45,708 nt of DNA from a virus: positions 1 to 45,708 of the IMG/VR virus record IMGVR_UViG_3300010371_000048; one strand, 5' to 3'. The translations under genes were made by a program, and so were the position numbers. Below the pieces are notes generated by a model that saw only the letters and a program-made list of their open reading frames with translations, made no database searches and was not told where the DNA came from. Positions 1-45,708 of this stretch are shown here, one piece after another (positions within the stretch are counted from its first letter, which is position 1; each line of letters starts with the position of its first letter).

Positions 1-59
1 GACGGCCCGATGCGTGCATGAGACCCCAACTTCTTGATCTTGATCCCCTACCATAAGCG

Positions 60-80
60 CCTGCGGTTGATCCCCGCAGG
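60..80. other. Left-end hairpin 1
   Basis: A 7-bp perfect inverted repeat, CCTGCGG at 60-66 and CCGCAGG at 74-80, with a 7-base loop. It stands just left of a larger hairpin in the only non-coding stretch before the first gene. It may be part of the end or packaging site, or a weak terminator. The remainder of 1-59 holds no gene that I can see. Confidence 0.5.
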
Positions 81-82
81 TA

Positions 83-115
83 GGAGGCCCTGACGGTCCA
101 GACGTCAGGGCCTCC
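83..115 (+). terminator. Strong hairpin before the packaging genes
   Basis: GGAGGCCCTGACG at 83-95 pairs without mismatch with CGTCAGGGCCTCC at 103-115 around a 7-base loop. There is no T-run, which is usual for actinobacterial terminators. If the genome ends join, it would stop transcription coming from the HNH gene at the right end. A role in end recognition by terminase is an alternative. Confidence 0.6.
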
Positions 116-134
116 GCCATATCTGGAGCTTGAT

Positions 135-848
135 ATGACTGAGCGTTTGTGTGCCGGCTGCGGCACGCCTCTTGAGGCCGGTCCGCGAGAGCGGAACCCA
201 AAGCGCTGGTGCAGCAACCGCTGTCGGGCATGGGCCAACAACCATCCGGGCGAGATGCGTCCGACGGAACGCTCGTGCGCGAACTGCGGTACGGACATCG
301 CGGCTACGCGGTCCACCCGCTTCTGCTCCCAGCGCTGCGGTGAGATCTCTCGCGGGCAGCGACTTCCCGAGTCGCTGCCCGAGCGGCAGTGCGCACTGTT
401 CGAGTGCGACGTGACGTTTCAGCCGCAGCGAACGGGCCAGCGCTGTTGCAGCGAGAGGCACGGCAAGCTGCTGCACAACCGGGAATCCCGGGCGGACGGG
501 CGGCAGAAGCCGGAGCCGTGGACACCGGAGCGCAAAGAACGCCGGAAGCGCCGCGACGCTGCGAAGAGGGCCGCCTCGACGGGCCGGCCGGTCATCCGCG
601 AGGAGATCGGCAACCGCGACGGCTGGACCTGCTACCTCTGCGATCTGCCGATAGATCGCACTCTCATCTGGCCCGACCCCGGCAGCCCGACGACGGATCA
701 CGTCATCCCGCTGAGTAGGGGCGGCGAGCACGACCCGGCGAACGTCCGGATCACCCACGCGCGGTGCAACGCCGCCAAGGGCGACCGGCTGCCGGAGGAT
801 CTCCTGATTCATCGGGCGCAACGCCCGGCTTCTGCCGCAACGGCATAG
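135..848 (+). CDS. HNH endonuclease with N-terminal zinc-finger array
   Basis: Protein of 237 residues. The C-terminal part (about 155-220) is an HNH nuclease: a C-x2-C pair at C166/C169, a D-H pair at 188-189 and the motif ARCNAAKGD near 209-217. The N-terminal part carries two clear four-cysteine clusters (C6, C9, C26, C30 and C48, C51, C64, C68) and a third degenerate one (C86, C91, C104/C105, H109), so it is probably a zinc-binding DNA or protein contact region. HNH proteins beside terminase genes assist DNA packaging in many phages; that role is inferred here from position. GGAG stands six bases before the ATG. The next gene starts 9 bases after the stop. Confidence 0.85.
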   Translation: MTERLCAGCGTPLEAGPRERNPKRWCSNRCRAWANNHPGEMRPTERSCANCGTDIAATRSTRFCSQRCGEISRGQRLPESLPERQCALFECDVTFQPQRTGQRCCSERHGKLLHNRESRADGRQKPEPWTPERKERRKRRDAAKRAASTGRPVIREEIGNRDGWTCYLCDLPIDRTLIWPDPGSPTTDHVIPLSRGGEHDPANVRITHARCNAAKGDRLPEDLLIHRAQRPASAATA

Positions 849-857
849 GAGAAGACC

Positions 858-1310
858 ATGGGTGGAATGGGGCCGCCGCCGAAGCAGGCGGCACAACGGC
901 GCAGGCCCAACGCCGGTTTCGCAATGACGCGCCTGCCCGCCGAAGGACGCACCGGCGAGCCGCCGGAATGGCCCTTCGATGTGGTTCTGGCCATCCACGA
1001 GCAGATGTGGGTGCAGATGTGGGCCACTCCGCAGGCTGCGGCTTGGGAGCGGATGGGCACCGGCATGATCCGTGTGGTCGCTCGCTACGTTCGGATCCTT
1101 GTGCTGGCTGAGGCCGGGGACGAGAAGGCTTGGGCCGAGGTCCGCCAGCTTGAGGACCGGCTGGGCCTGTCCCCGATGGCGATGCTGCGCCTGCGTTGGG
1201 AAATCAGTGCAGATGAGTTGGCTGAGGCGCGCGAGCATCGCTCGGCCTCGGCTGCCAAGGCCGACGTGCGCGCCCGGCTGCGGATCGTCGATTCCGCTTC
1301 AGGGCAGTAG
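858..1310 (+). CDS. Terminase small subunit (probable)
   Basis: Protein of 150 residues immediately before the large terminase gene. It is helical and charged, with a basic N terminus (residues 1-20) and two helical stretches rich in Trp and Arg near residues 50-85. In this position such proteins bind the packaging site and load the large subunit. No diagnostic motif is visible, so the name rests on position and size. A GGAGAAG Shine-Dalgarno sequence precedes the ATG at 858. The stop codon shares one base with the GTG of the next gene, which suggests translational coupling. Confidence 0.7.
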   Translation: MGGMGPPPKQAAQRRRPNAGFAMTRLPAEGRTGEPPEWPFDVVLAIHEQMWVQMWATPQAAAWERMGTGMIRVVARYVRILVLAEAGDEKAWAEVRQLEDRLGLSPMAMLRLRWEISADELAEAREHRSASAAKADVRARLRIVDSASGQ

Positions 1311-2887
1311 TGCCTTGGCGCGGGCCGGCCCACCCGGGCGAGTTCCCGTCGCTGGGCTGGGAGGTTGGCGCCTGGATCGAGGAGCACTGCGTCATCCCCG
1401 ACGGTGACCGCCTCGGGGAGTCGTACAAGCTCACCGACGAGATGTGGTCGTTCCTGGCCTGGCACTACCGCCTGAAGCCGGACGCCGACGCCGCCGATTG
1501 GGCAGCGGCTTGGTTCTACCGCCGTTCGCAGCTCGTCCGGCCGCAGAAGTGGGGCAAGGGACCGCTGTCGGCGGCCATGGTCTGTGCTGAGGCTGTCGGT
1601 CCGGTGCGGTTCGCCGGGTGGGATGCGAACGGCGAGCCGGTCGGCCAGCCGTGGGCGACGCCGTGGATCCAGATCACGGCCACCAGCGAGGACCAGACCG
1701 ACAACGTGTACCGCGTCCTTCAGCCGATGATCGAGGAAGGGCCGCTCGCGGACCTGATCCCGGACACCGGCATCACCCGGATCAACATTCCGGGCGGCGG
1801 CCTGATTGAGCCGGTCACCAGCAGTAAGAATGCCCGCCTCGGCCAGCGCATTACTTTCGCGGTACAGGACGAGACGCACTGCTGGACGCAGACGAACGGC
1901 GGCTGGGACATCGCGGCCACGCAGCGCCGGAACCTGTCGGGCGTCGGCGGCCGGTCGGTCGAGACGACGAACGCCTGGGACCCCTCGGAGCAGTCGGTGG
2001 CGCAGCGGACCTCGGAATCGGTGGCCAAGGACATCTACCGCGACCACCGCACGGCGCCGCCGGTGCCGCTGACGAACCGCGCAGAGCGGCGCCGGGCCCT
2101 GCGGATCGCCTACGGCGACTCGGCCAAGCGTCCGGGCGGCTGGGTCAGTATCGACCGCATCGACGGCGAGCTGCTGGAGATCGCCGAGAAGGACCCGGCG
2201 CAGGCCGAACGGTTCTACCTCAACCGCATCGTGGCCGGCACGGGTTCGTGGCTGGCCCGCGACGAGTGGGACTTGCTGGCCGCGCCGATGCAGCTGCCGC
2301 CGAGGCCGCGCATCGTGCTCGGGTTCGACGGGTCCGAGGTCGACGACTGGACCGGCATCCGCGCCGAGACGCTGACCGGCTATCAGTTCACGCCGACCTA
2401 TGGTCCGGACGCCCGGCCGTGCATCTGGAACGCCGCGGACTGGGGCGGCCGGATGCCGTACTCAGAAGTCGACGCCGCCATGGATCACCTGATGCGGCAC
2501 TACGACGTGGTGCGCGCGTACTGCGACCCGCGGTACTGGGAGACCGAGATCGACCGCTGGGCCGCACGGTACGGCGACCAGAAGGTGGTCCGCTGGTACA
2601 CCCACCGCGACGTCCCGATGCACGCGGCGGCTGAGCGGCTGGTCACCGACGTGAAGAAGGCTGACACGGACTTCCGGCACGACGGCTGCCAGATCACCGG
2701 GACGCACGTGGCCAACGCGCGCAAGACGGCCCGGCCCGGGGACCGCTACGTCCTGGCCAAGGCGTCTGTCCATCAGAAGATCGACCTCGCGATGTGCTCG
2801 ATCCTCGCGCACGAAGCCGCCGGCGACGCGATCGCGGCGGGACTCAACAAGCCCAAGAAGGACGGCCGGATGGTGGTGATGCGCTGA
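1310..2887 (+). CDS. Terminase large subunit (packaging ATPase and nuclease)
   Basis: Protein of 525 residues that would pump DNA into the prohead and cut it. The ATPase half shows a Walker A-like segment RPQKWGKGP (77-85), which departs from the usual GxxxxGK(S/T), and Walker B ITFAVQDETH (181-190) with D187 and E188. The RNase H-like nuclease half carries the expected acidic residues: D340 in LGFDGSEVDD, D406 in YCDPRYW and D492 in QKIDLAMC. The GTG start overlaps the previous stop by one base (TAGTG), and the stop overlaps the portal ATG (TGATG). Length is normal for the family. Confidence 0.93.
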   Translation: MPWRGPAHPGEFPSLGWEVGAWIEEHCVIPDGDRLGESYKLTDEMWSFLAWHYRLKPDADAADWAAAWFYRRSQLVRPQKWGKGPLSAAMVCAEAVGPVRFAGWDANGEPVGQPWATPWIQITATSEDQTDNVYRVLQPMIEEGPLADLIPDTGITRINIPGGGLIEPVTSSKNARLGQRITFAVQDETHCWTQTNGGWDIAATQRRNLSGVGGRSVETTNAWDPSEQSVAQRTSESVAKDIYRDHRTAPPVPLTNRAERRRALRIAYGDSAKRPGGWVSIDRIDGELLEIAEKDPAQAERFYLNRIVAGTGSWLARDEWDLLAAPMQLPPRPRIVLGFDGSEVDDWTGIRAETLTGYQFTPTYGPDARPCIWNAADWGGRMPYSEVDAAMDHLMRHYDVVRAYCDPRYWETEIDRWAARYGDQKVVRWYTHRDVPMHAAAERLVTDVKKADTDFRHDGCQITGTHVANARKTARPGDRYVLAKASVHQKIDLAMCSILAHEAAGDAIAAGLNKPKKDGRMVVMR

Positions 2888-4332
2888 TGTTGGACCTGAC
2901 CCCGGATGAGTGGCTCCGCATGCTGCTCTTCCGCCATCAGCTGGAGCTGCCGCAGCTTGAGGCGCTGAACAACTATTACGAGGGCTGCCAGCCGCTGACC
3001 TACCTGCATCCGGAGCTCATGAAGGAGCTCGGCGAGCAGATGCAGCAGGTGGTCATCAACTGGCCGCGGCTGGTTGTCGACGCGGTGGAGGAGCGTCTGG
3101 ACGTCACGGGCTTCCGGCTGCCGGACGCCGAGACGGGCGACGCGGAGATGTGGCGGGTGTGGAAGGCCAACGGCATGGCCGGCCAGTCGCAGAAGGCTCA
3201 TGTCGACGCGCTGGTGATGCGCCGGTCGTTCATCTTCGTCGGCGCGAACCCGGATGACGCGGACACGCCGCTGATCACCGCGGAGTCGCCGCTTCAGGTG
3301 TACGCCTACTACGATCCGGCGACCCGCGTTGAGCAGGCCGTGGTGAAACGCTGGCACGACACCGATCCGTTCACCGGGACGCTGCTGAATCAGTACGCGA
3401 CGCTGAAGCTGCCGGATGCCACGTATCACTACCGGTTCGGTAGTGAGATCGGCTGGCACGAGATCGACCGCGACGAGCACGGGCTGGGCGTTCCGCCGGT
3501 GGTGACGCTGGCCAACCGCGGCCGGCTGCTGGTGCCGGGTGGGATCAGCGAGCTCGCGGACATCCTGCCGATCTCCGATGCGGCCTGCAAGATCGCAACG
3601 GACATGATGGTGGCCGCCGAGTTTCACGCCATGCCCCGCCGGTGGGCCCTCGGATTCGATCAGCAGGACTTCACGGACGCCAGCGGCAACCCGGTGTCGA
3701 TCTGGTCGCGGCTGGCCGGCCGGATCTGGTCCACGGCGAAGAACCGCAAGGATGACGGCGTCGAGGTCGGGCAATTCCAGGAGTCGGACCTGAAGAACTT
3801 CCACTCCACCATCGAGCTGCTGGCCCGGGTCGCCGCGGCGATGGCCGCGCTGCCGCCGAACTACATGGGCCTGTCGGCCGACGACGCTGCTTCCGACGCG
3901 GCGATCCGCTCGCGCGAGGCGCGGCTGGTGAAGCGCGCCGAGCGCAAGTGCGGCGGCTTCGGCGACGGCTACGAGAAGGTGCAGCGGCTGGTGCGCCGGT
4001 TCCAGACCGGCGAGTGGGATCCGGCGCTGGACCAGCTGGAGACGCTCTGGTCCGATCCGGCCACGCCGACGTACGCGCAGAAGGCCGACGCGGTGGTGAA
4101 GCTTCGTGCGGCCGGGATCCTGCCGCTGGAGCAGACGTGGGAAGACCTCGGGTACTCCAGCGCCCAGCAGGGCCGCATGAAGCGCATGCTGGACGAGGAG
4201 AGCACCCGGGCCCTGGGCAACGAGTTCTCCGCGCTGGTCGGCGCGCAGCATCCGGCTGCGGTCGATGCCGTTCCTGCCGCTTCCGCGCCCGAGCAGGTGC
4301 CCACGCCTGGCCCGGTCGCCGTCCCGGCGTGA
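2887..4332 (+). CDS. Portal protein
   Basis: Protein of 481 residues directly after the large terminase gene, the standard place for the dodecameric portal through which DNA enters and leaves the capsid. The N-terminal pattern (a short acidic helix, then LNNYYEGCQPL and later INWPRLVVDAVEERL) resembles the SPP1 gp6-like portal group. The last 35 residues are rich in Ala, Pro and Val. The ATG at 2887 overlaps the terminase stop (TGATG) and is preferred over an upstream in-frame ATG that would sit deep inside the terminase gene. The stop overlaps the GTG of the next gene (GTGA). Confidence 0.9.
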   Translation: MLDLTPDEWLRMLLFRHQLELPQLEALNNYYEGCQPLTYLHPELMKELGEQMQQVVINWPRLVVDAVEERLDVTGFRLPDAETGDAEMWRVWKANGMAGQSQKAHVDALVMRRSFIFVGANPDDADTPLITAESPLQVYAYYDPATRVEQAVVKRWHDTDPFTGTLLNQYATLKLPDATYHYRFGSEIGWHEIDRDEHGLGVPPVVTLANRGRLLVPGGISELADILPISDAACKIATDMMVAAEFHAMPRRWALGFDQQDFTDASGNPVSIWSRLAGRIWSTAKNRKDDGVEVGQFQESDLKNFHSTIELLARVAAAMAALPPNYMGLSADDAASDAAIRSREARLVKRAERKCGGFGDGYEKVQRLVRRFQTGEWDPALDQLETLWSDPATPTYAQKADAVVKLRAAGILPLEQTWEDLGYSSAQQGRMKRMLDEESTRALGNEFSALVGAQHPAAVDAVPAASAPEQVPTPGPVAVPA

Positions 4333-5276
4333 CGGTCCAGGCGGTCGCTGCCGCCTACAACCGGCACCAGGCTCGCGTCTCGAATCTGGCCACGACCCGC
4401 ACGGCGGCGCAGTGGTCGACGATCGACCCGGCGAACATCTCGGGATCGTGGGCCGCGGGCGTGGGTCCGGCGATGACCACCACCCTGGCCGCCGCGCAGC
4501 AGCTGGCCGCGGCGGGCGCGCCCACCTACGTCCAGGCGTCGCTCGACGCCCAGGGCGCCACCTACGATGCGCAGGCCACGATCAAACCGGCCGCGTTCTC
4601 CGGGCTGTCGGCCGACGGCCGGACGCTGTCCGGGCTACTGTACCTGCCGGTCATCGACACCAAGCAGGCCATCGCCTCGGGGATGAGCACCGCCGATGCA
4701 CTGGCCCGCGGCGGCCGCCTGCTGGAGATGCTGGTCGCCACCGAAACCGCCGATGCCGGGCGCGATGCGCTGTCCGCACAGATGAGCGCGACACCAGCCG
4801 TCCACGGCTACGTCCGCATGGTCGCCGGGTCCGCGTGTGGCCGCTGCATTGTCCTGGCCGGCAAGTGGTACCACGCGAACGCCGGGTTCCAACGCCATCC
4901 GCGGTGCCAGTGCACCGGCATTCCGGCCGCCGAGAACTCGCCCGACCTGCGGACCAACCCGCACGCGTTCTTCGACCACCTGACGCGCGAGCAGCAGGAC
5001 GCCCGGTTCGGCGCAGCCGATGCCGAGGCGATCCGCAACGGGGCCGACCTGTTCCAGGTCGTCAACGCCCACCGCGGCCTGTCCGAGCGCGAACTGTTCG
5101 GCCGGACCGTCCAGACCACCACCGAGGGCATCACCCGCCGCGGTCTGGCCGGGCAGGTGATGCGCGCGTCCGGCGTGAAGGGCCCGCGCCTGTCCGTTCG
5201 CCAGATTTTCGCCGACGCGGGCGAGGACAGGGCTCTCGCGCTGTCGCTGCTGCGCCGCTACGGCTACCTCTACTGA
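4329..5276 (+). CDS. MuF-like minor capsid / head morphogenesis protein
   Basis: Protein of 315 residues between portal and scaffold, where SPP1 gp7/Mu F-type proteins lie. Residues 130-200 hold the family pattern: RLLEMLVATETADAGRDAL, then a cluster C170-G-R-C173 with H190, C193 and C195, which may bind a metal. The N-terminal third is Ala- and Thr-rich and helical. These proteins sit in the procapsid near the portal. GTG at 4329 is chosen because it gives the four-base overlap (GTGA) typical of this genome. A 46-base gap containing a small GC hairpin and a Shine-Dalgarno-like GGGAG follows. Confidence 0.8.
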   Translation: MTVQAVAAAYNRHQARVSNLATTRTAAQWSTIDPANISGSWAAGVGPAMTTTLAAAQQLAAAGAPTYVQASLDAQGATYDAQATIKPAAFSGLSADGRTLSGLLYLPVIDTKQAIASGMSTADALARGGRLLEMLVATETADAGRDALSAQMSATPAVHGYVRMVAGSACGRCIVLAGKWYHANAGFQRHPRCQCTGIPAAENSPDLRTNPHAFFDHLTREQQDARFGAADAEAIRNGADLFQVVNAHRGLSERELFGRTVQTTTEGITRRGLAGQVMRASGVKGPRLSVRQIFADAGEDRALALSLLRRYGYLY

Positions 5277-5322
5277 CCCCGGCGCAACGCCGACGGTCCC
5301 ACCTCCTGCAACGGGAGCCCCC

Positions 5323-5931
5323 ATGAGTACCGAACCCGAACCCGTCGTCCCGCCGGTGCAGCCGGTCGAACCCGCTCCCGCGGGCGATCTCGAACCGGTT
5401 GTCGATCCGCCGCTCGGCCCGGCCGGCGAGAAGGCGCTGGCCGACTGGAAGCAGCGCGCGAAGGCCGCCGAGAAGCTCGCCAGCGAGCACGGCGCCAAGT
5501 TGAAGGCGTTCGAGGACGCCCAGAAGACCGAGGCCGAGAAGCTCGCCGAGCGCGTCGAGGCCGCCGAACAGCGCGCGGCCAAGGCCACGCAGCGGGCCGT
5601 CGCCTCGCACATCAGGGCCGCGGCCACCGGGCTGCTCGCCGACCCGCAGGACGCGGTCGACGCCCTGCGCGCCGAGGAGTTCCTCGGCGCCGACGGCGAG
5701 ATCGACGGCGACGCCGTCAAGGCGGCCCTGGACGCGCTGCTGGTGCGCAAGCCGCACTGGAAGGCCGAGTCCGGACCGCGCACCCCGCGCCCCGACCCGT
5801 CGCAGGGCCCCCGGCCCGGCGGAACGGTCGGCGTCGAGGACCAGATCCGCGAGGCCATGGCCAAGGGCGAGTGGAAGACCGTCCTGAGCTTGCAGAACAG
5901 CAAGCTCGCCCCCGCATCCCGACCCAAGTAA
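5323..5931 (+). CDS. Capsid scaffolding protein (probable)
   Basis: Protein of 202 residues just before the major capsid gene. It has a Pro-rich acidic N terminus, a long charged coiled-coil helix (about residues 35-95, very rich in Lys, Glu and Ala) and a flexible Pro-rich tail with a final helix, which is the typical scaffold architecture. Scaffolds guide coat assembly and leave before maturation. No protease gene is visible nearby, so any removal of the scaffold would have to occur by exit or by an unrecognised protease. The start is ATG with GGGAG upstream. Confidence 0.8.
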   Translation: MSTEPEPVVPPVQPVEPAPAGDLEPVVDPPLGPAGEKALADWKQRAKAAEKLASEHGAKLKAFEDAQKTEAEKLAERVEAAEQRAAKATQRAVASHIRAAATGLLADPQDAVDALRAEEFLGADGEIDGDAVKAALDALLVRKPHWKAESGPRTPRPDPSQGPRPGGTVGVEDQIREAMAKGEWKTVLSLQNSKLAPASRPK

Positions 5932-5976
5932 CCCCGAGGGCAGGCCCAGGCCGCGCCCCGCAACGAAGGAGGCCCC

Positions 5977-7158
5977 ATGTCGGGGATCACCGCCCTGGGC
6001 ACGACCTACAACCTGCCCAACTACACCGGCATCCTGCACATGCTCACCCCGCCCGACGTGCCGTTCTTCTCCTCGATCGGCGGCCTGTCCGGCGGCGGCC
6101 AGACCACCGCGACGCAGTTCGAGTGGCAGACCGAGGACCTGCGCTCGGCCGGGCAGAACGTGGCCCTGGAGGGCCAGACCGCCCCGACGGACCAGAACCG
6201 GGTCCGCGCGTCGGTGAACAACGTGTGCCAGATCCACCACGAGACCGTCGGCGTCAGCTACACCAAGCTCGCCGCCTACGGCCAGCACTCCGGCCTGAAC
6301 ATCGAGGCGTCCAACCCGATCACGAACGAGCTGGACCACCAGGTCCAGCTGATGCTCAAGCAGATGGTCCGGGACATCAACTGGAGCTTCCTGAACGGCT
6401 CCTACCAGCTGCCGACGGACAACACGACCGCGCGCAAGACCCGCGGCCTGCTGAACGCCATCACCACGACCGTGCAGAACGCGGGGACGTTCATCGGGAA
6501 CGGCGCACTGGCCGGTACCGGCGACACGGTCACGATCGCCACGCACGGCCTGGTCAACAATGACCAGGTCGTGTTCGACACGATCGTGACGACCACCGGC
6601 ATCAGCACCGACACCGTGTACTACGTCGTCAACTCCGCGACCAACACCTTCAAGGTGGCCGCGACCAAGGGCGGAGCTGCGATCGACCTGGTCGGCGACG
6701 GCACGGCGAACGTCACCAAGTCCGTGGCGCCGACCGTCGACACCCTCGGCTCGCTGATGCAGAGCGTGTTCGACAACGGCGGCCTGTCGGAGTCCCCGAC
6801 CGGCACCATCATCGTGAACTCCTCCCAGAAGCGGGCGATCACCACCGCCTACGGCAACGCCTTCGGCAAGTACTTCGAGACCAGCCGCAACGTCGGCGGC
6901 GTCAACATGGAGACGATCGAGACCGACTTCGGCCGGCTGAACATCATGCTGGACCGGGCCATGCCCAAGCACAAGATCGCCGTGGTGAGCCTGGAGCAGT
7001 GCATGCCGGTCTACCTGGAGGCGCCCGGCAAGGGCCACTTCTTCGCCGAGCCGCTGGCCAAGACCGGCGCCACGGAGCGCACGCAGCTCTACGGCGAGGT
7101 CGGCCTGGCCTACGGCAACGAGAAGGCCCACGGCCTGGCCACCGGCTTCATCATCTGA
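5977..7158 (+). CDS. Major capsid protein with an inserted beta domain
   Basis: Protein of 393 residues. The opening (ITALGTTYNLPNYTG, then LTPPDVPFFSSIGGL) and the segment FEWQTEDLRSAGQ match the SU10-like DUF5309 group of HK97-fold major capsid proteins. Residues about 171-248 form a Thr/Val-rich segment (GDTVTIATHGL, later VYYVVNSATNTFKVA) that looks like an independent beta domain inserted in the fold; similar modules occur in other phage structural proteins. The gene has one of the best ribosome binding sites in the window (GAAGGAGG), in keeping with the high output needed for a coat protein. Confidence 0.9.
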   Translation: MSGITALGTTYNLPNYTGILHMLTPPDVPFFSSIGGLSGGGQTTATQFEWQTEDLRSAGQNVALEGQTAPTDQNRVRASVNNVCQIHHETVGVSYTKLAAYGQHSGLNIEASNPITNELDHQVQLMLKQMVRDINWSFLNGSYQLPTDNTTARKTRGLLNAITTTVQNAGTFIGNGALAGTGDTVTIATHGLVNNDQVVFDTIVTTTGISTDTVYYVVNSATNTFKVAATKGGAAIDLVGDGTANVTKSVAPTVDTLGSLMQSVFDNGGLSESPTGTIIVNSSQKRAITTAYGNAFGKYFETSRNVGGVNMETIETDFGRLNIMLDRAMPKHKIAVVSLEQCMPVYLEAPGKGHFFAEPLAKTGATERTQLYGEVGLAYGNEKAHGLATGFII

Positions 7159-7163
7159 GCGCC

Positions 7164-7532
7164 ATGGACCTGGCATCTCAGGCCGACCTGGCCGACCGCC
7201 TCGGCCGGGACCTCACCGACGTCGAGGCCCGCCAGTCGGCGCCGCTTCTCCAGGACGCGACCGCGATCATCCTGGACCGCTTCCCGTGGTACGGCACGGC
7301 GCCTACGCAGGCATCGAAGTCGGTGTGCTGCGCGATGGTGCTCCGGGTCCTGAAGAACCCGGACGGCCTGCGGTCGGCGACGATCGATGACTACTCCTAC
7401 ACCGTTGACCAGGCGCGTTCGGCTGGTGAGCTGTACCTGACGGAGAACGAGATCGACACGCTGACGCCGGTTCGCACTTCGGCGTTCAGCATCGTCCCGA
7501 CGGCCCCGGCGTGTACGCCGTGCCCGCCGTGA
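7164..7532 (+). CDS. Head-tail connector protein
   Basis: Protein of 122 residues, first of the connector genes after the capsid gene. It is mostly helical at the N terminus (DLASQADLADRLGRDLTD) and ends in a beta-rich part, like the gp15/gp6-type adaptors that dock under the portal. The assignment rests on order and size. The ATG at 7164 follows the capsid stop by five bases. An upstream extension within the capsid gene is rejected as an alternative frame. The last codons overlap the next GTG (GTGA). Confidence 0.65.
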   Translation: MDLASQADLADRLGRDLTDVEARQSAPLLQDATAIILDRFPWYGTAPTQASKSVCCAMVLRVLKNPDGLRSATIDDYSYTVDQARSAGELYLTENEIDTLTPVRTSAFSIVPTAPACTPCPP

Positions 7533-7924
7533 GCGGGCCGAGCGCAGCGCTGGCTTCGGGCCGCACCGCGCACCTGGCGGTGATGCTCGACGCCTGCACC
7601 GTCACGCGCGCCGGGACGCAGACGTTCGACGAGTCCACGCGCCTGTACACGCAGGGGCCGCCGACCACGGTCTACACCGGCCCGTGCCGGGTGAAGCCGT
7701 GGCGCGGCAACGAGGAGCACGCGGCGGAGGCCGAGGTGGCGGTCTACCGCTACCAGCTGCGGTTCCCGCTGACCGCCGCCTCGCCGCAGATCGACCGCAA
7801 GGACACGGTCACGATCACCGCGAGCACCCATCCGGCGATGGTCGGGAAGGTGCTGACGGTCACCGAGCCCGAGGTGAGCACGACCGCGACCGCGCTGACC
7901 GTCATCGCCGAGCTGGACTCCTGA
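7529..7924 (+). CDS. Head-closure-like protein
   Basis: Protein of 131 residues, beta-rich, with the pattern TAHLAVMLDACTVTR and later YRYQLRFPLTAASPQIDRKDTVTI, which fits head-closure (stopper) proteins of actinophages that seal the portal channel. GTG at 7529 gives a four-base overlap with the upstream stop, so it is chosen over GTG at 7511, which would add six residues. Its stop shares a base with the next ATG (TGATG). Confidence 0.6.
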   Translation: MSGPSAALASGRTAHLAVMLDACTVTRAGTQTFDESTRLYTQGPPTTVYTGPCRVKPWRGNEEHAAEAEVAVYRYQLRFPLTAASPQIDRKDTVTITASTHPAMVGKVLTVTEPEVSTTATALTVIAELDS

Positions 7925-8304
7925 TGGCCGACGATCTCGGCGACCTGCGGAGGCTGGTCGCGGACCTCAGCACGGCCCCGGAGCGTCTCACCGGCGCTAT
8001 CGATCGCGTGGTCGAGAAGGGTGCGCTGAACATCAAAACCGACTGGCGCGGCGCGGTTGGCGGCAGCGAGCACTTCAAGCACCTGCAGTTCGCGCTCGGC
8101 TACGACCGGATCCGCGGTGTGGACTTCCTCGGCGCTGACATCGGCTACGACAAGGCGCGCGTCCAGGGTTCGCTCGGCAACATCGACGAGTTCGGCACCG
8201 CGGACAAGCCCGGCCGTCTGGCTGGTCAGCATGCCCTCGACGCCGAGGAGCCGAGGTTCCTCGCGGCCCTCGAAGACGCGGCGGAGAGGTCGGTGCTTCC
8301 GTGA
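7924..8304 (+). CDS. HK97 gp10-like tail completion protein (probable)
   Basis: Protein of 126 residues. It begins with a long helix (residues 1-45, DDLGDLRRLVADLSTAPERL) and continues with a Gly-rich beta region, resembling gp10-like neck or tail-completion proteins. It lies exactly where these are found, between head closure and tail terminator. ATG at 7924 overlaps the upstream stop by one base. The stop overlaps the GTG of the next gene (GTGA). Confidence 0.55.
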   Translation: MADDLGDLRRLVADLSTAPERLTGAIDRVVEKGALNIKTDWRGAVGGSEHFKHLQFALGYDRIRGVDFLGADIGYDKARVQGSLGNIDEFGTADKPGRLAGQHALDAEEPRFLAALEDAAERSVLP

Positions 8305-8729
8305 CCTCGACTCCCGCCAAGGCCGGTCCGCACGTCACCGCCGTTGTCGCCCTGCTGGACGACGGGCTTCAGGCGCTGCCGGTTCCCAGCCCGATCCACG
8401 CCCACTACGGCAAGCGGCCGTCGGATGACCGGACGTGCGTGGTGGTGTACGGCGACCCGGGCGACCTTTCGGGGCCGCTCGGCGACCGCTACCGCGACAT
8501 CGAGCTTCTGTTGCAGGTGACCGCCGTCGGCGAGGGCCCGGAACAGGCCGCCGCATTCGCTGACGACGTCACCGCGCTGCTGCTCACCGATTCCCCGCCA
8601 ACCGTGGCCGGGCGCCGGGTGTGGCCGCTGTGGCGCGTCGCCAAGCAGCAGGGCCGTCGCGACGACACCGTCATGCCTCCGCTGTGGGTCGTCACGGCTC
8701 AGTACGCAATCCATTCCGAACCCGCCTAA
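8301..8729 (+). CDS. Tail terminator protein (probable)
   Basis: Protein of 142 residues with an alternating helix-strand pattern: an initial helix AVVALLDDGL, a strand TCVVVYGDP, and then YRDIELLLQVTAVGEGPEQA followed by a helix. This matches the gpU/gp9-type tail terminators that cap the tail tube. It sits two genes before the tail tube gene. GTG at 8301 overlaps the upstream stop by four bases. A GGAG-containing sequence follows the stop and serves the next gene. Confidence 0.65.
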   Translation: MTSTPAKAGPHVTAVVALLDDGLQALPVPSPIHAHYGKRPSDDRTCVVVYGDPGDLSGPLGDRYRDIELLLQVTAVGEGPEQAAAFADDVTALLLTDSPPTVAGRRVWPLWRVAKQQGRRDDTVMPPLWVVTAQYAIHSEPA

Positions 8730-8741
8730 GGAGATCATCCC

Positions 8742-9080
8742 GTGGCTTTGCTCACCGTCAATTCCGTGGTCGCGGCGGGACTTCTCGCCGCGCCCGTGGC
8801 CGCTTCCGGTGGCGGCGACACCGTGCAGCTCTCGCCGATCAACGATGACCGCACCGTGTTGCAGGTCACCAACGGCGGCGGCTCGCCGATCACCGTGACC
8901 CTCGTCGACCCGGGCTCGACCCCGGCCGGCAACACCACGACCGCGCCCGCAGTGTCCATCGCCGCCGGCGCCACGCGGTTCTTCCCGCTGAACCCGAACC
9001 TGGTCAACCCGGCGACGGGACTGCTCAACATCACCTATTCGGGCGTCACCTCCGTGACCGCCTTCGTCTTCCGCCGGTAA
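8742..9080 (+). CDS. Small beta-rich structural protein, function unknown
   Basis: Protein of 112 residues, almost entirely Thr/Val/Gly-rich strands, with no charged helix. It starts with a hydrophobic stretch (residues 1-22, VVAAGLLAAPVAAS), which could be a weak signal-like segment or simply a strand. It lies between tail terminator and tail tube genes, so a virion decoration or tail-associated role is likely but not shown. The start is GTG with AAGGAG seven bases upstream. I do not recognise the family. Confidence 0.6.
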   Translation: MALLTVNSVVAAGLLAAPVAASGGGDTVQLSPINDDRTVLQVTNGGGSPITVTLVDPGSTPAGNTTTAPAVSIAAGATRFFPLNPNLVNPATGLLNITYSGVTSVTAFVFRR

Positions 9081-9092
9081 GGAGAGCCAGCC

Positions 9093-9566
9093 ATGTCCGA
9101 CCTCTTGACCGACGGCAACACCAAGGTCGTGTTCTGCACGGCCATCGCGAACATCCACGCGCCGACCACGACCGAGCTGAACGCGGGTACGGCGCTGGAG
9201 TCGCTGATCACCCCTGACGGCCTGAAGATCGACGCTTCGACGGACTCCGTCGACACCTCGAACCTGGCCAGCACGTTCAGCACCACCAGCGCGGGTCGGC
9301 GCAAGTTCGACATCGCGATCACCTTCAAGCGGCAGACGCCGACCGACACCGCGTTCAACCTGTTCCCGTACCGGACTTCCGGGTTTCTGGTGGTGCGGCG
9401 GAACCTGACGTCCACCACGGCGTGGGCCAGCACGCAGACGGTCGAGGTGTACCCGGTCCAGACCGGCACCCGGCAGCTGGTGTCGCCGGCGGCGAACGAG
9501 GTGGCGAAGTTCATCAGCACGATGATGGTGACCTCCGACGCGGACGACGCGGCGGTCATCGCGTGA
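9093..9566 (+). CDS. Major tail tube protein
   Basis: Protein of 157 residues in the tube position, after the terminator and before the chaperone and tape measure genes. The sequence is strand-rich, with DGLKIDASTDSVDTSNLAS, a pattern seen in lambda gpV/SPP1-like tube subunits of actinophages, and with FDIAITFKRQTPTDTAFNL. Hexameric rings of such proteins stack to build the tail. Start ATG with AAGGAG upstream. The stop overlaps the next GTG (GTGA). Confidence 0.75.
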   Translation: MSDLLTDGNTKVVFCTAIANIHAPTTTELNAGTALESLITPDGLKIDASTDSVDTSNLASTFSTTSAGRRKFDIAITFKRQTPTDTAFNLFPYRTSGFLVVRRNLTSTTAWASTQTVEVYPVQTGTRQLVSPAANEVAKFISTMMVTSDADDAAVIA

Positions 9567-10105
9567 CGCAGGACAAGGCCGGCGGCCAGGACATCAAGAA
9601 GATCCTGGCCGCGGCCAGGGCGCGGGAGACGACTGTCGCTGTTTGTCTGGCCGGCGACCTGGCGGCCGAGGCCGACCGGCTCACGGCGGAACTGGACCGG
9701 CTGGGCGAACCGGGGGCGGCGCGCTCGTCGCTGGCGGACGTGGACCCGCGGGCCGCGCTCGTCGCCGACCTCGACACCGTGATCGAGCTGATGCGCTCCA
9801 ACGAGGTGACTTTCCGCTTCCGGAAGATCCCCGACAAGGAGTACTCGGATCTCGTTGCCGCCCACCCGAGCGAGGACGAGGACGAGGCGTGGAACGCGGA
9901 CACGTTCCCGCCCGCGCTGGTTGCCGCGTCCTGCATCGATCCGGCGATGTCCGATGAGGACGTGGCCGAACTGTGGGACGTGTTGCCGTTCGGCAGTCGC
10001 ATCCAGCTCGGCAACGCGGCGTACAACGCTTGCAGGGGTGGCGCAGTCTCAATCCCTACCTCGCGCGCCGTCTCCGCGACTCCTCCGAGCTCCGACGCGA
10101 GGTAG
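9563..10105 (+). CDS. Tail assembly chaperone, short form
   Basis: Protein of 180 residues between the tube and tape measure genes. It has a helical N terminus, a middle with VTFRFRKIPDKEYSDLVAAHP, and VAELWDVLPFGSRIQLGNAAYNAC, the pattern of gpG-type chaperones that coat the tape measure during tail assembly. The reading frame ends 308 bases before the tape measure gene. A second frame, one base back, continues from the same region, as expected for the gpG/gpGT programmed frameshift. GTG at 9563 overlaps the upstream stop by four bases. Confidence 0.8.
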   Translation: MTQDKAGGQDIKKILAAARARETTVAVCLAGDLAAEADRLTAELDRLGEPGAARSSLADVDPRAALVADLDTVIELMRSNEVTFRFRKIPDKEYSDLVAAHPSEDEDEAWNADTFPPALVAASCIDPAMSDEDVAELWDVLPFGSRIQLGNAAYNACRGGAVSIPTSRAVSATPPSSDAR

Positions 10106-10413
10106 AGGCGGCGCGAGCCTGGGGCGTGCCCCGGAGCGTCTTCATGGGCCGCGCTGTGCGGCCCGGCGAACCGCTGTGGACCGAAGAGGACCGGGCTTTT
10201 GCTTTGGCGCTGCTGGTCCACGAGTCGGAGCAGTGCTCCGGTTGCGGCCGGCCCCGCGGCGAGACGACCGATCCGAAGATGGACGGCATGTACCGGGCCG
10301 TCGCGATGCGCTGCCACGGCTGTGCGGCAGTGGCCAGGGCGTCGAAGAACAACGACCACGAGCCCGAAGGCCTGTACTTCACCGTGACTCCCGCCCACGC
10401 GCATCGGAGGTGA
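10039..10413 (+). CDS. Tail assembly chaperone, -1 frameshift extension
   Basis: Open frame in the -1 register relative to the short chaperone. It has no convincing ribosome binding site of its own. If ribosomes slip back one base near the run AGGGGT (10034-10039), the product would be about 283 residues: 159 from the first frame and about 124 from this one (WRSLNPYLARRL...). The extension holds the motif EQCSGCGRPRGETTD and further Cys pairs, which recur in second halves of actinophage tail chaperones. The stop lies 5 bases before the tape measure GTG. The slip site is not a textbook heptamer, so its exact position is uncertain. Independent initiation at an internal ATG such as 10144 is an alternative. 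Confidence 0.6.
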   Translation, partial: WRSLNPYLARRLRDSSELRREVEAARAWGVPRSVFMGRAVRPGEPLWTEEDRAFALALLVHESEQCSGCGRPRGETTDPKMDGMYRAVAMRCHGCAAVARASKNNDHEPEGLYFTVTPAHAHRR

Positions 10414-10417
10414 ACCC

Positions 10418-13400
10418 GTGACGGATCGCAAGGTCAAGGTCAGTCTCGAGGTCGGTACCTCCGGTGCCATCCCCCCGCTGAACGCTGTTTCCGCTGCCGC
10501 GCTGAAGCTCGAGCTGTCGCTGAAGCAGGAGGCCGCGACGGCCAAGAAGGCCGCCGTGGAAACGGTGAAGGCGGCGCAGCAGATTGCCATCGCCGAGAAG
10601 CAGGCTGCTCTTGCAGCGACCGAGGCTGCGGCCAGGATGGTCGAGGGCGACGAGGCGCAGGCGGCAGCGCAGAAGGCTGTTTCGCTGGCCAGTAAGGAGC
10701 TGGTGGCACAGCAGAAGGTCGCCGCCAAGGAGGTTGCTGCCGCTGAGCGGGAAGCCGCGACGGCCGGCAAGGAAGTCGTCGTCACGCAGAAGGCAATCGA
10801 GGACCAGTCCAAAAAGACGTCCGAGGCCTACACCAACAGCGGCAAGCGGATGATGGTGGCGGGAGCGGCACTGCTCGGCGTTTTCGCGCTGGCCGAGAAG
10901 GCCACGACAAGCTTCGACACGGCCATGTCCGGTGTGGGGGCTGTCGCGAATGCCACCGCTGTCCAACTGGGACAGCTGCGTACCGCCGCCCTGGCTGCTG
11001 GCCGCGACACGGCCTACACGGCCACCGAGGCCGCCGATGCCGAGGGCGAGCTGGTCAAGGCCGGCGTGTCTGTCACTGACGTCCTCAACGGCGGCTTGAA
11101 GGGCGCGCTCTCCCTCGCCGCCGCCGGACAGCTCAGCCTCGCCGACTCGGCGACCATTAGCGCAAACGCGATGAACGTCTTCGGGCTCAAGGGTGCCGAC
11201 GTCGGTCACATCGCCGATGTGCTGGCCGCCGGCGCGAACAAGAGCGCGGCCGGTGTGCAGAGCCTCGGCGCGGGCCTGGGCCAGGCCGGTCTCGTGGCTG
11301 CGCAGGCGGGGTTGAAGCTCGAGGATACGACTGCCGTCCTGGCTGCTTTCGCCGACCGCGGCCTTGAGGGTGTGGACGCGGGGACGTCGATGAAGACGAT
11401 GCTCGAGCGTTTGACCGCGCCCACGGGTGCGGCGGCGGACGCGATGAAGACGCTGGGTATCAACGCTTACGACTCGAGCGGGAAGTTCGCCGGGATCGTG
11501 TCGGTGGCCGGGCAGTTGCACGACAAGCTAGGCGCGCTGTCGGAGGCCCAGCGCAACCAGGCCCTCTCGACGATCTTTGGTTCCGACGCCATCCGCGGCG
11601 CAACCGTGCTGTACAACCTGGGTGCCCAGGGGATGCAGGGCTACATCGACTCGGTCAACGACTCCGGCGCTGCCGGGCGCATGGCCGCGATGCAGATGAA
11701 CAACTTGTCCGGCGACTTGAAGCAGCTCCGCGGCTCGATCGACACCGCACTGATCCAGGGCGGTTCGGCTGGCAACGACGCGCTGCGCAGCCTGACACAG
11801 TCAGCCACGGGCGCCGTGAATGCCTTCGCCGCGCTGCCCCGGCCGCTTCAGGAAGTTGCCGTCGGCCTGGCCGGCGGCGGCGGTGCCTCGCTGCTACTGG
11901 TGGGCGGCCTGACGACTGCGGCCGGCAAGGTCGGCACGATGCGCAAGGCGCTGGCCGAGATGGAGGAGACGGCTACCGGCGCCCGCGGCGCGCTGGCCAA
12001 GGTCGGCACCTTCATGACCGGCCCCTGGGGACTGGCGATCGCCGGCGCCACTGCGGTGCTCGGTATCTTCGCCAGCTCGCAGCACAAGGCCACGATCGAG
12101 GTCGCCGACTTCAGCGACGCCCTGAAGGAGGACGGCGACGCCCTCGGGCAGCACACTGCGGCAGCGATCGCCGCCAGCCTGTCGAGCCAGAAGGTGTACG
12201 ACATCTTCACTAAGGCCGGTATCTCCATGGACACCGTTACCCAGGCGGCCATGGGCAACGCCGCCGCCATGAAAATCCTTCAGGATGCCACCGACGCGGC
12301 AGGCGCCAGTACTTCGAAGATCATGGGTCGTGGCCAGGCCGCTCCAAACAATCCCCAGGCCGACGCGATGCGCGCGAACCTGGACATCATCAAGGCCACA
12401 GCCAACGGCTTGCACGACCAGCAGCATGCCCAGCTTCAGGCGACCGCGGCCCAGCAGGCCGCAGCCTCGTCCGCCACTGATGACGCCTCGGTCCAGGCCC
12501 GGCTTGCGCAGGCGGCGAAGGAGTACGCGACCGGCCTGATGCAGCGCACCGCGGCCTCCCGTGCCGCAGCGCAGGCCGCTGAAGCCGATGCCTCGGGCAC
12601 GAAGGATGCGACCGGCGCCGTGAAGGGCGCGACGTCGGCGACGAAGGTCAATGAGACCGCCACGAAGGCCAAGACCGCCGCGCAGAAGGCCGCGGCCACC
12701 GCGGCCAAGGACGCAGCGAAAGCGAGCTCGGCGGATGCGAAGGCGTCCGTGGCGGCGGCGAACGCGGCCGACCAGGGCTCTTACGCCAACTCCACGGCGG
12801 CCGGCGCGGCGAAGTCCGCATCGGAGGCGACGAAGGACAAGACGCGGGCGCAGAACGCGGATGCCACCGCGAGCAACGCCGCCGCGAGGGCCGCGAAGGC
12901 CGCGGCGAAGGCGCACGGCGAGGACGCCCGGGCTGCGGCATCGCATGCCCAGGCTGCGTCTGCCGACGCCGAAGCTTCGCGCGAGGCGGCACTGACCCAT
13001 CAGTTGGGGATCGAGGCCCTGAAGGGTTGGGCAGCGGCTGCCGCCGACACGTCCCACACCACCGACACCCTGAGCGATTCGGTCACGGCCGAGGTTGCCG
13101 CGATGAAGGACGCCCAGGCCGCCGCCAGCGGGCTGAAAGACGGCCTCGACGCCCTCGACGGGGTCCACATCTCAGCCGGCCGCGCTGCTGTCGACGTCCA
13201 GAACAAGATCGCTGATCTGACGAAGACCTTGCATGAGAACGGCAAGACGCTGGACATCACCACCCAGGCGGGCCGTGACAATACCAGCGCGATCTACGAT
13301 GCCGCCGACGCGATCCTCCAGCACGCCCAAGCAGTCACGCAGGAGACCGGATCCGTCTGGGCTGGGAACAAGGCGCTCGAGGCGAGCCGGACCGAGTTCG

Positions 13401-13927
13401 ACAAGGTCTTGAAGCAGGCCGGCCTGACAACAGACGAGATCCAGAACTTCAACGACACATTGTTGGCCATCCCGCCGACCGTCGGCGTCACTATCGACGT
13501 CAACACCGTCAAGGCTCTTGCGGAACTGAAGCAGTTCAAAGACGCTGCCGGAAACCTCACAGCCATTCACATCGGCGGCACGACGGGGCGGGCCGGACTG
13601 GCAACCGGTGGCCGGGTTGTCGGCGCGGGCACCACCACCTCCGACAGCATCCCGACGAATCTCTCGCGTGATGAGTACGTCATCAAGGCCTCGGCTGCCG
13701 CCCGCATCGGCTATGCCGAGCTGGACCGGCTGAACTTCGGCGGCGGCGTCCCGACGATGGTCCGGCCGCAGTACGTCGCCGCCGTCGGCGGCACCACGGC
13801 GCACCACGCCGCCGCTGCGGCCACCGTCAGCGCCCCGCAGCTCGTGCTCATGCCCGGCGCTGACTCGGCAGTGGCCACGATGATCAACAAGCTCATCAAC
13901 ACCGGCCAGCTCGTCATCAAAAGGTAG
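10418..13927 (+). CDS. Tail tape measure protein
   Basis: Protein of 1169 residues, the longest in the window, in the tape measure position. The N terminus (20-130) is an Ala/Lys/Glu-rich coiled coil. A conserved tape-measure core follows at about 150-350 (FDTAMSGVGAVANATAVQ, later DSATISANAMNVFGL). Hydrophobic segments lie near residues 480-505 and 530-555, and a long Ala-rich coiled coil covers about 660-880. The protein sets tail length and is probably ejected during infection. A length of 1169 residues suggests a tail of roughly 170 nm on the usual 1.5 angstrom per residue rule. Start GTG with GGAGG upstream. Confidence 0.93.
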   Translation: MTDRKVKVSLEVGTSGAIPPLNAVSAAALKLELSLKQEAATAKKAAVETVKAAQQIAIAEKQAALAATEAAARMVEGDEAQAAAQKAVSLASKELVAQQKVAAKEVAAAEREAATAGKEVVVTQKAIEDQSKKTSEAYTNSGKRMMVAGAALLGVFALAEKATTSFDTAMSGVGAVANATAVQLGQLRTAALAAGRDTAYTATEAADAEGELVKAGVSVTDVLNGGLKGALSLAAAGQLSLADSATISANAMNVFGLKGADVGHIADVLAAGANKSAAGVQSLGAGLGQAGLVAAQAGLKLEDTTAVLAAFADRGLEGVDAGTSMKTMLERLTAPTGAAADAMKTLGINAYDSSGKFAGIVSVAGQLHDKLGALSEAQRNQALSTIFGSDAIRGATVLYNLGAQGMQGYIDSVNDSGAAGRMAAMQMNNLSGDLKQLRGSIDTALIQGGSAGNDALRSLTQSATGAVNAFAALPRPLQEVAVGLAGGGGASLLLVGGLTTAAGKVGTMRKALAEMEETATGARGALAKVGTFMTGPWGLAIAGATAVLGIFASSQHKATIEVADFSDALKEDGDALGQHTAAAIAASLSSQKVYDIFTKAGISMDTVTQAAMGNAAAMKILQDATDAAGASTSKIMGRGQAAPNNPQADAMRANLDIIKATANGLHDQQHAQLQATAAQQAAASSATDDASVQARLAQAAKEYATGLMQRTAASRAAAQAAEADASGTKDATGAVKGATSATKVNETATKAKTAAQKAAATAAKDAAKASSADAKASVAAANAADQGSYANSTAAGAAKSASEATKDKTRAQNADATASNAAARAAKAAAKAHGEDARAAASHAQAASADAEASREAALTHQLGIEALKGWAAAAADTSHTTDTLSDSVTAEVAAMKDAQAAASGLKDGLDALDGVHISAGRAAVDVQNKIADLTKTLHENGKTLDITTQAGRDNTSAIYDAADAILQHAQAVTQETGSVWAGNKALEASRTEFDKVLKQAGLTTDEIQNFNDTLLAIPPTVGVTIDVNTVKALAELKQFKDAAGNLTAIHIGGTTGRAGLATGGRVVGAGTTTSDSIPTNLSRDEYVIKASAAARIGYAELDRLNFGGGVPTMVRPQYVAAVGGTTAHHAAAAATVSAPQLVLMPGADSAVATMINKLINTGQLVIKR

Positions 13928-13933
13928 GCACCT

Positions 13934-16081
13934 GTGGTCGGTATACCCATCCTCACCTCGCAGTTCGCCGATCTGCGCCTTGTGGTCGAGTTCGCCTACG
14001 GCGTCCCGCCCGGCACCGACGGGCCGTGGACCGACGTCACCGCGGACCTGCGCGCCTCGGGGGTGTCCATCATCCCGGGCCGCGGCGACGAGGCCAGCAA
14101 AACTCAGCCGGCGCAGTGCGGCTTCATCCTGGGGAATGCCTCCGGCAACTACTCGCGCGGCCCGCAGTCGCCCAACACGGGCCTGCGCAAGAACATGCCG
14201 TGCCGTGTCCGGGTGCTGCTCAACGGCGTCACCGACCTGGAGTTCCAGGGCGAGACGGTCGGGCTGACACCGGCGTGGGACGACACCGGCAAGGTCGCAA
14301 CCGCTGTGGTGACGGCGGCCGGGACCCTGCGCCGCGTCGAGGCGGGCGACGAGGCGCTGGGCTCGGCGATGCGCCGCTACGTCCTGGCGCAGTCCGGCGT
14401 GGTGGGCTACTGGCCGATGGAGGAGGGCTCCACGGCCACGACGTTCGCTTCCGCGCTGCCCGGCGGCCCGGCCATGACCAGCTCGACCGGGCTGCCCAAG
14501 CCGGGCAGCTACAGCGGCTTCGTGGCTTCCGCCGGCGCGCCGACATTGGGCGCCGAGATGTACACGGCATCCTGCGCGGGAACCGGCAGCGTGAACCCGG
14601 CGGGCCAGATCTGGATGCTGGTCAACATCCCGCCGTCGACCCTGACGGACCAGACGCGCATCGCCTCGATCAACGTCGAGGGTGCGGGTATCAGCCGTAT
14701 TGATCTGCTGTACGGCACGGCATCGAGCGGCAGCTTCGGCATGAGCGCCTACAGCGGCACGACGCTCCTGAACAACACCGTGACCGGCGTGGCGGGAGGC
14801 GCCAACGGTCAGGACGTGCTGCTCGGGATCGACTGGAGCTACTCCATCAGCGGCCTCAGCCTGACGCTGCACGCCGGAGGACTGGAGTTCAACCCGGGCG
14901 TCACCGGTTCATCCCTAACCGGCGGCGGCTCATCGCCCATGACCGCAGTCGACTCGATCTTCATTGCGCCGGATTCGAACTGCTCGGGGATGTCGATCGG
15001 GCACCTGTACATGACGAACACCGCGGTGGGCGTGGGCGTCACGTTCACCGTGCCGCAGGCGGCGATCGCGTTCGTCGGCGAAACCCCCACCGACCGCATC
15101 ACGCGGCTGTGCGCCGAGCAGGGCGTGCCCGTCACCGTCACCGGCGCCAGTGTCCAGACGATGGGACCGCAGACCAACGCGACGTTCTCAGCGCTGCTGC
15201 GCGAGTGCGAGTCCGTCGATCTCGGTGTGCTCTTCGACGGCTTCGGTCCAGGCCTGGGCTACATCGCCCGCGATTCCCGCGAGAACCAGCAACCGACCCT
15301 CATACTGAACGCCGCGGCCGGGGACATCGTGGCCTGCGACCCGCTCGACGACGACTTCGGCGTGGTGAACCGCTTCCAGGCCAGCCGGACCGGCGGATCC
15401 ACGGTTCTCTTCGAGGACACCACCTCGGCCCTGTCGACGACCGCCATCGGCGACCACCCGGGGTCGGAGACCATCAACTGCCAGACCGACGATTACCTGG
15501 CCCACTACGCCTCGTTCCGCGTGAACCTCGGCGAGGTCAACGACTACCGGTATCCCAGCCTGTTGCTGGCCGTTCACAGCGCACCGCGGATCCTGGCCGG
15601 CTGGCTGGCCACCGCCATTTCCAGCCGTATCGACGTCAAGCACCTCGCCGACGTCCGGGTCAGCCAGGACCCGAAGGACTTGTCCTTCATGGTCGAGGGC
15701 TGGAGCCAGACCATCACCCGTGAGACCTGGACCATCGCGGTGAACTGCACGTCATACGACCCGTGGCGCATCGCCGTGTGGGCACAGACGACAGGTGATA
15801 CCGGTGAGTTCATCGCGCGCGGGGATCCCGATGGCTCGACCGTATCCGGGCCGGTATCGCCCGGCGCGCCGTCGCTGACGGTGGCCACGCCGTCCGGGCC
15901 GCTGTGGACGACCGCGAGCGATGATTTCCCGCTCTACCTGGACGTCGGTGGCCAGCAGGTGACATGCACTGCCATCTCCGGCGCGTCGAGCCCGCAGACG
16001 TTCACCGTCACGTCAACATCCCTACGCATCCCCGACCAAGCCGCCGTCACCGTTTGGCGCAATCCGCGCCTCGGCCTGTAG
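13934..16081 (+). CDS. Distal tail / minor tail protein with LamG-like domain
   Basis: Protein of 715 residues directly after the tape measure gene. The N-terminal part (1-150) resembles a distal-tail type minor tail protein. From residue 155 the sequence GVVGYWPMEEG and the following strands look like a laminin G/concanavalin-type jelly roll (about 155-365), a common sugar-binding module in tail tips. The C-terminal part (about 380-715) resembles actinophage minor tail proteins. It probably forms the tail tip and contacts the cell wall. Start GTG at 13934, with GGTAGG upstream. Confidence 0.75.
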   Translation: MVGIPILTSQFADLRLVVEFAYGVPPGTDGPWTDVTADLRASGVSIIPGRGDEASKTQPAQCGFILGNASGNYSRGPQSPNTGLRKNMPCRVRVLLNGVTDLEFQGETVGLTPAWDDTGKVATAVVTAAGTLRRVEAGDEALGSAMRRYVLAQSGVVGYWPMEEGSTATTFASALPGGPAMTSSTGLPKPGSYSGFVASAGAPTLGAEMYTASCAGTGSVNPAGQIWMLVNIPPSTLTDQTRIASINVEGAGISRIDLLYGTASSGSFGMSAYSGTTLLNNTVTGVAGGANGQDVLLGIDWSYSISGLSLTLHAGGLEFNPGVTGSSLTGGGSSPMTAVDSIFIAPDSNCSGMSIGHLYMTNTAVGVGVTFTVPQAAIAFVGETPTDRITRLCAEQGVPVTVTGASVQTMGPQTNATFSALLRECESVDLGVLFDGFGPGLGYIARDSRENQQPTLILNAAAGDIVACDPLDDDFGVVNRFQASRTGGSTVLFEDTTSALSTTAIGDHPGSETINCQTDDYLAHYASFRVNLGEVNDYRYPSLLLAVHSAPRILAGWLATAISSRIDVKHLADVRVSQDPKDLSFMVEGWSQTITRETWTIAVNCTSYDPWRIAVWAQTTGDTGEFIARGDPDGSTVSGPVSPGAPSLTVATPSGPLWTTASDDFPLYLDVGGQQVTCTAISGASSPQTFTVTSTSLRIPDQAAVTVWRNPRLGL

Positions 16082-16094
16082 GAGAACGGATCCC

Positions 16095-16673
16095 ATGGCA
16101 ATCCTGGCAGGCCAGAAGATCAGGGCCTCGGACATCAACTCGGCCCTGTCCGCCATCACGGCCGTCACCCCACAGCTCATCGGCAGCCAGTCGGTGACGT
16201 CCGGCACGCTGTCGTCGCTGACCGTCTCGCTGACCGGAACCTGGAGTTCGCTCCTGGTGCGTTGGGTCGGCCGGTCCGACGACGCGTCGACGGCCAAGGG
16301 CGCGAACCTCACGTTCAACGGCGATACCGCCGCGCACTACCTGTGGATTCAGAGCGAGGCCGCGAACACGACGCTGACCAGCAGCGTGAACGGCGCGCTC
16401 ACCACCTCGATCCACATCGGCACGATGCCGGCCGCCTCGGCCACGGCAAACTTCTTCGGCCACGGTGAGTTCACCGTTGGCGGCCCGAACAACAGCAGCG
16501 TTTTCAAGGTGGCGGTTGCGGAGGCCAGCGGCTACACCACGGCCACCGACGTCCGCCTGGGCGTGTACGGCGGCCAGTGGAGCAGCACGGCCGCCATCAC
16601 CTCGCTGACGCTGACCCCGGCCGCCGGAAACTTCACGGTCGGTTCCAAGCTCAGCGTCTACGGCATGCCCTAG
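16095..16673 (+). CDS. Minor tail / receptor-contact protein
   Basis: Protein of 192 residues, rich in Thr, Ser, Ala and Gly, with alternating strands. It begins with MAILAGQKIRASDIN, an opening shared by many tail-fibre type proteins of actinophages. The remainder resembles a beta-sandwich or trimeric fibre head. Its position between the minor tail gene and the lysin gene supports a tail-tip role. A GGAGAA ribosome binding site precedes the ATG. No catalytic motif is visible. Confidence 0.65.
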   Translation: MAILAGQKIRASDINSALSAITAVTPQLIGSQSVTSGTLSSLTVSLTGTWSSLLVRWVGRSDDASTAKGANLTFNGDTAAHYLWIQSEAANTTLTSSVNGALTTSIHIGTMPAASATANFFGHGEFTVGGPNNSSVFKVAVAEASGYTTATDVRLGVYGGQWSSTAAITSLTLTPAAGNFTVGSKLSVYGMP

Positions 16674-16680
16674 GAGCGCC

Positions 16681-17577
16681 ATGCTCGGTTACGACTACAC
16701 CGAACGCATCGACCCAGCGGCGCTGGTTGCTACCGGGTGCGCCGCGGTCTTCCGCTACACCACGCGGCCGAGCTGGCCCAAGTCCATCACCCGGGCCGAG
16801 GTCGCCGAGCTCGGCAGGATCCGGATGCCGCTGGCGTGCAACTTCGAGTCCACCGCGAACCGCATGCGCGGCGCGGCGCCGGCTGGGCACGCCGACGCGG
16901 TCGAGCAGTCCGGGAACCTGGCCATGCTGGGGATCCCGCCGCAGGCCGTCCGGTCCTGGTTCTCTGCTGACTGGGATGTGCAGCCCGGCGAGGTTTCCGC
17001 GGTCCTGGACTACCTGCATGCAGCGGCTGACGTCCTCGGCGGCAAGCGGTTCGTGGGCTGTTACGGCGGACTGCGCGCGGTTTCCGCGGCGATGGACGCC
17101 GGGTTCGCCGGGTGGCAGACGGTGGCCTGGTCCGGCGGCCGGTGGGACCCGCGCGCGGTGGCCCGCCAGACCGGCCAGCAGGTCACCGTCGCCGGTGTCC
17201 GGGTGGACGTGAATCAGATCATCGACTTGGCTGGCCTCGGAACGTGGGGCGGCCTGACCTTCGGAGGCAGCATGGGCACGATCCCCGCAACGATCGGCCA
17301 GAAGTGGCCGGAGATCGCCGCGGACTTCCCGGCGAACGGCCAGTTCGACAACGACACGGCCCTGATCTACGGCGACGCCGGGGCTCGCGCCGCGGCCCTG
17401 TACGCCAAGCAGGCCCGCGACGCCGTCAACGCGCTGGCGGCCAAGCTGCAGCAACCGCAGGTCGACGTGAAGGCTCTCGCTGCAGCACTGGCGCCGCTGC
17501 TGCAGGCGGGCGCGACTGCAGACCAGATGGCGACCGCCGTGGTTTCGCACCTGGCGACAACACTGGCGAAGGGCTGA
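16681..17577 (+). CDS. Endolysin, DUF1906 glycoside-hydrolase-like
   Basis: Protein of 298 residues. Residues 1-190 match the DUF1906 (Rv2525c-like) TIM-barrel: LGYDYTERIDPAALVATGCA, then VFRYTT, later WFSADWDV and WQTVAWSGGRW, with a DVNQI motif near 180. The domain is related in fold to GH25 lysozymes and is taken to cut peptidoglycan. Residues about 230-298 are helical and Ala-rich and may bind the wall or oligomerise. It opens a group of membrane proteins, which makes this the lysis cassette. Start ATG with GGAG close upstream. Confidence 0.8.
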   Translation: MLGYDYTERIDPAALVATGCAAVFRYTTRPSWPKSITRAEVAELGRIRMPLACNFESTANRMRGAAPAGHADAVEQSGNLAMLGIPPQAVRSWFSADWDVQPGEVSAVLDYLHAAADVLGGKRFVGCYGGLRAVSAAMDAGFAGWQTVAWSGGRWDPRAVARQTGQQVTVAGVRVDVNQIIDLAGLGTWGGLTFGGSMGTIPATIGQKWPEIAADFPANGQFDNDTALIYGDAGARAAALYAKQARDAVNALAAKLQQPQVDVKALAAALAPLLQAGATADQMATAVVSHLATTLAKG

Positions 17578-17582
17578 CCGCC

Positions 17583-17819
17583 ATGGACATGAAGCACCTG
17601 CAGGCCCAAGCCCTTCGCTTCGCCCGCATCACCTTTCTGGCACTGGCCGGGCAGCTGCTTGTCCTCGGCCACTGGCCCGGCTGGTCAGCACTGTGGTCGC
17701 TGGCGATCGGCGCCGTCGAGACCGCGGTCCGCCAGATGTACCCGACCACCTCGATCTACGACGCGCCGTCCGCGCCGGAGCCGAAGAGCACCGCGCCGGG
17801 GGGTGTCGGTGGCCAATGA
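17583..17819 (+). CDS. Small membrane protein, holin candidate
   Basis: Protein of 78 residues with hydrophobic segments at about 15-30 (ITFLALAGQLLVLGHW) and 34-46 (SALWSLAIGAVETAV), then a Pro-rich hydrophilic tail. Its size, topology and place directly after the endolysin suit a holin or a holin partner. Start ATG five bases after the lysin stop. The next gene overlaps its end by 11 bases. Confidence 0.6.
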   Translation: MDMKHLQAQALRFARITFLALAGQLLVLGHWPGWSALWSLAIGAVETAVRQMYPTTSIYDAPSAPEPKSTAPGGVGGQ

Positions 17820-18381
17820 GATCCTGGTCTGGATCGGCCCACGCGGACGCCACCGGTCGCCGGGGGAAGCCCGAAGCCGCACGAAGGCGGTGAGACGCCC
17901 GATGCGCAACCTCGCACTGCTGCCCCGGTGGCTGCGATTCTTCGCCGAGCCGTTCGAGCCGCCGCTCGCAGCCTCCGCGGTCGCCTCCGGTACCGCCGTC
18001 GAGTGGGGCGGTGTCCTGCCGCCCTCGCTGGCCGCCCAGCTCACGCCATGGGAGGCGCGAGTTTGGGGCGTGCTGCTGATCGCAGGCGGCCTGGCAACGC
18101 TGTGGGCCCGCTGGCGCATCAGCCTGTGGCAGGTTACCGAGCCATCGGATGCGGGCCTGATCCTGGCGTGCCGCTTCGAGATGGTCGGGATGATGCTGCT
18201 GGCTACCGCGAGCCTCACCTACGGGCTGGCGATCCTGGCGGTTGGGTTGGTGGCGTTGCAGGCGGCGGCGTTCACACTCGCGTGGGGTGGTGCGTGCGGC
18301 GTGCGGGCGTGGATCGTGTCGCGGCAGGTGAGGCTGTTCGCCGGGATCAAGCAGCGGGCGGGCGCTGGTCCCGATGTCTGA
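17809..18381 (+). CDS. Multi-pass membrane protein of the lysis region
   Basis: Protein of 190 residues with a basic N terminus and probably three or four membrane segments (about 85-110, 125-145, 148-170). I do not recognise a family. It may take part in lysis as a second holin or in membrane targeting. GTG at 17809 is preferred because a run of six G lies about six bases upstream; GTG at 17803 is possible. The end overlaps the next ATG by eight bases. Confidence 0.6.
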   Translation: MANEILVWIGPRGRHRSPGEARSRTKAVRRPMRNLALLPRWLRFFAEPFEPPLAASAVASGTAVEWGGVLPPSLAAQLTPWEARVWGVLLIAGGLATLWARWRISLWQVTEPSDAGLILACRFEMVGMMLLATASLTYGLAILAVGLVALQAAAFTLAWGGACGVRAWIVSRQVRLFAGIKQRAGAGPDV

Positions 18382-18802
18382 CTGGTCGACGTATGTACTG
18401 GCGGCGCTGACCGGCGGCGGCGGTGCATCGCTGGTTCCCGCCGTCAAGGCGCTGCCGGAGTGGCGCCGGCACCGGAGGGAAGAGCGGGAGGCCGAGGCGG
18501 CCGAGGAGCAGTCACAGCCGCTACGGGCCCAGGCCCAGGCTCAGGTACTCGGCGCGACCGACCAGGCGCTGATCATCCACCAGAGGTCGATCAACACGCT
18601 GAAGGCGGAAGTCGAAGACCTCCAGCTGCGCCACTCGTTGCAGCAGAAGGAATCCGATGACCAGATCAGGCAGCTTACGGACGAAAACCGCCAGCTCAAC
18701 GAGGAAATGACGCGGCTGAATAAGCACATCGCGCAGCTGTATCGGACGATGGGGGAGATGGCCGAGGAGCTGCGCGGGTACCGGACGGCGTCGGGGCAGT
18801 AG
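18374..18802 (+). CDS. Membrane-anchored coiled-coil protein
   Basis: Protein of 142 residues. A short N-terminal hydrophobic stretch (WSTYVLAALTGGGGASLV, residues 4-21) is followed by a charged linker and a long coiled coil (about 35-135, with heptads such as NRQLNEEMTRLNKHIAQL). This resembles the architecture of spanin-like or phage membrane-tether proteins at the end of actinophage lysis cassettes. Last gene of the late region. A strong terminator-like hairpin follows 55 bases downstream. Confidence 0.7.
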   Translation: MSDWSTYVLAALTGGGGASLVPAVKALPEWRRHRREEREAEAAEEQSQPLRAQAQAQVLGATDQALIIHQRSINTLKAEVEDLQLRHSLQQKESDDQIRQLTDENRQLNEEMTRLNKHIAQLYRTMGEMAEELRGYRTASGQ

Positions 18803-18857
18803 ACTGATGGACGAGTAACCCGAGTACGAGCCTTGGTGCAGGCGATCGTCACGGACA

Positions 18858-18890
18858 GCGGCCCGGCCCCCTTACGTGGGGCCGGGCCGC
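18858..18890. terminator. Strong terminator between late region and leftward gene
   Basis: GCGGCCCGGCCCC (18858-18870) pairs perfectly over 13 bases with GGGGCCGGGCCGC (18878-18890), with the loop CTTACGT. It lies between the rightward late region and a convergent leftward gene, so it can act on both strands. TTCG follows on the plus strand. Confidence 0.8.
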
Positions 18891-18906
18891 TTCGTCGTGT
18901 CCGGGC

Positions 18907-19413
18907 TCAGCCGAGTGTCATGTCCGCGGCGCCGATCTGGTCCGCGCTGAAGACCTGCGTACCGCGGTGGCTGACGGTCACGGTGTAGGACGTGCGCCCG
19001 GCCGGGACCTTCACGTCGAAGCCGAACTCGCAGCCGCCGCCGGTGACCTGGCCGGCCTGGAGCTGCCCGACGGCGAGGGTTGCGCCGGTGTCGTCGCCGA
19101 TGGTGACCGCTGTGCCGGGACTGATGTCCGAGTATCCGTCGCCGGCGGTGCAGCCGGTTCCGTCGCCCTCTTTGTACGCGCCTTGGGCCAGCGTCAGGCT
19201 GCCGTGAACGGTGACGGTCTTCTTGCTGGCCGTTCCGCTGCCGTGCGCGGCGTATCCGGCCCCGAAGCCGGCCGCGAGTGCGACGACGGCGACCACGGCG
19301 ACGATGGCCGGCGAGATGCCGCGCCGTGCCGGTGCTGTCGCGACGGGCGTTTCGTACGTGGCTGTAGGCGGTGCTCCGGTACTGAACCGCGCGGCGTCCT
19401 GGTCGTTGTCCAC
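18907..19413 (-). CDS. Membrane-anchored surface protein, possible superinfection-exclusion factor
   Basis: Protein of 168 residues on the minus strand. A Pro/Thr-rich N terminus (1-32) is followed by one membrane helix (about 33-56, SPAIVAVVAVVALAAGFGAG). The rest would be outside the cell: a beta domain of about 100 residues with C88 and C128 as a possible disulfide, and motifs GYSDISPG and VSHRG that recur in exported actinobacterial proteins. It lies in the lysogeny region with its own ribosome binding site (AAGGGGAG) before GTG, so expression from the prophage is plausible. A role in blocking superinfection is inference only. Confidence 0.7.
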   Translation of the reverse strand: MDNDQDAARFSTGAPPTATYETPVATAPARRGISPAIVAVVAVVALAAGFGAGYAAHGSGTASKKTVTVHGSLTLAQGAYKEGDGTGCTAGDGYSDISPGTAVTIGDDTGATLAVGQLQAGQVTGGGCEFGFDVKVPAGRTSYTVTVSHRGTQVFSADQIGAADMTLG

Positions 19414-19706
19414 GAGCTCTCCCCTTCTCGCAGGTTGCTGAGACGCTGAGAGTACGCGGTGCGCCCGGTGATCGGTAGCGAACGGACGTGCGAACGGGTT
19501 GGGTCCGCCGCCGGAAGCCTTGGTCGGAGCAGACGGCGGACCCGTCGTGCGATCAGGAGACGTCCTGCCTTCGCATCTATCTAGTGTTCGCGGGCCCGGC
19601 TTTTCGTTTTCACGCTCGCTAGCGAACGGACCTGCGAACGCCCGGCCGCTCGGGCCGGGCGCTACTGCCTGGATCAACGTTAACAATGTCAACGATGGTC
19701 GCCGCC
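19414..19706. promoter_or_regulatory. Intergenic control region with repeated GCGAAC motifs
   Basis: About 290 bases without a gene. A 21-base direct repeat with one mismatch lies at 19476-19496 and 19620-19640. Each copy holds two GCGAAC words 12 bases apart, and an inverted GTTCGC lies at 19586-19591. A 10-bp inverted repeat GGGTCCGCCG / CGGCGGACCC lies at 19501-19510 and 19534-19543. The region is upstream of the leftward membrane-anchored gene, so it probably carries that gene's promoter and operators. No clear -10/-35 pair was found. Confidence 0.5.
19639..19661. terminator. GC-rich terminator hairpin for the leftward three-gene operon
   Basis: CGCCCGGCC (19639-19647) pairs with GGCCGGGCG (19653-19661) around a five-base loop. 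It lies about 45 bases beyond the stop of the leftward gene ending at 19707, where a terminator is expected. Confidence 0.65.
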
Positions 19707-20012
19707 CTACTCCCCGACCCCCTCGTTCAGTTCCCGCCGGCACCAGTTCGTCGACACCGCGACCAGGTACGTGTGCGGGTACGTGGCCGCACCGTGCCAC
19801 GTGGCCATGACGTCCTCGTAGCGCGGCACGGGCTCGCCCCGGTGGAAGCACTGCACGACCTCCCACTCCCAGCGCTGCATCGGGTGGGGCCAGCTCTGGC
19901 AGCCCGGGCGCAAGCACCGACGCATCTCGTGGTGCATCTTGGCGGGGAGCTCCGGCGGCGGGTAGGGGATCTGCTCGGTGGTGAGCGTCGGGTCCGTCGC
20001 CGGGGCTCGCAC
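19707..20012 (-). CDS. Small protein of the leftward lysogeny operon, function unknown
   Basis: Protein of 101 residues, rich in Trp, His, Pro and Cys (C33, C38, C55 and C91), with the motif CLRPGCQSWPHPMQRWEWEV. I do not recognise a family. The GTG start has a clear GGGAGG ribosome binding site, which supports it as real. It is the last of three short leftward genes that begin near the integrase promoter. Confidence 0.6.
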   Translation of the reverse strand: MRAPATDPTLTTEQIPYPPPELPAKMHHEMRRCLRPGCQSWPHPMQRWEWEVVQCFHRGEPVPRYEDVMATWHGAATYPHTYLVAVSTNWCRRELNEGVGE

Positions 20013-20021
20013 GGTGCCTCC

Positions 20022-20171
20022 CTAGTCGCGCTTGGGGATGCGGCCGGACCCTCCGCAGGTGTAGCAGTCGGTCTTGCGGGTCTGGCCCTTGTCGTTGGTC
20101 TCGATGACCCAGCCCTGGCCGCCGCATCCGGCGGGGGCGGGCGGGCAGGGATCGGTCTCGTTCTTTGCCAT
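20022..20171 (-). CDS. DnaJ-type zinc-motif miniprotein
   Basis: Protein of 49 residues. It holds two half-motifs like those of the DnaJ zinc domain: CGGQGW (residues 16-21) preceded by C9, and CYTCGGSGR (36-44). Four cysteines could bind one zinc ion. GGAG precedes the ATG, and the stop lies nine bases before the next GTG. It has no J-domain, so it is not a chaperone of the usual kind. A zinc-binding adaptor or regulator is a guess. Confidence 0.65.
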   Translation of the reverse strand: MAKNETDPCPPAPAGCGGQGWVIETNDKGQTRKTDCYTCGGSGRIPKRD

Positions 20172-20222
20172 GGTTGCACTCCGTAACTGAGTTGTCTGCG
20201 GAAACGTATGTTCGAGCTCTGA

Positions 20223-20387
20223 CTACAGCGTGCCCTTGCCACCGCACGGCTTGCATGGGCCGGTGACCGGCTTGGTCTCGCCCTTTTCGTTGGCCACCAT
20301 GCTGGTCACCTGCCCTTCGCCGCGACACGCAGTACACGTTTTCATCTTGGCGTGGTCATTCCACGTACCGCTGTCGTCCGTAGCCAC
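20223..20387 (-). CDS. DnaJ-type zinc-motif miniprotein, leaderless start likely
   Basis: Protein of 54 residues from GTG at 20387. It carries CTACRGEGQV and CKPCGGKGTL, two CxxCxGxG repeats as in the DnaJ zinc domain, but no J-domain. It resembles the next gene in layout, so the two may be an old duplication. The GTG lies exactly six bases after GATACT on the minus strand, so the mRNA may start at the start codon. An alternative GTG at 20408 would add seven residues, and an internal ATG would shorten the protein; neither has a good ribosome binding site. Confidence 0.55.
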   Translation of the reverse strand: MATDDSGTWNDHAKMKTCTACRGEGQVTSMVANEKGETKPVTGPCKPCGGKGTL

Positions 20388-20399
20388 CCGATCAGTATC
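20385..20399 (-). promoter_or_regulatory. Candidate leftward promoter, leaderless
   Basis: On the minus strand GATACT (20399-20394) resembles a -10 box and is followed by six bases and then GTG (20387). This geometry would put the transcript start at or very near the GTG. No convincing -35 was found. Confidence 0.4.
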
Positions 20400-20456
20400 G
20401 CAGCGCACTGAAACAGAGCGAAACCGCTTGCTGTCAGAGAGTATTCACCTGTCGTT

Positions 20457-20512
20457 CATGTGGGTTGTTTCGCAGGGTTCAACAGCCTGAATTCGGCTAC
20501 AGTACCCACATG
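20457..20512. other. attP: Probable attP site of the serine integrase
   Basis: A 56-base imperfect palindrome. The outer arms CATGTGGGT (20457-20465) and ACCCACATG (20504-20512) are perfect. By eye, 18 of 28 positions match across the centre (20484-20485), including an inner TTCA/TGAA pair. Length, symmetry and place directly before a large serine integrase gene fit attP. The right arm contains the integrase -10 box and its ATG. The crossover dinucleotide would be near the centre; this was not tested against attL/attR. Confidence 0.65.
20498..20503 (+). promoter_or_regulatory. Integrase promoter -10 box
   Basis: TACAGT lies exactly six bases before the integrase ATG (20510), which suggests a leaderless mRNA. 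The -35 side is weak (GGTTCA region, 20476-20481) and lies across the predicted attP centre, so integration would replace it with host DNA. Confidence 0.5.
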
Positions 20513-21901
20513 TTAGTTCCTGACAAACGCCCGGTCAGAGCCGTGATCTACTGCCGGATGTCCCTGGCCAAGGACGGCGACACCGCGAAAGTGCAGCGGC
20601 AGGAGAAGCGCTGCAGGGCCCTGGCCAAGCGCCTTGGCTGGGACGTCGTGCACGTCTACTGCGACAACAACAAGTCGGCGTGGCAGCGGAACCGGCTGCG
20701 GCCCGACTGGGACGCGATGCTGGCCGCGATCGAGGGCGGCCAGGTCGACGCGGTCATCACCTACCACGGCGACCGGCTGATCCGGCAGCCCTGGGACCTG
20801 GAGAAGCTGCTGAACCTGGCCGACGGCCGCGGGATCAGACTCGCCTCGCCGACCGGCACCCACAACCTCGACGTCGCCGACGACCGCTACCATCTGCGGC
20901 TCGACGTGGCCAAGGCGTGCAACGAGTCCGACACGATCGCCCGGCGCACCCGTGACGCGCATGCCGACCGGGCGGCCAGGGGCAAGCCGCGCCGGGGCGG
21001 CTACCGCTCGTTCGGCTACAAGCGGTCGGGGAAGGTCCACGAGGCCGAGGCCGCGGAGTACCGGAACGCGGTGGCGCGGCTGCTCGCCGGCGAGTCCATC
21101 GCGTCGGTGACGCGGGACTGGAACGCGCGCGGCGTCAGGACGACGCCGGGCAACGAGTGGGTCTACACGTCGCTGGCCGGGATGCTGCGCAACCCGCGGT
21201 ATGCCGGGCTGTCGGTGTACCGCGGGGAGGTTGTGGGCGTCGGGAAGTGGCCGGCGTTGGTGGAGCGGGAGACGTGGGAGGCGCTTCAGACGGTGCTGGC
21301 CGCGCGGTCCGCGCAGCACGGGCCTGCGGCACCGTCGAACCGTGCGCGCCACCTGCTGTCGGGCATCGCCGCGTGCGTGACGTGCGGAGGCGTGCTGCGG
21401 GCGCATCACGGCGCCAGGCAGCTGGCGTACAAGTGCGACGCGCAGGAGTGTGTGCAGCGGGTGCGGCGGAACATGGGGCACCTGGACGAGTACGTGGTCG
21501 GCGCCGTGCTGGCGATGCTGTCCGATGAGGCGCTGGCGGCCCGGTTGGACGCGGCGCGGTCGGGCGAGGGTGCTGCGGCTGCGGCGGAGCTGGCGAGGCT
21601 GGAGGCGAAGCGGCGGCAAACGGTGGCAGAGTTTGCCGACGACGACGGCGTGAGCGCTTCGGATCTGCGGGGTGCGCTGGCGGGGCTGGACGCCAGGATC
21701 GCGGGGGTGCGGGACCGGCTGGGGAAGTTGGCCGGCGCGCATGTGCTGGATGGGTGCGTGGGGCTGTCCCGTGAGGGCTGGGACGGTCTTCCGCTGGATC
21801 GGCGGCGGTCTATCGTGCGCGCGCTGGTGCGGGTAGAGGTGGGGCCAGCGCGGCGGGGGCCGGGCTTCGATGAGCTGTCGGTGCGGGTGTTACCTGCCTG
21901 A
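20510..21901 (+). CDS. int: Large serine integrase
   Basis: Protein of 463 residues that recombines attP with the host attB. The resolvase domain (1-150) begins with AVIYCRMS; S18 is the nucleophile, and the expected arginines follow in HGDRLIR (R89, R92). A recombinase domain follows (about 155-270; motif GYRSFGYK, then GNEWVYTSLAGMLRNPRYAG). A zinc ribbon has cysteines 289, 292, 309 and 314, and a coiled coil lies at about 345-410. This is the normal layout and length. ATG at 20510 is chosen over GTG at 20465 because it fits the resolvase start and the leaderless promoter. The 3' end overlaps a leftward gene by 12 bases. Confidence 0.95.
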   Translation: MLVPDKRPVRAVIYCRMSLAKDGDTAKVQRQEKRCRALAKRLGWDVVHVYCDNNKSAWQRNRLRPDWDAMLAAIEGGQVDAVITYHGDRLIRQPWDLEKLLNLADGRGIRLASPTGTHNLDVADDRYHLRLDVAKACNESDTIARRTRDAHADRAARGKPRRGGYRSFGYKRSGKVHEAEAAEYRNAVARLLAGESIASVTRDWNARGVRTTPGNEWVYTSLAGMLRNPRYAGLSVYRGEVVGVGKWPALVERETWEALQTVLAARSAQHGPAAPSNRARHLLSGIAACVTCGGVLRAHHGARQLAYKCDAQECVQRVRRNMGHLDEYVVGAVLAMLSDEALAARLDAARSGEGAAAAAELARLEAKRRQTVAEFADDDGVSASDLRGALAGLDARIAGVRDRLGKLAGAHVLDGCVGLSREGWDGLPLDRRRSIVRALVRVEVGPARRGPGFDELSVRVLPA

Positions 21902-22219
21902 GCCGGTCCTCCGTTCTCCGGGTGATCGCCGGTGGTGGCACATGTGGAGGCGGAGGATTAATGCCTCCAGTGCTGCCAGGTCGAATCCTCCGCTTCCTTG
22001 GACGAGGCGGAGGTGTGGGCCGTCATCTTCCGCAACCGCCGTGTCGGCGATGAGGTCGGCGATTTCGGTGAGGAGCTGCGCTTGTATGTCAAAGCGCTGC
22101 GACAGCCTTCGCATTTGAAGGCTTTGGTAGAGCCACCCCGCGGTCAAGACGGTAATGGCCACTGTGATCGTGAGCATTTCCATCCCGGGGACGATGGCAC
22201 TGTTTGAACGATCTGTCAC
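21890..22219 (-). CDS. Single-pass membrane protein, coupled to the repressor
   Basis: Protein of 109 residues. One membrane helix lies near residues 14-31 (MLTITVAITVLTAGWLYQ), then an amphipathic helix and a charged, His/Arg-rich C terminus. The family is unknown. The GTG start overlaps the repressor stop (GTGA) and AAAGGGG precedes it, so it is translated with the repressor and should be made in the lysogen. A prophage defence or exclusion role is possible but unproven. The C-terminal codons overlap the integrase 3' end. Confidence 0.6.
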   Translation of the reverse strand: MTDRSNSAIVPGMEMLTITVAITVLTAGWLYQSLQMRRLSQRFDIQAQLLTEIADLIADTAVAEDDGPHLRLVQGSGGFDLAALEALILRLHMCHHRRSPGERRTGSGR

Positions 22220-22620
22220 GCCCCTTTAGAGTTTTCTCTCTGCTCGTTTACCTCTTTCGGGTGACGCCGCGTTGCCCTGGCCTCGGCCGCTCTGATGACA
22301 GCCAGAATCAGCTCCCGGTCCGCTGGCTCGTAGCGGGCGAGAGCTCTCTCGTCGATGGGCAAGCGGCCTGGCGGCGAGTGCTCGACGCGGGCCGGCTGGG
22401 GCTTGCCGCCTTCGAGGATCGCCTCAACTGAACCCGGTTCCCACTTGAGGGTTCGCTCGATGAGCACGTACCTGTGCCGTTCGGGGGTAACCCCCTGTTT
22501 TTCCCAGCTCACCCAGGCACCGCGCCTAACGCCCGCTTGTCGCGCGGCCTCGCTCTGACTAAGCGCGATCTCTTCGCGTCGCTGCCTCATGTGGCTGCCG
22601 AGGGATACAGAACCGGTCAC
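22216..22620 (-). CDS. XRE-type repressor (immunity repressor candidate)
   Basis: Protein of 134 residues from GTG at 22620. The N-terminal helix-turn-helix reads MRQRREEIALSQSEAARQAG, then RGAWVSWEKQG (about residues 11-45). The C-terminal part (70-134) is helical and charged and may dimerise. It is divergent from the Cro-like gene at 22744, with clustered repeats between them, which is the classical lysis-lysogeny switch layout. An ATG at 22590 is an alternative start that would remove ten residues. An upstream in-frame extension would run through the operator region and is rejected. Confidence 0.75.
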   Translation of the reverse strand: MTGSVSLGSHMRQRREEIALSQSEAARQAGVRRGAWVSWEKQGVTPERHRYVLIERTLKWEPGSVEAILEGGKPQPARVEHSPPGRLPIDERALARYEPADRELILAVIRAAEARATRRHPKEVNEQRENSKGA

Positions 22621-22676
22621 AAAGCTACATCTTGGCAGTCCAGTTCTGTACAGTCCAGTACTGCGTACAGAACCGG
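22603..22676. promoter_or_regulatory. Repressor operator cluster
   Basis: TACAGAACCGG occurs twice on the plus strand, at 22606-22616 and 22666-22676, exactly 60 bases apart. GTTCTGTA (22643-22650) is the same core inverted, CTGTACAG (22646-22653) is a perfect palindrome, and CAGTACTG follows at 22656-22663. These GTACAG half-sites lie over and just upstream of the repressor start and are likely binding sites for the two HTH proteins. Confidence 0.6.
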
Positions 22677-22708
22677 CTAGGAACATACAACGAGATCGGG
22701 CAGACTCG

Positions 22709-22737
22709 TTGACCGCAACTGTACGAAGCTGTACGGT
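22709..22737 (+). promoter_or_regulatory. Rightward early promoter with operator half-sites
   Basis: TTGACC (22709-22714), a 17-base spacer, then TACGGT (22732-22737). The ATG at 22744 follows after six bases, so the mRNA is probably leaderless. Two CTGTACG words (22719-22725 and 22729-22735), ten bases apart, overlap the spacer and -10 box and share the GTAC core of the repressor sites, so a bound repressor would block this promoter. Confidence 0.7.
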
Positions 22738-22743
22738 CTGAGT

Positions 22744-23007
22744 ATGGGCGAACAGGAACTCCGACCGACGCCGAACGTGCGCATCAACCGAGACAGACTC
22801 CGGCGGCGCCGTCAGCTCGCGGGCTTCAACCAGGCGCGACTCGCCGAAGAGACCGGCCTGAGCTTCAGCTACATCGGGCACATCGAGCGCGGCATACGGC
22901 CTCGGGTCAGTCCCGAGGTGCTGGGTCTCCTGTCTGACGCTCTCGGTATCGAGGACCGCGCCGAGCTCATCGACGACGGCAACAACACCGACGAGGACGC
23001 GGCCTGA
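22744..23007 (+). CDS. Cro-like XRE regulator
   Basis: Protein of 87 residues. A helix-turn-helix spans about residues 14-70: RRRRQLAGFNQARLAEETGL, then SFSYIGHIERGIRP. It is the first gene of the rightward early operon and faces the repressor across the operator region, so a Cro- or antirepressor-type role is likely. There is no ribosome binding site upstream; the promoter geometry implies a leaderless transcript. The stop shares a base with the next ATG (TGATG). Confidence 0.75.
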   Translation: MGEQELRPTPNVRINRDRLRRRRQLAGFNQARLAEETGLSFSYIGHIERGIRPRVSPEVLGLLSDALGIEDRAELIDDGNNTDEDAA

Positions 23008-23189
23008 TGCTGCGCACCCTCGAAGAGATACGCGAAGCCGGAGCGCGTGCGGTCGCGAACTTCCCGCCGCTCACCGCGCGGCAGATCGACACGATCGCCC
23101 CGCTCATCAACCCGGCCCTCGTCATGGTCGCCCCGGCGGCCAACCCCGCGAGCACCCCCAGGGTCGTCCCGCTTCCGCTGGCGGCCTGA
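23007..23189 (+). CDS. Small protein coupled to the Cro-like gene
   Basis: Protein of 60 residues. Its first half is helical (LRTLEEIREAGARAV) and its second half is Pro/Ala-rich. It is translationally coupled to the Cro-like gene by a TGATG overlap. No family is recognised. A hairpin follows nine bases after the stop. Confidence 0.55.
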   Translation: MLRTLEEIREAGARAVANFPPLTARQIDTIAPLINPALVMVAPAANPASTPRVVPLPLAA

Positions 23190-23197
23190 CAAGAAAC

Positions 23198-23228
23198 GAG
23201 CCCGCGCCTGCGTGAACAGGCCGGGCTC
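23198..23228 (+). terminator. Hairpin after the first two early genes
   Basis: GAGCCCG (23198-23204) and GCCTG (23206-23210) pair with CAGGC (23217-23221) and CGGGCTC (23222-23228) around a six-base loop, with one bulged base. It lies between the Cro-like gene pair and the long early operon, so it may be a regulated or leaky terminator. No T-run follows. Confidence 0.55.
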
Positions 23229-23264
23229 CGGACCACCTAAGTCTCAACAGAGAGGTGATCAGTA

Positions 23265-24131
23265 ATGAGTGTATCGCTCCGCCCCCGCACCAGAAAGAAC
23301 CGCGTCCCGCACGTCGAGACGCTCCGCCAGCCCATCGCGGGTCCGGCGGCCGTCTTCGACTGGGGCTCCCCGCTCCCGCCGATGAGCATGACCCACATCG
23401 CCGCGCTCCCCGAGCCCGAGTGGGCCCGCCCGGTCTACACCAGCCGTCACCGGCTGCCGCTCGGCTGGGCGCGCACCGTCGACATGGTCGCCGTGGCCTC
23501 GTCCCGCGCCACCGTCGCCGAGAACCTGACGGCCATCGCCGAGGAGCTGGACGGCCCGGCCGGGACCGCCGCGCAGATGTTGCTGACGGCACAGGTGGCG
23601 CGGCTCGTCGCTGAGCTGGCCGCCGCCGCGACCACCACGTGGGACCACCGCCCGCTCGGCGTGACCGCCGGCCGCGAACTCGGCGACGACGAGCCGACGC
23701 CCGCGCCCGTCCTGCGCCACTGGGGCGACCCGATCACCGACGAGGACCGCAACGCCGCCGCGCAGAAGGCCGCGACGCTCGCCTCGTGGCGCGGCAAGGG
23801 CCTGTCGGCCACCCCGGTGCCGCCGATCGGCCGCGACCCGTTCCACGAGCCCGGCAACCCGGCGTGCACCTGCATGCAGTGCAGCATCGCCGCCGCGGTG
23901 GCGCCGAAGACCGCCGCCGACGAGTCGTGGCCGTTCCTGTACAGCCCGGCCCAGCTCGACGGCACCGCCTGCGCCCGCTGCGGCCAGGAGTTCGCCGTCA
24001 ACGAGCCCAACCGCCCGGTGGTGACGGACGAGTGCAACGAGCAGTTCGTGCACTCCGACCCCGCGCAGTGCGGGCCGGCCGTGGCGCCGTGGAACGACGC
24101 CGACGACGCCGGGATCGAGGCGGCCCGATGA
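23265..24131 (+). CDS. Early protein with C-terminal zinc-ribbon-like motifs, unknown
   Basis: Protein of 288 residues, first of the long early operon, with AGAGAGGTG upstream. The middle is Ala-rich and helical (about 75-125). The C-terminal part holds two Cys pairs, CTCMQC and CARCGQEF, then C-x-E-Q-F-VHSDPAQC. The last pattern also occurs in the gene at 24475 (CGMCGREF ... QHSDPDDC), so the two share a small Cys/His domain. Function is unknown. The stop overlaps the next ATG (ATGA). Confidence 0.65.
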   Translation: MSVSLRPRTRKNRVPHVETLRQPIAGPAAVFDWGSPLPPMSMTHIAALPEPEWARPVYTSRHRLPLGWARTVDMVAVASSRATVAENLTAIAEELDGPAGTAAQMLLTAQVARLVAELAAAATTTWDHRPLGVTAGRELGDDEPTPAPVLRHWGDPITDEDRNAAAQKAATLASWRGKGLSATPVPPIGRDPFHEPGNPACTCMQCSIAAAVAPKTAADESWPFLYSPAQLDGTACARCGQEFAVNEPNRPVVTDECNEQFVHSDPAQCGPAVAPWNDADDAGIEAAR

Positions 24132-24478
24132 GCGCCCCGCTCGGTATCTGTCGCGGCTGTGACGGCCGCACGCCCCTGCGCCGCATCAGCGGCAAGGTCC
24201 GCTGGCACGACGTGATCCACCCCATGGTGGTCCTGTCCGGCGACCTGGTCCTGCCCGGCGGCGTCGAGCGCTGCCCCGGTTCCGGCAAGGCCCCGAAGGT
24301 GCGCTCGAACATTCGTATCGTGCCGCTGGCCCACTGCGCGTACTGCTGGAGGGCCAAGCCGCTGTCCCGCAGCCCGCGTTACGTCGGTCTCGTCCGCTGG
24401 CACGTGTTCGTGGCATGGCCGGGTCTGACCGGCTGCCCCGGCACGCACAAGACCCCGGCGGGCGGTGCGTCGCTGTGA
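24128..24478 (+). CDS. Small Cys-rich protein, unknown
   Basis: Protein of 116 residues with CRGCDGRTPLRRISGK near the N terminus and CAYCWRAKPLSRSPR in the middle. The two halves look like internal repeats: each has C-x2-C, a VRWH motif, and a CPG motif later. This suggests duplication of a zinc-binding unit of about 55 residues. ATG overlaps the previous stop, and the stop overlaps the next GTG. Confidence 0.6.
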   Translation: MSAPLGICRGCDGRTPLRRISGKVRWHDVIHPMVVLSGDLVLPGGVERCPGSGKAPKVRSNIRIVPLAHCAYCWRAKPLSRSPRYVGLVRWHVFVAWPGLTGCPGTHKTPAGGASL

Positions 24479-24930
24479 GCTTCGACGCCATCATCCAGTT
24501 GTTGCACGCCAGCGCCGACAACCGACGCTGCCGGGCTGCCGACGACCGGTACCGGGCCGCCAACCTGACCGAGCGAGCCGAACAGCACGACGACGTCGCG
24601 CAGCACCTCGACCTGCTGGCCGACGCGCTCGCGACCGGCCAGCTCACCAAGGACCAGCTGCGGGCGATCGTCACCGAGGCGAACTCCGACGCGCAGGACG
24701 CCACCGACGACGGCTTGCTGCCCGACCCGCTGGTGATGGACGCCGACGAGTACTACGCGTCCATCGTCGAGAACAGCACCTACACCGACGCGCAGCTTGC
24801 GGGCAACGCCTGCGGGATGTGCGGTCGAGAGTTCGGCCGCTACGAGGACATGCGCCCGTTCGTGACCGCCACGCGTGGCGAGCTGATGCAGCACTCCGAC
24901 CCTGACGACTGCAAGGGAGCGGCGAAGTGA
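24475..24930 (+). CDS. Early protein with Cys/His C-terminal domain, unknown
   Basis: Protein of 151 residues. An N-terminal charged helix covers about 5-60. The C terminus holds CGMCGREFGRYED, then MQHSDPDDC, the same Cys/His pattern as the first gene of this operon. It may bind zinc. GTG at 24475 gives a four-base overlap and is chosen over a start 60 bases upstream inside the previous gene. Confidence 0.6.
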   Translation: MSFDAIIQLLHASADNRRCRAADDRYRAANLTERAEQHDDVAQHLDLLADALATGQLTKDQLRAIVTEANSDAQDATDDGLLPDPLVMDADEYYASIVENSTYTDAQLAGNACGMCGREFGRYEDMRPFVTATRGELMQHSDPDDCKGAAK

Positions 24931-25400
24931 CCGCCATCGACGAGACCACGACCGCCCCGTACGACCTGAAGCTGGCCGGCGACGTCATCGAGGGCCTGCG
25001 CGCCCTGGCCGACCTGCTGGAGGCCAACCCGGAGCTGACCGAGCACTTCCGGTACAACGACTCCTTCCGCAAGATCCACCTGCCGGTCAGCCACCACGAC
25101 GACCCGCGCGCCTCCATGGCCGCCTGGGCCCGCGCCGGGAAGGCCGACCGCTACCCCGTGGCCAAGGACTACGACGGCCAGTGGGGCTCGGTCACCGTGA
25201 CCCTGTCCGACGCCGTGAAGGTGTTCGCCTACGCCAAGCGCGAGCAGGTGTGCACGCGGGTTGTCACCGGCGTCGAGACCGTCACGGTCTCCGTCCCGGA
25301 CCCGACCGTGGTCGTGCCGCTGGTCGAAGTCGAGAGCACCCGCGAGATCGTCGAGTGGCGCTGCGAGTCGCTGCTGGCCGATGGCGAGGCTGCGCGATGA
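24927..25400 (+). CDS. Early protein, unknown
   Basis: Protein of 157 residues. It has a helix (KLAGDVIEGLRALADLLEANPEL), a short mixed region with HHDDPRASMAAWARAG, and a strand-rich end (about 110-150, VETVTVSVPDPTVVVPLVEV). Such proteins are frequent in actinophage early regions, but no function is known to me. GTG overlaps the previous stop, and the stop overlaps the next ATG. Confidence 0.6.
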   Translation: MTAIDETTTAPYDLKLAGDVIEGLRALADLLEANPELTEHFRYNDSFRKIHLPVSHHDDPRASMAAWARAGKADRYPVAKDYDGQWGSVTVTLSDAVKVFAYAKREQVCTRVVTGVETVTVSVPDPTVVVPLVEVESTREIVEWRCESLLADGEAAR

Positions 25401-25666
25401 CCGCCGCCACGCTCCCCGCCGGAGTCGACACGCGGGCCGCCACGGCCCTGCTGTTCTCCTCCGAAGCGCGGGCCGAGGCCTTCAGCCTCATCTCCACCGA
25501 CGACCTGTGCGTGATCGTCTGCGCCGAGTACGACCGCTGCGGTGGCGACCTGGACGCGGCCATGGCTGACATGCGATTCGAGCTCGCGCAGTACCCGGAC
25601 ACGGCGCCGCGCCACTACAACGACTGCGTCATCGCCGCGTCGCGGCTGACTGGAGTGCGAGCATGA
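25397..25666 (+). CDS. Small helical early protein, unknown
   Basis: Protein of 89 residues, acidic, with a helix around FSSEARAEAFSLISTDDLC and C36, C41 and C48. It precedes the annealing-protein gene with a four-base overlap, so it may assist recombination, but nothing in the sequence proves this. Confidence 0.55.
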   Translation: MTAATLPAGVDTRAATALLFSSEARAEAFSLISTDDLCVIVCAEYDRCGGDLDAAMADMRFELAQYPDTAPRHYNDCVIAASRLTGVRA

Positions 25667-26673
25667 CCGCCCTCAACCAGACCACCGCGTTTGCCAAACT
25701 GCGCGAACAGTTTCCCGCCGCGAACATCGCCAAGCTGCCGAAAGTCTCGTGCTGGAACTGCACGCAGGCCGCCAAGAACAACAAGGGCGCCACCTGCAAT
25801 GAGCACCGCAAGGCCAAGTGCGCCGAGTGCGGCAACTTCATCACCACCGGCCACATCCACTTGGACTACGTCGGCCACGCCGAGACCACGGCCCGGCTAC
25901 TCGACGCGGACCCGGAGTGGACGTGGGAGCCGCTGGCATTCGACGACCGTGGCCTGCCCGCTGTGGACGGCTTCGGCGGCCTGTGGATCCGGCTCACCAT
26001 CGCCGGCGTGACCCGGCTCGGGTACGGATCTGCGGACGGCAAGCCGGGCCCGAACGGCGTGAAGGAGGCCATCGGCGACGCGATCCGCAACGCGGCGATG
26101 CGCTTCGGCGTGGCGCTGGACTTGTGGGCGAAGACGGATCTGCATTCCGACGACCACGACAGCGGCCCGGAGCCGGACACGGCCCCGGAGCGTCCGGCGC
26201 GACGGGAGTCTGGCAAGTCCGACGACGAGTGGACCGCAAAGCCGTCGCAGATCCGCAACGCCGACAAGGGCCAAATCACGAACCTGGTGATGGAGTTCGA
26301 GAAGGTCGGCATCAAAGACCGCGACGAGCGTCTGCGGCTGGCCGTCGAGCACGTCGGGCATCCGCTGGCGACGTTCAACGACCTGACCGCCGCCGAGTGT
26401 GCCGACCTGAAGAAGCGGGTCCGTGGGGGCTGGCCGCACATTAACCCGGCCGTGCCGTCACCTGCGGCGGTGGAGACCGGCGAGGTGTACGCGGTCGTCG
26501 CGCAGCTCATCGCCGAGGCGCCCGGCCTGGAGGACCTGGGCCACGCGGGCGAGGACATCGCGAAGGAGAGGGACCGCGGGAACCTGACGCCGGGTGAGAT
26601 CGCCTTGTTGAAGGACCAGTGGTCGAAGCGTAAGCGTGAGCTCGATGGCGCGATGGTGGGTGCGTCGGCATGA
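25663..26673 (+). CDS. Rad52/Sak-like single-strand annealing protein (probable)
   Basis: Protein of 336 residues. Residues about 65-160 carry the Rad52-type pattern seen in phage annealing proteins: TWEPLAF, then LWIRLTIAGVTRLGYG, and EAIGDAIRNAAMRFGVALDLW. An N-terminal zinc-ribbon candidate has C30, C33, C45, H48, C53 and C56. The C-terminal half is charged and helical. It would bind and pair single-stranded DNA during phage recombination. No exonuclease gene was recognised beside it. ATG overlaps the previous stop, and the stop overlaps the next ATG. Confidence 0.65.
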   Translation: MTALNQTTAFAKLREQFPAANIAKLPKVSCWNCTQAAKNNKGATCNEHRKAKCAECGNFITTGHIHLDYVGHAETTARLLDADPEWTWEPLAFDDRGLPAVDGFGGLWIRLTIAGVTRLGYGSADGKPGPNGVKEAIGDAIRNAAMRFGVALDLWAKTDLHSDDHDSGPEPDTAPERPARRESGKSDDEWTAKPSQIRNADKGQITNLVMEFEKVGIKDRDERLRLAVEHVGHPLATFNDLTAAECADLKKRVRGGWPHINPAVPSPAAVETGEVYAVVAQLIAEAPGLEDLGHAGEDIAKERDRGNLTPGEIALLKDQWSKRKRELDGAMVGASA

Positions 26674-27140
26674 GCAGTCGCCTTGAGTATTTGGCGACGC
26701 GCGACGAGCGCGCGGCGGCGGCTTCGGCCGCCCCGCGCGTCACGGTCGCCGTCACGCTCGACCTCGACACGCTCACGCTGCTGCGCTTCCGCTGCCGCTA
26801 CGACGCCGCGTTCAACCGCCGCCTGGAGGTCGTCGCGTTCGGCGAGTACGCCGGCCGCATCAGCCGCCTGCCGCTGGAGTCCGCCGTCCAGGCCGACCTG
26901 ATCACGTGGGCCGTCGCGAAGTGGCCGCGTGTCGACTGGTCGCTCGACCACGACGTGCGGCTGTCCTGCGGGCACGTCACCGCGGCGCCTGAGGCGTGGG
27001 AGGACGGGTTCATCCCCGAGGACGACGGCGGGTTCGGGGAGCCGCGTCCGGCGGTGCTGCTGGCCGCCGGGCAGGCCGCGTGGGACACGCCGCGACCGTG
27101 GCCGCGCGCTGCCCTGGTCGAGTGGAGGCGGGCCGCGTGA
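26670..27140 (+). CDS. Early protein, unknown
   Basis: Protein of 156 residues. Strands near VTVAVTLDLDTLTLLRFRC are followed by an alpha/beta region with RRLEVVAFGEYAGRI and a Trp/Pro-rich C terminus. No family is recognised. It lies directly after the annealing-protein gene with four-base overlaps at both ends. Confidence 0.6.
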   Translation: MSSRLEYLATRDERAAAASAAPRVTVAVTLDLDTLTLLRFRCRYDAAFNRRLEVVAFGEYAGRISRLPLESAVQADLITWAVAKWPRVDWSLDHDVRLSCGHVTAAPEAWEDGFIPEDDGGFGEPRPAVLLAAGQAAWDTPRPWPRAALVEWRRAA

Positions 27141-27385
27141 GCACCGCCCGCAGCTATCGCATCCGGCTCGCCACCGCGGAGGAGCGCGAGGACCGCGCCC
27201 GGCGCGGCTGGCCATGCCCGTCAGAGGGCTGCACCGGGGCCGTCACGCACTTCACCGGCTTCGATTTCACGGCCGGGAACACGGGGCGGACCGGCGGCCG
27301 GAAGACCGCCGCGTGCACCGCGCACGCCGCACGCTTCGCGGCCCGACACGGGCTGAAGATGCCCGAGGAAGTGAGCGCACGATGA
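27137..27385 (+). CDS. Small Cys-containing protein, unknown
   Basis: Protein of 82 residues. CPSEGCTGAVTHFTGFDF is followed by CTAHAARF, a possible zinc site built from three cysteines and a histidine. GTG overlaps the previous stop (GTGA), and the stop overlaps the next ATG. Confidence 0.6.
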   Translation: MSTARSYRIRLATAEEREDRARRGWPCPSEGCTGAVTHFTGFDFTAGNTGRTGGRKTAACTAHAARFAARHGLKMPEEVSAR

Positions 27386-28014
27386 CCCCCTACAGCCGCC
27401 GCATCGCCTTCGGCGTCGTCGCCCTGGCCGCCATGGCCGCGTTCGCCCGCTACGCCGTGGAGCGCACCCGCGGCGCCGACGGCGCGTCGTGGAAGCCGGT
27501 CGCCGTGCTGGCGTGGGCCTGCCTGTGGGTCGTCGCCGTGGCCGTCGTGGCCGCCGCCACGGTCCTGGGCGTCGGTGAGGTGCGGGGCGTCCGCGAGCGG
27601 CGCGCAGCGTGGCGCGGCCGCCCGGTGCCCGGCGAGGAGGGCAGCACCCGGCCGGCGGAGTCCACGGACCTGCCGATGGCCGTGCGCGCCACACGGTCCT
27701 GGTACGACGAGGAGCGCGAGTGGCTGCTGGCGAACGGCTGGCGCCCGGGAGGTGTCACCCGTCCGCGTCACGCCGCCACGCCGGCGACCGCGGAGATCCC
27801 GGTGGTGGAGACCACCGCCGAGATCGTGCGGCCGGACGACGGCGTGCCGGACCACTGGCGGCCGCCAGTGTCGCCGCCAGCCGAGGACGTGCCGCCGTCG
27901 CAGCGCGAGTACACCGACGGGCCCGGCCTGACCGTGGTGCAGCTCCACGGCCGCGCCGGCCAGCCAGCCAGCCCGGCGGCGTGGGACCTGTGGCCCTGGG
28001 AGCGTGCAGCATGA
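27382..28014 (+). CDS. Two-pass membrane protein, unknown
   Basis: Protein of 210 residues. Two hydrophobic helices (about 8-24 and 38-64, VAVLAWACLWVVAVAVVAAATVLGV, broken here by its length) precede a long hydrophilic Pro-rich tail. The tail holds WYDEEREWLLANGW. It may tether another early protein to the membrane. Position within the operon says little about function. Confidence 0.6.
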   Translation: MTPYSRRIAFGVVALAAMAAFARYAVERTRGADGASWKPVAVLAWACLWVVAVAVVAAATVLGVGEVRGVRERRAAWRGRPVPGEEGSTRPAESTDLPMAVRATRSWYDEEREWLLANGWRPGGVTRPRHAATPATAEIPVVETTAEIVRPDDGVPDHWRPPVSPPAEDVPPSQREYTDGPGLTVVQLHGRAGQPASPAAWDLWPWERAA

Positions 28015-28259
28015 CCCGGCAGGGGGACCCCGGCGTCCCGCTGAGCGCCGTGCAGCTGCGGATCCTGACGTGGACCGCCGAGGGCCTGTCCGCACCGGAC
28101 ATCGCCACGACGCACCACTACTCGCAGGACACGGTCAAGTCGCACCTGGTGCGTATCTACCGCCAGCTCGGCGCCCGCAACGCCGCTCACGCCGTGCACC
28201 TGGCGCACGGGCTCGGGCTGCTCGGCGGGGCGGACGGCACGACGGAGCGTGCGGCATGA
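28011..28259 (+). CDS. LuxR-type helix-turn-helix protein
   Basis: Protein of 82 residues that is essentially one LuxR/GerE DNA-binding domain: LSAVQLRILTWTAEGLSAPD, then YSQDTVKSHLVRIYRQLGAR and the terminal helix AVHLAHGLGLL. It has no receiver or sensor domain. It may regulate phage or host promoters. Its gene is coupled to the cytosine methyltransferase gene by an ATGA overlap. Confidence 0.75.
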   Translation: MTRQGDPGVPLSAVQLRILTWTAEGLSAPDIATTHHYSQDTVKSHLVRIYRQLGARNAAHAVHLAHGLGLLGGADGTTERAA

Positions 28260-29227
28260 GTGTTCTCACCTCCGTCGAGCTGTGCGCCGGCGCGGGCGGC
28301 CAGGCCCTCGGCATCGAGCGCGCGGGCTTCCAGCACGCAGCGCTGTTCGAGCTCGACCCGGACGCCTGCGCCACCCTCCGCCTGAACCGGCCGTGGTGGC
28401 CCGTTGCGCAGCAGGACATCCGCAGCATCGCTCTCCCGGGAGCTTGGGGCCTGAGCGGGCGCCGCATCGACCTGCTGGCCGCCGGGGTGCCGTGCCCGCC
28501 GTTCAGCATCGCCGGGCAGCAGCTCGGCGAGGAAGACGAGCGCGACCTGTTCCCCGCGCTGCTGCGGATCGCCGCCGAGATCCGGCCGTCCGCCGTGATG
28601 GTCGAGAACGTCAAGGGGCTGCTCCAGGCCCGCTTCGCCGGCTACCGGGAGCGGATTCTCCAGCAGCTTAAGGAGCTCGGCTACGTACCGGTGATGTGGT
28701 CGCGGCTGGATGCGTGCGACTACGGCGTGCCGCAGCTGCGCCCGCGGTCGGTGCTGGTGGCGCTGAAACCGGAGTTCGCCGACCGCTGGATGCCGCCGGC
28801 GCCGTTGTCGGCCCGGGTGACTGTTACTGAGGCGCTGGCGCCCTCCATGCACGACCGCGGCCTTCGCGGCCAGGCGTTCATGCGGTGGGGCGACAAGGCC
28901 CTGTGCGTAGCGCCGACGCTTGTCGGCGGGTCGAAGAAGCACGGCGGCCCGGACCTTGGACCGACGCGGGCGCGGGCCCGGTGGGCCGAGCTCGGCATCG
29001 ACGGCCGCAGCGTGGCGGGCGATGGCGAGCCCGCGACGCTGAAGGGGCCGAAGGGCCGCGGTCCGCGGCTGACCGTCGCGCAGTGCGCGGTCCTCCAGGG
29101 CTTCCCGCCGGAGTGGCAGTTCGCCGGCGGCAAGACCGCGCGCTACAGGCAGGTCGGGAACGCCTTCCCGCCGCCCGTCGCGCACGCCGTCGCCGAGCGG
29201 ATCGCAGCGGCGCTGACGCCCGCCTGA
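28256..29227 (+). CDS. DNA (cytosine-5) methyltransferase
   Basis: Protein of 323 residues. The motifs are in order: motif I SVELCAGAGG (6-15), motif IV GVPCPPFS with catalytic C80, motif VI ENV (117-119), motif VIII QLRPR (160-164), and motifs IX-X near the end (VLQGFPPEWQF, RYRQVGNAFPPPVA). PCPP replaces the usual PCQ in motif IV. The target-recognition region (about 170-260) is short. No matching restriction gene is nearby, so it probably protects phage DNA from host restriction. Confidence 0.9.
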   Translation: MSVLTSVELCAGAGGQALGIERAGFQHAALFELDPDACATLRLNRPWWPVAQQDIRSIALPGAWGLSGRRIDLLAAGVPCPPFSIAGQQLGEEDERDLFPALLRIAAEIRPSAVMVENVKGLLQARFAGYRERILQQLKELGYVPVMWSRLDACDYGVPQLRPRSVLVALKPEFADRWMPPAPLSARVTVTEALAPSMHDRGLRGQAFMRWGDKALCVAPTLVGGSKKHGGPDLGPTRARARWAELGIDGRSVAGDGEPATLKGPKGRGPRLTVAQCAVLQGFPPEWQFAGGKTARYRQVGNAFPPPVAHAVAERIAAALTPA

Positions 29228-29404
29228 GACCGCCGTCGCGGCATCCTCCCGCCGCGTCGGCACGTCCCGCCGGACTCCCCTGCCGCGCCCAGCCCGCGCG
29301 GTGTCCGGCAGGACCGGCCGCCGCCCGCCCGATCCCCCCGACGGATGGGCGGCGGCCCCACAGACACACGACCGGCCCGCACGGGCCGTAGAGAAGGACA
29401 ACCC
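29228..29404. other. Non-coding gap with two hairpins
   Basis: A break of 177 bases in an otherwise overlapping operon. GGCCGCCGCCC (29316-29326) pairs with GGGCGGCGGCC (29347-29357) over 11 bases with a 20-base loop. CGGCCC / GGGCCG (29373-29378 and 29383-29388) form a second small hairpin just before the AGAAGG ribosome binding site of the next gene. A terminator/antiterminator or RNA-processing role is possible. No promoter was recognised. Confidence 0.5.
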
Positions 29405-29728
29405 ATGACCGAGCAGAATCCGAACCGCCGCACGTACACCGTCGACCAGCTCGAAGATTTCGGCCTGCCCTGGGACAACGTGTTGGCCCGCTTCGGCGAG
29501 GACGAGCACCGCTGGTACATCAACTGGCAGATCGTCTTCCGCGACCCGGCCGACGACACCACGTGGGCCGTCACCAAGTCCGAAGACAAGGGCGAGATGG
29601 GCGCCCTGAACTGGTGGCACTGCTACGACAGCCGCGACGAGATCGTGGCGCGGCGCGTCGAGCCCCGCGAGGTCACCATCACGCAGTGGTTCGAGGTCAA
29701 GAACGAGACCGCCGGGACCGGTGTCTGA
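29405..29728 (+). CDS. Early protein, unknown
   Basis: Protein of 107 residues, acidic and Trp-rich (WYINWQIVFRDPADDTTWAV, later NWWHCYDSRDE). The pattern suggests a small alpha/beta fold. It begins a new sub-operon after the hairpin gap, with a good AGAAGG ribosome binding site. No family is recognised. Confidence 0.6.
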   Translation: MTEQNPNRRTYTVDQLEDFGLPWDNVLARFGEDEHRWYINWQIVFRDPADDTTWAVTKSEDKGEMGALNWWHCYDSRDEIVARRVEPREVTITQWFEVKNETAGTGV

Positions 29729-30126
29729 TGGCCGAGGCCCACACGCCCGTCACCGCCCACCAGGTCGAGAAGCTGCGCAATCAGCTCGCGTTCCTGCTGC
29801 GCGACGGCCAGCACTACCGCGCTGTCCTGACCGACTCCGAGAGCTCCGACGGCGTCATGCTCGTCTGCACCTCGCCGGAGCACCCCGCTGACGACCAGCT
29901 CGCGCAGTGGGGCGTGTATGACTGCTGCGACCTCGACGTGTTTATGGAGCTGCACCACGAGAAGCGCGCCGCGTTCTTCGTCAGCGCGACCATCGCCGTC
30001 CCGGCGCTGCTGGCCGAGCGCGAGCAGCTGGCTGCCCGCGTGGCCGAGCTGGAGCGCGAGCGCGCCGCCCTGGCCGACGAGCTGGCCGAGGCCGAGCCCG
30101 AGTACACCGTCGGCGGTGCGTCATGA
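29728..30126 (+). CDS. Early protein with C-terminal coiled coil
   Basis: Protein of 132 residues. Helical N terminus (VEKLRNQLAFLLRDG), a strand-rich middle (VMLVCTSPEHP), and a strong coiled coil near 92-125 (ALLAEREQLAARVAELERER). It may dimerise. ATG at 29728 overlaps the previous stop by one base. Confidence 0.6.
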   Translation: MAEAHTPVTAHQVEKLRNQLAFLLRDGQHYRAVLTDSESSDGVMLVCTSPEHPADDQLAQWGVYDCCDLDVFMELHHEKRAAFFVSATIAVPALLAEREQLAARVAELERERAALADELAEAEPEYTVGGAS

Positions 30127-30446
30127 GCGCCAAGCAGCACGAATGCTTCAGCGTCACCTGCGACGTCTGCCAGGAGTCATACACGGACTCCGAGACGGAC
30201 ACCATCCTTCACTACGGGTCCAAGGACGAGGCGTTGAGCACCGCAGAGGACTACGAGTGGCACGTCGGTCCCGACGGCACGGCCATCTGCGACAACGAGG
30301 ACGACGCCCACACGGCGGCGATTCTGGCCATGCACGCGGCGGGCGTGAATCCGGAGCACGGGTGCTGGGTGATGACCCGGAACGAAGAGGGCATGCCGTA
30401 CAGCCACTGGCTGCGTCCCGACGACACCGCCGGGAGCGAGACGTGA
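30123..30446 (+). CDS. Early protein with Cys pair, unknown
   Basis: Protein of 107 residues, strongly acidic. CFSVTCDVCQESYTDSETD near the N terminus may bind metal. The later part holds ICDNEDDAHTAAILAMHAAG. ATGA/GTGA overlaps join it to both neighbours. The acidic character could suit a DNA mimic, but this is only a thought. Confidence 0.55.
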   Translation: MSAKQHECFSVTCDVCQESYTDSETDTILHYGSKDEALSTAEDYEWHVGPDGTAICDNEDDAHTAAILAMHAAGVNPEHGCWVMTRNEEGMPYSHWLRPDDTAGSET

Positions 30447-30859
30447 CCCGCCAGGGCGACGAGTCCGCCGCCGGTGCAGCCATGAACAGCGCCGACGTGC
30501 CGACCCCGCGCATCACCGACGCCATGCGCCAGCGCGCCACCACCGCTGTGCTGCACCGCCTCGGCACCTGGACCAACGCCGACGGCGTGCACGCCACGTA
30601 CGAGTCCGCCGAGGTGCTGCGGGCGCTGTTCTGCACCACGCCCAAGCGACCGGGCAAGCGGCCCGCGCTGCTGGCGGTCAAGGCCATCCAGGCCGATCCC
30701 GCGTCCTCGCAGCACCCGCCGGAGGACATCGGCGCGTTCCGGTCGCAGGTGTGCGAGTGGGGGCGCGCGAACGGCTGGCCGGAGGCGTACAGCCGGCAGC
30801 CGCTGGACTCGGACATGCTCGCCGCGTACCGGGCAGCGCACGCCGGGGAGGGATCGTGA
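30443..30859 (+). CDS. Early protein with Lsr2-like C-terminal helices
   Basis: Protein of 138 residues. The C terminus EDIGAFRSQVCEWGRANGW, then LDSDMLAAYRAAH (about 98-135), resembles the small DNA-binding domain of the actinobacterial silencer Lsr2, with its W-x-R-x-N-G helix and final A-Y helix. The RGR hook that inserts into AT-rich DNA is not present (SRQ instead). It may be a divergent relative with another target, or the likeness may be chance. GTG at 30443 overlaps the previous stop; ATG at 30482 is an alternative. Confidence 0.5.
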   Translation: MTRQGDESAAGAAMNSADVPTPRITDAMRQRATTAVLHRLGTWTNADGVHATYESAEVLRALFCTTPKRPGKRPALLAVKAIQADPASSQHPPEDIGAFRSQVCEWGRANGWPEAYSRQPLDSDMLAAYRAAHAGEGS

Positions 30860-31218
30860 CCGAGCCGACCCGCATCCGCCGGTCCCGCACAAAGGGCTGG
30901 CGCAAGCCCGAGGGCGCGGTCATCGTCGACAGGACGTCGCGCTTCGGGAACCCCTTCGCCGTCGGTCGCGACGCCACCGACAACGCCCACGCCGTGACGC
31001 TGTTCAAGGCGTGGCTGGAGCGCGACGATCCCGACACGCTCGACCCGTACGGCAGCGCCGAGTACCGGCAGGCGATGTCCAACCGCCGCGAGTGGATCCT
31101 GGACAACCTGCACCGGCTGGCCGGGCGCGACCTGGTGTGCTTCTGCGGCCCGGACGCGGACTGCCACGCGGACGTGCTGCTGCGGGCGGCGGCCGAGCTG
31201 TATGGCGGTGCGAAGTGA
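30856..31218 (+). CDS. DUF4326-type protein
   Basis: Protein of 120 residues. It matches the DUF4326 pattern seen in many phages and plasmids: basic start RIRRSRTKGWRKPEGAV, then RTSRFGNPFAVG, an FKAWL helix, and the ending DLVCFCGPDADCHADVLL with three cysteines and a histidine. The biochemical function of this family is not known to me. GTG at 30856 overlaps the previous stop by four bases. Confidence 0.75.
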   Translation: MTEPTRIRRSRTKGWRKPEGAVIVDRTSRFGNPFAVGRDATDNAHAVTLFKAWLERDDPDTLDPYGSAEYRQAMSNRREWILDNLHRLAGRDLVCFCGPDADCHADVLLRAAAELYGGAK

Positions 31219-31754
31219 CCGAGCCCTTGCCCGATGAGCGGCTGGCCGAGATCCGCATCATCGCCGCGCACGAACACGCGCCCGGGACCATGGTTCACGC
31301 GGTGACGCAGCACCTCACGGCGGCGATGCGCGAGCTGCTGGCGGAGGTTGAGCGGCTGCGGGACGGCAGGGGACCCGGCGTTCCCGCCGCGATGCACCTG
31401 GAGGCATTCGGTGCGGCCATCGCCGACGCCTTCGGTGACATCCCGTACCACGTCGGTTCCTCGGCCACGCAGAAAACCGGCTGGCGGGACGTGGACGTGC
31501 GCCTCATCCTCGACGACGACCGGTTCCACGCGCTGTTCCCCGGCTTCAAAAACGCGAACCACATCGATGCTTGGTGGGCACTGCTGTGTGCGGCCCTGTC
31601 CGAGCTCGGCCGCGTCCGGACGGGGCTGCCGATCGATTTCCAGATCCAGTCAATGACCGAGGCCAACGAGCGCTATCCGGGCGTGCGGCATCCGCTGTTC
31701 TTGATCCGCTCGCAGGACGACCACCGGCCGACGATGACGGCGGGGACTGACTGA
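31215..31754 (+). CDS. Nucleotidyltransferase-fold protein
   Basis: Protein of 179 residues. HVGSSATQKTGWRDVDVRLI (79-98) gives the G-S ... D-x-D signature of the minimal nucleotidyltransferase fold (G81, S82, D92, D94), and IDFQIQ provides the third acidic residue (D141). This suggests transfer of a nucleotide to a protein, RNA or small molecule. An N-terminal helix region (10-50) is coiled and charged. No HEPN-type partner is recognised beside it. GTG at 31215 overlaps the previous stop. Confidence 0.65.
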   Translation: MTEPLPDERLAEIRIIAAHEHAPGTMVHAVTQHLTAAMRELLAEVERLRDGRGPGVPAAMHLEAFGAAIADAFGDIPYHVGSSATQKTGWRDVDVRLILDDDRFHALFPGFKNANHIDAWWALLCAALSELGRVRTGLPIDFQIQSMTEANERYPGVRHPLFLIRSQDDHRPTMTAGTD

Positions 31755-31990
31755 TGGCGCGCTTCCATGGCGCCGCCGGCCAAGGCGCCTCCCGCAAGCT
31801 CCGTGCGGTCCGCCGTGCCGAAGCCGAGACGCGGCAGGCGGCAGCAGCGGCCGAGCGTGCCGAGCGGGAGGCGGCGTACGTCAAGCCGCCGTCGCTGACC
31901 GGGGCCCAGCTCGAAGCGCTACTCGGCGTCGTGCTGCGGGCCGACGCGCTGGAGGCGTACCGGCAGACGTGGACGCGGGGTGCGCGGTGA
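31754..31990 (+). CDS. Small basic helical protein
   Basis: Protein of 78 residues, basic and Ala/Arg-rich, with a likely continuous helix over residues 10-42 and a second over 48-72. No family is recognised. It overlaps the nucleotidyltransferase-type gene by one base and the next gene by four, so it could be its partner. Confidence 0.55.
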   Translation: MARFHGAAGQGASRKLRAVRRAEAETRQAAAAAERAEREAAYVKPPSLTGAQLEALLGVVLRADALEAYRQTWTRGAR

Positions 31991-32352
31991 CCCGCCATGA
32001 CAAGCGCATGACGCCCGCCGAGGCGCGCGTCCGGCTGGAGCAGCTGCCGAACATGCTGCGAGCTGAACGCGAACGGCGCGGCCTGTCCATGCGCGCCGCC
32101 GCCCTAGAGATGCAGCTCACGCCCAGCACCATGACCCGCGTCGAGGCCGGCCAGTGGCCCGACCTCGCCGGGTTCCTGGCGATCGTGGCGTGGCTGCGGA
32201 TCCCGGCGTACTGGTTCATCGGCGCCGAGGACGGCAGCGGGCTGGACTCCGACGCCTACGCGCGCGGCTGGGCCGACTGCGCGACGCTCGTGCGCTCTGC
32301 GCTGGTCGAGGCCGAGCCGGTGGCGCAGCGGAAGTGGGAGGACGCGACGTGA
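31987..32352 (+). CDS. XRE-type helix-turn-helix regulator
   Basis: Protein of 121 residues. A helix-turn-helix spans about residues 23-60: LRAERERRGLSMRAAALEMQ, then LTPSTMTRVEAGQWPDL. The following part AIVAWLRIPAYWFIG is typical of phage XRE proteins that lie before methyltransferases. It may control the next gene, to which it is coupled by a GTGA overlap. Confidence 0.7.
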   Translation: MTRHDKRMTPAEARVRLEQLPNMLRAERERRGLSMRAAALEMQLTPSTMTRVEAGQWPDLAGFLAIVAWLRIPAYWFIGAEDGSGLDSDAYARGWADCATLVRSALVEAEPVAQRKWEDAT

Positions 32353-33332
32353 GCCCGGAACCGTACTACGCCGACGAGCAGGTCACGCTCCTGCTCGGCG
32401 ACACCCTCGACGTCCTGCGCACCATGCCGGACGCCTCCGTCGACTGCTGCGTCACCAGCCCGCCGTACTACGGCCTGCGCGATTACGGCGTGGCTGGCCA
32501 GTACGGGCTGGAGCCGACCGTCGCCGAGTACGTCGAGACCATGCGGGCCGTGTTCGCCGAGGTCCGGCGCGTACTGGCTGACGACGGCACGCTGTGGCTG
32601 AACATCGGCGACTCCTACAGCGGCGGCAGTCGCTCCACCTACCACGCCGACAGCCAGACCAAGTCGGTCCGTTCGCATGGTCACGCCGAAACGCGGCCGG
32701 TCACCGGACTGCCCGGGAAGAACCTGCTCGGCATGCCTTGGCGGGTGGCGTTCGCACTCCAGGACGACGGCTGGATCCTGCGCTCGGACATTGCGTGGCA
32801 CAAGACGAACGCCATGCCCGAATCCGTCACCGACCGGCCCGCAGCGAACTACGAGCACGTGTTCCTGCTGGCCAAGCAGCCCGCGTATCACTTCGACCTC
32901 GATGCCATCCGCGCGCCGCTGAACCGGCCTGAGGCCCTGAAGTCCGGCCTCGTCTTCGGCGGCGCCAAGGGGGCGGCCGGGAAGCTTGGTGGTTCCGGTC
33001 GCCGCCCGGGCGGCAACCCATCCGTGCACGGCCACGGTGGCGAAGTCTCCAACGGCAGGAACCCGGGTTCCGTCTGGTCCATCCCGACCGCGCCCTACCC
33101 CGAAGCCCACTTCGCCGTAATGGCGCCCGAGCTGGCCAAGCGTTGCATCAAGGCTGGCTGCAAGCCCGGCGGCACCGTCCTGGACCCGTTCTCCGGTTCC
33201 GGCACCACCGGCGAAGCCGCGCGCATGCTCGGCCGCCGGTACGTCGGCATCGACCTGAACCCGGCCTACCACGACCTCGCAGTGAAACGGTTCGTGCAGC
33301 CCGTTCTGGACTTCGCGGACGGTGCTGCATGA
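32349..33332 (+). CDS. DNA amino-methyltransferase (N4-cytosine or N6-adenine)
   Basis: Protein of 327 residues. Catalytic motif TSPPYYGLRDYG (36-47) comes before the S-adenosylmethionine motif VLDPFSGSGTTG (277-288), the beta-class order. GRRYVGIDLNPAY follows. The SPPY form suits N4-cytosine enzymes but also occurs in N6-adenine ones. The middle (about 200-240) is Gly-rich. No restriction partner is adjacent, so self-protection is the likely role. A hairpin follows at 33366-33389. Confidence 0.88.
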   Translation: MSPEPYYADEQVTLLLGDTLDVLRTMPDASVDCCVTSPPYYGLRDYGVAGQYGLEPTVAEYVETMRAVFAEVRRVLADDGTLWLNIGDSYSGGSRSTYHADSQTKSVRSHGHAETRPVTGLPGKNLLGMPWRVAFALQDDGWILRSDIAWHKTNAMPESVTDRPAANYEHVFLLAKQPAYHFDLDAIRAPLNRPEALKSGLVFGGAKGAAGKLGGSGRRPGGNPSVHGHGGEVSNGRNPGSVWSIPTAPYPEAHFAVMAPELAKRCIKAGCKPGGTVLDPFSGSGTTGEAARMLGRRYVGIDLNPAYHDLAVKRFVQPVLDFADGAA

Positions 33333-33365
33333 CCCGCCGTGCCGAGCTGGTCCTGGCGTTCCTGG

Positions 33366-33389
33366 ACGGGGCGGCTGTCGCTGCCCCGT
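33366..33389. terminator. Hairpin between convergent methyltransferase and antitoxin-like genes
   Basis: ACGGGGCGGC (33366-33375) pairs with GCTGCCCCGT (33380-33389) over ten pairs including one G-T, with a TGTC loop. It can end transcription from both sides. Confidence 0.6.
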
Positions 33390-33403
33390 CGGGCGGCGGG
33401 GGG

Positions 33404-33658
33404 TCAGGAGTCGGCGGACTCGCGGGCGGCCAGCTCGGCCTCGTAGCGCTCGGCGACCTCGACCGGCACGACCGCGGCAACTCGCCGACCGTGGTTCATC
33501 AGGTACGTGACGCCGCCGAAGTAGCGGGCGCGCTCGATGATCGCGGCGAGCTTGTTGCGCGCGCGAAAGATCGGCAGGTCCTTCTCCAGGTCCGGCTCGT
33601 CGGTCATGTCCGCAGTGTACAGAACCGCGCTGGTGCCGGTGATCGCCATGGTGCTCAT
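33404..33658 (-). CDS. Phd/YefM-like antitoxin without a visible toxin
   Basis: Protein of 84 residues on the minus strand inside a rightward operon. Residues 20-80 match the Phd/YefM fold: ARNKLAAIIERARYFGGVTY, then LMNHGRRVAAVVPVEVAERY. These proteins bind DNA as dimers through the N-terminal half and neutralise a toxin with the C-terminal tail. No toxin gene is recognised next to it. The ATG at 33658 has a GGGG-rich ribosome binding site. A near-perfect palindrome covering a TATAAT box lies just upstream, as expected for self-repression. TACAGAACCG, close to the immunity operator, lies within the gene at 33618-33627. Confidence 0.72.
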   Translation of the reverse strand: MSTMAITGTSAVLYTADMTDEPDLEKDLPIFRARNKLAAIIERARYFGGVTYLMNHGRRVAAVVPVEVAERYEAELAARESADS

Positions 33659-33683
33659 GGGGTCCCCAATCCATGTACATAAT

Positions 33684-33714
33684 CGCTACTGACGCTATAA
33701 TAGCTTCAGTAGCG
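33684..33714. promoter_or_regulatory. 31-base palindromic operator over a bidirectional -10 box
   Basis: CGCTACTGACGCTAT (33684-33698) and its mirror (33700-33714) match at 14 of 15 positions around a central A. TATAAT (33696-33701) is a perfect -10 box on the plus strand, and TATTAT reads as one on the minus strand. The site lies between the leftward antitoxin-like gene and the rightward GIY-YIG gene. No good -35 was found on either side. A smaller inverted repeat CTAGAG / CTCTAG (33716-33721 and 33728-33733) is adjacent. Confidence 0.7.
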
Positions 33715-33772
33715 ACTAGAGCACACCCTCTAGCCCGACCTACGTCATGACCAGCAGCAAGACAGGAGCACG

Positions 33773-34096
33773 GTGACGCGCAGCAGTACCCAACCCATTG
33801 CCCTGGCGCACGAAGGACCGAGCGTCATTCGGGCCAGCCAGATCGACGCCATGGTCGACTGGGCGGGCACCTGGCTCTACCGCTCCTTCGGAAGCGACAG
33901 CCAGCTGCTGTACATCGGCGTCTCAAGCAACCTGCGCGAGCGGCTGCGACGTCATCGCCAGCGCGCAGCCTGGTGGCCGGCGGCCGAACTTATCCGGCTC
34001 GAACCGTTCGCAATGGAGTACCTCGCGCTCGACGCCGAGCGGGCAGCGATCCGGGCCGAGCGTCCGCAGTTCAACGTCCGCTCGGCGGTGCGGTGA
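33773..34096 (+). CDS. GIY-YIG nuclease-like protein
   Basis: Protein of 107 residues. WLYRSFGSDSQLLYIGVSSN gives the two short strands of the GIY-YIG fold, in the variant form LYR ... LYIG. It is followed by LRERLRRH and, at the end, a helix with glutamates and AERPQFNV, the usual closing motif. It would cut DNA and may act on recombination or replication intermediates. AGGAGCACG precedes the GTG, so it has its own translation start after the divergent control region. The stop shares a base with the initiator ATG. Confidence 0.75.
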   Translation: MTRSSTQPIALAHEGPSVIRASQIDAMVDWAGTWLYRSFGSDSQLLYIGVSSNLRERLRRHRQRAAWWPAAELIRLEPFAMEYLALDAERAAIRAERPQFNVRSAVR

Positions 34097-35226
34097 TGTC
34101 CCGCATCAGAACGATCAAACCTGAGACGTTCACCTCGGAGTCCATCGCCGCGTTGACGCTGGCCGCCCGGTGGACCTTCGTCGGGCTGTGGACCTACGCC
34201 GACGACGAGGGTCGCGCCAAGGACAATCCAAAAATCATTCGTGGTGCCATCTGGCCCAACAACGAGGACACCATCTCCAGTCGCGACGTCGAAACGCACC
34301 TTGTCGAGCTTGAGCACTCCGCGATGGTCTGCCGCTACACCGATAACGACGGTGCCCACTACCTCCACGTGATTAATTTCAAGAAGCATCAGGTGGTCAA
34401 CCGGCCATCGAAGTCACGGATCCCTCCGTGCCCCCTCCACGACTTCGCACGGACGTCGGAGGTCAAGGAGTCCAAGGCTCAGAGGGAAACCCGTGAGGGT
34501 TCCAGCACTCCTCACGCACGACTCAGTGAGTCCTCAAACCATGGTTTTGGGGACGCTGGATCACCTCCCCTGTGGAGTTCGGATGATGCAGATCAATCGC
34601 ATCATGCACCTGCTGTGGATAACTGCGACGTTCCAGCTCAGGGGTTTTCAACCATGCCTCATGCACGGCTCAGTGAGGACTCCGTGGCGGAACTAGGAAC
34701 TAGGAACAGGGAACTAGGAACAGATCAAAACCTTTGCTCACCCGAGGTGAGCGCCGACGTGCCGAAGCGCATCAAGCCCACCGCGAAGCAGTCTGACTTC
34801 GATGCCTTCTGGAAGCACTGGCCCCGCAGGGTCGGCAAGATCAAGGCACAGGCGGCTTTCGTCTCCGCCGTCAAGGCCGGTGCCGACCCGGCGGCCATCA
34901 TCGCCGCCAGCGCGTCCTACGCCGAGCGTCACCAGCGGGCCGGGACGCCGAAGGACAAGATCCCGCACCCCACGACGTGGCTGAACCGCGGCTCCTGGGA
35001 CGACGACCTCGACGACGCCGTGCCGCTGCCGCCCGGCTCCACGTCCCAGGGCCAGCCGCCGACCTACGGCCAGCCCGCCCCCGCTGACCGTCCCGGCGCC
35101 GCCTGCGAGTGGTGCGACGTCGGCGGCCTGTACGAGCGCACCGACGGCCGCATGGCCCGCTGCGACCACACCGACCAGCCCCCGGCGGGACACCCCGCCG
35201 CCCAGACCGCAGGGAGCCTGCTGTGA
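34096..35226 (+). CDS. Replication initiator / replisome organiser (probable)
   Basis: Protein of 376 residues. The N terminus SRIRTIKPETFTSESIAALT, then FVGLWTYADDEGRAKDNP (about 1-110), is the winged-helix start found in many actinophage replication proteins that lie before a DnaB gene. The C terminus (about 230-300: FDAFWKHWPRRVGKIKAQAA, PTTWLNRGSWDDD) resembles helicase-loader regions. The middle is low complexity and its DNA carries iterons and a DnaA box, so the origin probably lies within the gene, as in lambda O. A late CEWC pair is also present. ATG at 34096 overlaps the previous stop. Confidence 0.75.
   Translation: MSRIRTIKPETFTSESIAALTLAARWTFVGLWTYADDEGRAKDNPKIIRGAIWPNNEDTISSRDVETHLVELEHSAMVCRYTDNDGAHYLHVINFKKHQVVNRPSKSRIPPCPLHDFARTSEVKESKAQRETREGSSTPHARLSESSNHGFGDAGSPPLWSSDDADQSHHAPAVDNCDVPAQGFSTMPHARLSEDSVAELGTRNRELGTDQNLCSPEVSADVPKRIKPTAKQSDFDAFWKHWPRRVGKIKAQAAFVSAVKAGADPAAIIAASASYAERHQRAGTPKDKIPHPTTWLNRGSWDDDLDDAVPLPPGSTSQGQPPTYGQPAPADRPGAACEWCDVGGLYERTDGRMARCDHTDQPPAGHPAAQTAGSLL
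34510..34723. other. Candidate replication origin inside the initiator gene
   Basis: Five consecutive 7-base units of the form GGAACTA or GGAACAG fill 34689-34723. A perfect DnaA box, TGTGGATAA on the plus strand (TTATCCACA on the minus), lies at 34614-34622. A 21-base direct repeat with two mismatches lies at 34510-34530 and 34657-34677. Palindromes AAACCATGGTTT (34536-34547) and ATGATGC / GCATCAT (34583-34589 and 34599-34605) are also present. The stretch is less GC-rich than its surroundings. Confidence 0.65.
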
Positions 35227-35546
35227 CCACCCGACCCGCCAACCCGCTCACGGACCAGCTGCTCGCCGCCATCAACCAGATCATCTACCAGAAGCCGTAC
35301 ACGCTCGAAGAGCAGACGCTCGCCTCGCAGCTCGGCGACATGTTCACCACCGGCCTGCCGGACATCGACCCGGTCATCATCGGCGAGGTGCTGCTTCACT
35401 TCGGGCCGCGCATCGCGGGCCTGATTCAGAAGCTCAACGCCGAAGGCCGCCCGCCCGGCCGCGCCACCGCCGTCGCGATGCGCGTGGTGAACCTGGCCGG
35501 AGCCGAGCTGTACGTCGTGACCACGGACGGCGGCGAGTCCGCATGA
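35223..35546 (+). CDS. Small protein between initiator and helicase genes
   Basis: Protein of 107 residues, helical (LTDQLLAAINQIIYQ, later PVIIGEVLLHFGPRIAGLIQ). Its position between initiator and DnaB genes, with GTGA and ATGA overlaps, suggests a helper in helicase loading, but no family was recognised. Confidence 0.6.
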   Translation: MTTRPANPLTDQLLAAINQIIYQKPYTLEEQTLASQLGDMFTTGLPDIDPVIIGEVLLHFGPRIAGLIQKLNAEGRPPGRATAVAMRVVNLAGAELYVVTTDGGESA

Positions 35547-36934
35547 CCGACCAGCCCGACGACTGGGCCGAGGACGGCCACGGCCGCCGCCCCCAGCACG
35601 ACGACGACGCCGAACGCTGCGTCCTCGGCGGCATGATGCTCTCCACCACCGCCATCGACGACGTCCTCGACGTCCCGCTGGCCGCCGCCGACTTTTACCT
35701 GCCGAAACACGCCGCCATCTTCGAGGCCGTGGTTCAGCTTCACCGCGCCGGCGACCCCGTGGACGTCATGACCGTCAAGGCGCTGCTCGACAACACCGGC
35801 CAGCTCAACCGCATCGGCGGCGCCCCGTACCTGCTGACCCTGATCCACGGCGTCCCGACCGCGGCGAACGCCGGGTTCCACGCCGAAACCGTCCAGGCCA
35901 AAGCCGAGCTGCGGCGCCTCGGCGAGGCCGGGACCCGCATCGTGCAGATGTCCCACGTCACCGACGGATCCGACGTCCGCGCCATCGTCGACCGGGCCGC
36001 CGCCGAGATCCAGACCGTCGTCCGCACCGCGGGCGCCGACGACCACGGCGCCGTGCCCGTTGCCGACGAGGCCGAAGCGTTCCTCACCACGCTCCTGGAC
36101 GGCGGCCCGCCCCGGGCCTACCTGCCGGTGCCGTACGCCGACCTCCAAGAGGCCGCGCCGATCGAGGGCGGAGACCTGGTGATCGTGGCCGGGGCGACCG
36201 GCATGGGCAAGTCCGTCGTCATGACCGATTTCGCCCGGCACGCCGCCATCCGCAACCACAAGCGCACGCTGCTGGTGTCGGTCGAGATGTCCAAAGACCA
36301 GCTCATGCAGCGGATCTTCGCCGCCGAGGCGAAGGTCAACCTCCACACCCTGCGCGGCGCCGGCCAGCTCGACGACGCCGAGCGCGCCCGCCTCGGCGCC
36401 GCCTACGGCCGCCTGTGCGACGCCCCGCTGGACATCCTCGCCAAGGGCACCGTCACCACCGCCTACCTGCGCTCGGTCCTGCGCCGCGCCCAGGGCCGCC
36501 ACCAGCTGCCCGAACTCGTCGTCGTGGACTACCTCCAGATCCTCACCGTGGAGCGCCCGACCGGGAACCGCACCACCGACGTCAGCGGCCTGTCCCGCGA
36601 GCTCAAGCAGCTCGCCATGGATTTCGGCGTGCCCGTCGTCGTCGGCGCCCAGCTGAACCGGCAGCTCAACGGCCGCAACGACAAGCGGCCCGTGCTGTCG
36701 GACCTGCGCGAGTCCGGCTCGATCGAGCAGGACGCGAACCTGGTGCTGCTGCTGCACCGGGATGACTACTACACGCCGGAGACCAAGCGCACAGGCGAGC
36801 TCGACTTGATCGTGGCCAAGAACCGGCAGGGCAAGACGTGCGTGATCCCGCTCGGCTTCCAGGGGCACTACTCGCGCGCCGCCGACATGGCCAAGCCGTG
36901 GTCGCCGTCCTCGACGCTGCGGAACGCCGCATGA
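35543..36934 (+). CDS. Replicative DNA helicase, DnaB-like
   Basis: Protein of 463 residues. The N-terminal helical domain (about 20-130; ERCVLGGMMLS) is followed by the RecA-like ATPase. Walker A is GATGMGKS (217-224), then SVEMS (246-250), Walker B LVVVDYLQIL (325-334) and AQLNRQL (369-375); ESGSIEQDANLVLLLHRDD and VAKNRQGKT are also as expected. It would unwind DNA ahead of a host polymerase, since no phage polymerase is recognisable. ATG overlaps the previous stop. Confidence 0.95.
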   Translation: MTDQPDDWAEDGHGRRPQHDDDAERCVLGGMMLSTTAIDDVLDVPLAAADFYLPKHAAIFEAVVQLHRAGDPVDVMTVKALLDNTGQLNRIGGAPYLLTLIHGVPTAANAGFHAETVQAKAELRRLGEAGTRIVQMSHVTDGSDVRAIVDRAAAEIQTVVRTAGADDHGAVPVADEAEAFLTTLLDGGPPRAYLPVPYADLQEAAPIEGGDLVIVAGATGMGKSVVMTDFARHAAIRNHKRTLLVSVEMSKDQLMQRIFAAEAKVNLHTLRGAGQLDDAERARLGAAYGRLCDAPLDILAKGTVTTAYLRSVLRRAQGRHQLPELVVVDYLQILTVERPTGNRTTDVSGLSRELKQLAMDFGVPVVVGAQLNRQLNGRNDKRPVLSDLRESGSIEQDANLVLLLHRDDYYTPETKRTGELDLIVAKNRQGKTCVIPLGFQGHYSRAADMAKPWSPSSTLRNAA

Positions 36935-37215
36935 CCGCCGACGACGCCCTGCGCGCCGAGGCCCGACGCCTCGCCGCCGAATACGGGCCGCTGAAAGACC
37001 TGGCCGCCGCGCTGCCCCGGATCCTCGCCGAGGCCTGGAACGAGGGCTGGGCGGCGCGCGAGCACGCCGAGGGCCGTTCGCCCCGGCGGCTGCGCGAGCA
37101 GCTGGAGCACGCCTCCGTCACGCGCCGGCTGGCCGAGCTCGCGGCCCGCTACGGAGCCCACCCCACCCGCGCCGAGGCCGCCCAGCCCGCCGAGACCACC
37201 CAGGAGACGACGTGA
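36931..37215 (+). CDS. Small helical protein after the helicase, unknown
   Basis: Protein of 94 residues, nearly all helical and charged (LRAEARRLAAEYG, later LREQLEHASVTRRLAELAAR). No family is recognised. ATGA and GTGA overlaps join it to both neighbours. Confidence 0.6.
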   Translation: MTADDALRAEARRLAAEYGPLKDLAAALPRILAEAWNEGWAAREHAEGRSPRRLREQLEHASVTRRLAELAARYGAHPTRAEAAQPAETTQETT

Positions 37216-37412
37216 GCGCGCGCATCGTCACCGCCCTGACTTGCGACCGCTGTGGCGCCGAGGGCGAGACCCGGTTTCGCGGCCGGGCCCGGATCCGCGC
37301 CTGGATGCGCGCCAACGGTTGGAGCCGCGCCTTCGATCGCATCGACTGGATCGATCTTTGCTTTGTCTGCACCGCCGCCACCCCGACCCGACCCACCGAG
37401 GAGACCTCGTGA
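37212..37412 (+). CDS. Small zinc-ribbon-like protein
   Basis: Protein of 66 residues with CDRCGAEGETRF (11-22) and, after a basic helix (RARIRAWMRANGW), CFVC (50-53). The two Cys pairs could bind one zinc ion. Function unknown. GTG overlaps the previous stop. Confidence 0.65.
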   Translation: MSARIVTALTCDRCGAEGETRFRGRARIRAWMRANGWSRAFDRIDWIDLCFVCTAATPTRPTEETS

Positions 37413-37582
37413 CCACCCGCAAGCAGCCTGTCTATGCCGTCATCGGCACCGTCATCGGGCCAGCCATCCCCGGCGGCTACATGGCGTTTACTGGCCACGC
37501 CCCGACGTGGGCCCGCGTCTGGTACGGCGTGTGGTTCACGGTGTGGGCGCTGGTCACGATTGGCAAGGCGGCGAAGGCATGA
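37409..37582 (+). CDS. Two-segment membrane miniprotein
   Basis: Protein of 57 residues with hydrophobic stretches at about 9-26 (VYAVIGTVIGPAIPGGYM) and 35-52 (VWYGVWFTVWALVTIG). No family is recognised. GTG and the stop overlap the neighbours by four bases each. Confidence 0.6.
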   Translation: MTTRKQPVYAVIGTVIGPAIPGGYMAFTGHAPTWARVWYGVWFTVWALVTIGKAAKA

Positions 37583-38016
37583 CCGAGCCCACCGACCCGA
37601 CCACCGCGGCCGACGACAGCCGCATGGTCGACGCCACCCCCTCCCGCGACCGCGTGAAGCAGCTCGTCGCCGACGGCATGACCCAGGAAGCCATCGCCGA
37701 CGCCGCCGGAGTCTCCATGTCCGCGATCAGCATCCTGCTCCACGGCCAGTACTCGCCCGGCCGCCCCACCCAGCAGGCCATCAAGCGCGGCGTCGAGCGG
37801 CGGATCCTGGCCGTCGAGTTCCAGCCGCGGGCCGTCGTGCACCGCGCCGCCGAACCCTGGTGCGCTTCCACCGCCGAGTTCGAGCCGGCCGGGTACCGCG
37901 TCGGCCGCTGCCTGCGCTGCGGTGAGACCACGTGGGCGCGGACCACCAACACCTTCGGTGACGAGCTGCGGCTCATCGCTCACCCGACCCGACTCGCTGA
38001 AAGGACCGCAGCGTGA
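37579..38016 (+). CDS. HTH protein with C-terminal Cys motif
   Basis: Protein of 145 residues. A helix-turn-helix lies at about 28-55: VKQLVADGMTQEAIADAAGV, then SMSAISILLHG. The C-terminal half holds CRCLRCGETTW-like spacing, actually GRCLRCGETTWART, possibly a zinc site with the earlier WCAST. It may bind DNA in regulation. ATGA and GTGA overlaps link it to the neighbours. Confidence 0.65.
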   Translation: MTEPTDPTTAADDSRMVDATPSRDRVKQLVADGMTQEAIADAAGVSMSAISILLHGQYSPGRPTQQAIKRGVERRILAVEFQPRAVVHRAAEPWCASTAEFEPAGYRVGRCLRCGETTWARTTNTFGDELRLIAHPTRLAERTAA

Positions 38017-38114
38017 CCGCCAAGCTCTGCTACTGCCGCTACCACAGCACCCGCCGCGTTACCCGCGCGCTGCTCCGGATGGCCGACCGTGTGCGCAGGC
38101 TGGTGACCGCATGA
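38013..38114 (+). CDS. 33-residue basic miniprotein
   Basis: GTG at 38013 overlaps the previous stop (GTGA), and the TGA at 38112-38114 overlaps the next ATG (ATGA), so the small frame fills the gap between its neighbours exactly. The product has eight arginines and a CYCRYH motif. The two overlaps are the main evidence that it is real. Confidence 0.55.
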   Translation: MTAKLCYCRYHSTRRVTRALLRMADRVRRLVTA

Positions 38115-38740
38115 CCACCGACCCGCAGACCGCCGCCGACGCTGCCGAGCGCGTGCAAGCGTTCCTCGACGCGCGCGCACCCTTTGCCGTCTCCGACGTC
38201 ATCGCCACGGTTATCCCCAATGCCGGGCGTCGATCCGAGCGCTTCCCGCTGACGGCAAGCGACCTCACCACGCTCCTGGCCGACCGTGCGCGGTTGGCGG
38301 CCGAGCTGGAGCAGGTGCGCAAGGACCACCGTCGCCAGCTTGGCTCGGCCGTCTTCTGGCGCCGCCGGGCCTTCCAGCTCGCCGACCTGATCCCGGCCGC
38401 GCAGATCCCCGACCCGGAGTGGGACGACTCCGACGAGTCGCAGCTGGCCGAACGCAACGAGGAGCTGCGCGACGCGGTCACCGAGGCGGCCCGCCTGCTG
38501 GCGCGGCTGTCCGGACCCGGCCCGTGCGACGTCGACCCCGACGGCGCCTGCCGTGGACACGCGGGCTTCGCGAGCGGCTACCTGGAGCCGTGCCCGCATC
38601 CGCTGGGGCGCCGGTTCGTCGAGGCGTGGGGGGCGGGTCAGAGCCCGACGGGCGAGAAGGGGCCTCAGAGCCACGCTGAAACCCCCGCCCCTTCTCCTCA
38701 CCCGACCCCCGAGGGTCGAAGCGCTCACAGAGGCTCCTAG
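38111..38740 (+). CDS. Early protein with coiled coil, unknown
   Basis: Protein of 209 residues. A helical region with a coiled coil (about 60-85, LLADRARLAAELEQVRKDHR) continues to ELRDAVTEAARLLARL. A short Cys-containing part (CDVDPDGACRGHAG, then CPHPLG) follows, and the end is disordered and Pro/Ser-rich. The DNA of the end contains GAGAAGGGGC / GCCCCTTCTC (38654-38663 and 38687-38696), an inverted repeat that may fold in the RNA. No family is recognised. Confidence 0.6.
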   Translation: MTTDPQTAADAAERVQAFLDARAPFAVSDVIATVIPNAGRRSERFPLTASDLTTLLADRARLAAELEQVRKDHRRQLGSAVFWRRRAFQLADLIPAAQIPDPEWDDSDESQLAERNEELRDAVTEAARLLARLSGPGPCDVDPDGACRGHAGFASGYLEPCPHPLGRRFVEAWGAGQSPTGEKGPQSHAETPAPSPHPTPEGRSAHRGS

Positions 38741-38753
38741 GGCCCTTCCTGAC

Positions 38754-38790
38754 GGTCGCCCGGTCGATACCGAACCCGCGCCGGGCGACC
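38754..38790 (+). terminator. Hairpin at a break in the early operon
   Basis: GGTCGCCCGG (38754-38763) pairs perfectly with CCGGGCGACC (38781-38790) around a 17-base loop. It lies in the 94-base gap after 38740, one of few breaks in the overlapping gene run. It may be a terminator or processing site. Confidence 0.55.
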
Positions 38791-38834
38791 GGCCAGTCAC
38801 AGAACACCGCAGAGCTAGACAAACGGAGAACGTG

Positions 38835-39284
38835 ATGACTCGACCCACTCCTGACGCGATCCGCGCCGTCCTCGACAGTCACCCCACGCTCGGCGGATCC
38901 GGCTGGCACACCCGCAGCGCCGTCCGCGGCTGGGGCTGGGACGACCGCCCGGGCCGCGCCGACAGAGACCTCGAAGATCTGCGCAGCGATCACAGCATCA
39001 CCGTCATCGCCGCCGTCGCCGAATGGCTCTCGCAATGGCGCACCATCAAAGCCGCACACGCCGGGTCGCCGCATTCCTACATGCTCAAGCACTACGCGGA
39101 GATGGCCCTCACCTGCCACCCTGACGTGCTCGGATACGTCTCAAACGGGCAGCTCATCGCGGCTGCATACGTCATCGCCTATCCCGTCGCGCACTGCTAC
39201 CCGAACAGTCCTGATTCCGAGATCGGGATTCGCGTCACCGAGCTCAAGAAAATGCCGCAGCAACGCGTTCGGACCGCGCCGTGA
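38835..39284 (+). CDS. Early protein of a common phage type, unknown function
   Basis: Protein of 149 residues. EWLSQWRTIKAAHAGSPHSY, then LKHYAEMAL and GYVSNGQLIAAAYVIAYPV, resembles a pattern frequent in actinophage proteins (S-Y-x-L-K-H ... N-G-x-x-I-A-A-A). I know no function for it. ACGGAGAA precedes the start; ATG at 38835 is used, and GTG at 38832 is also possible. It opens a new sub-operon after the hairpin gap. Confidence 0.65.
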   Translation: MTRPTPDAIRAVLDSHPTLGGSGWHTRSAVRGWGWDDRPGRADRDLEDLRSDHSITVIAAVAEWLSQWRTIKAAHAGSPHSYMLKHYAEMALTCHPDVLGYVSNGQLIAAAYVIAYPVAHCYPNSPDSEIGIRVTELKKMPQQRVRTAP

Positions 39285-39397
39285 CCGCCCCGATCCCCGA
39301 GCGCAACCCGGCGGGCCGCACCTGCGCCGGTACCGCCGTCACCCTCGCCGCCGTCGCCACGATGCTCGCGGCACTCACCAGGAGGAATGCGCGATGA
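39281..39397 (+). CDS. 38-residue miniprotein
   Basis: GTG overlaps the previous stop (GTGA), and the TGA at 39395-39397 overlaps the next ATG (ATGA). The product has a small hydrophobic segment (AVTLAAVATMLAALT, about 19-33) that could insert in the membrane, with arginines at the end. An AGGAGG inside the gene serves the next start. Confidence 0.5.
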   Translation: MTAPIPERNPAGRTCAGTAVTLAAVATMLAALTRRNAR

Positions 39398-39561
39398 GAC
39401 CGACCTCGATGCAACTGCTGGATCTTGTTGTTTACGGTAGCGACGAAGACGCCGCATGGGCCGCCGAGGTGATGGTTCGTGGCGGTTTCACCGTCGAGAC
39501 CACCACCGACCTGCGCGAGTACGGGCGCGAAGCCCGCGAGCGGAAAGCGGCCGACCGATGA
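39394..39561 (+). CDS. 55-residue protein, unknown
   Basis: ATG at 39394 lies nine bases after AGGAGG and overlaps the previous stop. The product has an alternating strand-helix pattern (QLLDLVVYGSDEDAAWAAEV, then GGFTVETTTDL) and a charged tail. The stop overlaps the next ATG. Confidence 0.6.
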   Translation: MRPTSMQLLDLVVYGSDEDAAWAAEVMVRGGFTVETTTDLREYGREARERKAADR

Positions 39562-39947
39562 CCGACCAGCCCACCGCACCGCCCGCCACTGTCCCCCCCG
39601 ACACCGACCCCGTGTGGCGCCGCCTCGTTATGGACTGCGCCGCGTACCAGCGCGCGTACCCGACGCCCGCGCACCTCGCCGAGCTGGTCCGGCAGACCGC
39701 ATGGCTCGCGTTCGTACGCGGCATGCGCTACCAGCAGCAGACGAACGAGGCGCAACCCAAGCCGCCGCCGGGCGAGTGGATCGTCGCCGACGTGATGAAC
39801 CACGCCGCCACGCACGCCACCGACAAGCGCATGTCCGCCACGGCCGCGCTCGCGCACGCCGGACAGCGGGAACGCGCCGCACGACACGCACGGACCGAGA
39901 CGCCGGTAGCCGGCGACGAGACGAACGGAGGGAACTGCGGTGGGTGA
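39558..39947 (+). CDS. Early protein, unknown
   Basis: Protein of 129 residues. The Pro/Thr-rich start (1-20) is followed by helices (VWRRLVMDCAAYQRAYP, later LVRQTAWLAFVRGMRY). No family is recognised. The next gene starts eight bases before its stop. Confidence 0.6.
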   Translation: MTDQPTAPPATVPPDTDPVWRRLVMDCAAYQRAYPTPAHLAELVRQTAWLAFVRGMRYQQQTNEAQPKPPPGEWIVADVMNHAATHATDKRMSATAALAHAGQRERAARHARTETPVAGDETNGGNCGG

Positions 39948-40590
39948 GATGAACCCGGCCGACGTGCCGGACGAGTTGACCGCAGCTGGCTTCGACGCGA
40001 TCCGGGCATGGTGGAAAGCCCATCCGGACCCCAACTGCCACCTCGACGACCGGACGATGATGCGCGAGGTTCTCGCCGCCGTCCTGCCGCTGCACAAGCA
40101 GCAGCTGCGTGCCGAGCTCGACCGCACCCGTGCCGAGCTGTCCGCGCACCACGCCGCCGAGTCCGCCGATGCCGCAGCGGGCAGCTACGCCGGACGCGCC
40201 GAAGCGGCCGAGGCCCGCGCGCAGTACCTCGACGAGGAGGCGTTGCGACTTCAGCGCACCATCGACGAGGCCCGGAAGCAGCGCGACGACTGGCACGACG
40301 AGGCCACGCGACAGCGGAGCCGCGCCGAGCAGGCCGAGACTGCGCTGGCCGAGATGCGGGGGCGGCTGGGCAAACCAGACGTGCAGTGGGCCGTTGCACT
40401 CGACAACGCAACGAGTTCTTCGCTGCCGGAGAAGCTCGCACGCCGAATGGCCAGCGGGCGTGGAACCACGCTACTGACGCGCGACGCCTATCCGAACCCG
40501 ACGTGGCAACCGGCCGACGCCACCCCGCGCACCGCCCTGGAGCGCGCGGCCGACGAGCAGGGCGACGAAAGAGGTGGCGGGGATGCGTGA
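39940..40590 (+). CDS. Coiled-coil protein, unknown
   Basis: Protein of 216 residues with a long coiled coil from about 45 to 145 (HKQQLRAELDRTRAELSAHH, later LQRTIDEARKQRDDWHDEAT). The N terminus has AGFDAIRAWWKAHPDPNCHL and the C terminus is Thr/Pro-rich. It probably oligomerises. GTG with a GGAGGG ribosome binding site. The stop overlaps the next gene by eight bases. Confidence 0.65.
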   Translation: MGEMNPADVPDELTAAGFDAIRAWWKAHPDPNCHLDDRTMMREVLAAVLPLHKQQLRAELDRTRAELSAHHAAESADAAAGSYAGRAEAAEARAQYLDEEALRLQRTIDEARKQRDDWHDEATRQRSRAEQAETALAEMRGRLGKPDVQWAVALDNATSSSLPEKLARRMASGRGTTLLTRDAYPNPTWQPADATPRTALERAADEQGDERGGGDA

Positions 40591-40768
40591 CCCCGTGCTG
40601 CCCAAGACGCGCGGGCTGTGCCCAGCCTGCAAACGCGACTACCAGGTGAACGACGACGGCCGGCTGCCATGGCACGGCCCACGCGGCAAGCAGCGCTGCA
40701 CCAGCAGCAGGCAGTGGCCGACGGCGTACCGGGCGCCCGGCGGGAAGTGGAAGGCAAGAGCGGCGTGA
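40583..40768 (+). CDS. Small zinc-motif protein
   Basis: Protein of 61 residues with CPACKRDYQV and, about 20 residues on, RCTSSR and WHGPRGKQ, so one pair of cysteines and a Cys/His may hold zinc. Basic overall. ATG at 40583 has AGAGGTGG upstream; GTG at 40574 would add three residues. The stop overlaps the next GTG. Confidence 0.6.
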   Translation: MRDPVLPKTRGLCPACKRDYQVNDDGRLPWHGPRGKQRCTSSRQWPTAYRAPGGKWKARAA

Positions 40769-40938
40769 TCAGGGCGAAGATCTGGAAGTGGCCGGTCGGC
40801 CACCCGGTATATCCCGCTGGCGGTTGGGCCTGGGCCGTATCGTCCGCGCCCGGCATGTGGTGGCCAGCCGCGTCCCACGAGGACGCGCTCGCCTACGTCG
40901 CAAGGCACTACGAGGCGATGAAGGAGCTGCGACCGTGA
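40765..40938 (+). CDS. 57-residue Trp-rich protein
   Basis: Protein of 57 residues with many tryptophans (IWKWPVGHPVYPAGGWAWAV, MWWPAA) and a final helix (EDALAYVARHYEAMKEL). It could be a small beta-barrel or a strand-helix fold. No family is recognised. GTGA overlaps on both sides. Confidence 0.55.
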   Translation: MIRAKIWKWPVGHPVYPAGGWAWAVSSAPGMWWPAASHEDALAYVARHYEAMKELRP

Positions 40939-41705
40939 CCACCCGACTGTGCACCGCCCCCAGCCACGACCGCCCGCCAGCAGCGCTCGGCGAACTGCAT
41001 GTCTGCGAGGATCACTTCGGCGACATCGTGGACGCCCTTACCGGACCCTCGGCCGCCACCGACCCGACCATGGACGTCGTGCGGGGCATACGCGACGGCG
41101 TGCGTGTGGTCTGTGGCGACGGCGTGACGTGGCACCGGGCGCGCGACTACCGGCCGGCCCGCATCGCCCGCGACCACGCCGCACTCGGCCTGCGCCTGAC
41201 CGGCCAGACCACTGGTGAGCACATCGCGTCCACACCCCGCGCCGAAGCGCCGCTGCCGCTCGACGTGGCCGTGGCCGAGCTGCGGTTCGACATGCAGCGC
41301 AAGCTCGCATCTTGGGCGCAACTGCACGCCGATGAGATCACGCTCTACAGCAGTCCCGGAGCTGGTGCGACCGTTGCCCAGCTCGCGACATGGCTGGCCA
41401 CCTACTGCGAGAAGGCCGCAGCGCAGCCATGGGCCGGTGCCTACGCCGACGAGCTGCACGACCTGCGCAGGCGCGCACGGCACCTGATCGACCTGCCGCA
41501 GCCGCGCCGCGTCGACATCGCACAGTGCGTCGAGACGCCCGGCGGCATACGGTGCGCGGGCACGTTGCGGCTGACGCCGCGCGAGGAACGCGACACGCGT
41601 CCGGTGTCGGTGGCGTGCGACACGTGCCTGGCGGTGTACACCGGGGAACGGTGGAAGCGGCTGAGTGCGCGGCTGATCGCGCAGGCGGGGAGGATGGCGG
41701 CATGA
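40935..41705 (+). CDS. Early protein with N- and C-terminal Cys motifs, unknown
   Basis: Protein of 256 residues. The N terminus holds CTAPSHDRPPAALGELHVCE, a Cys/His arrangement; the middle is helical; and the C-terminal part holds C-x8-C and CDTCLAVYTGERWKRLSAR, which looks like a zinc ribbon with a basic tail. It may bind DNA. GTG at 40935 overlaps the previous stop, and the stop overlaps the next ATG. Confidence 0.6.
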   Translation: MTTRLCTAPSHDRPPAALGELHVCEDHFGDIVDALTGPSAATDPTMDVVRGIRDGVRVVCGDGVTWHRARDYRPARIARDHAALGLRLTGQTTGEHIASTPRAEAPLPLDVAVAELRFDMQRKLASWAQLHADEITLYSSPGAGATVAQLATWLATYCEKAAAQPWAGAYADELHDLRRRARHLIDLPQPRRVDIAQCVETPGGIRCAGTLRLTPREERDTRPVSVACDTCLAVYTGERWKRLSARLIAQAGRMAA

Positions 41706-41986
41706 GCGGCAACCCGAACCTGTTCGGCGGGGTGTCAAGTGCCCAGGTGAGGGCCCACTTGCGCGCCGTCGCCTGTCCCACTCAGCACAGAAACGCTGTT
41801 CCGGTCACGACTCTCGACGGCGAGCGCGTGGCGTCTCTCTGCCCGGACTGCGACGAGCAGTTGCCCGCCGACTGGCGAACGCCCGCCGAGCGGATGGCTG
41901 CCATGGAGGATGACCACCGCAAGGATCACCACGGGCATCCGGCCGCGCGCTACCTCGCATGTCGGCTGTGTGGCGAGGAAGGATGA
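41702..41986 (+). CDS. Small zinc-ribbon-like protein
   Basis: Protein of 94 residues. Cys-His pattern: CPTQH (29-33), CPDCDEQL near 50, then a His-rich helix (EDDHRKDHHGH) and CRLCGEEG at the C terminus. Several Cys pairs could bind zinc. Function unknown. ATGA overlaps on both sides. Confidence 0.6.
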   Translation: MSGNPNLFGGVSSAQVRAHLRAVACPTQHRNAVPVTTLDGERVASLCPDCDEQLPADWRTPAERMAAMEDDHRKDHHGHPAARYLACRLCGEEG

Positions 41987-42216
41987 GCAGTATGGACATC
42001 ACGGACCTTGAGGTTTGCCGCGCGTTTCTCCTACCGCCCACCAGCGGTGAGACGACGCTGGATCTGGTCATGTTCTCCACCGGCGCTTCCGAGGACGCCG
42101 CGCGCGAGGCAATCCGGCTGGCCCACGAGCACGGCTACGTCGACTGTGGTGAAAGCCTTTCCCGTGGGAAGGTGACGCCTTCCGGTTTCGCACTGGTCAG
42201 AGAGGCGGGACGTTAA
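41983..42216 (+). CDS. Winged-helix-like small protein
   Basis: Protein of 77 residues. The helical part TTLDLVMFSTGASEDAAREA, then IRLAHEHGYVDCG and GKVTPSGFALVREAG, resembles a small winged-helix DNA-binding domain. ATG at 41983 overlaps the previous stop, and TAATG links it to the next gene. Confidence 0.6.
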   Translation: MSSMDITDLEVCRAFLLPPTSGETTLDLVMFSTGASEDAAREAIRLAHEHGYVDCGESLSRGKVTPSGFALVREAGR

Positions 42217-42632
42217 TGGACATCACGGAGTTCCTGACCGCGTGTCTCGAAGAGGAGGCTGCGATGGCTCGTGCCGCAGCCGCCTTCTACGACGATGCTG
42301 ATCAGGATGGCGTGTCGTGGGAAGGCCACGCGGGCACGGACTTGAACGGCTACACGAGGTTCTGGATTGCGCCTCACCTTGGCGCGGTCAACGATGTGGC
42401 GTCCGGTCTGCACATCAACCGCCACGACCCGGCCCATGTGCTGCGCGAGGTCGCGGCCAAGCGGCGCGTGCTGGAGCGGCACCACGATGACGACGGCGAC
42501 GGTTGCTACGGCTGCGGCTTTGGCAACGACGAGGAGCGGATGGTCAAGGACGTCAACGACTGCCCCGAGCTGCGCGACATGGCCAGCATCTACGACGACC
42601 GGCCCGGCTACAAGGAAGAGTGGAAGCTGTGA
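42216..42632 (+). CDS. DUF6221-type protein
   Basis: Protein of 138 residues. It matches the DUF6221 pattern common in actinophages: ITEFLTACLEEEAAMARAAA, the signature INRHDPAHVLREVAAKRRVL (about 68-87), and a Cys-containing acidic end (CYGCGFG). Its function is unknown to me. It is coupled to the previous gene by TAATG and to the next by GTGA. Confidence 0.75.
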   Translation: MDITEFLTACLEEEAAMARAAAAFYDDADQDGVSWEGHAGTDLNGYTRFWIAPHLGAVNDVASGLHINRHDPAHVLREVAAKRRVLERHHDDDGDGCYGCGFGNDEERMVKDVNDCPELRDMASIYDDRPGYKEEWKL

Positions 42633-43018
42633 GCGACCTGCCGCACGTCATCGCCGGCCAGCTCGGCGTCAGCGAGGAACACACCCGCATCGTCAAAGCC
42701 TGGTGGCGCAAGCACAACGACGGACCCATGCCCGCGCGGTGGACCGCATCGATGTACAACCAGGCCGTGGACTGGTGGAATAAGGGCGTGCCGGATGAGG
42801 AGGCTTTCCCCAGCATGCTCACGCCCGAAGAGATGAGCAATGCCCTCGATCGCCTGTTCAGCGATACCGAACTCAAGCCGCTGAAGGTTCCCGTCGAGCT
42901 GGTGCGTCGTTTGCCCACGCCCGTACCGACGTATGCCTACCCGATCGAGCTGCCCGGCGGTGCTGAGCTGCTCGCATGGGTCGAGCCCGCCGACGATGAG
43001 AAAGGCGGCGAGCTGTGA
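42629..43018 (+). CDS. Early protein, unknown
   Basis: Protein of 129 residues. The helical first half (VIAGQLGVSEEHTRIVKAWW) includes MYNQAVDWWNKG, and the later part is Pro/Val/Leu-rich with an acidic tail. No family is recognised. Confidence 0.55.
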   Translation: MSDLPHVIAGQLGVSEEHTRIVKAWWRKHNDGPMPARWTASMYNQAVDWWNKGVPDEEAFPSMLTPEEMSNALDRLFSDTELKPLKVPVELVRRLPTPVPTYAYPIELPGGAELLAWVEPADDEKGGEL

Positions 43019-43233
43019 GCGACGGGCAGGAGTACGCGACCGGCGGTCGTGTCGGGCCACCCGGCGGGAAGTCCGGCGTGCAGCTCGGCGATGGCTGCAT
43101 GTGGATCCTGCCGGCGCGCCAGCCGGACGGCAGCATGCGGATCGAGTCCGAGCGCTGCGTGCTGACCTTGATGCCCGTCGCGGTGGAGCACCTGCTCGAC
43201 CAGCTGAAGAATGGCCTGTGGCCGCCGCGCTGA
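43015..43233 (+). CDS. Last gene of the early operon, unknown
   Basis: Protein of 72 residues with Gly-rich start (TGGRVGPPGGKSGVQLGDG), a strand (CMWILPARQ) and a terminal helix (VAVEHLLDQLKNGL). No family is recognised. GTG overlaps the previous stop. The tRNA-like genes follow about 80 bases later. Confidence 0.55.
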   Translation: MSDGQEYATGGRVGPPGGKSGVQLGDGCMWILPARQPDGSMRIESERCVLTLMPVAVEHLLDQLKNGLWPPR

Positions 43234-43316
43234 CCTGCGCTACGCTGGCCCTACCCGTTTGGCGGTGTCGGGCAAACAGCCGCAAGCGACCGGGTCGCTC
43301 CCGGGGACGAATGGTG

Positions 43317-43401
43317 CGGCCTGTAGAGGAACAGGCAGACTCGCTGCTGAGCGCTCAGTAGTAGGCCCCGGCCGGTGCGGGTTCGAATCCCGCCGGGCCG
43401 C
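43317..43401 (+). tRNA. tRNA-like gene 1, class II with abnormal anticodon arm
   Basis: Acceptor CGGCCTG (43317-43323) pairs with CGGGCCG (43394-43400, one G-T). T8-A9 are followed by a GAG...CTC D-stem with the Leu-like loop GGCAGA. A long variable arm with GGCC / GGCC and a perfect T-arm GCGGG-TTCGAAT-CCCGC (43377-43393) are present. The anticodon stem CTGCT / AGTAG encloses eight bases, GAGCGCTC, instead of seven, without the normal T33 and purine 37, and TGAGCGCTCA there is self-complementary. The anticodon cannot be named. No CCA is encoded (ACC follows). It may be decayed or non-standard. Confidence 0.6.
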
Positions 43402-43412
43402 ACCGCCCACCC

Positions 43413-43505
43413 GGGTCCGTAGTTCAGCGGCAGAACACCGGAGGTACGGCGCCCTTCCGCCACGGCGGATGTCCGGTGGCGCGGGTTCGAATCCCGTCGG
43501 ATCCA
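43413..43505 (+). tRNA. tRNA-like gene 2, class I with 29-base anticodon loop
   Basis: Acceptor GGGTCCG (43413-43419) pairs with CGGATCC (43498-43504). T8-A9, a perfect D-stem GTTC / GAAC (43422-43425 and 43433-43436), a four-base variable loop and the T-arm GCGGG-TTCGAAT-CCCGT (43481-43497) are normal. The anticodon stem CCGGA (43438-43442) / TCCGG (43472-43476) is perfect, but it encloses 29 bases rather than seven. Inside is a hairpin TCCGCC / GGCGGA (43456-43461 and 43464-43469). An intron, an insertion in a dead gene or a special-purpose RNA are all possible. No CCA is encoded. Confidence 0.6.
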
Positions 43506-43522
43506 CAAACGTAAAGGCCAAC

Positions 43523-43528
43523 TTGACA
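43523..43528 (+). promoter_or_regulatory. Candidate -35 box after the tRNA-like genes
   Basis: A perfect TTGACA lies 17-20 bases before an AT-richer stretch (GAACATAGCTA, 43546-43556) that could supply a -10 box. It could drive the right-end gene cluster, but the -10 is not clear, and a terminator-like hairpin lies between it and the next gene. Confidence 0.35.
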
Positions 43529-43585
43529 ACCGTCTGACCTGCGGCGAACATAGCTAACGGTAAGCCCCAGAAGACCGCCCACACG

Positions 43586-43612
43586 ACGCCCCGAGCCCAC
43601 CGGCCGGGGCGT
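43586..43612 (+). terminator. Hairpin before the right-end genes
   Basis: ACGCCCCG (43586-43593) pairs with CGGGGCGT (43605-43612) and is followed by TTCG. It probably ends transcription of the tRNA-like region. Confidence 0.65.
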
Positions 43613-43637
43613 TTCGCATACCCGGCGAAGGAGGGCT

Positions 43638-43817
43638 GTGGAGACTTTCCTCCCCGCCGACAAGCTCGCCCTGCTTTACCACGTAGCCGAAGGCAGCATC
43701 CGGCGCTGGGCCAGCAAGGACAAAGTCCGACGCATCGACGGACACGGACGCCGCAGGCTCTACGCGCTCGACGACATGCAGCGCGCCTACGACCGGCGAC
43801 ACCCGGAGCAGCCGTGA
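43638..43817 (+). CDS. Small HTH DNA-binding protein
   Basis: Protein of 59 residues from a GTG with a strong GAAGGAGGG ribosome binding site. FLPADKLALLYHVAEGSIRR, then WASKDKVRRIDGHGRRRLYA, has the form of a MerR/excisionase-type winged helix. It could be a recombination directionality factor or a regulator of the right-end genes; its distance from the integrase makes either uncertain. The stop overlaps the next GTG (GTGA). Confidence 0.65.
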   Translation: METFLPADKLALLYHVAEGSIRRWASKDKVRRIDGHGRRRLYALDDMQRAYDRRHPEQP

Positions 43818-44269
43818 GCATCAGTGCCCGCTTCGAAGCCATCCGCATCGAACTCGACGACCACGAGCAGTGCCACGACAACACGCACATGCTCCGGCGC
43901 CACCTCGGCGAACTCCGACGCGAGATCGCCGACCTCGAAACCTGGAAGCACCGCTACGAAGCGGTACGCCTCACCCTCACCTTCCACGAAGGAGCAGCCG
44001 CCATGGCCGACCGCTACGCCGCCGGATCGCCCGTCCCCGCCAGCGTCAAGGCGCTCAACCGCGAGGGCGAGCAGGTCCCCGACACCGTCACCTGGACCGC
44101 CAGCAGCGGCACCATCACCACCGACGACACCACGCTGAGCGCCACCATCGACGGCGCCGACGTCGGCACGCTCACCGTCACCGTCACCGACCCCGGCGGC
44201 CTCAGCGTCACCGGCAGCGTCGAGATCTACGACGGCACGCCGGCCAGCCTCGAACTGTCCTTCAACTGA
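43814..44269 (+). CDS. Ig-like domain protein with coiled-coil N terminus
   Basis: Protein of 151 residues. Residues 1-60 form a charged helix (LRRHLGELRREIADLETWKH). Residues 64-151 look like a bacterial Ig-like (BIG-type) domain: VPASVKALNREGEQVPDTVT, TLTVTVTDPGG, SVTGSVEIYDG. GAAGGAG lies about nine bases before the internal ATG at 44004, so the Ig domain may also be made alone. The next gene encodes a tail-fibre-like protein, so a virion surface role is likely. GTG overlaps the previous stop. Confidence 0.6.
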   Translation: MSISARFEAIRIELDDHEQCHDNTHMLRRHLGELRREIADLETWKHRYEAVRLTLTFHEGAAAMADRYAAGSPVPASVKALNREGEQVPDTVTWTASSGTITTDDTTLSATIDGADVGTLTVTVTDPGGLSVTGSVEIYDGTPASLELSFN

Positions 44270-44295
44270 TCCTCGTCGGGAGGTAGGAGGACGTC

Positions 44296-45261
44296 GTGAC
44301 GCTGCCCGGCAACATCGCCACCATCACCGTCACGGCCACTTACGCACCCAACGGCCTCCCGCTCGCCGGAGACGTGACCTTCCGACCCAACGTCCCCACA
44401 CTCGTGGACGCCACAGCACCGGCGTTCGTCCTCGGCTCGGCAGTCGCCAAGCTCGACACCAGCGGCACCATCAGCCAGGTGCTGGCACTCAACGACAACA
44501 CGGTGCTCAACCCCACCGGCTGGCTGTGGGAAGTCCGGGAGAACATCCTCGGCCTGCCCGTCCGGCCGCCGTACCTCATCCGCCTCACTGCGGATATGGC
44601 GCCGACCATCGACCTCGCGGACCCGCGACTGACACCCGTCAACCCCGCGCCCCCGTACTCGACCGTCTACGGCCTGCTGGCGCTGGCGAACACCTGGACC
44701 GCGGCGAACAACTTCACCAGCGGCCTCAAAATCGGCGGCACGACCATCGCGACGCCACCCGGCGGAACGACGGAATTCCTGGCCGCCAACGGCACTTGGC
44801 AGCTGCCGCCCAGCGGCGGCGGCACGATTCACATCAACGACACCTACATCACCACCGGTGCCGTCACCTTCAACGCCGACGCGGCGTTTGCGCTCTACTC
44901 CACAGTCCAGCTCACTATCCCCGCCATCGCAGGCGACCGCATCAAGTTCACCGTCCGCGCCATGTGGCAAAAAGCCGGCGGCGACTTCATCGACTGGGCC
45001 GCCGTCGTCAGCGGCACCGCGGTGCGCTACTCCTCATCCGACAACGGAACACCCTGCATCGAAGGCGATCCCGGCTGGTACCCAGACACCGGATTCGCAC
45101 GCGGTTCCGGCAGCTGGTACTTCGTCGCAGGATCAGGCGACCTCGACGGTGGCGTGGTGCGCATCATGCTCGCTCACAAGGGCAGCGCAGGCGGCACGTT
45201 TTACTGCAACGCCAACTACCCGGCCGAACTCACCATCGAGAACTTCGGGCCTGCGCCGTGA
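44296..45261 (+). CDS. Tail-fibre-like structural protein
   Basis: Protein of 321 residues. The N-terminal part (1-110) is strand-rich with TITVTATYAPNGLPLAGDVT. A linker with TWTAANNFTSGLKIGGTTIA and a following loop (about 135-175) is typical of phage tail fibres. The C-terminal beta domain (180-321) resembles fibre heads (IHINDTYITTGAVTFNADAA, later FYCNANYPAELTIENFG). It lies at the far right end, away from the other tail genes, but next to them if the genome ends join. GTG with AGGAGG upstream. The stop overlaps the next GTG. Confidence 0.7.
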   Translation: MTLPGNIATITVTATYAPNGLPLAGDVTFRPNVPTLVDATAPAFVLGSAVAKLDTSGTISQVLALNDNTVLNPTGWLWEVRENILGLPVRPPYLIRLTADMAPTIDLADPRLTPVNPAPPYSTVYGLLALANTWTAANNFTSGLKIGGTTIATPPGGTTEFLAANGTWQLPPSGGGTIHINDTYITTGAVTFNADAAFALYSTVQLTIPAIAGDRIKFTVRAMWQKAGGDFIDWAAVVSGTAVRYSSSDNGTPCIEGDPGWYPDTGFARGSGSWYFVAGSGDLDGGVVRIMLAHKGSAGGTFYCNANYPAELTIENFGPAP

Positions 45262-45620
45262 CGCGGCGCAGCATGACCGTGTGCACACAGCCCGGCTGCC
45301 CCGAGCTGACCGATCGTGGGCGCTGTGCGGCCCACGAGAGAGCCGCAGACAGGGCACGTGGCACATCGGCTGAGCGTGGCTACAACAGCCGCCAGTGGCG
45401 TGCCACACGACGTGCACTGCTGAGGCGGGACAAGGACTGCCGCGTATGCGGGCAGGAGCCTGCCACCGTAGCCGACCACTACCCACTCAGCCGTAAGGAC
45501 CTGCTGGCAATGGGGGTGTCAGACCCTGACGCGCTGTACCGCCTGCGTGGTCTGTGCGCGCGCTGCCACAGCCGTGAGACGGCCAAGCACCAGCCTGGTG
45601 GCTGGAACCGGCGCGACTGA
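45258..45620 (+). CDS. HNH endonuclease of the packaging region
   Basis: Protein of 120 residues. Two N-terminal cysteines (CTQPGC) and CAAH precede the HNH nuclease: CRVCGQEPATVADHYPLSRK, then LRGLCARCHSRETA, with the usual D-H pair and a closing H-x-x-x-x. It matches small phage HNH proteins that lie just before terminase genes and assist packaging. GTG at 45258 overlaps the previous stop (GTGA). ATG at 45273 is an alternative. Confidence 0.88.
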   Translation: MTRRSMTVCTQPGCPELTDRGRCAAHERAADRARGTSAERGYNSRQWRATRRALLRRDKDCRVCGQEPATVADHYPLSRKDLLAMGVSDPDALYRLRGLCARCHSRETAKHQPGGWNRRD

Positions 45621-45708
45621 CGCGCGTGATCATGGCTGATGGCCATTGGATCATGCACGAAACGGACATACCCCAGGGGGGGACCGGAAGATCAAAAGCG
45701 AGTAGGCC
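45621..45708. other. Right-end non-coding region
   Basis: About 88 bases after the HNH stop. Two GATCATG words lie near 45627-45654, and a CCCC-A-GGGG palindrome inside a longer G-run lies near 45671-45683. Such G-rich stretches occur between HNH and terminase genes in actinophages, so this is probably part of the end or packaging site. No gene is seen. Confidence 0.45.

What the first reader, a model, noticed from the sequence alone, without database searches (positions are those of the whole stretch)
43317..43505. Two adjacent tRNA-like genes, both with broken anticodon loops but intact acceptor and T arms
Both genes keep fully paired acceptor stems, T8-A9, D-arms and perfect T-arms. Gene 1 has an 8-base anticodon loop, GAGCGCTC, that is part of a 10-base palindrome and lacks T33. 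Gene 2 has a perfect 5-bp anticodon stem enclosing 29 bases with an internal hairpin. Random decay should damage all arms alike. Damage confined to the anticodon suggests selection for a tRNA-shaped RNA that does not decode, for example a decoy for host anticodon nucleases, a non-canonical intron in gene 2, or a special-purpose RNA.
Basis: partly seen in the sequence, partly recalled or inferred. Interest (0 to 1): 0.75.

Follow-up and report, generated by a model that had tools for sequence, protein, structure and literature searches.

The report
Phage tRNA bodies without working anticodons
A temperate virus of actinobacteria carries two side-by-side genes shaped like transfer RNAs whose decoding part is unusable, and dozens of unrelated viruses carry similar genes (some with the decoding arm missing altogether), so viruses seem to keep tRNA-shaped RNAs for a job other than reading codons; that job is not yet known.

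Summary
Both genes have 7/7 acceptor pairs, T8-A9, a D arm and a 5/5 T arm; gene 1 has an 8-base loop without U33, gene 2 a 29-base loop with its own hairpin. No close relative carries this pair. But related phages carry other tRNA genes near the same early/late junction: normal (Trp, Gln), with a ~40-base or 8-base anticodon loop, or with no anticodon arm.

A pattern scan of IMG/VR widened this. Of 43 distinct 'armless' hits, 26 have perfect acceptor stems (control 1.1%), 25 different acceptors. All seven acceptor pairs covary. The same pattern gave 0 hits in 395 Streptomycetaceae genomes. In one capsid-gene family the same intergenic slot holds armless, C33-mutant, 5-base-loop and normal tRNAs of four isotypes, or none. 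So a tRNA body without decoding is kept or repeatedly acquired in phages. I found no description of this in the papers I could search.

Favoured mechanism (inferred, not shown): an RNA-processing element cut by RNase P, like human mascRNA. Decoy and recent decay (a real possibility for this very pair) remain rivals; intron and frameshift tRNA are unlikely. Novelty: new variant of a known kind, possibly a new class of phage RNA.

The parts
43317..43401 (+). tRNA-like gene 1: intact acceptor, D (3 bp) and T stems; 8-base anticodon loop without U33; class-II-like variable region
43344..43361 (+). gene 1 anticodon arm CTGCT-GAGCGCTC-AGTAG; can also close as 7 bp with a GCGC tetraloop
   Evidence: sequence
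43413..43505 (+). tRNA-like gene 2: intact acceptor, D and T arms; Gly-type D arm; 29-base anticodon loop
   Evidence: (Rfam tRNA 55.5 bits)
43443..43471 (+). gene 2 expanded anticodon loop with internal hairpin TCCGC-CACG-GCGGA at 43456-43469
43290..43304 (+). short hairpin CCGGG-TCGCT-CCCGG upstream of gene 1 (weak; may be chance)
   Evidence: sequence
43522..43555 (+). conserved promoter-like block CTTGACA..TGACC..GCGAA directly after the pair; same block in relatives L038 and L053
   Evidence: the generic promoter scan did not call it
43587..43614 (+). terminator-like hairpin CGCCCCG...CGGGGCG-TTT between the promoter-like block and the HTH gene
   Evidence: sequence; not called by the T-rich terminator scan
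43638..43817 (+). small HTH_17-like protein (weak, E 0.0015), first gene after the block; homologue at the same place in L038

Best explanation
These are two non-decoding tRNA-like RNA genes. The tRNA body (acceptor, D and T arms) is kept; the anticodon domain is replaced by an 8-base loop or extended hairpin (gene 1) and a 29-base loop with its own hairpin (gene 2). They belong to a wider, apparently undescribed pattern in phages in which tRNA bodies lose, enlarge or break the anticodon arm. Proposed mechanism (inferred): the body is transcribed as part of a phage transcript and recognised at its elbow and acceptor-T stack by host RNase P (with 3' processing and CCA addition). It thus works as a processing or RNA-end element between gene blocks, here at the junction between the replication/early genes and the late promoter, and the released RNA is a by-product or a stable cap. 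Shown: body intact, anticodon domain unusable, pattern recurrent with acceptor covariation, location near the junction. Inferred: transcription, RNase P cleavage, and any effect on neighbouring genes.
For: Related phages carry tRNA genes near the same junction irrespective of isotype or anticodon: Trp(CCA) normal (L044/L099), Gln(TTG) normal plus a ~40-base-loop gene (L005), an 8-base loop (L113), armless (L096); L140 has a 29-base loop. Viral-contig scans: 26 of 43 distinct armless pattern hits have 7/7 acceptors (control 1.1%), 25 different acceptors; 16 of 35 expanded hits have 7/7 (control 0.4%), and 15 of 35 a 5/5 anticodon stem at the canonical place (control 2.7%). In 19 armless genes of 57 nt, 99.3% of pair cells are paired and all 7 acceptor pairs change on both sides. 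In one capsid-gene family the same slot holds armless genes with a C1-G72/G1-C72 switch, a C33 variant, a 5-base loop, and normal Met, Thr, Asn and Gln tRNAs. No pattern hit in 395 Streptomycetaceae genomes; 5 of 5 positive controls hit. 46% of armless genes have a strong hairpin just upstream, against 18% of normal phage tRNAs. Terminase or portal genes lie downstream of several. mascRNA shows that an elbow mimic without a conserved anticodon loop is cut by RNase P and RNase Z (PMC11693755), and RNase P cleaves the phage-phi80-induced M3 RNA and phage C4 RNA (PMC11143913).
Against: No RNA data exist. This pair has no orthologue: L038 (89% terminase) has the promoter-like block but no tRNA. 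The upstream-hairpin association holds for armless genes, not for the expanded type to which gene 2 belongs (7%), and pooled with them it is not significant against normal tRNAs (p 0.13). Predicted free folds of the window genes are not cloverleaves. In L096, L113 and probably L005 the tRNA lies after the terminator-like hairpin, in the window before the promoter-like block, so the place is the same junction but not the same slot. The capsid-family slot is empty in SV1, Mojorita and others, so the element is dispensable. A trans-acting role would leave the same sequence pattern.
Confidence: 0.36

Rival explanations
1. Recently broken phage tRNA genes in decay: each once decoded, lost its anticodon by one event, and has not yet drifted elsewhere.
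For: Phage tRNA genes come and go: the closest relatives lack the pair or hold a decayed Thr(TGT) tRNA damaged in several arms (L136), and L137 and L138 are also degenerate. Gene 1's 8-base loop and gene 2's insert could each be one event. The predicted free folds are not cloverleaves.
Against: Two neighbouring genes both broken only in the anticodon, with every acceptor, D, anticodon-stem and T-stem pair kept. The recurrent pattern elsewhere, with covarying acceptors after anticodon loss and no hit in host genomes, shows that decay alone does not explain the class.
Confidence: 0.27
2. Trans-acting decoy or mimic: the RNA occupies a host enzyme that binds the tRNA elbow, acceptor or CCA end (a defence effector or tRNA-modifying toxin), protecting the phage.
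For: Phage tRNAs are known to counter tRNA-targeting defences (PMC10264068, PMC11555353). The class keeps exactly the acceptor, elbow and T arm, is found in many phages, is accessory, and shows no single aminoacylation identity (mixed 1-72 and 3-70 pairs and discriminator bases).
Against: In the tested system (retron-Eco7), changing the anticodon abolished protection (PMC11555353). An RNA without an anticodon arm cannot be a substrate of an anticodon nuclease. No defence gene was sought next to it.
Confidence: 0.22
3. Unusual decoders: a +1-frameshift tRNA with an 8-base loop (gene 1) and an intron-containing tRNA (gene 2).
For: Eight-base anticodon loops are known to allow +1 shifting (general knowledge). 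ARAGORN assigns L113 a 4-base anticodon, cgtt.
Against: Gene 1 lacks U33 and its loop is self-complementary. Gene 2 has no U33 at the start of the loop, and in 12 comparable expanded genes read by eye from the list, T33 is present in about 2. No bulge-helix-bulge was identified, and bacteria are not known to splice such short tRNA introns (general knowledge).
Confidence: 0.07
4. Aminoacyl donors outside the ribosome: the RNAs are charged by synthetases that ignore the anticodon (Ala, Ser, Leu types) and feed another reaction.
For: Gene 1 has a Leu/Ser-type D arm and a long variable region; some armless genes have G3-U70 (Danklef, L186, L221).
Against: G-U at pair 3-70 in only 3 of 19 aligned armless genes; acceptors and discriminators vary freely; no partner enzyme identified.
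Confidence: 0.05

Closest known systems
Canonical phage-encoded tRNAs (e.g. actinophage tRNA genes)
   Same: Acceptor, D and T arms, T8-A9, phage operon setting; the Rfam tRNA model matches gene 2 and armless genes at 37-56 bits
   Different: No usable anticodon: no U33, 8- or 29-base loop, or no arm at all
mascRNA / menRNA (tRNA-like parts of the human RNAs MALAT1 and MEN-beta)
   Same: tRNA-like body without a conserved anticodon loop; the elbow is enough for RNase P and RNase Z (PMC11693755)
   Different: Human and not homologous; cleavage not tested here; mascRNA has a reduced D arm and a longer anticodon-side stem
RNase P substrates from phages: phi80-induced M3 RNA and the C4 antisense RNA
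   Same: Phage RNAs other than tRNA cut by RNase P (PMC11143913)
   Different: Not described as full tRNA bodies in the text read; no sequence comparison was made
tRNA-like domain of tmRNA
   Same: Has an acceptor and T arm and no anticodon (PMC2481249)
   Different: Much larger, mRNA domain in place of the anticodon arm; no tmRNA hit in the window
Mycobacteriophage tRNAs with anticodon-loop mutations (PMC10264068)
   Same: Phage tRNAs with altered anticodon loops
   Different: Proposed there to be cleavage-insensitive decoders; here decoding itself is lost

Membership tests
Functional (decoding) tRNA | 7-bp acceptor, D arm and 5-bp T arm | tested here: met
   Both genes 7/7 acceptor and 5/5 T stem
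Functional (decoding) tRNA | 7-base anticodon loop with U33 | tested here: not met
   8 bases with A33; 29 bases with G33
Functional (decoding) tRNA | Transcribed and charged | not testable with these tools
   No RNA data
Intron-containing tRNA | Normal loop with U33 after removal of an insert next to the anticodon | tested here: not met
   Gene 2 loop begins GG after the stem; U33 also missing in most comparable genes
Anticodon-armless or anticodon-broken phage tRNA-like set (defined here) | Body paired, no decoding loop, found in phages | tested here: met
   window genes are of the expanded and 8-base type, not armless
Anticodon-armless or anticodon-broken phage tRNA-like set (defined here) | Stem pairing kept in orthologues after loss of the anticodon | tested here: inconclusive
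   Met for the capsid-slot armless family and across 19 armless genes; no orthologue of the window pair was found
mascRNA-like RNase P element | RNase P cleavage at the 5' end of the tRNA-like body | not testable with these tools
   Needs a cleavage assay or transcript-end mapping
Anticodon-nuclease decoy | Presents or replaces the cleaved anticodon | tested here: not met
   No canonical anticodon loop in either gene; relatives without any anticodon arm
Partial tRNA left by integration (attachment-site fragment) | Only the 3' or 5' part of a tRNA, beside a tyrosine integrase | tested here: not met
   Both tRNAs have both ends; the integrase is of the phrog_95/DNA-invertase-like (serine) kind and lies at 20465-21901, over 20 kb away

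The most novel reading that the evidence does not exclude
Bacteriophages of many kinds maintain a previously undescribed class of small tRNA-like RNAs (57 nt in the simplest form: acceptor, D arm, 8-nt linker, T arm) in which the anticodon arm has been removed or turned into a variable hairpin, and which act outside translation, as RNase P-dependent processing elements or as decoys for tRNA-binding host enzymes; the window holds a tandem pair of the variable-hairpin form.
Probability: 0.4. Interest if true: 0.82.

Novelty: new variant of a known kind. Interest (0 to 1): 0.62.

Why it matters
Why phages carry tRNAs has been an open question for over 50 years (PMC10264068), and it has mostly been asked in terms of codons or anticodon nucleases. 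Bodies kept without any anticodon separate the two halves of the molecule: whatever they do cannot be decoding. A cultured example, Polaribacter phage Danklef_1 (annotated 'tRNA-OTHER', 58 nt, 1.8 kb upstream of the small terminase gene), makes it directly testable by transcript mapping, RNase P cleavage and deletion. It also warns that annotation tools give misleading isotypes to such genes.

Tried and rejected
Orthologues of the pair by DNA similarity in phages and plasmids: none. A repeat of the gene 2 loop elsewhere in the window, as an attachment-site or antisense hint: none beyond chance. The loops as short open reading frames (mini-tmRNA): two loops (L144, L005) contain short frames, judged chance. 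A constant identity element (G3-U70): 3 of 19 only. A fixed place next to terminase: true for several genes but others lie by DNA polymerase, transposase, capsid or integrase genes. A hairpin upstream as a general feature: only for armless genes. Generic promoter and terminator scans: nothing called in the window. Loss of the D arm as a control for neutral arm loss: none seen, against 3 armless in loci not selected for it, too few to be decisive. Literature searches for anticodon-less phage tRNAs: nothing found.

Full report
WHAT IS THERE. The window is a whole 45,708-base IMG/VR virus record of 69.6% G+C. It encodes a siphophage-type set: large terminase, portal, scaffold, capsid, tape measure, endolysin, a serine-type integrase (phrog_95), methyltransferases, a replication initiation protein and DnaB. 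Its terminase is 89% identical to one in a Catenulispora MAG contig (L038), so it is a temperate phage of actinobacteria. Gene 1 has a Leu-type D arm and a 15-nt variable region; gene 2 has a Gly-type D arm and a 4-nt variable region. They are therefore not simple copies of each other, although their T arms are nearly identical (23-nt direct repeat, 91%). No gene with coding-type composition covers the pair.

WHERE IT LIES. The pair sits between a small ORF (43015-43233) and a block CTTGACA..TGACC..GCGAA at 43522. The block is followed by a hairpin with the tail TTTC and then a small HTH protein gene. The same block, hairpin and order occur in L038 (which also has the HTH homologue) and the block and hairpin in L053; similar promoter-like blocks with downstream hairpins occur in L070, L074, L075 and L045. 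I read this as the late promoter with an attenuator; that is an inference, since the generic scans did not call it. L038 has the block but no tRNA, so the pair is accessory.

RELATIVES. Terminase relatives were scanned for tRNAs; 48 virus records were scanned whole. Near the same junction they hold: normal Trp(CCA) (L044/L099); Gln(TTG) plus a tRNA with a ~40-base anticodon loop (L005); an 8-base loop, ACCGTTAG (L113); and a tRNA with no anticodon arm, TCCGGTG-TA-GCTC...GAGC-11 nt-T arm-CACCGGA (L096). L140 has a 29-base loop. Four hits are degenerate (L136, L137, L138, L141). Most relatives have none.

THE WIDER PATTERN. A scan for Gly-type D arms with an enlarged middle gave 23 loci, mostly tRNAs with long variable arms (Ile, Pyl), but also L005, L008 and L011 with enlarged anticodon loops. 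Scans for the common GCTC D arm gave 40 loci with an enlarged middle and 60 with a shortened one. These patterns fix the D arm and part of the T arm but not the acceptor or the anticodon stem, so pairing there is an independent test. Of 43 distinct shortened hits, 26 have 7/7 acceptor pairs (1.1% when partners are swapped), with 25 different acceptors; the commonest design is 57 nt with an 8-nt linker. Of 35 distinct enlarged hits, 16 have 7/7 acceptors (0.4% swapped), and 15 a 5/5 anticodon stem exactly where a tRNA would have it (2.7% swapped). Nineteen 57-nt genes, including one from the cultured Polaribacter phage Danklef_1, align without gaps; 99.3% of cells pair, all seven acceptor pairs show changes on both sides, and the covariation score is 0.644 against 0.148 in shuffles and at most 0.154 when slid. 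Relatedness inflates such shuffles, but the slid controls keep it. The pattern gave no hit in 395 Streptomycetaceae genomes and hit all five positive-control records.

A SLOT. The armless gene in L186 follows a major capsid gene (phrog_212), one more gene and a strong hairpin. In 80 relatives that slot holds, in about a dozen records: armless genes with acceptors CGGCACG, CGACACG and GGGCACG (a C1-G72 to G1-C72 switch), a full cloverleaf with C33 and otherwise the same body (L244, a plausible ancestor type), a 5-base-loop gene (L251), and normal Met, Thr, Asn and Gln tRNAs. The slot carries no annotated tRNA in SV1, REQ3, Mojorita, ToastyFinz and GMA1. What recurs is a tRNA body, not an isotype. 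Either this is a permissive spot for insertions, or a tRNA body is useful there.

MECHANISM. Three facts shape the choice. First, the conserved parts are the acceptor-T stack and the elbow, which RNase P and RNase Z read; mascRNA is a known element of this kind with no conserved anticodon loop (PMC11693755), and RNase P also cuts phi80-induced M3 RNA and C4 RNA from phages (PMC11143913). Second, there is no fixed aminoacylation identity. Third, armless genes tend to follow a strong hairpin (46% against 18% of normal phage tRNAs), and by inspection many lie shortly before the next start codon. A processing role in cis fits all three. For enlarged-loop genes such as gene 2 the hairpin association is absent, so the argument is weaker for this window. 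A decoy role in trans fits the first two. For the window pair itself, recent decay remains a serious rival because no orthologue exists and close relatives show decaying tRNAs.

LIMITS. The catalogue rests on fixed D- and T-arm patterns and is neither complete nor an unbiased frequency. The number of normal phage tRNAs with the same arms could not be counted. No transcription data were available. Hosts of most IMG/VR contigs are unknown here. The literature search covered open-licence PMC papers only.

Noticed in passing
L242 2995-3052 (Polaribacter phage Danklef_1, MT732458.1 43546-43603): Annotated 'tRNA-OTHER'; it is an anticodon-armless tRNA-like gene directly after a terminator-like hairpin, 1.8 kb upstream of the small terminase gene, in a cultured phage.
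   Followed up: partly
L243, L245, L247-L249, L261, L266 (about 470-480 nt after the capsid match): Orthologous armless tRNA-like genes after a capsid gene and a strong hairpin ending in ..AGCACCA, with compensatory acceptor changes.
   Followed up: yes
L152 590-670 (-): tRNA-like gene whose anticodon arm is a perfect 28-nt inverted repeat (ACCATCTTCGATGG/CCATCGAAGATGGT) with essentially no loop.
   Followed up: no
L009, L019, L020, L023: Phage contigs with tRNAs called Pyl(cta) with long variable arms, possibly amber-reading tRNAs of recoding phages.
   Followed up: no
window 43522-43614; L038 4922; L053 6714; L070 4424; L074 1461: Conserved promoter-like block followed by a short leader and a terminator-like hairpin before the late genes in this phage group.
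   Followed up: partly
L144 12571-12679: Expanded anticodon loop holding a 10-codon frame ATG..TAA ending in the anticodon stem; probably chance.
   Followed up: no
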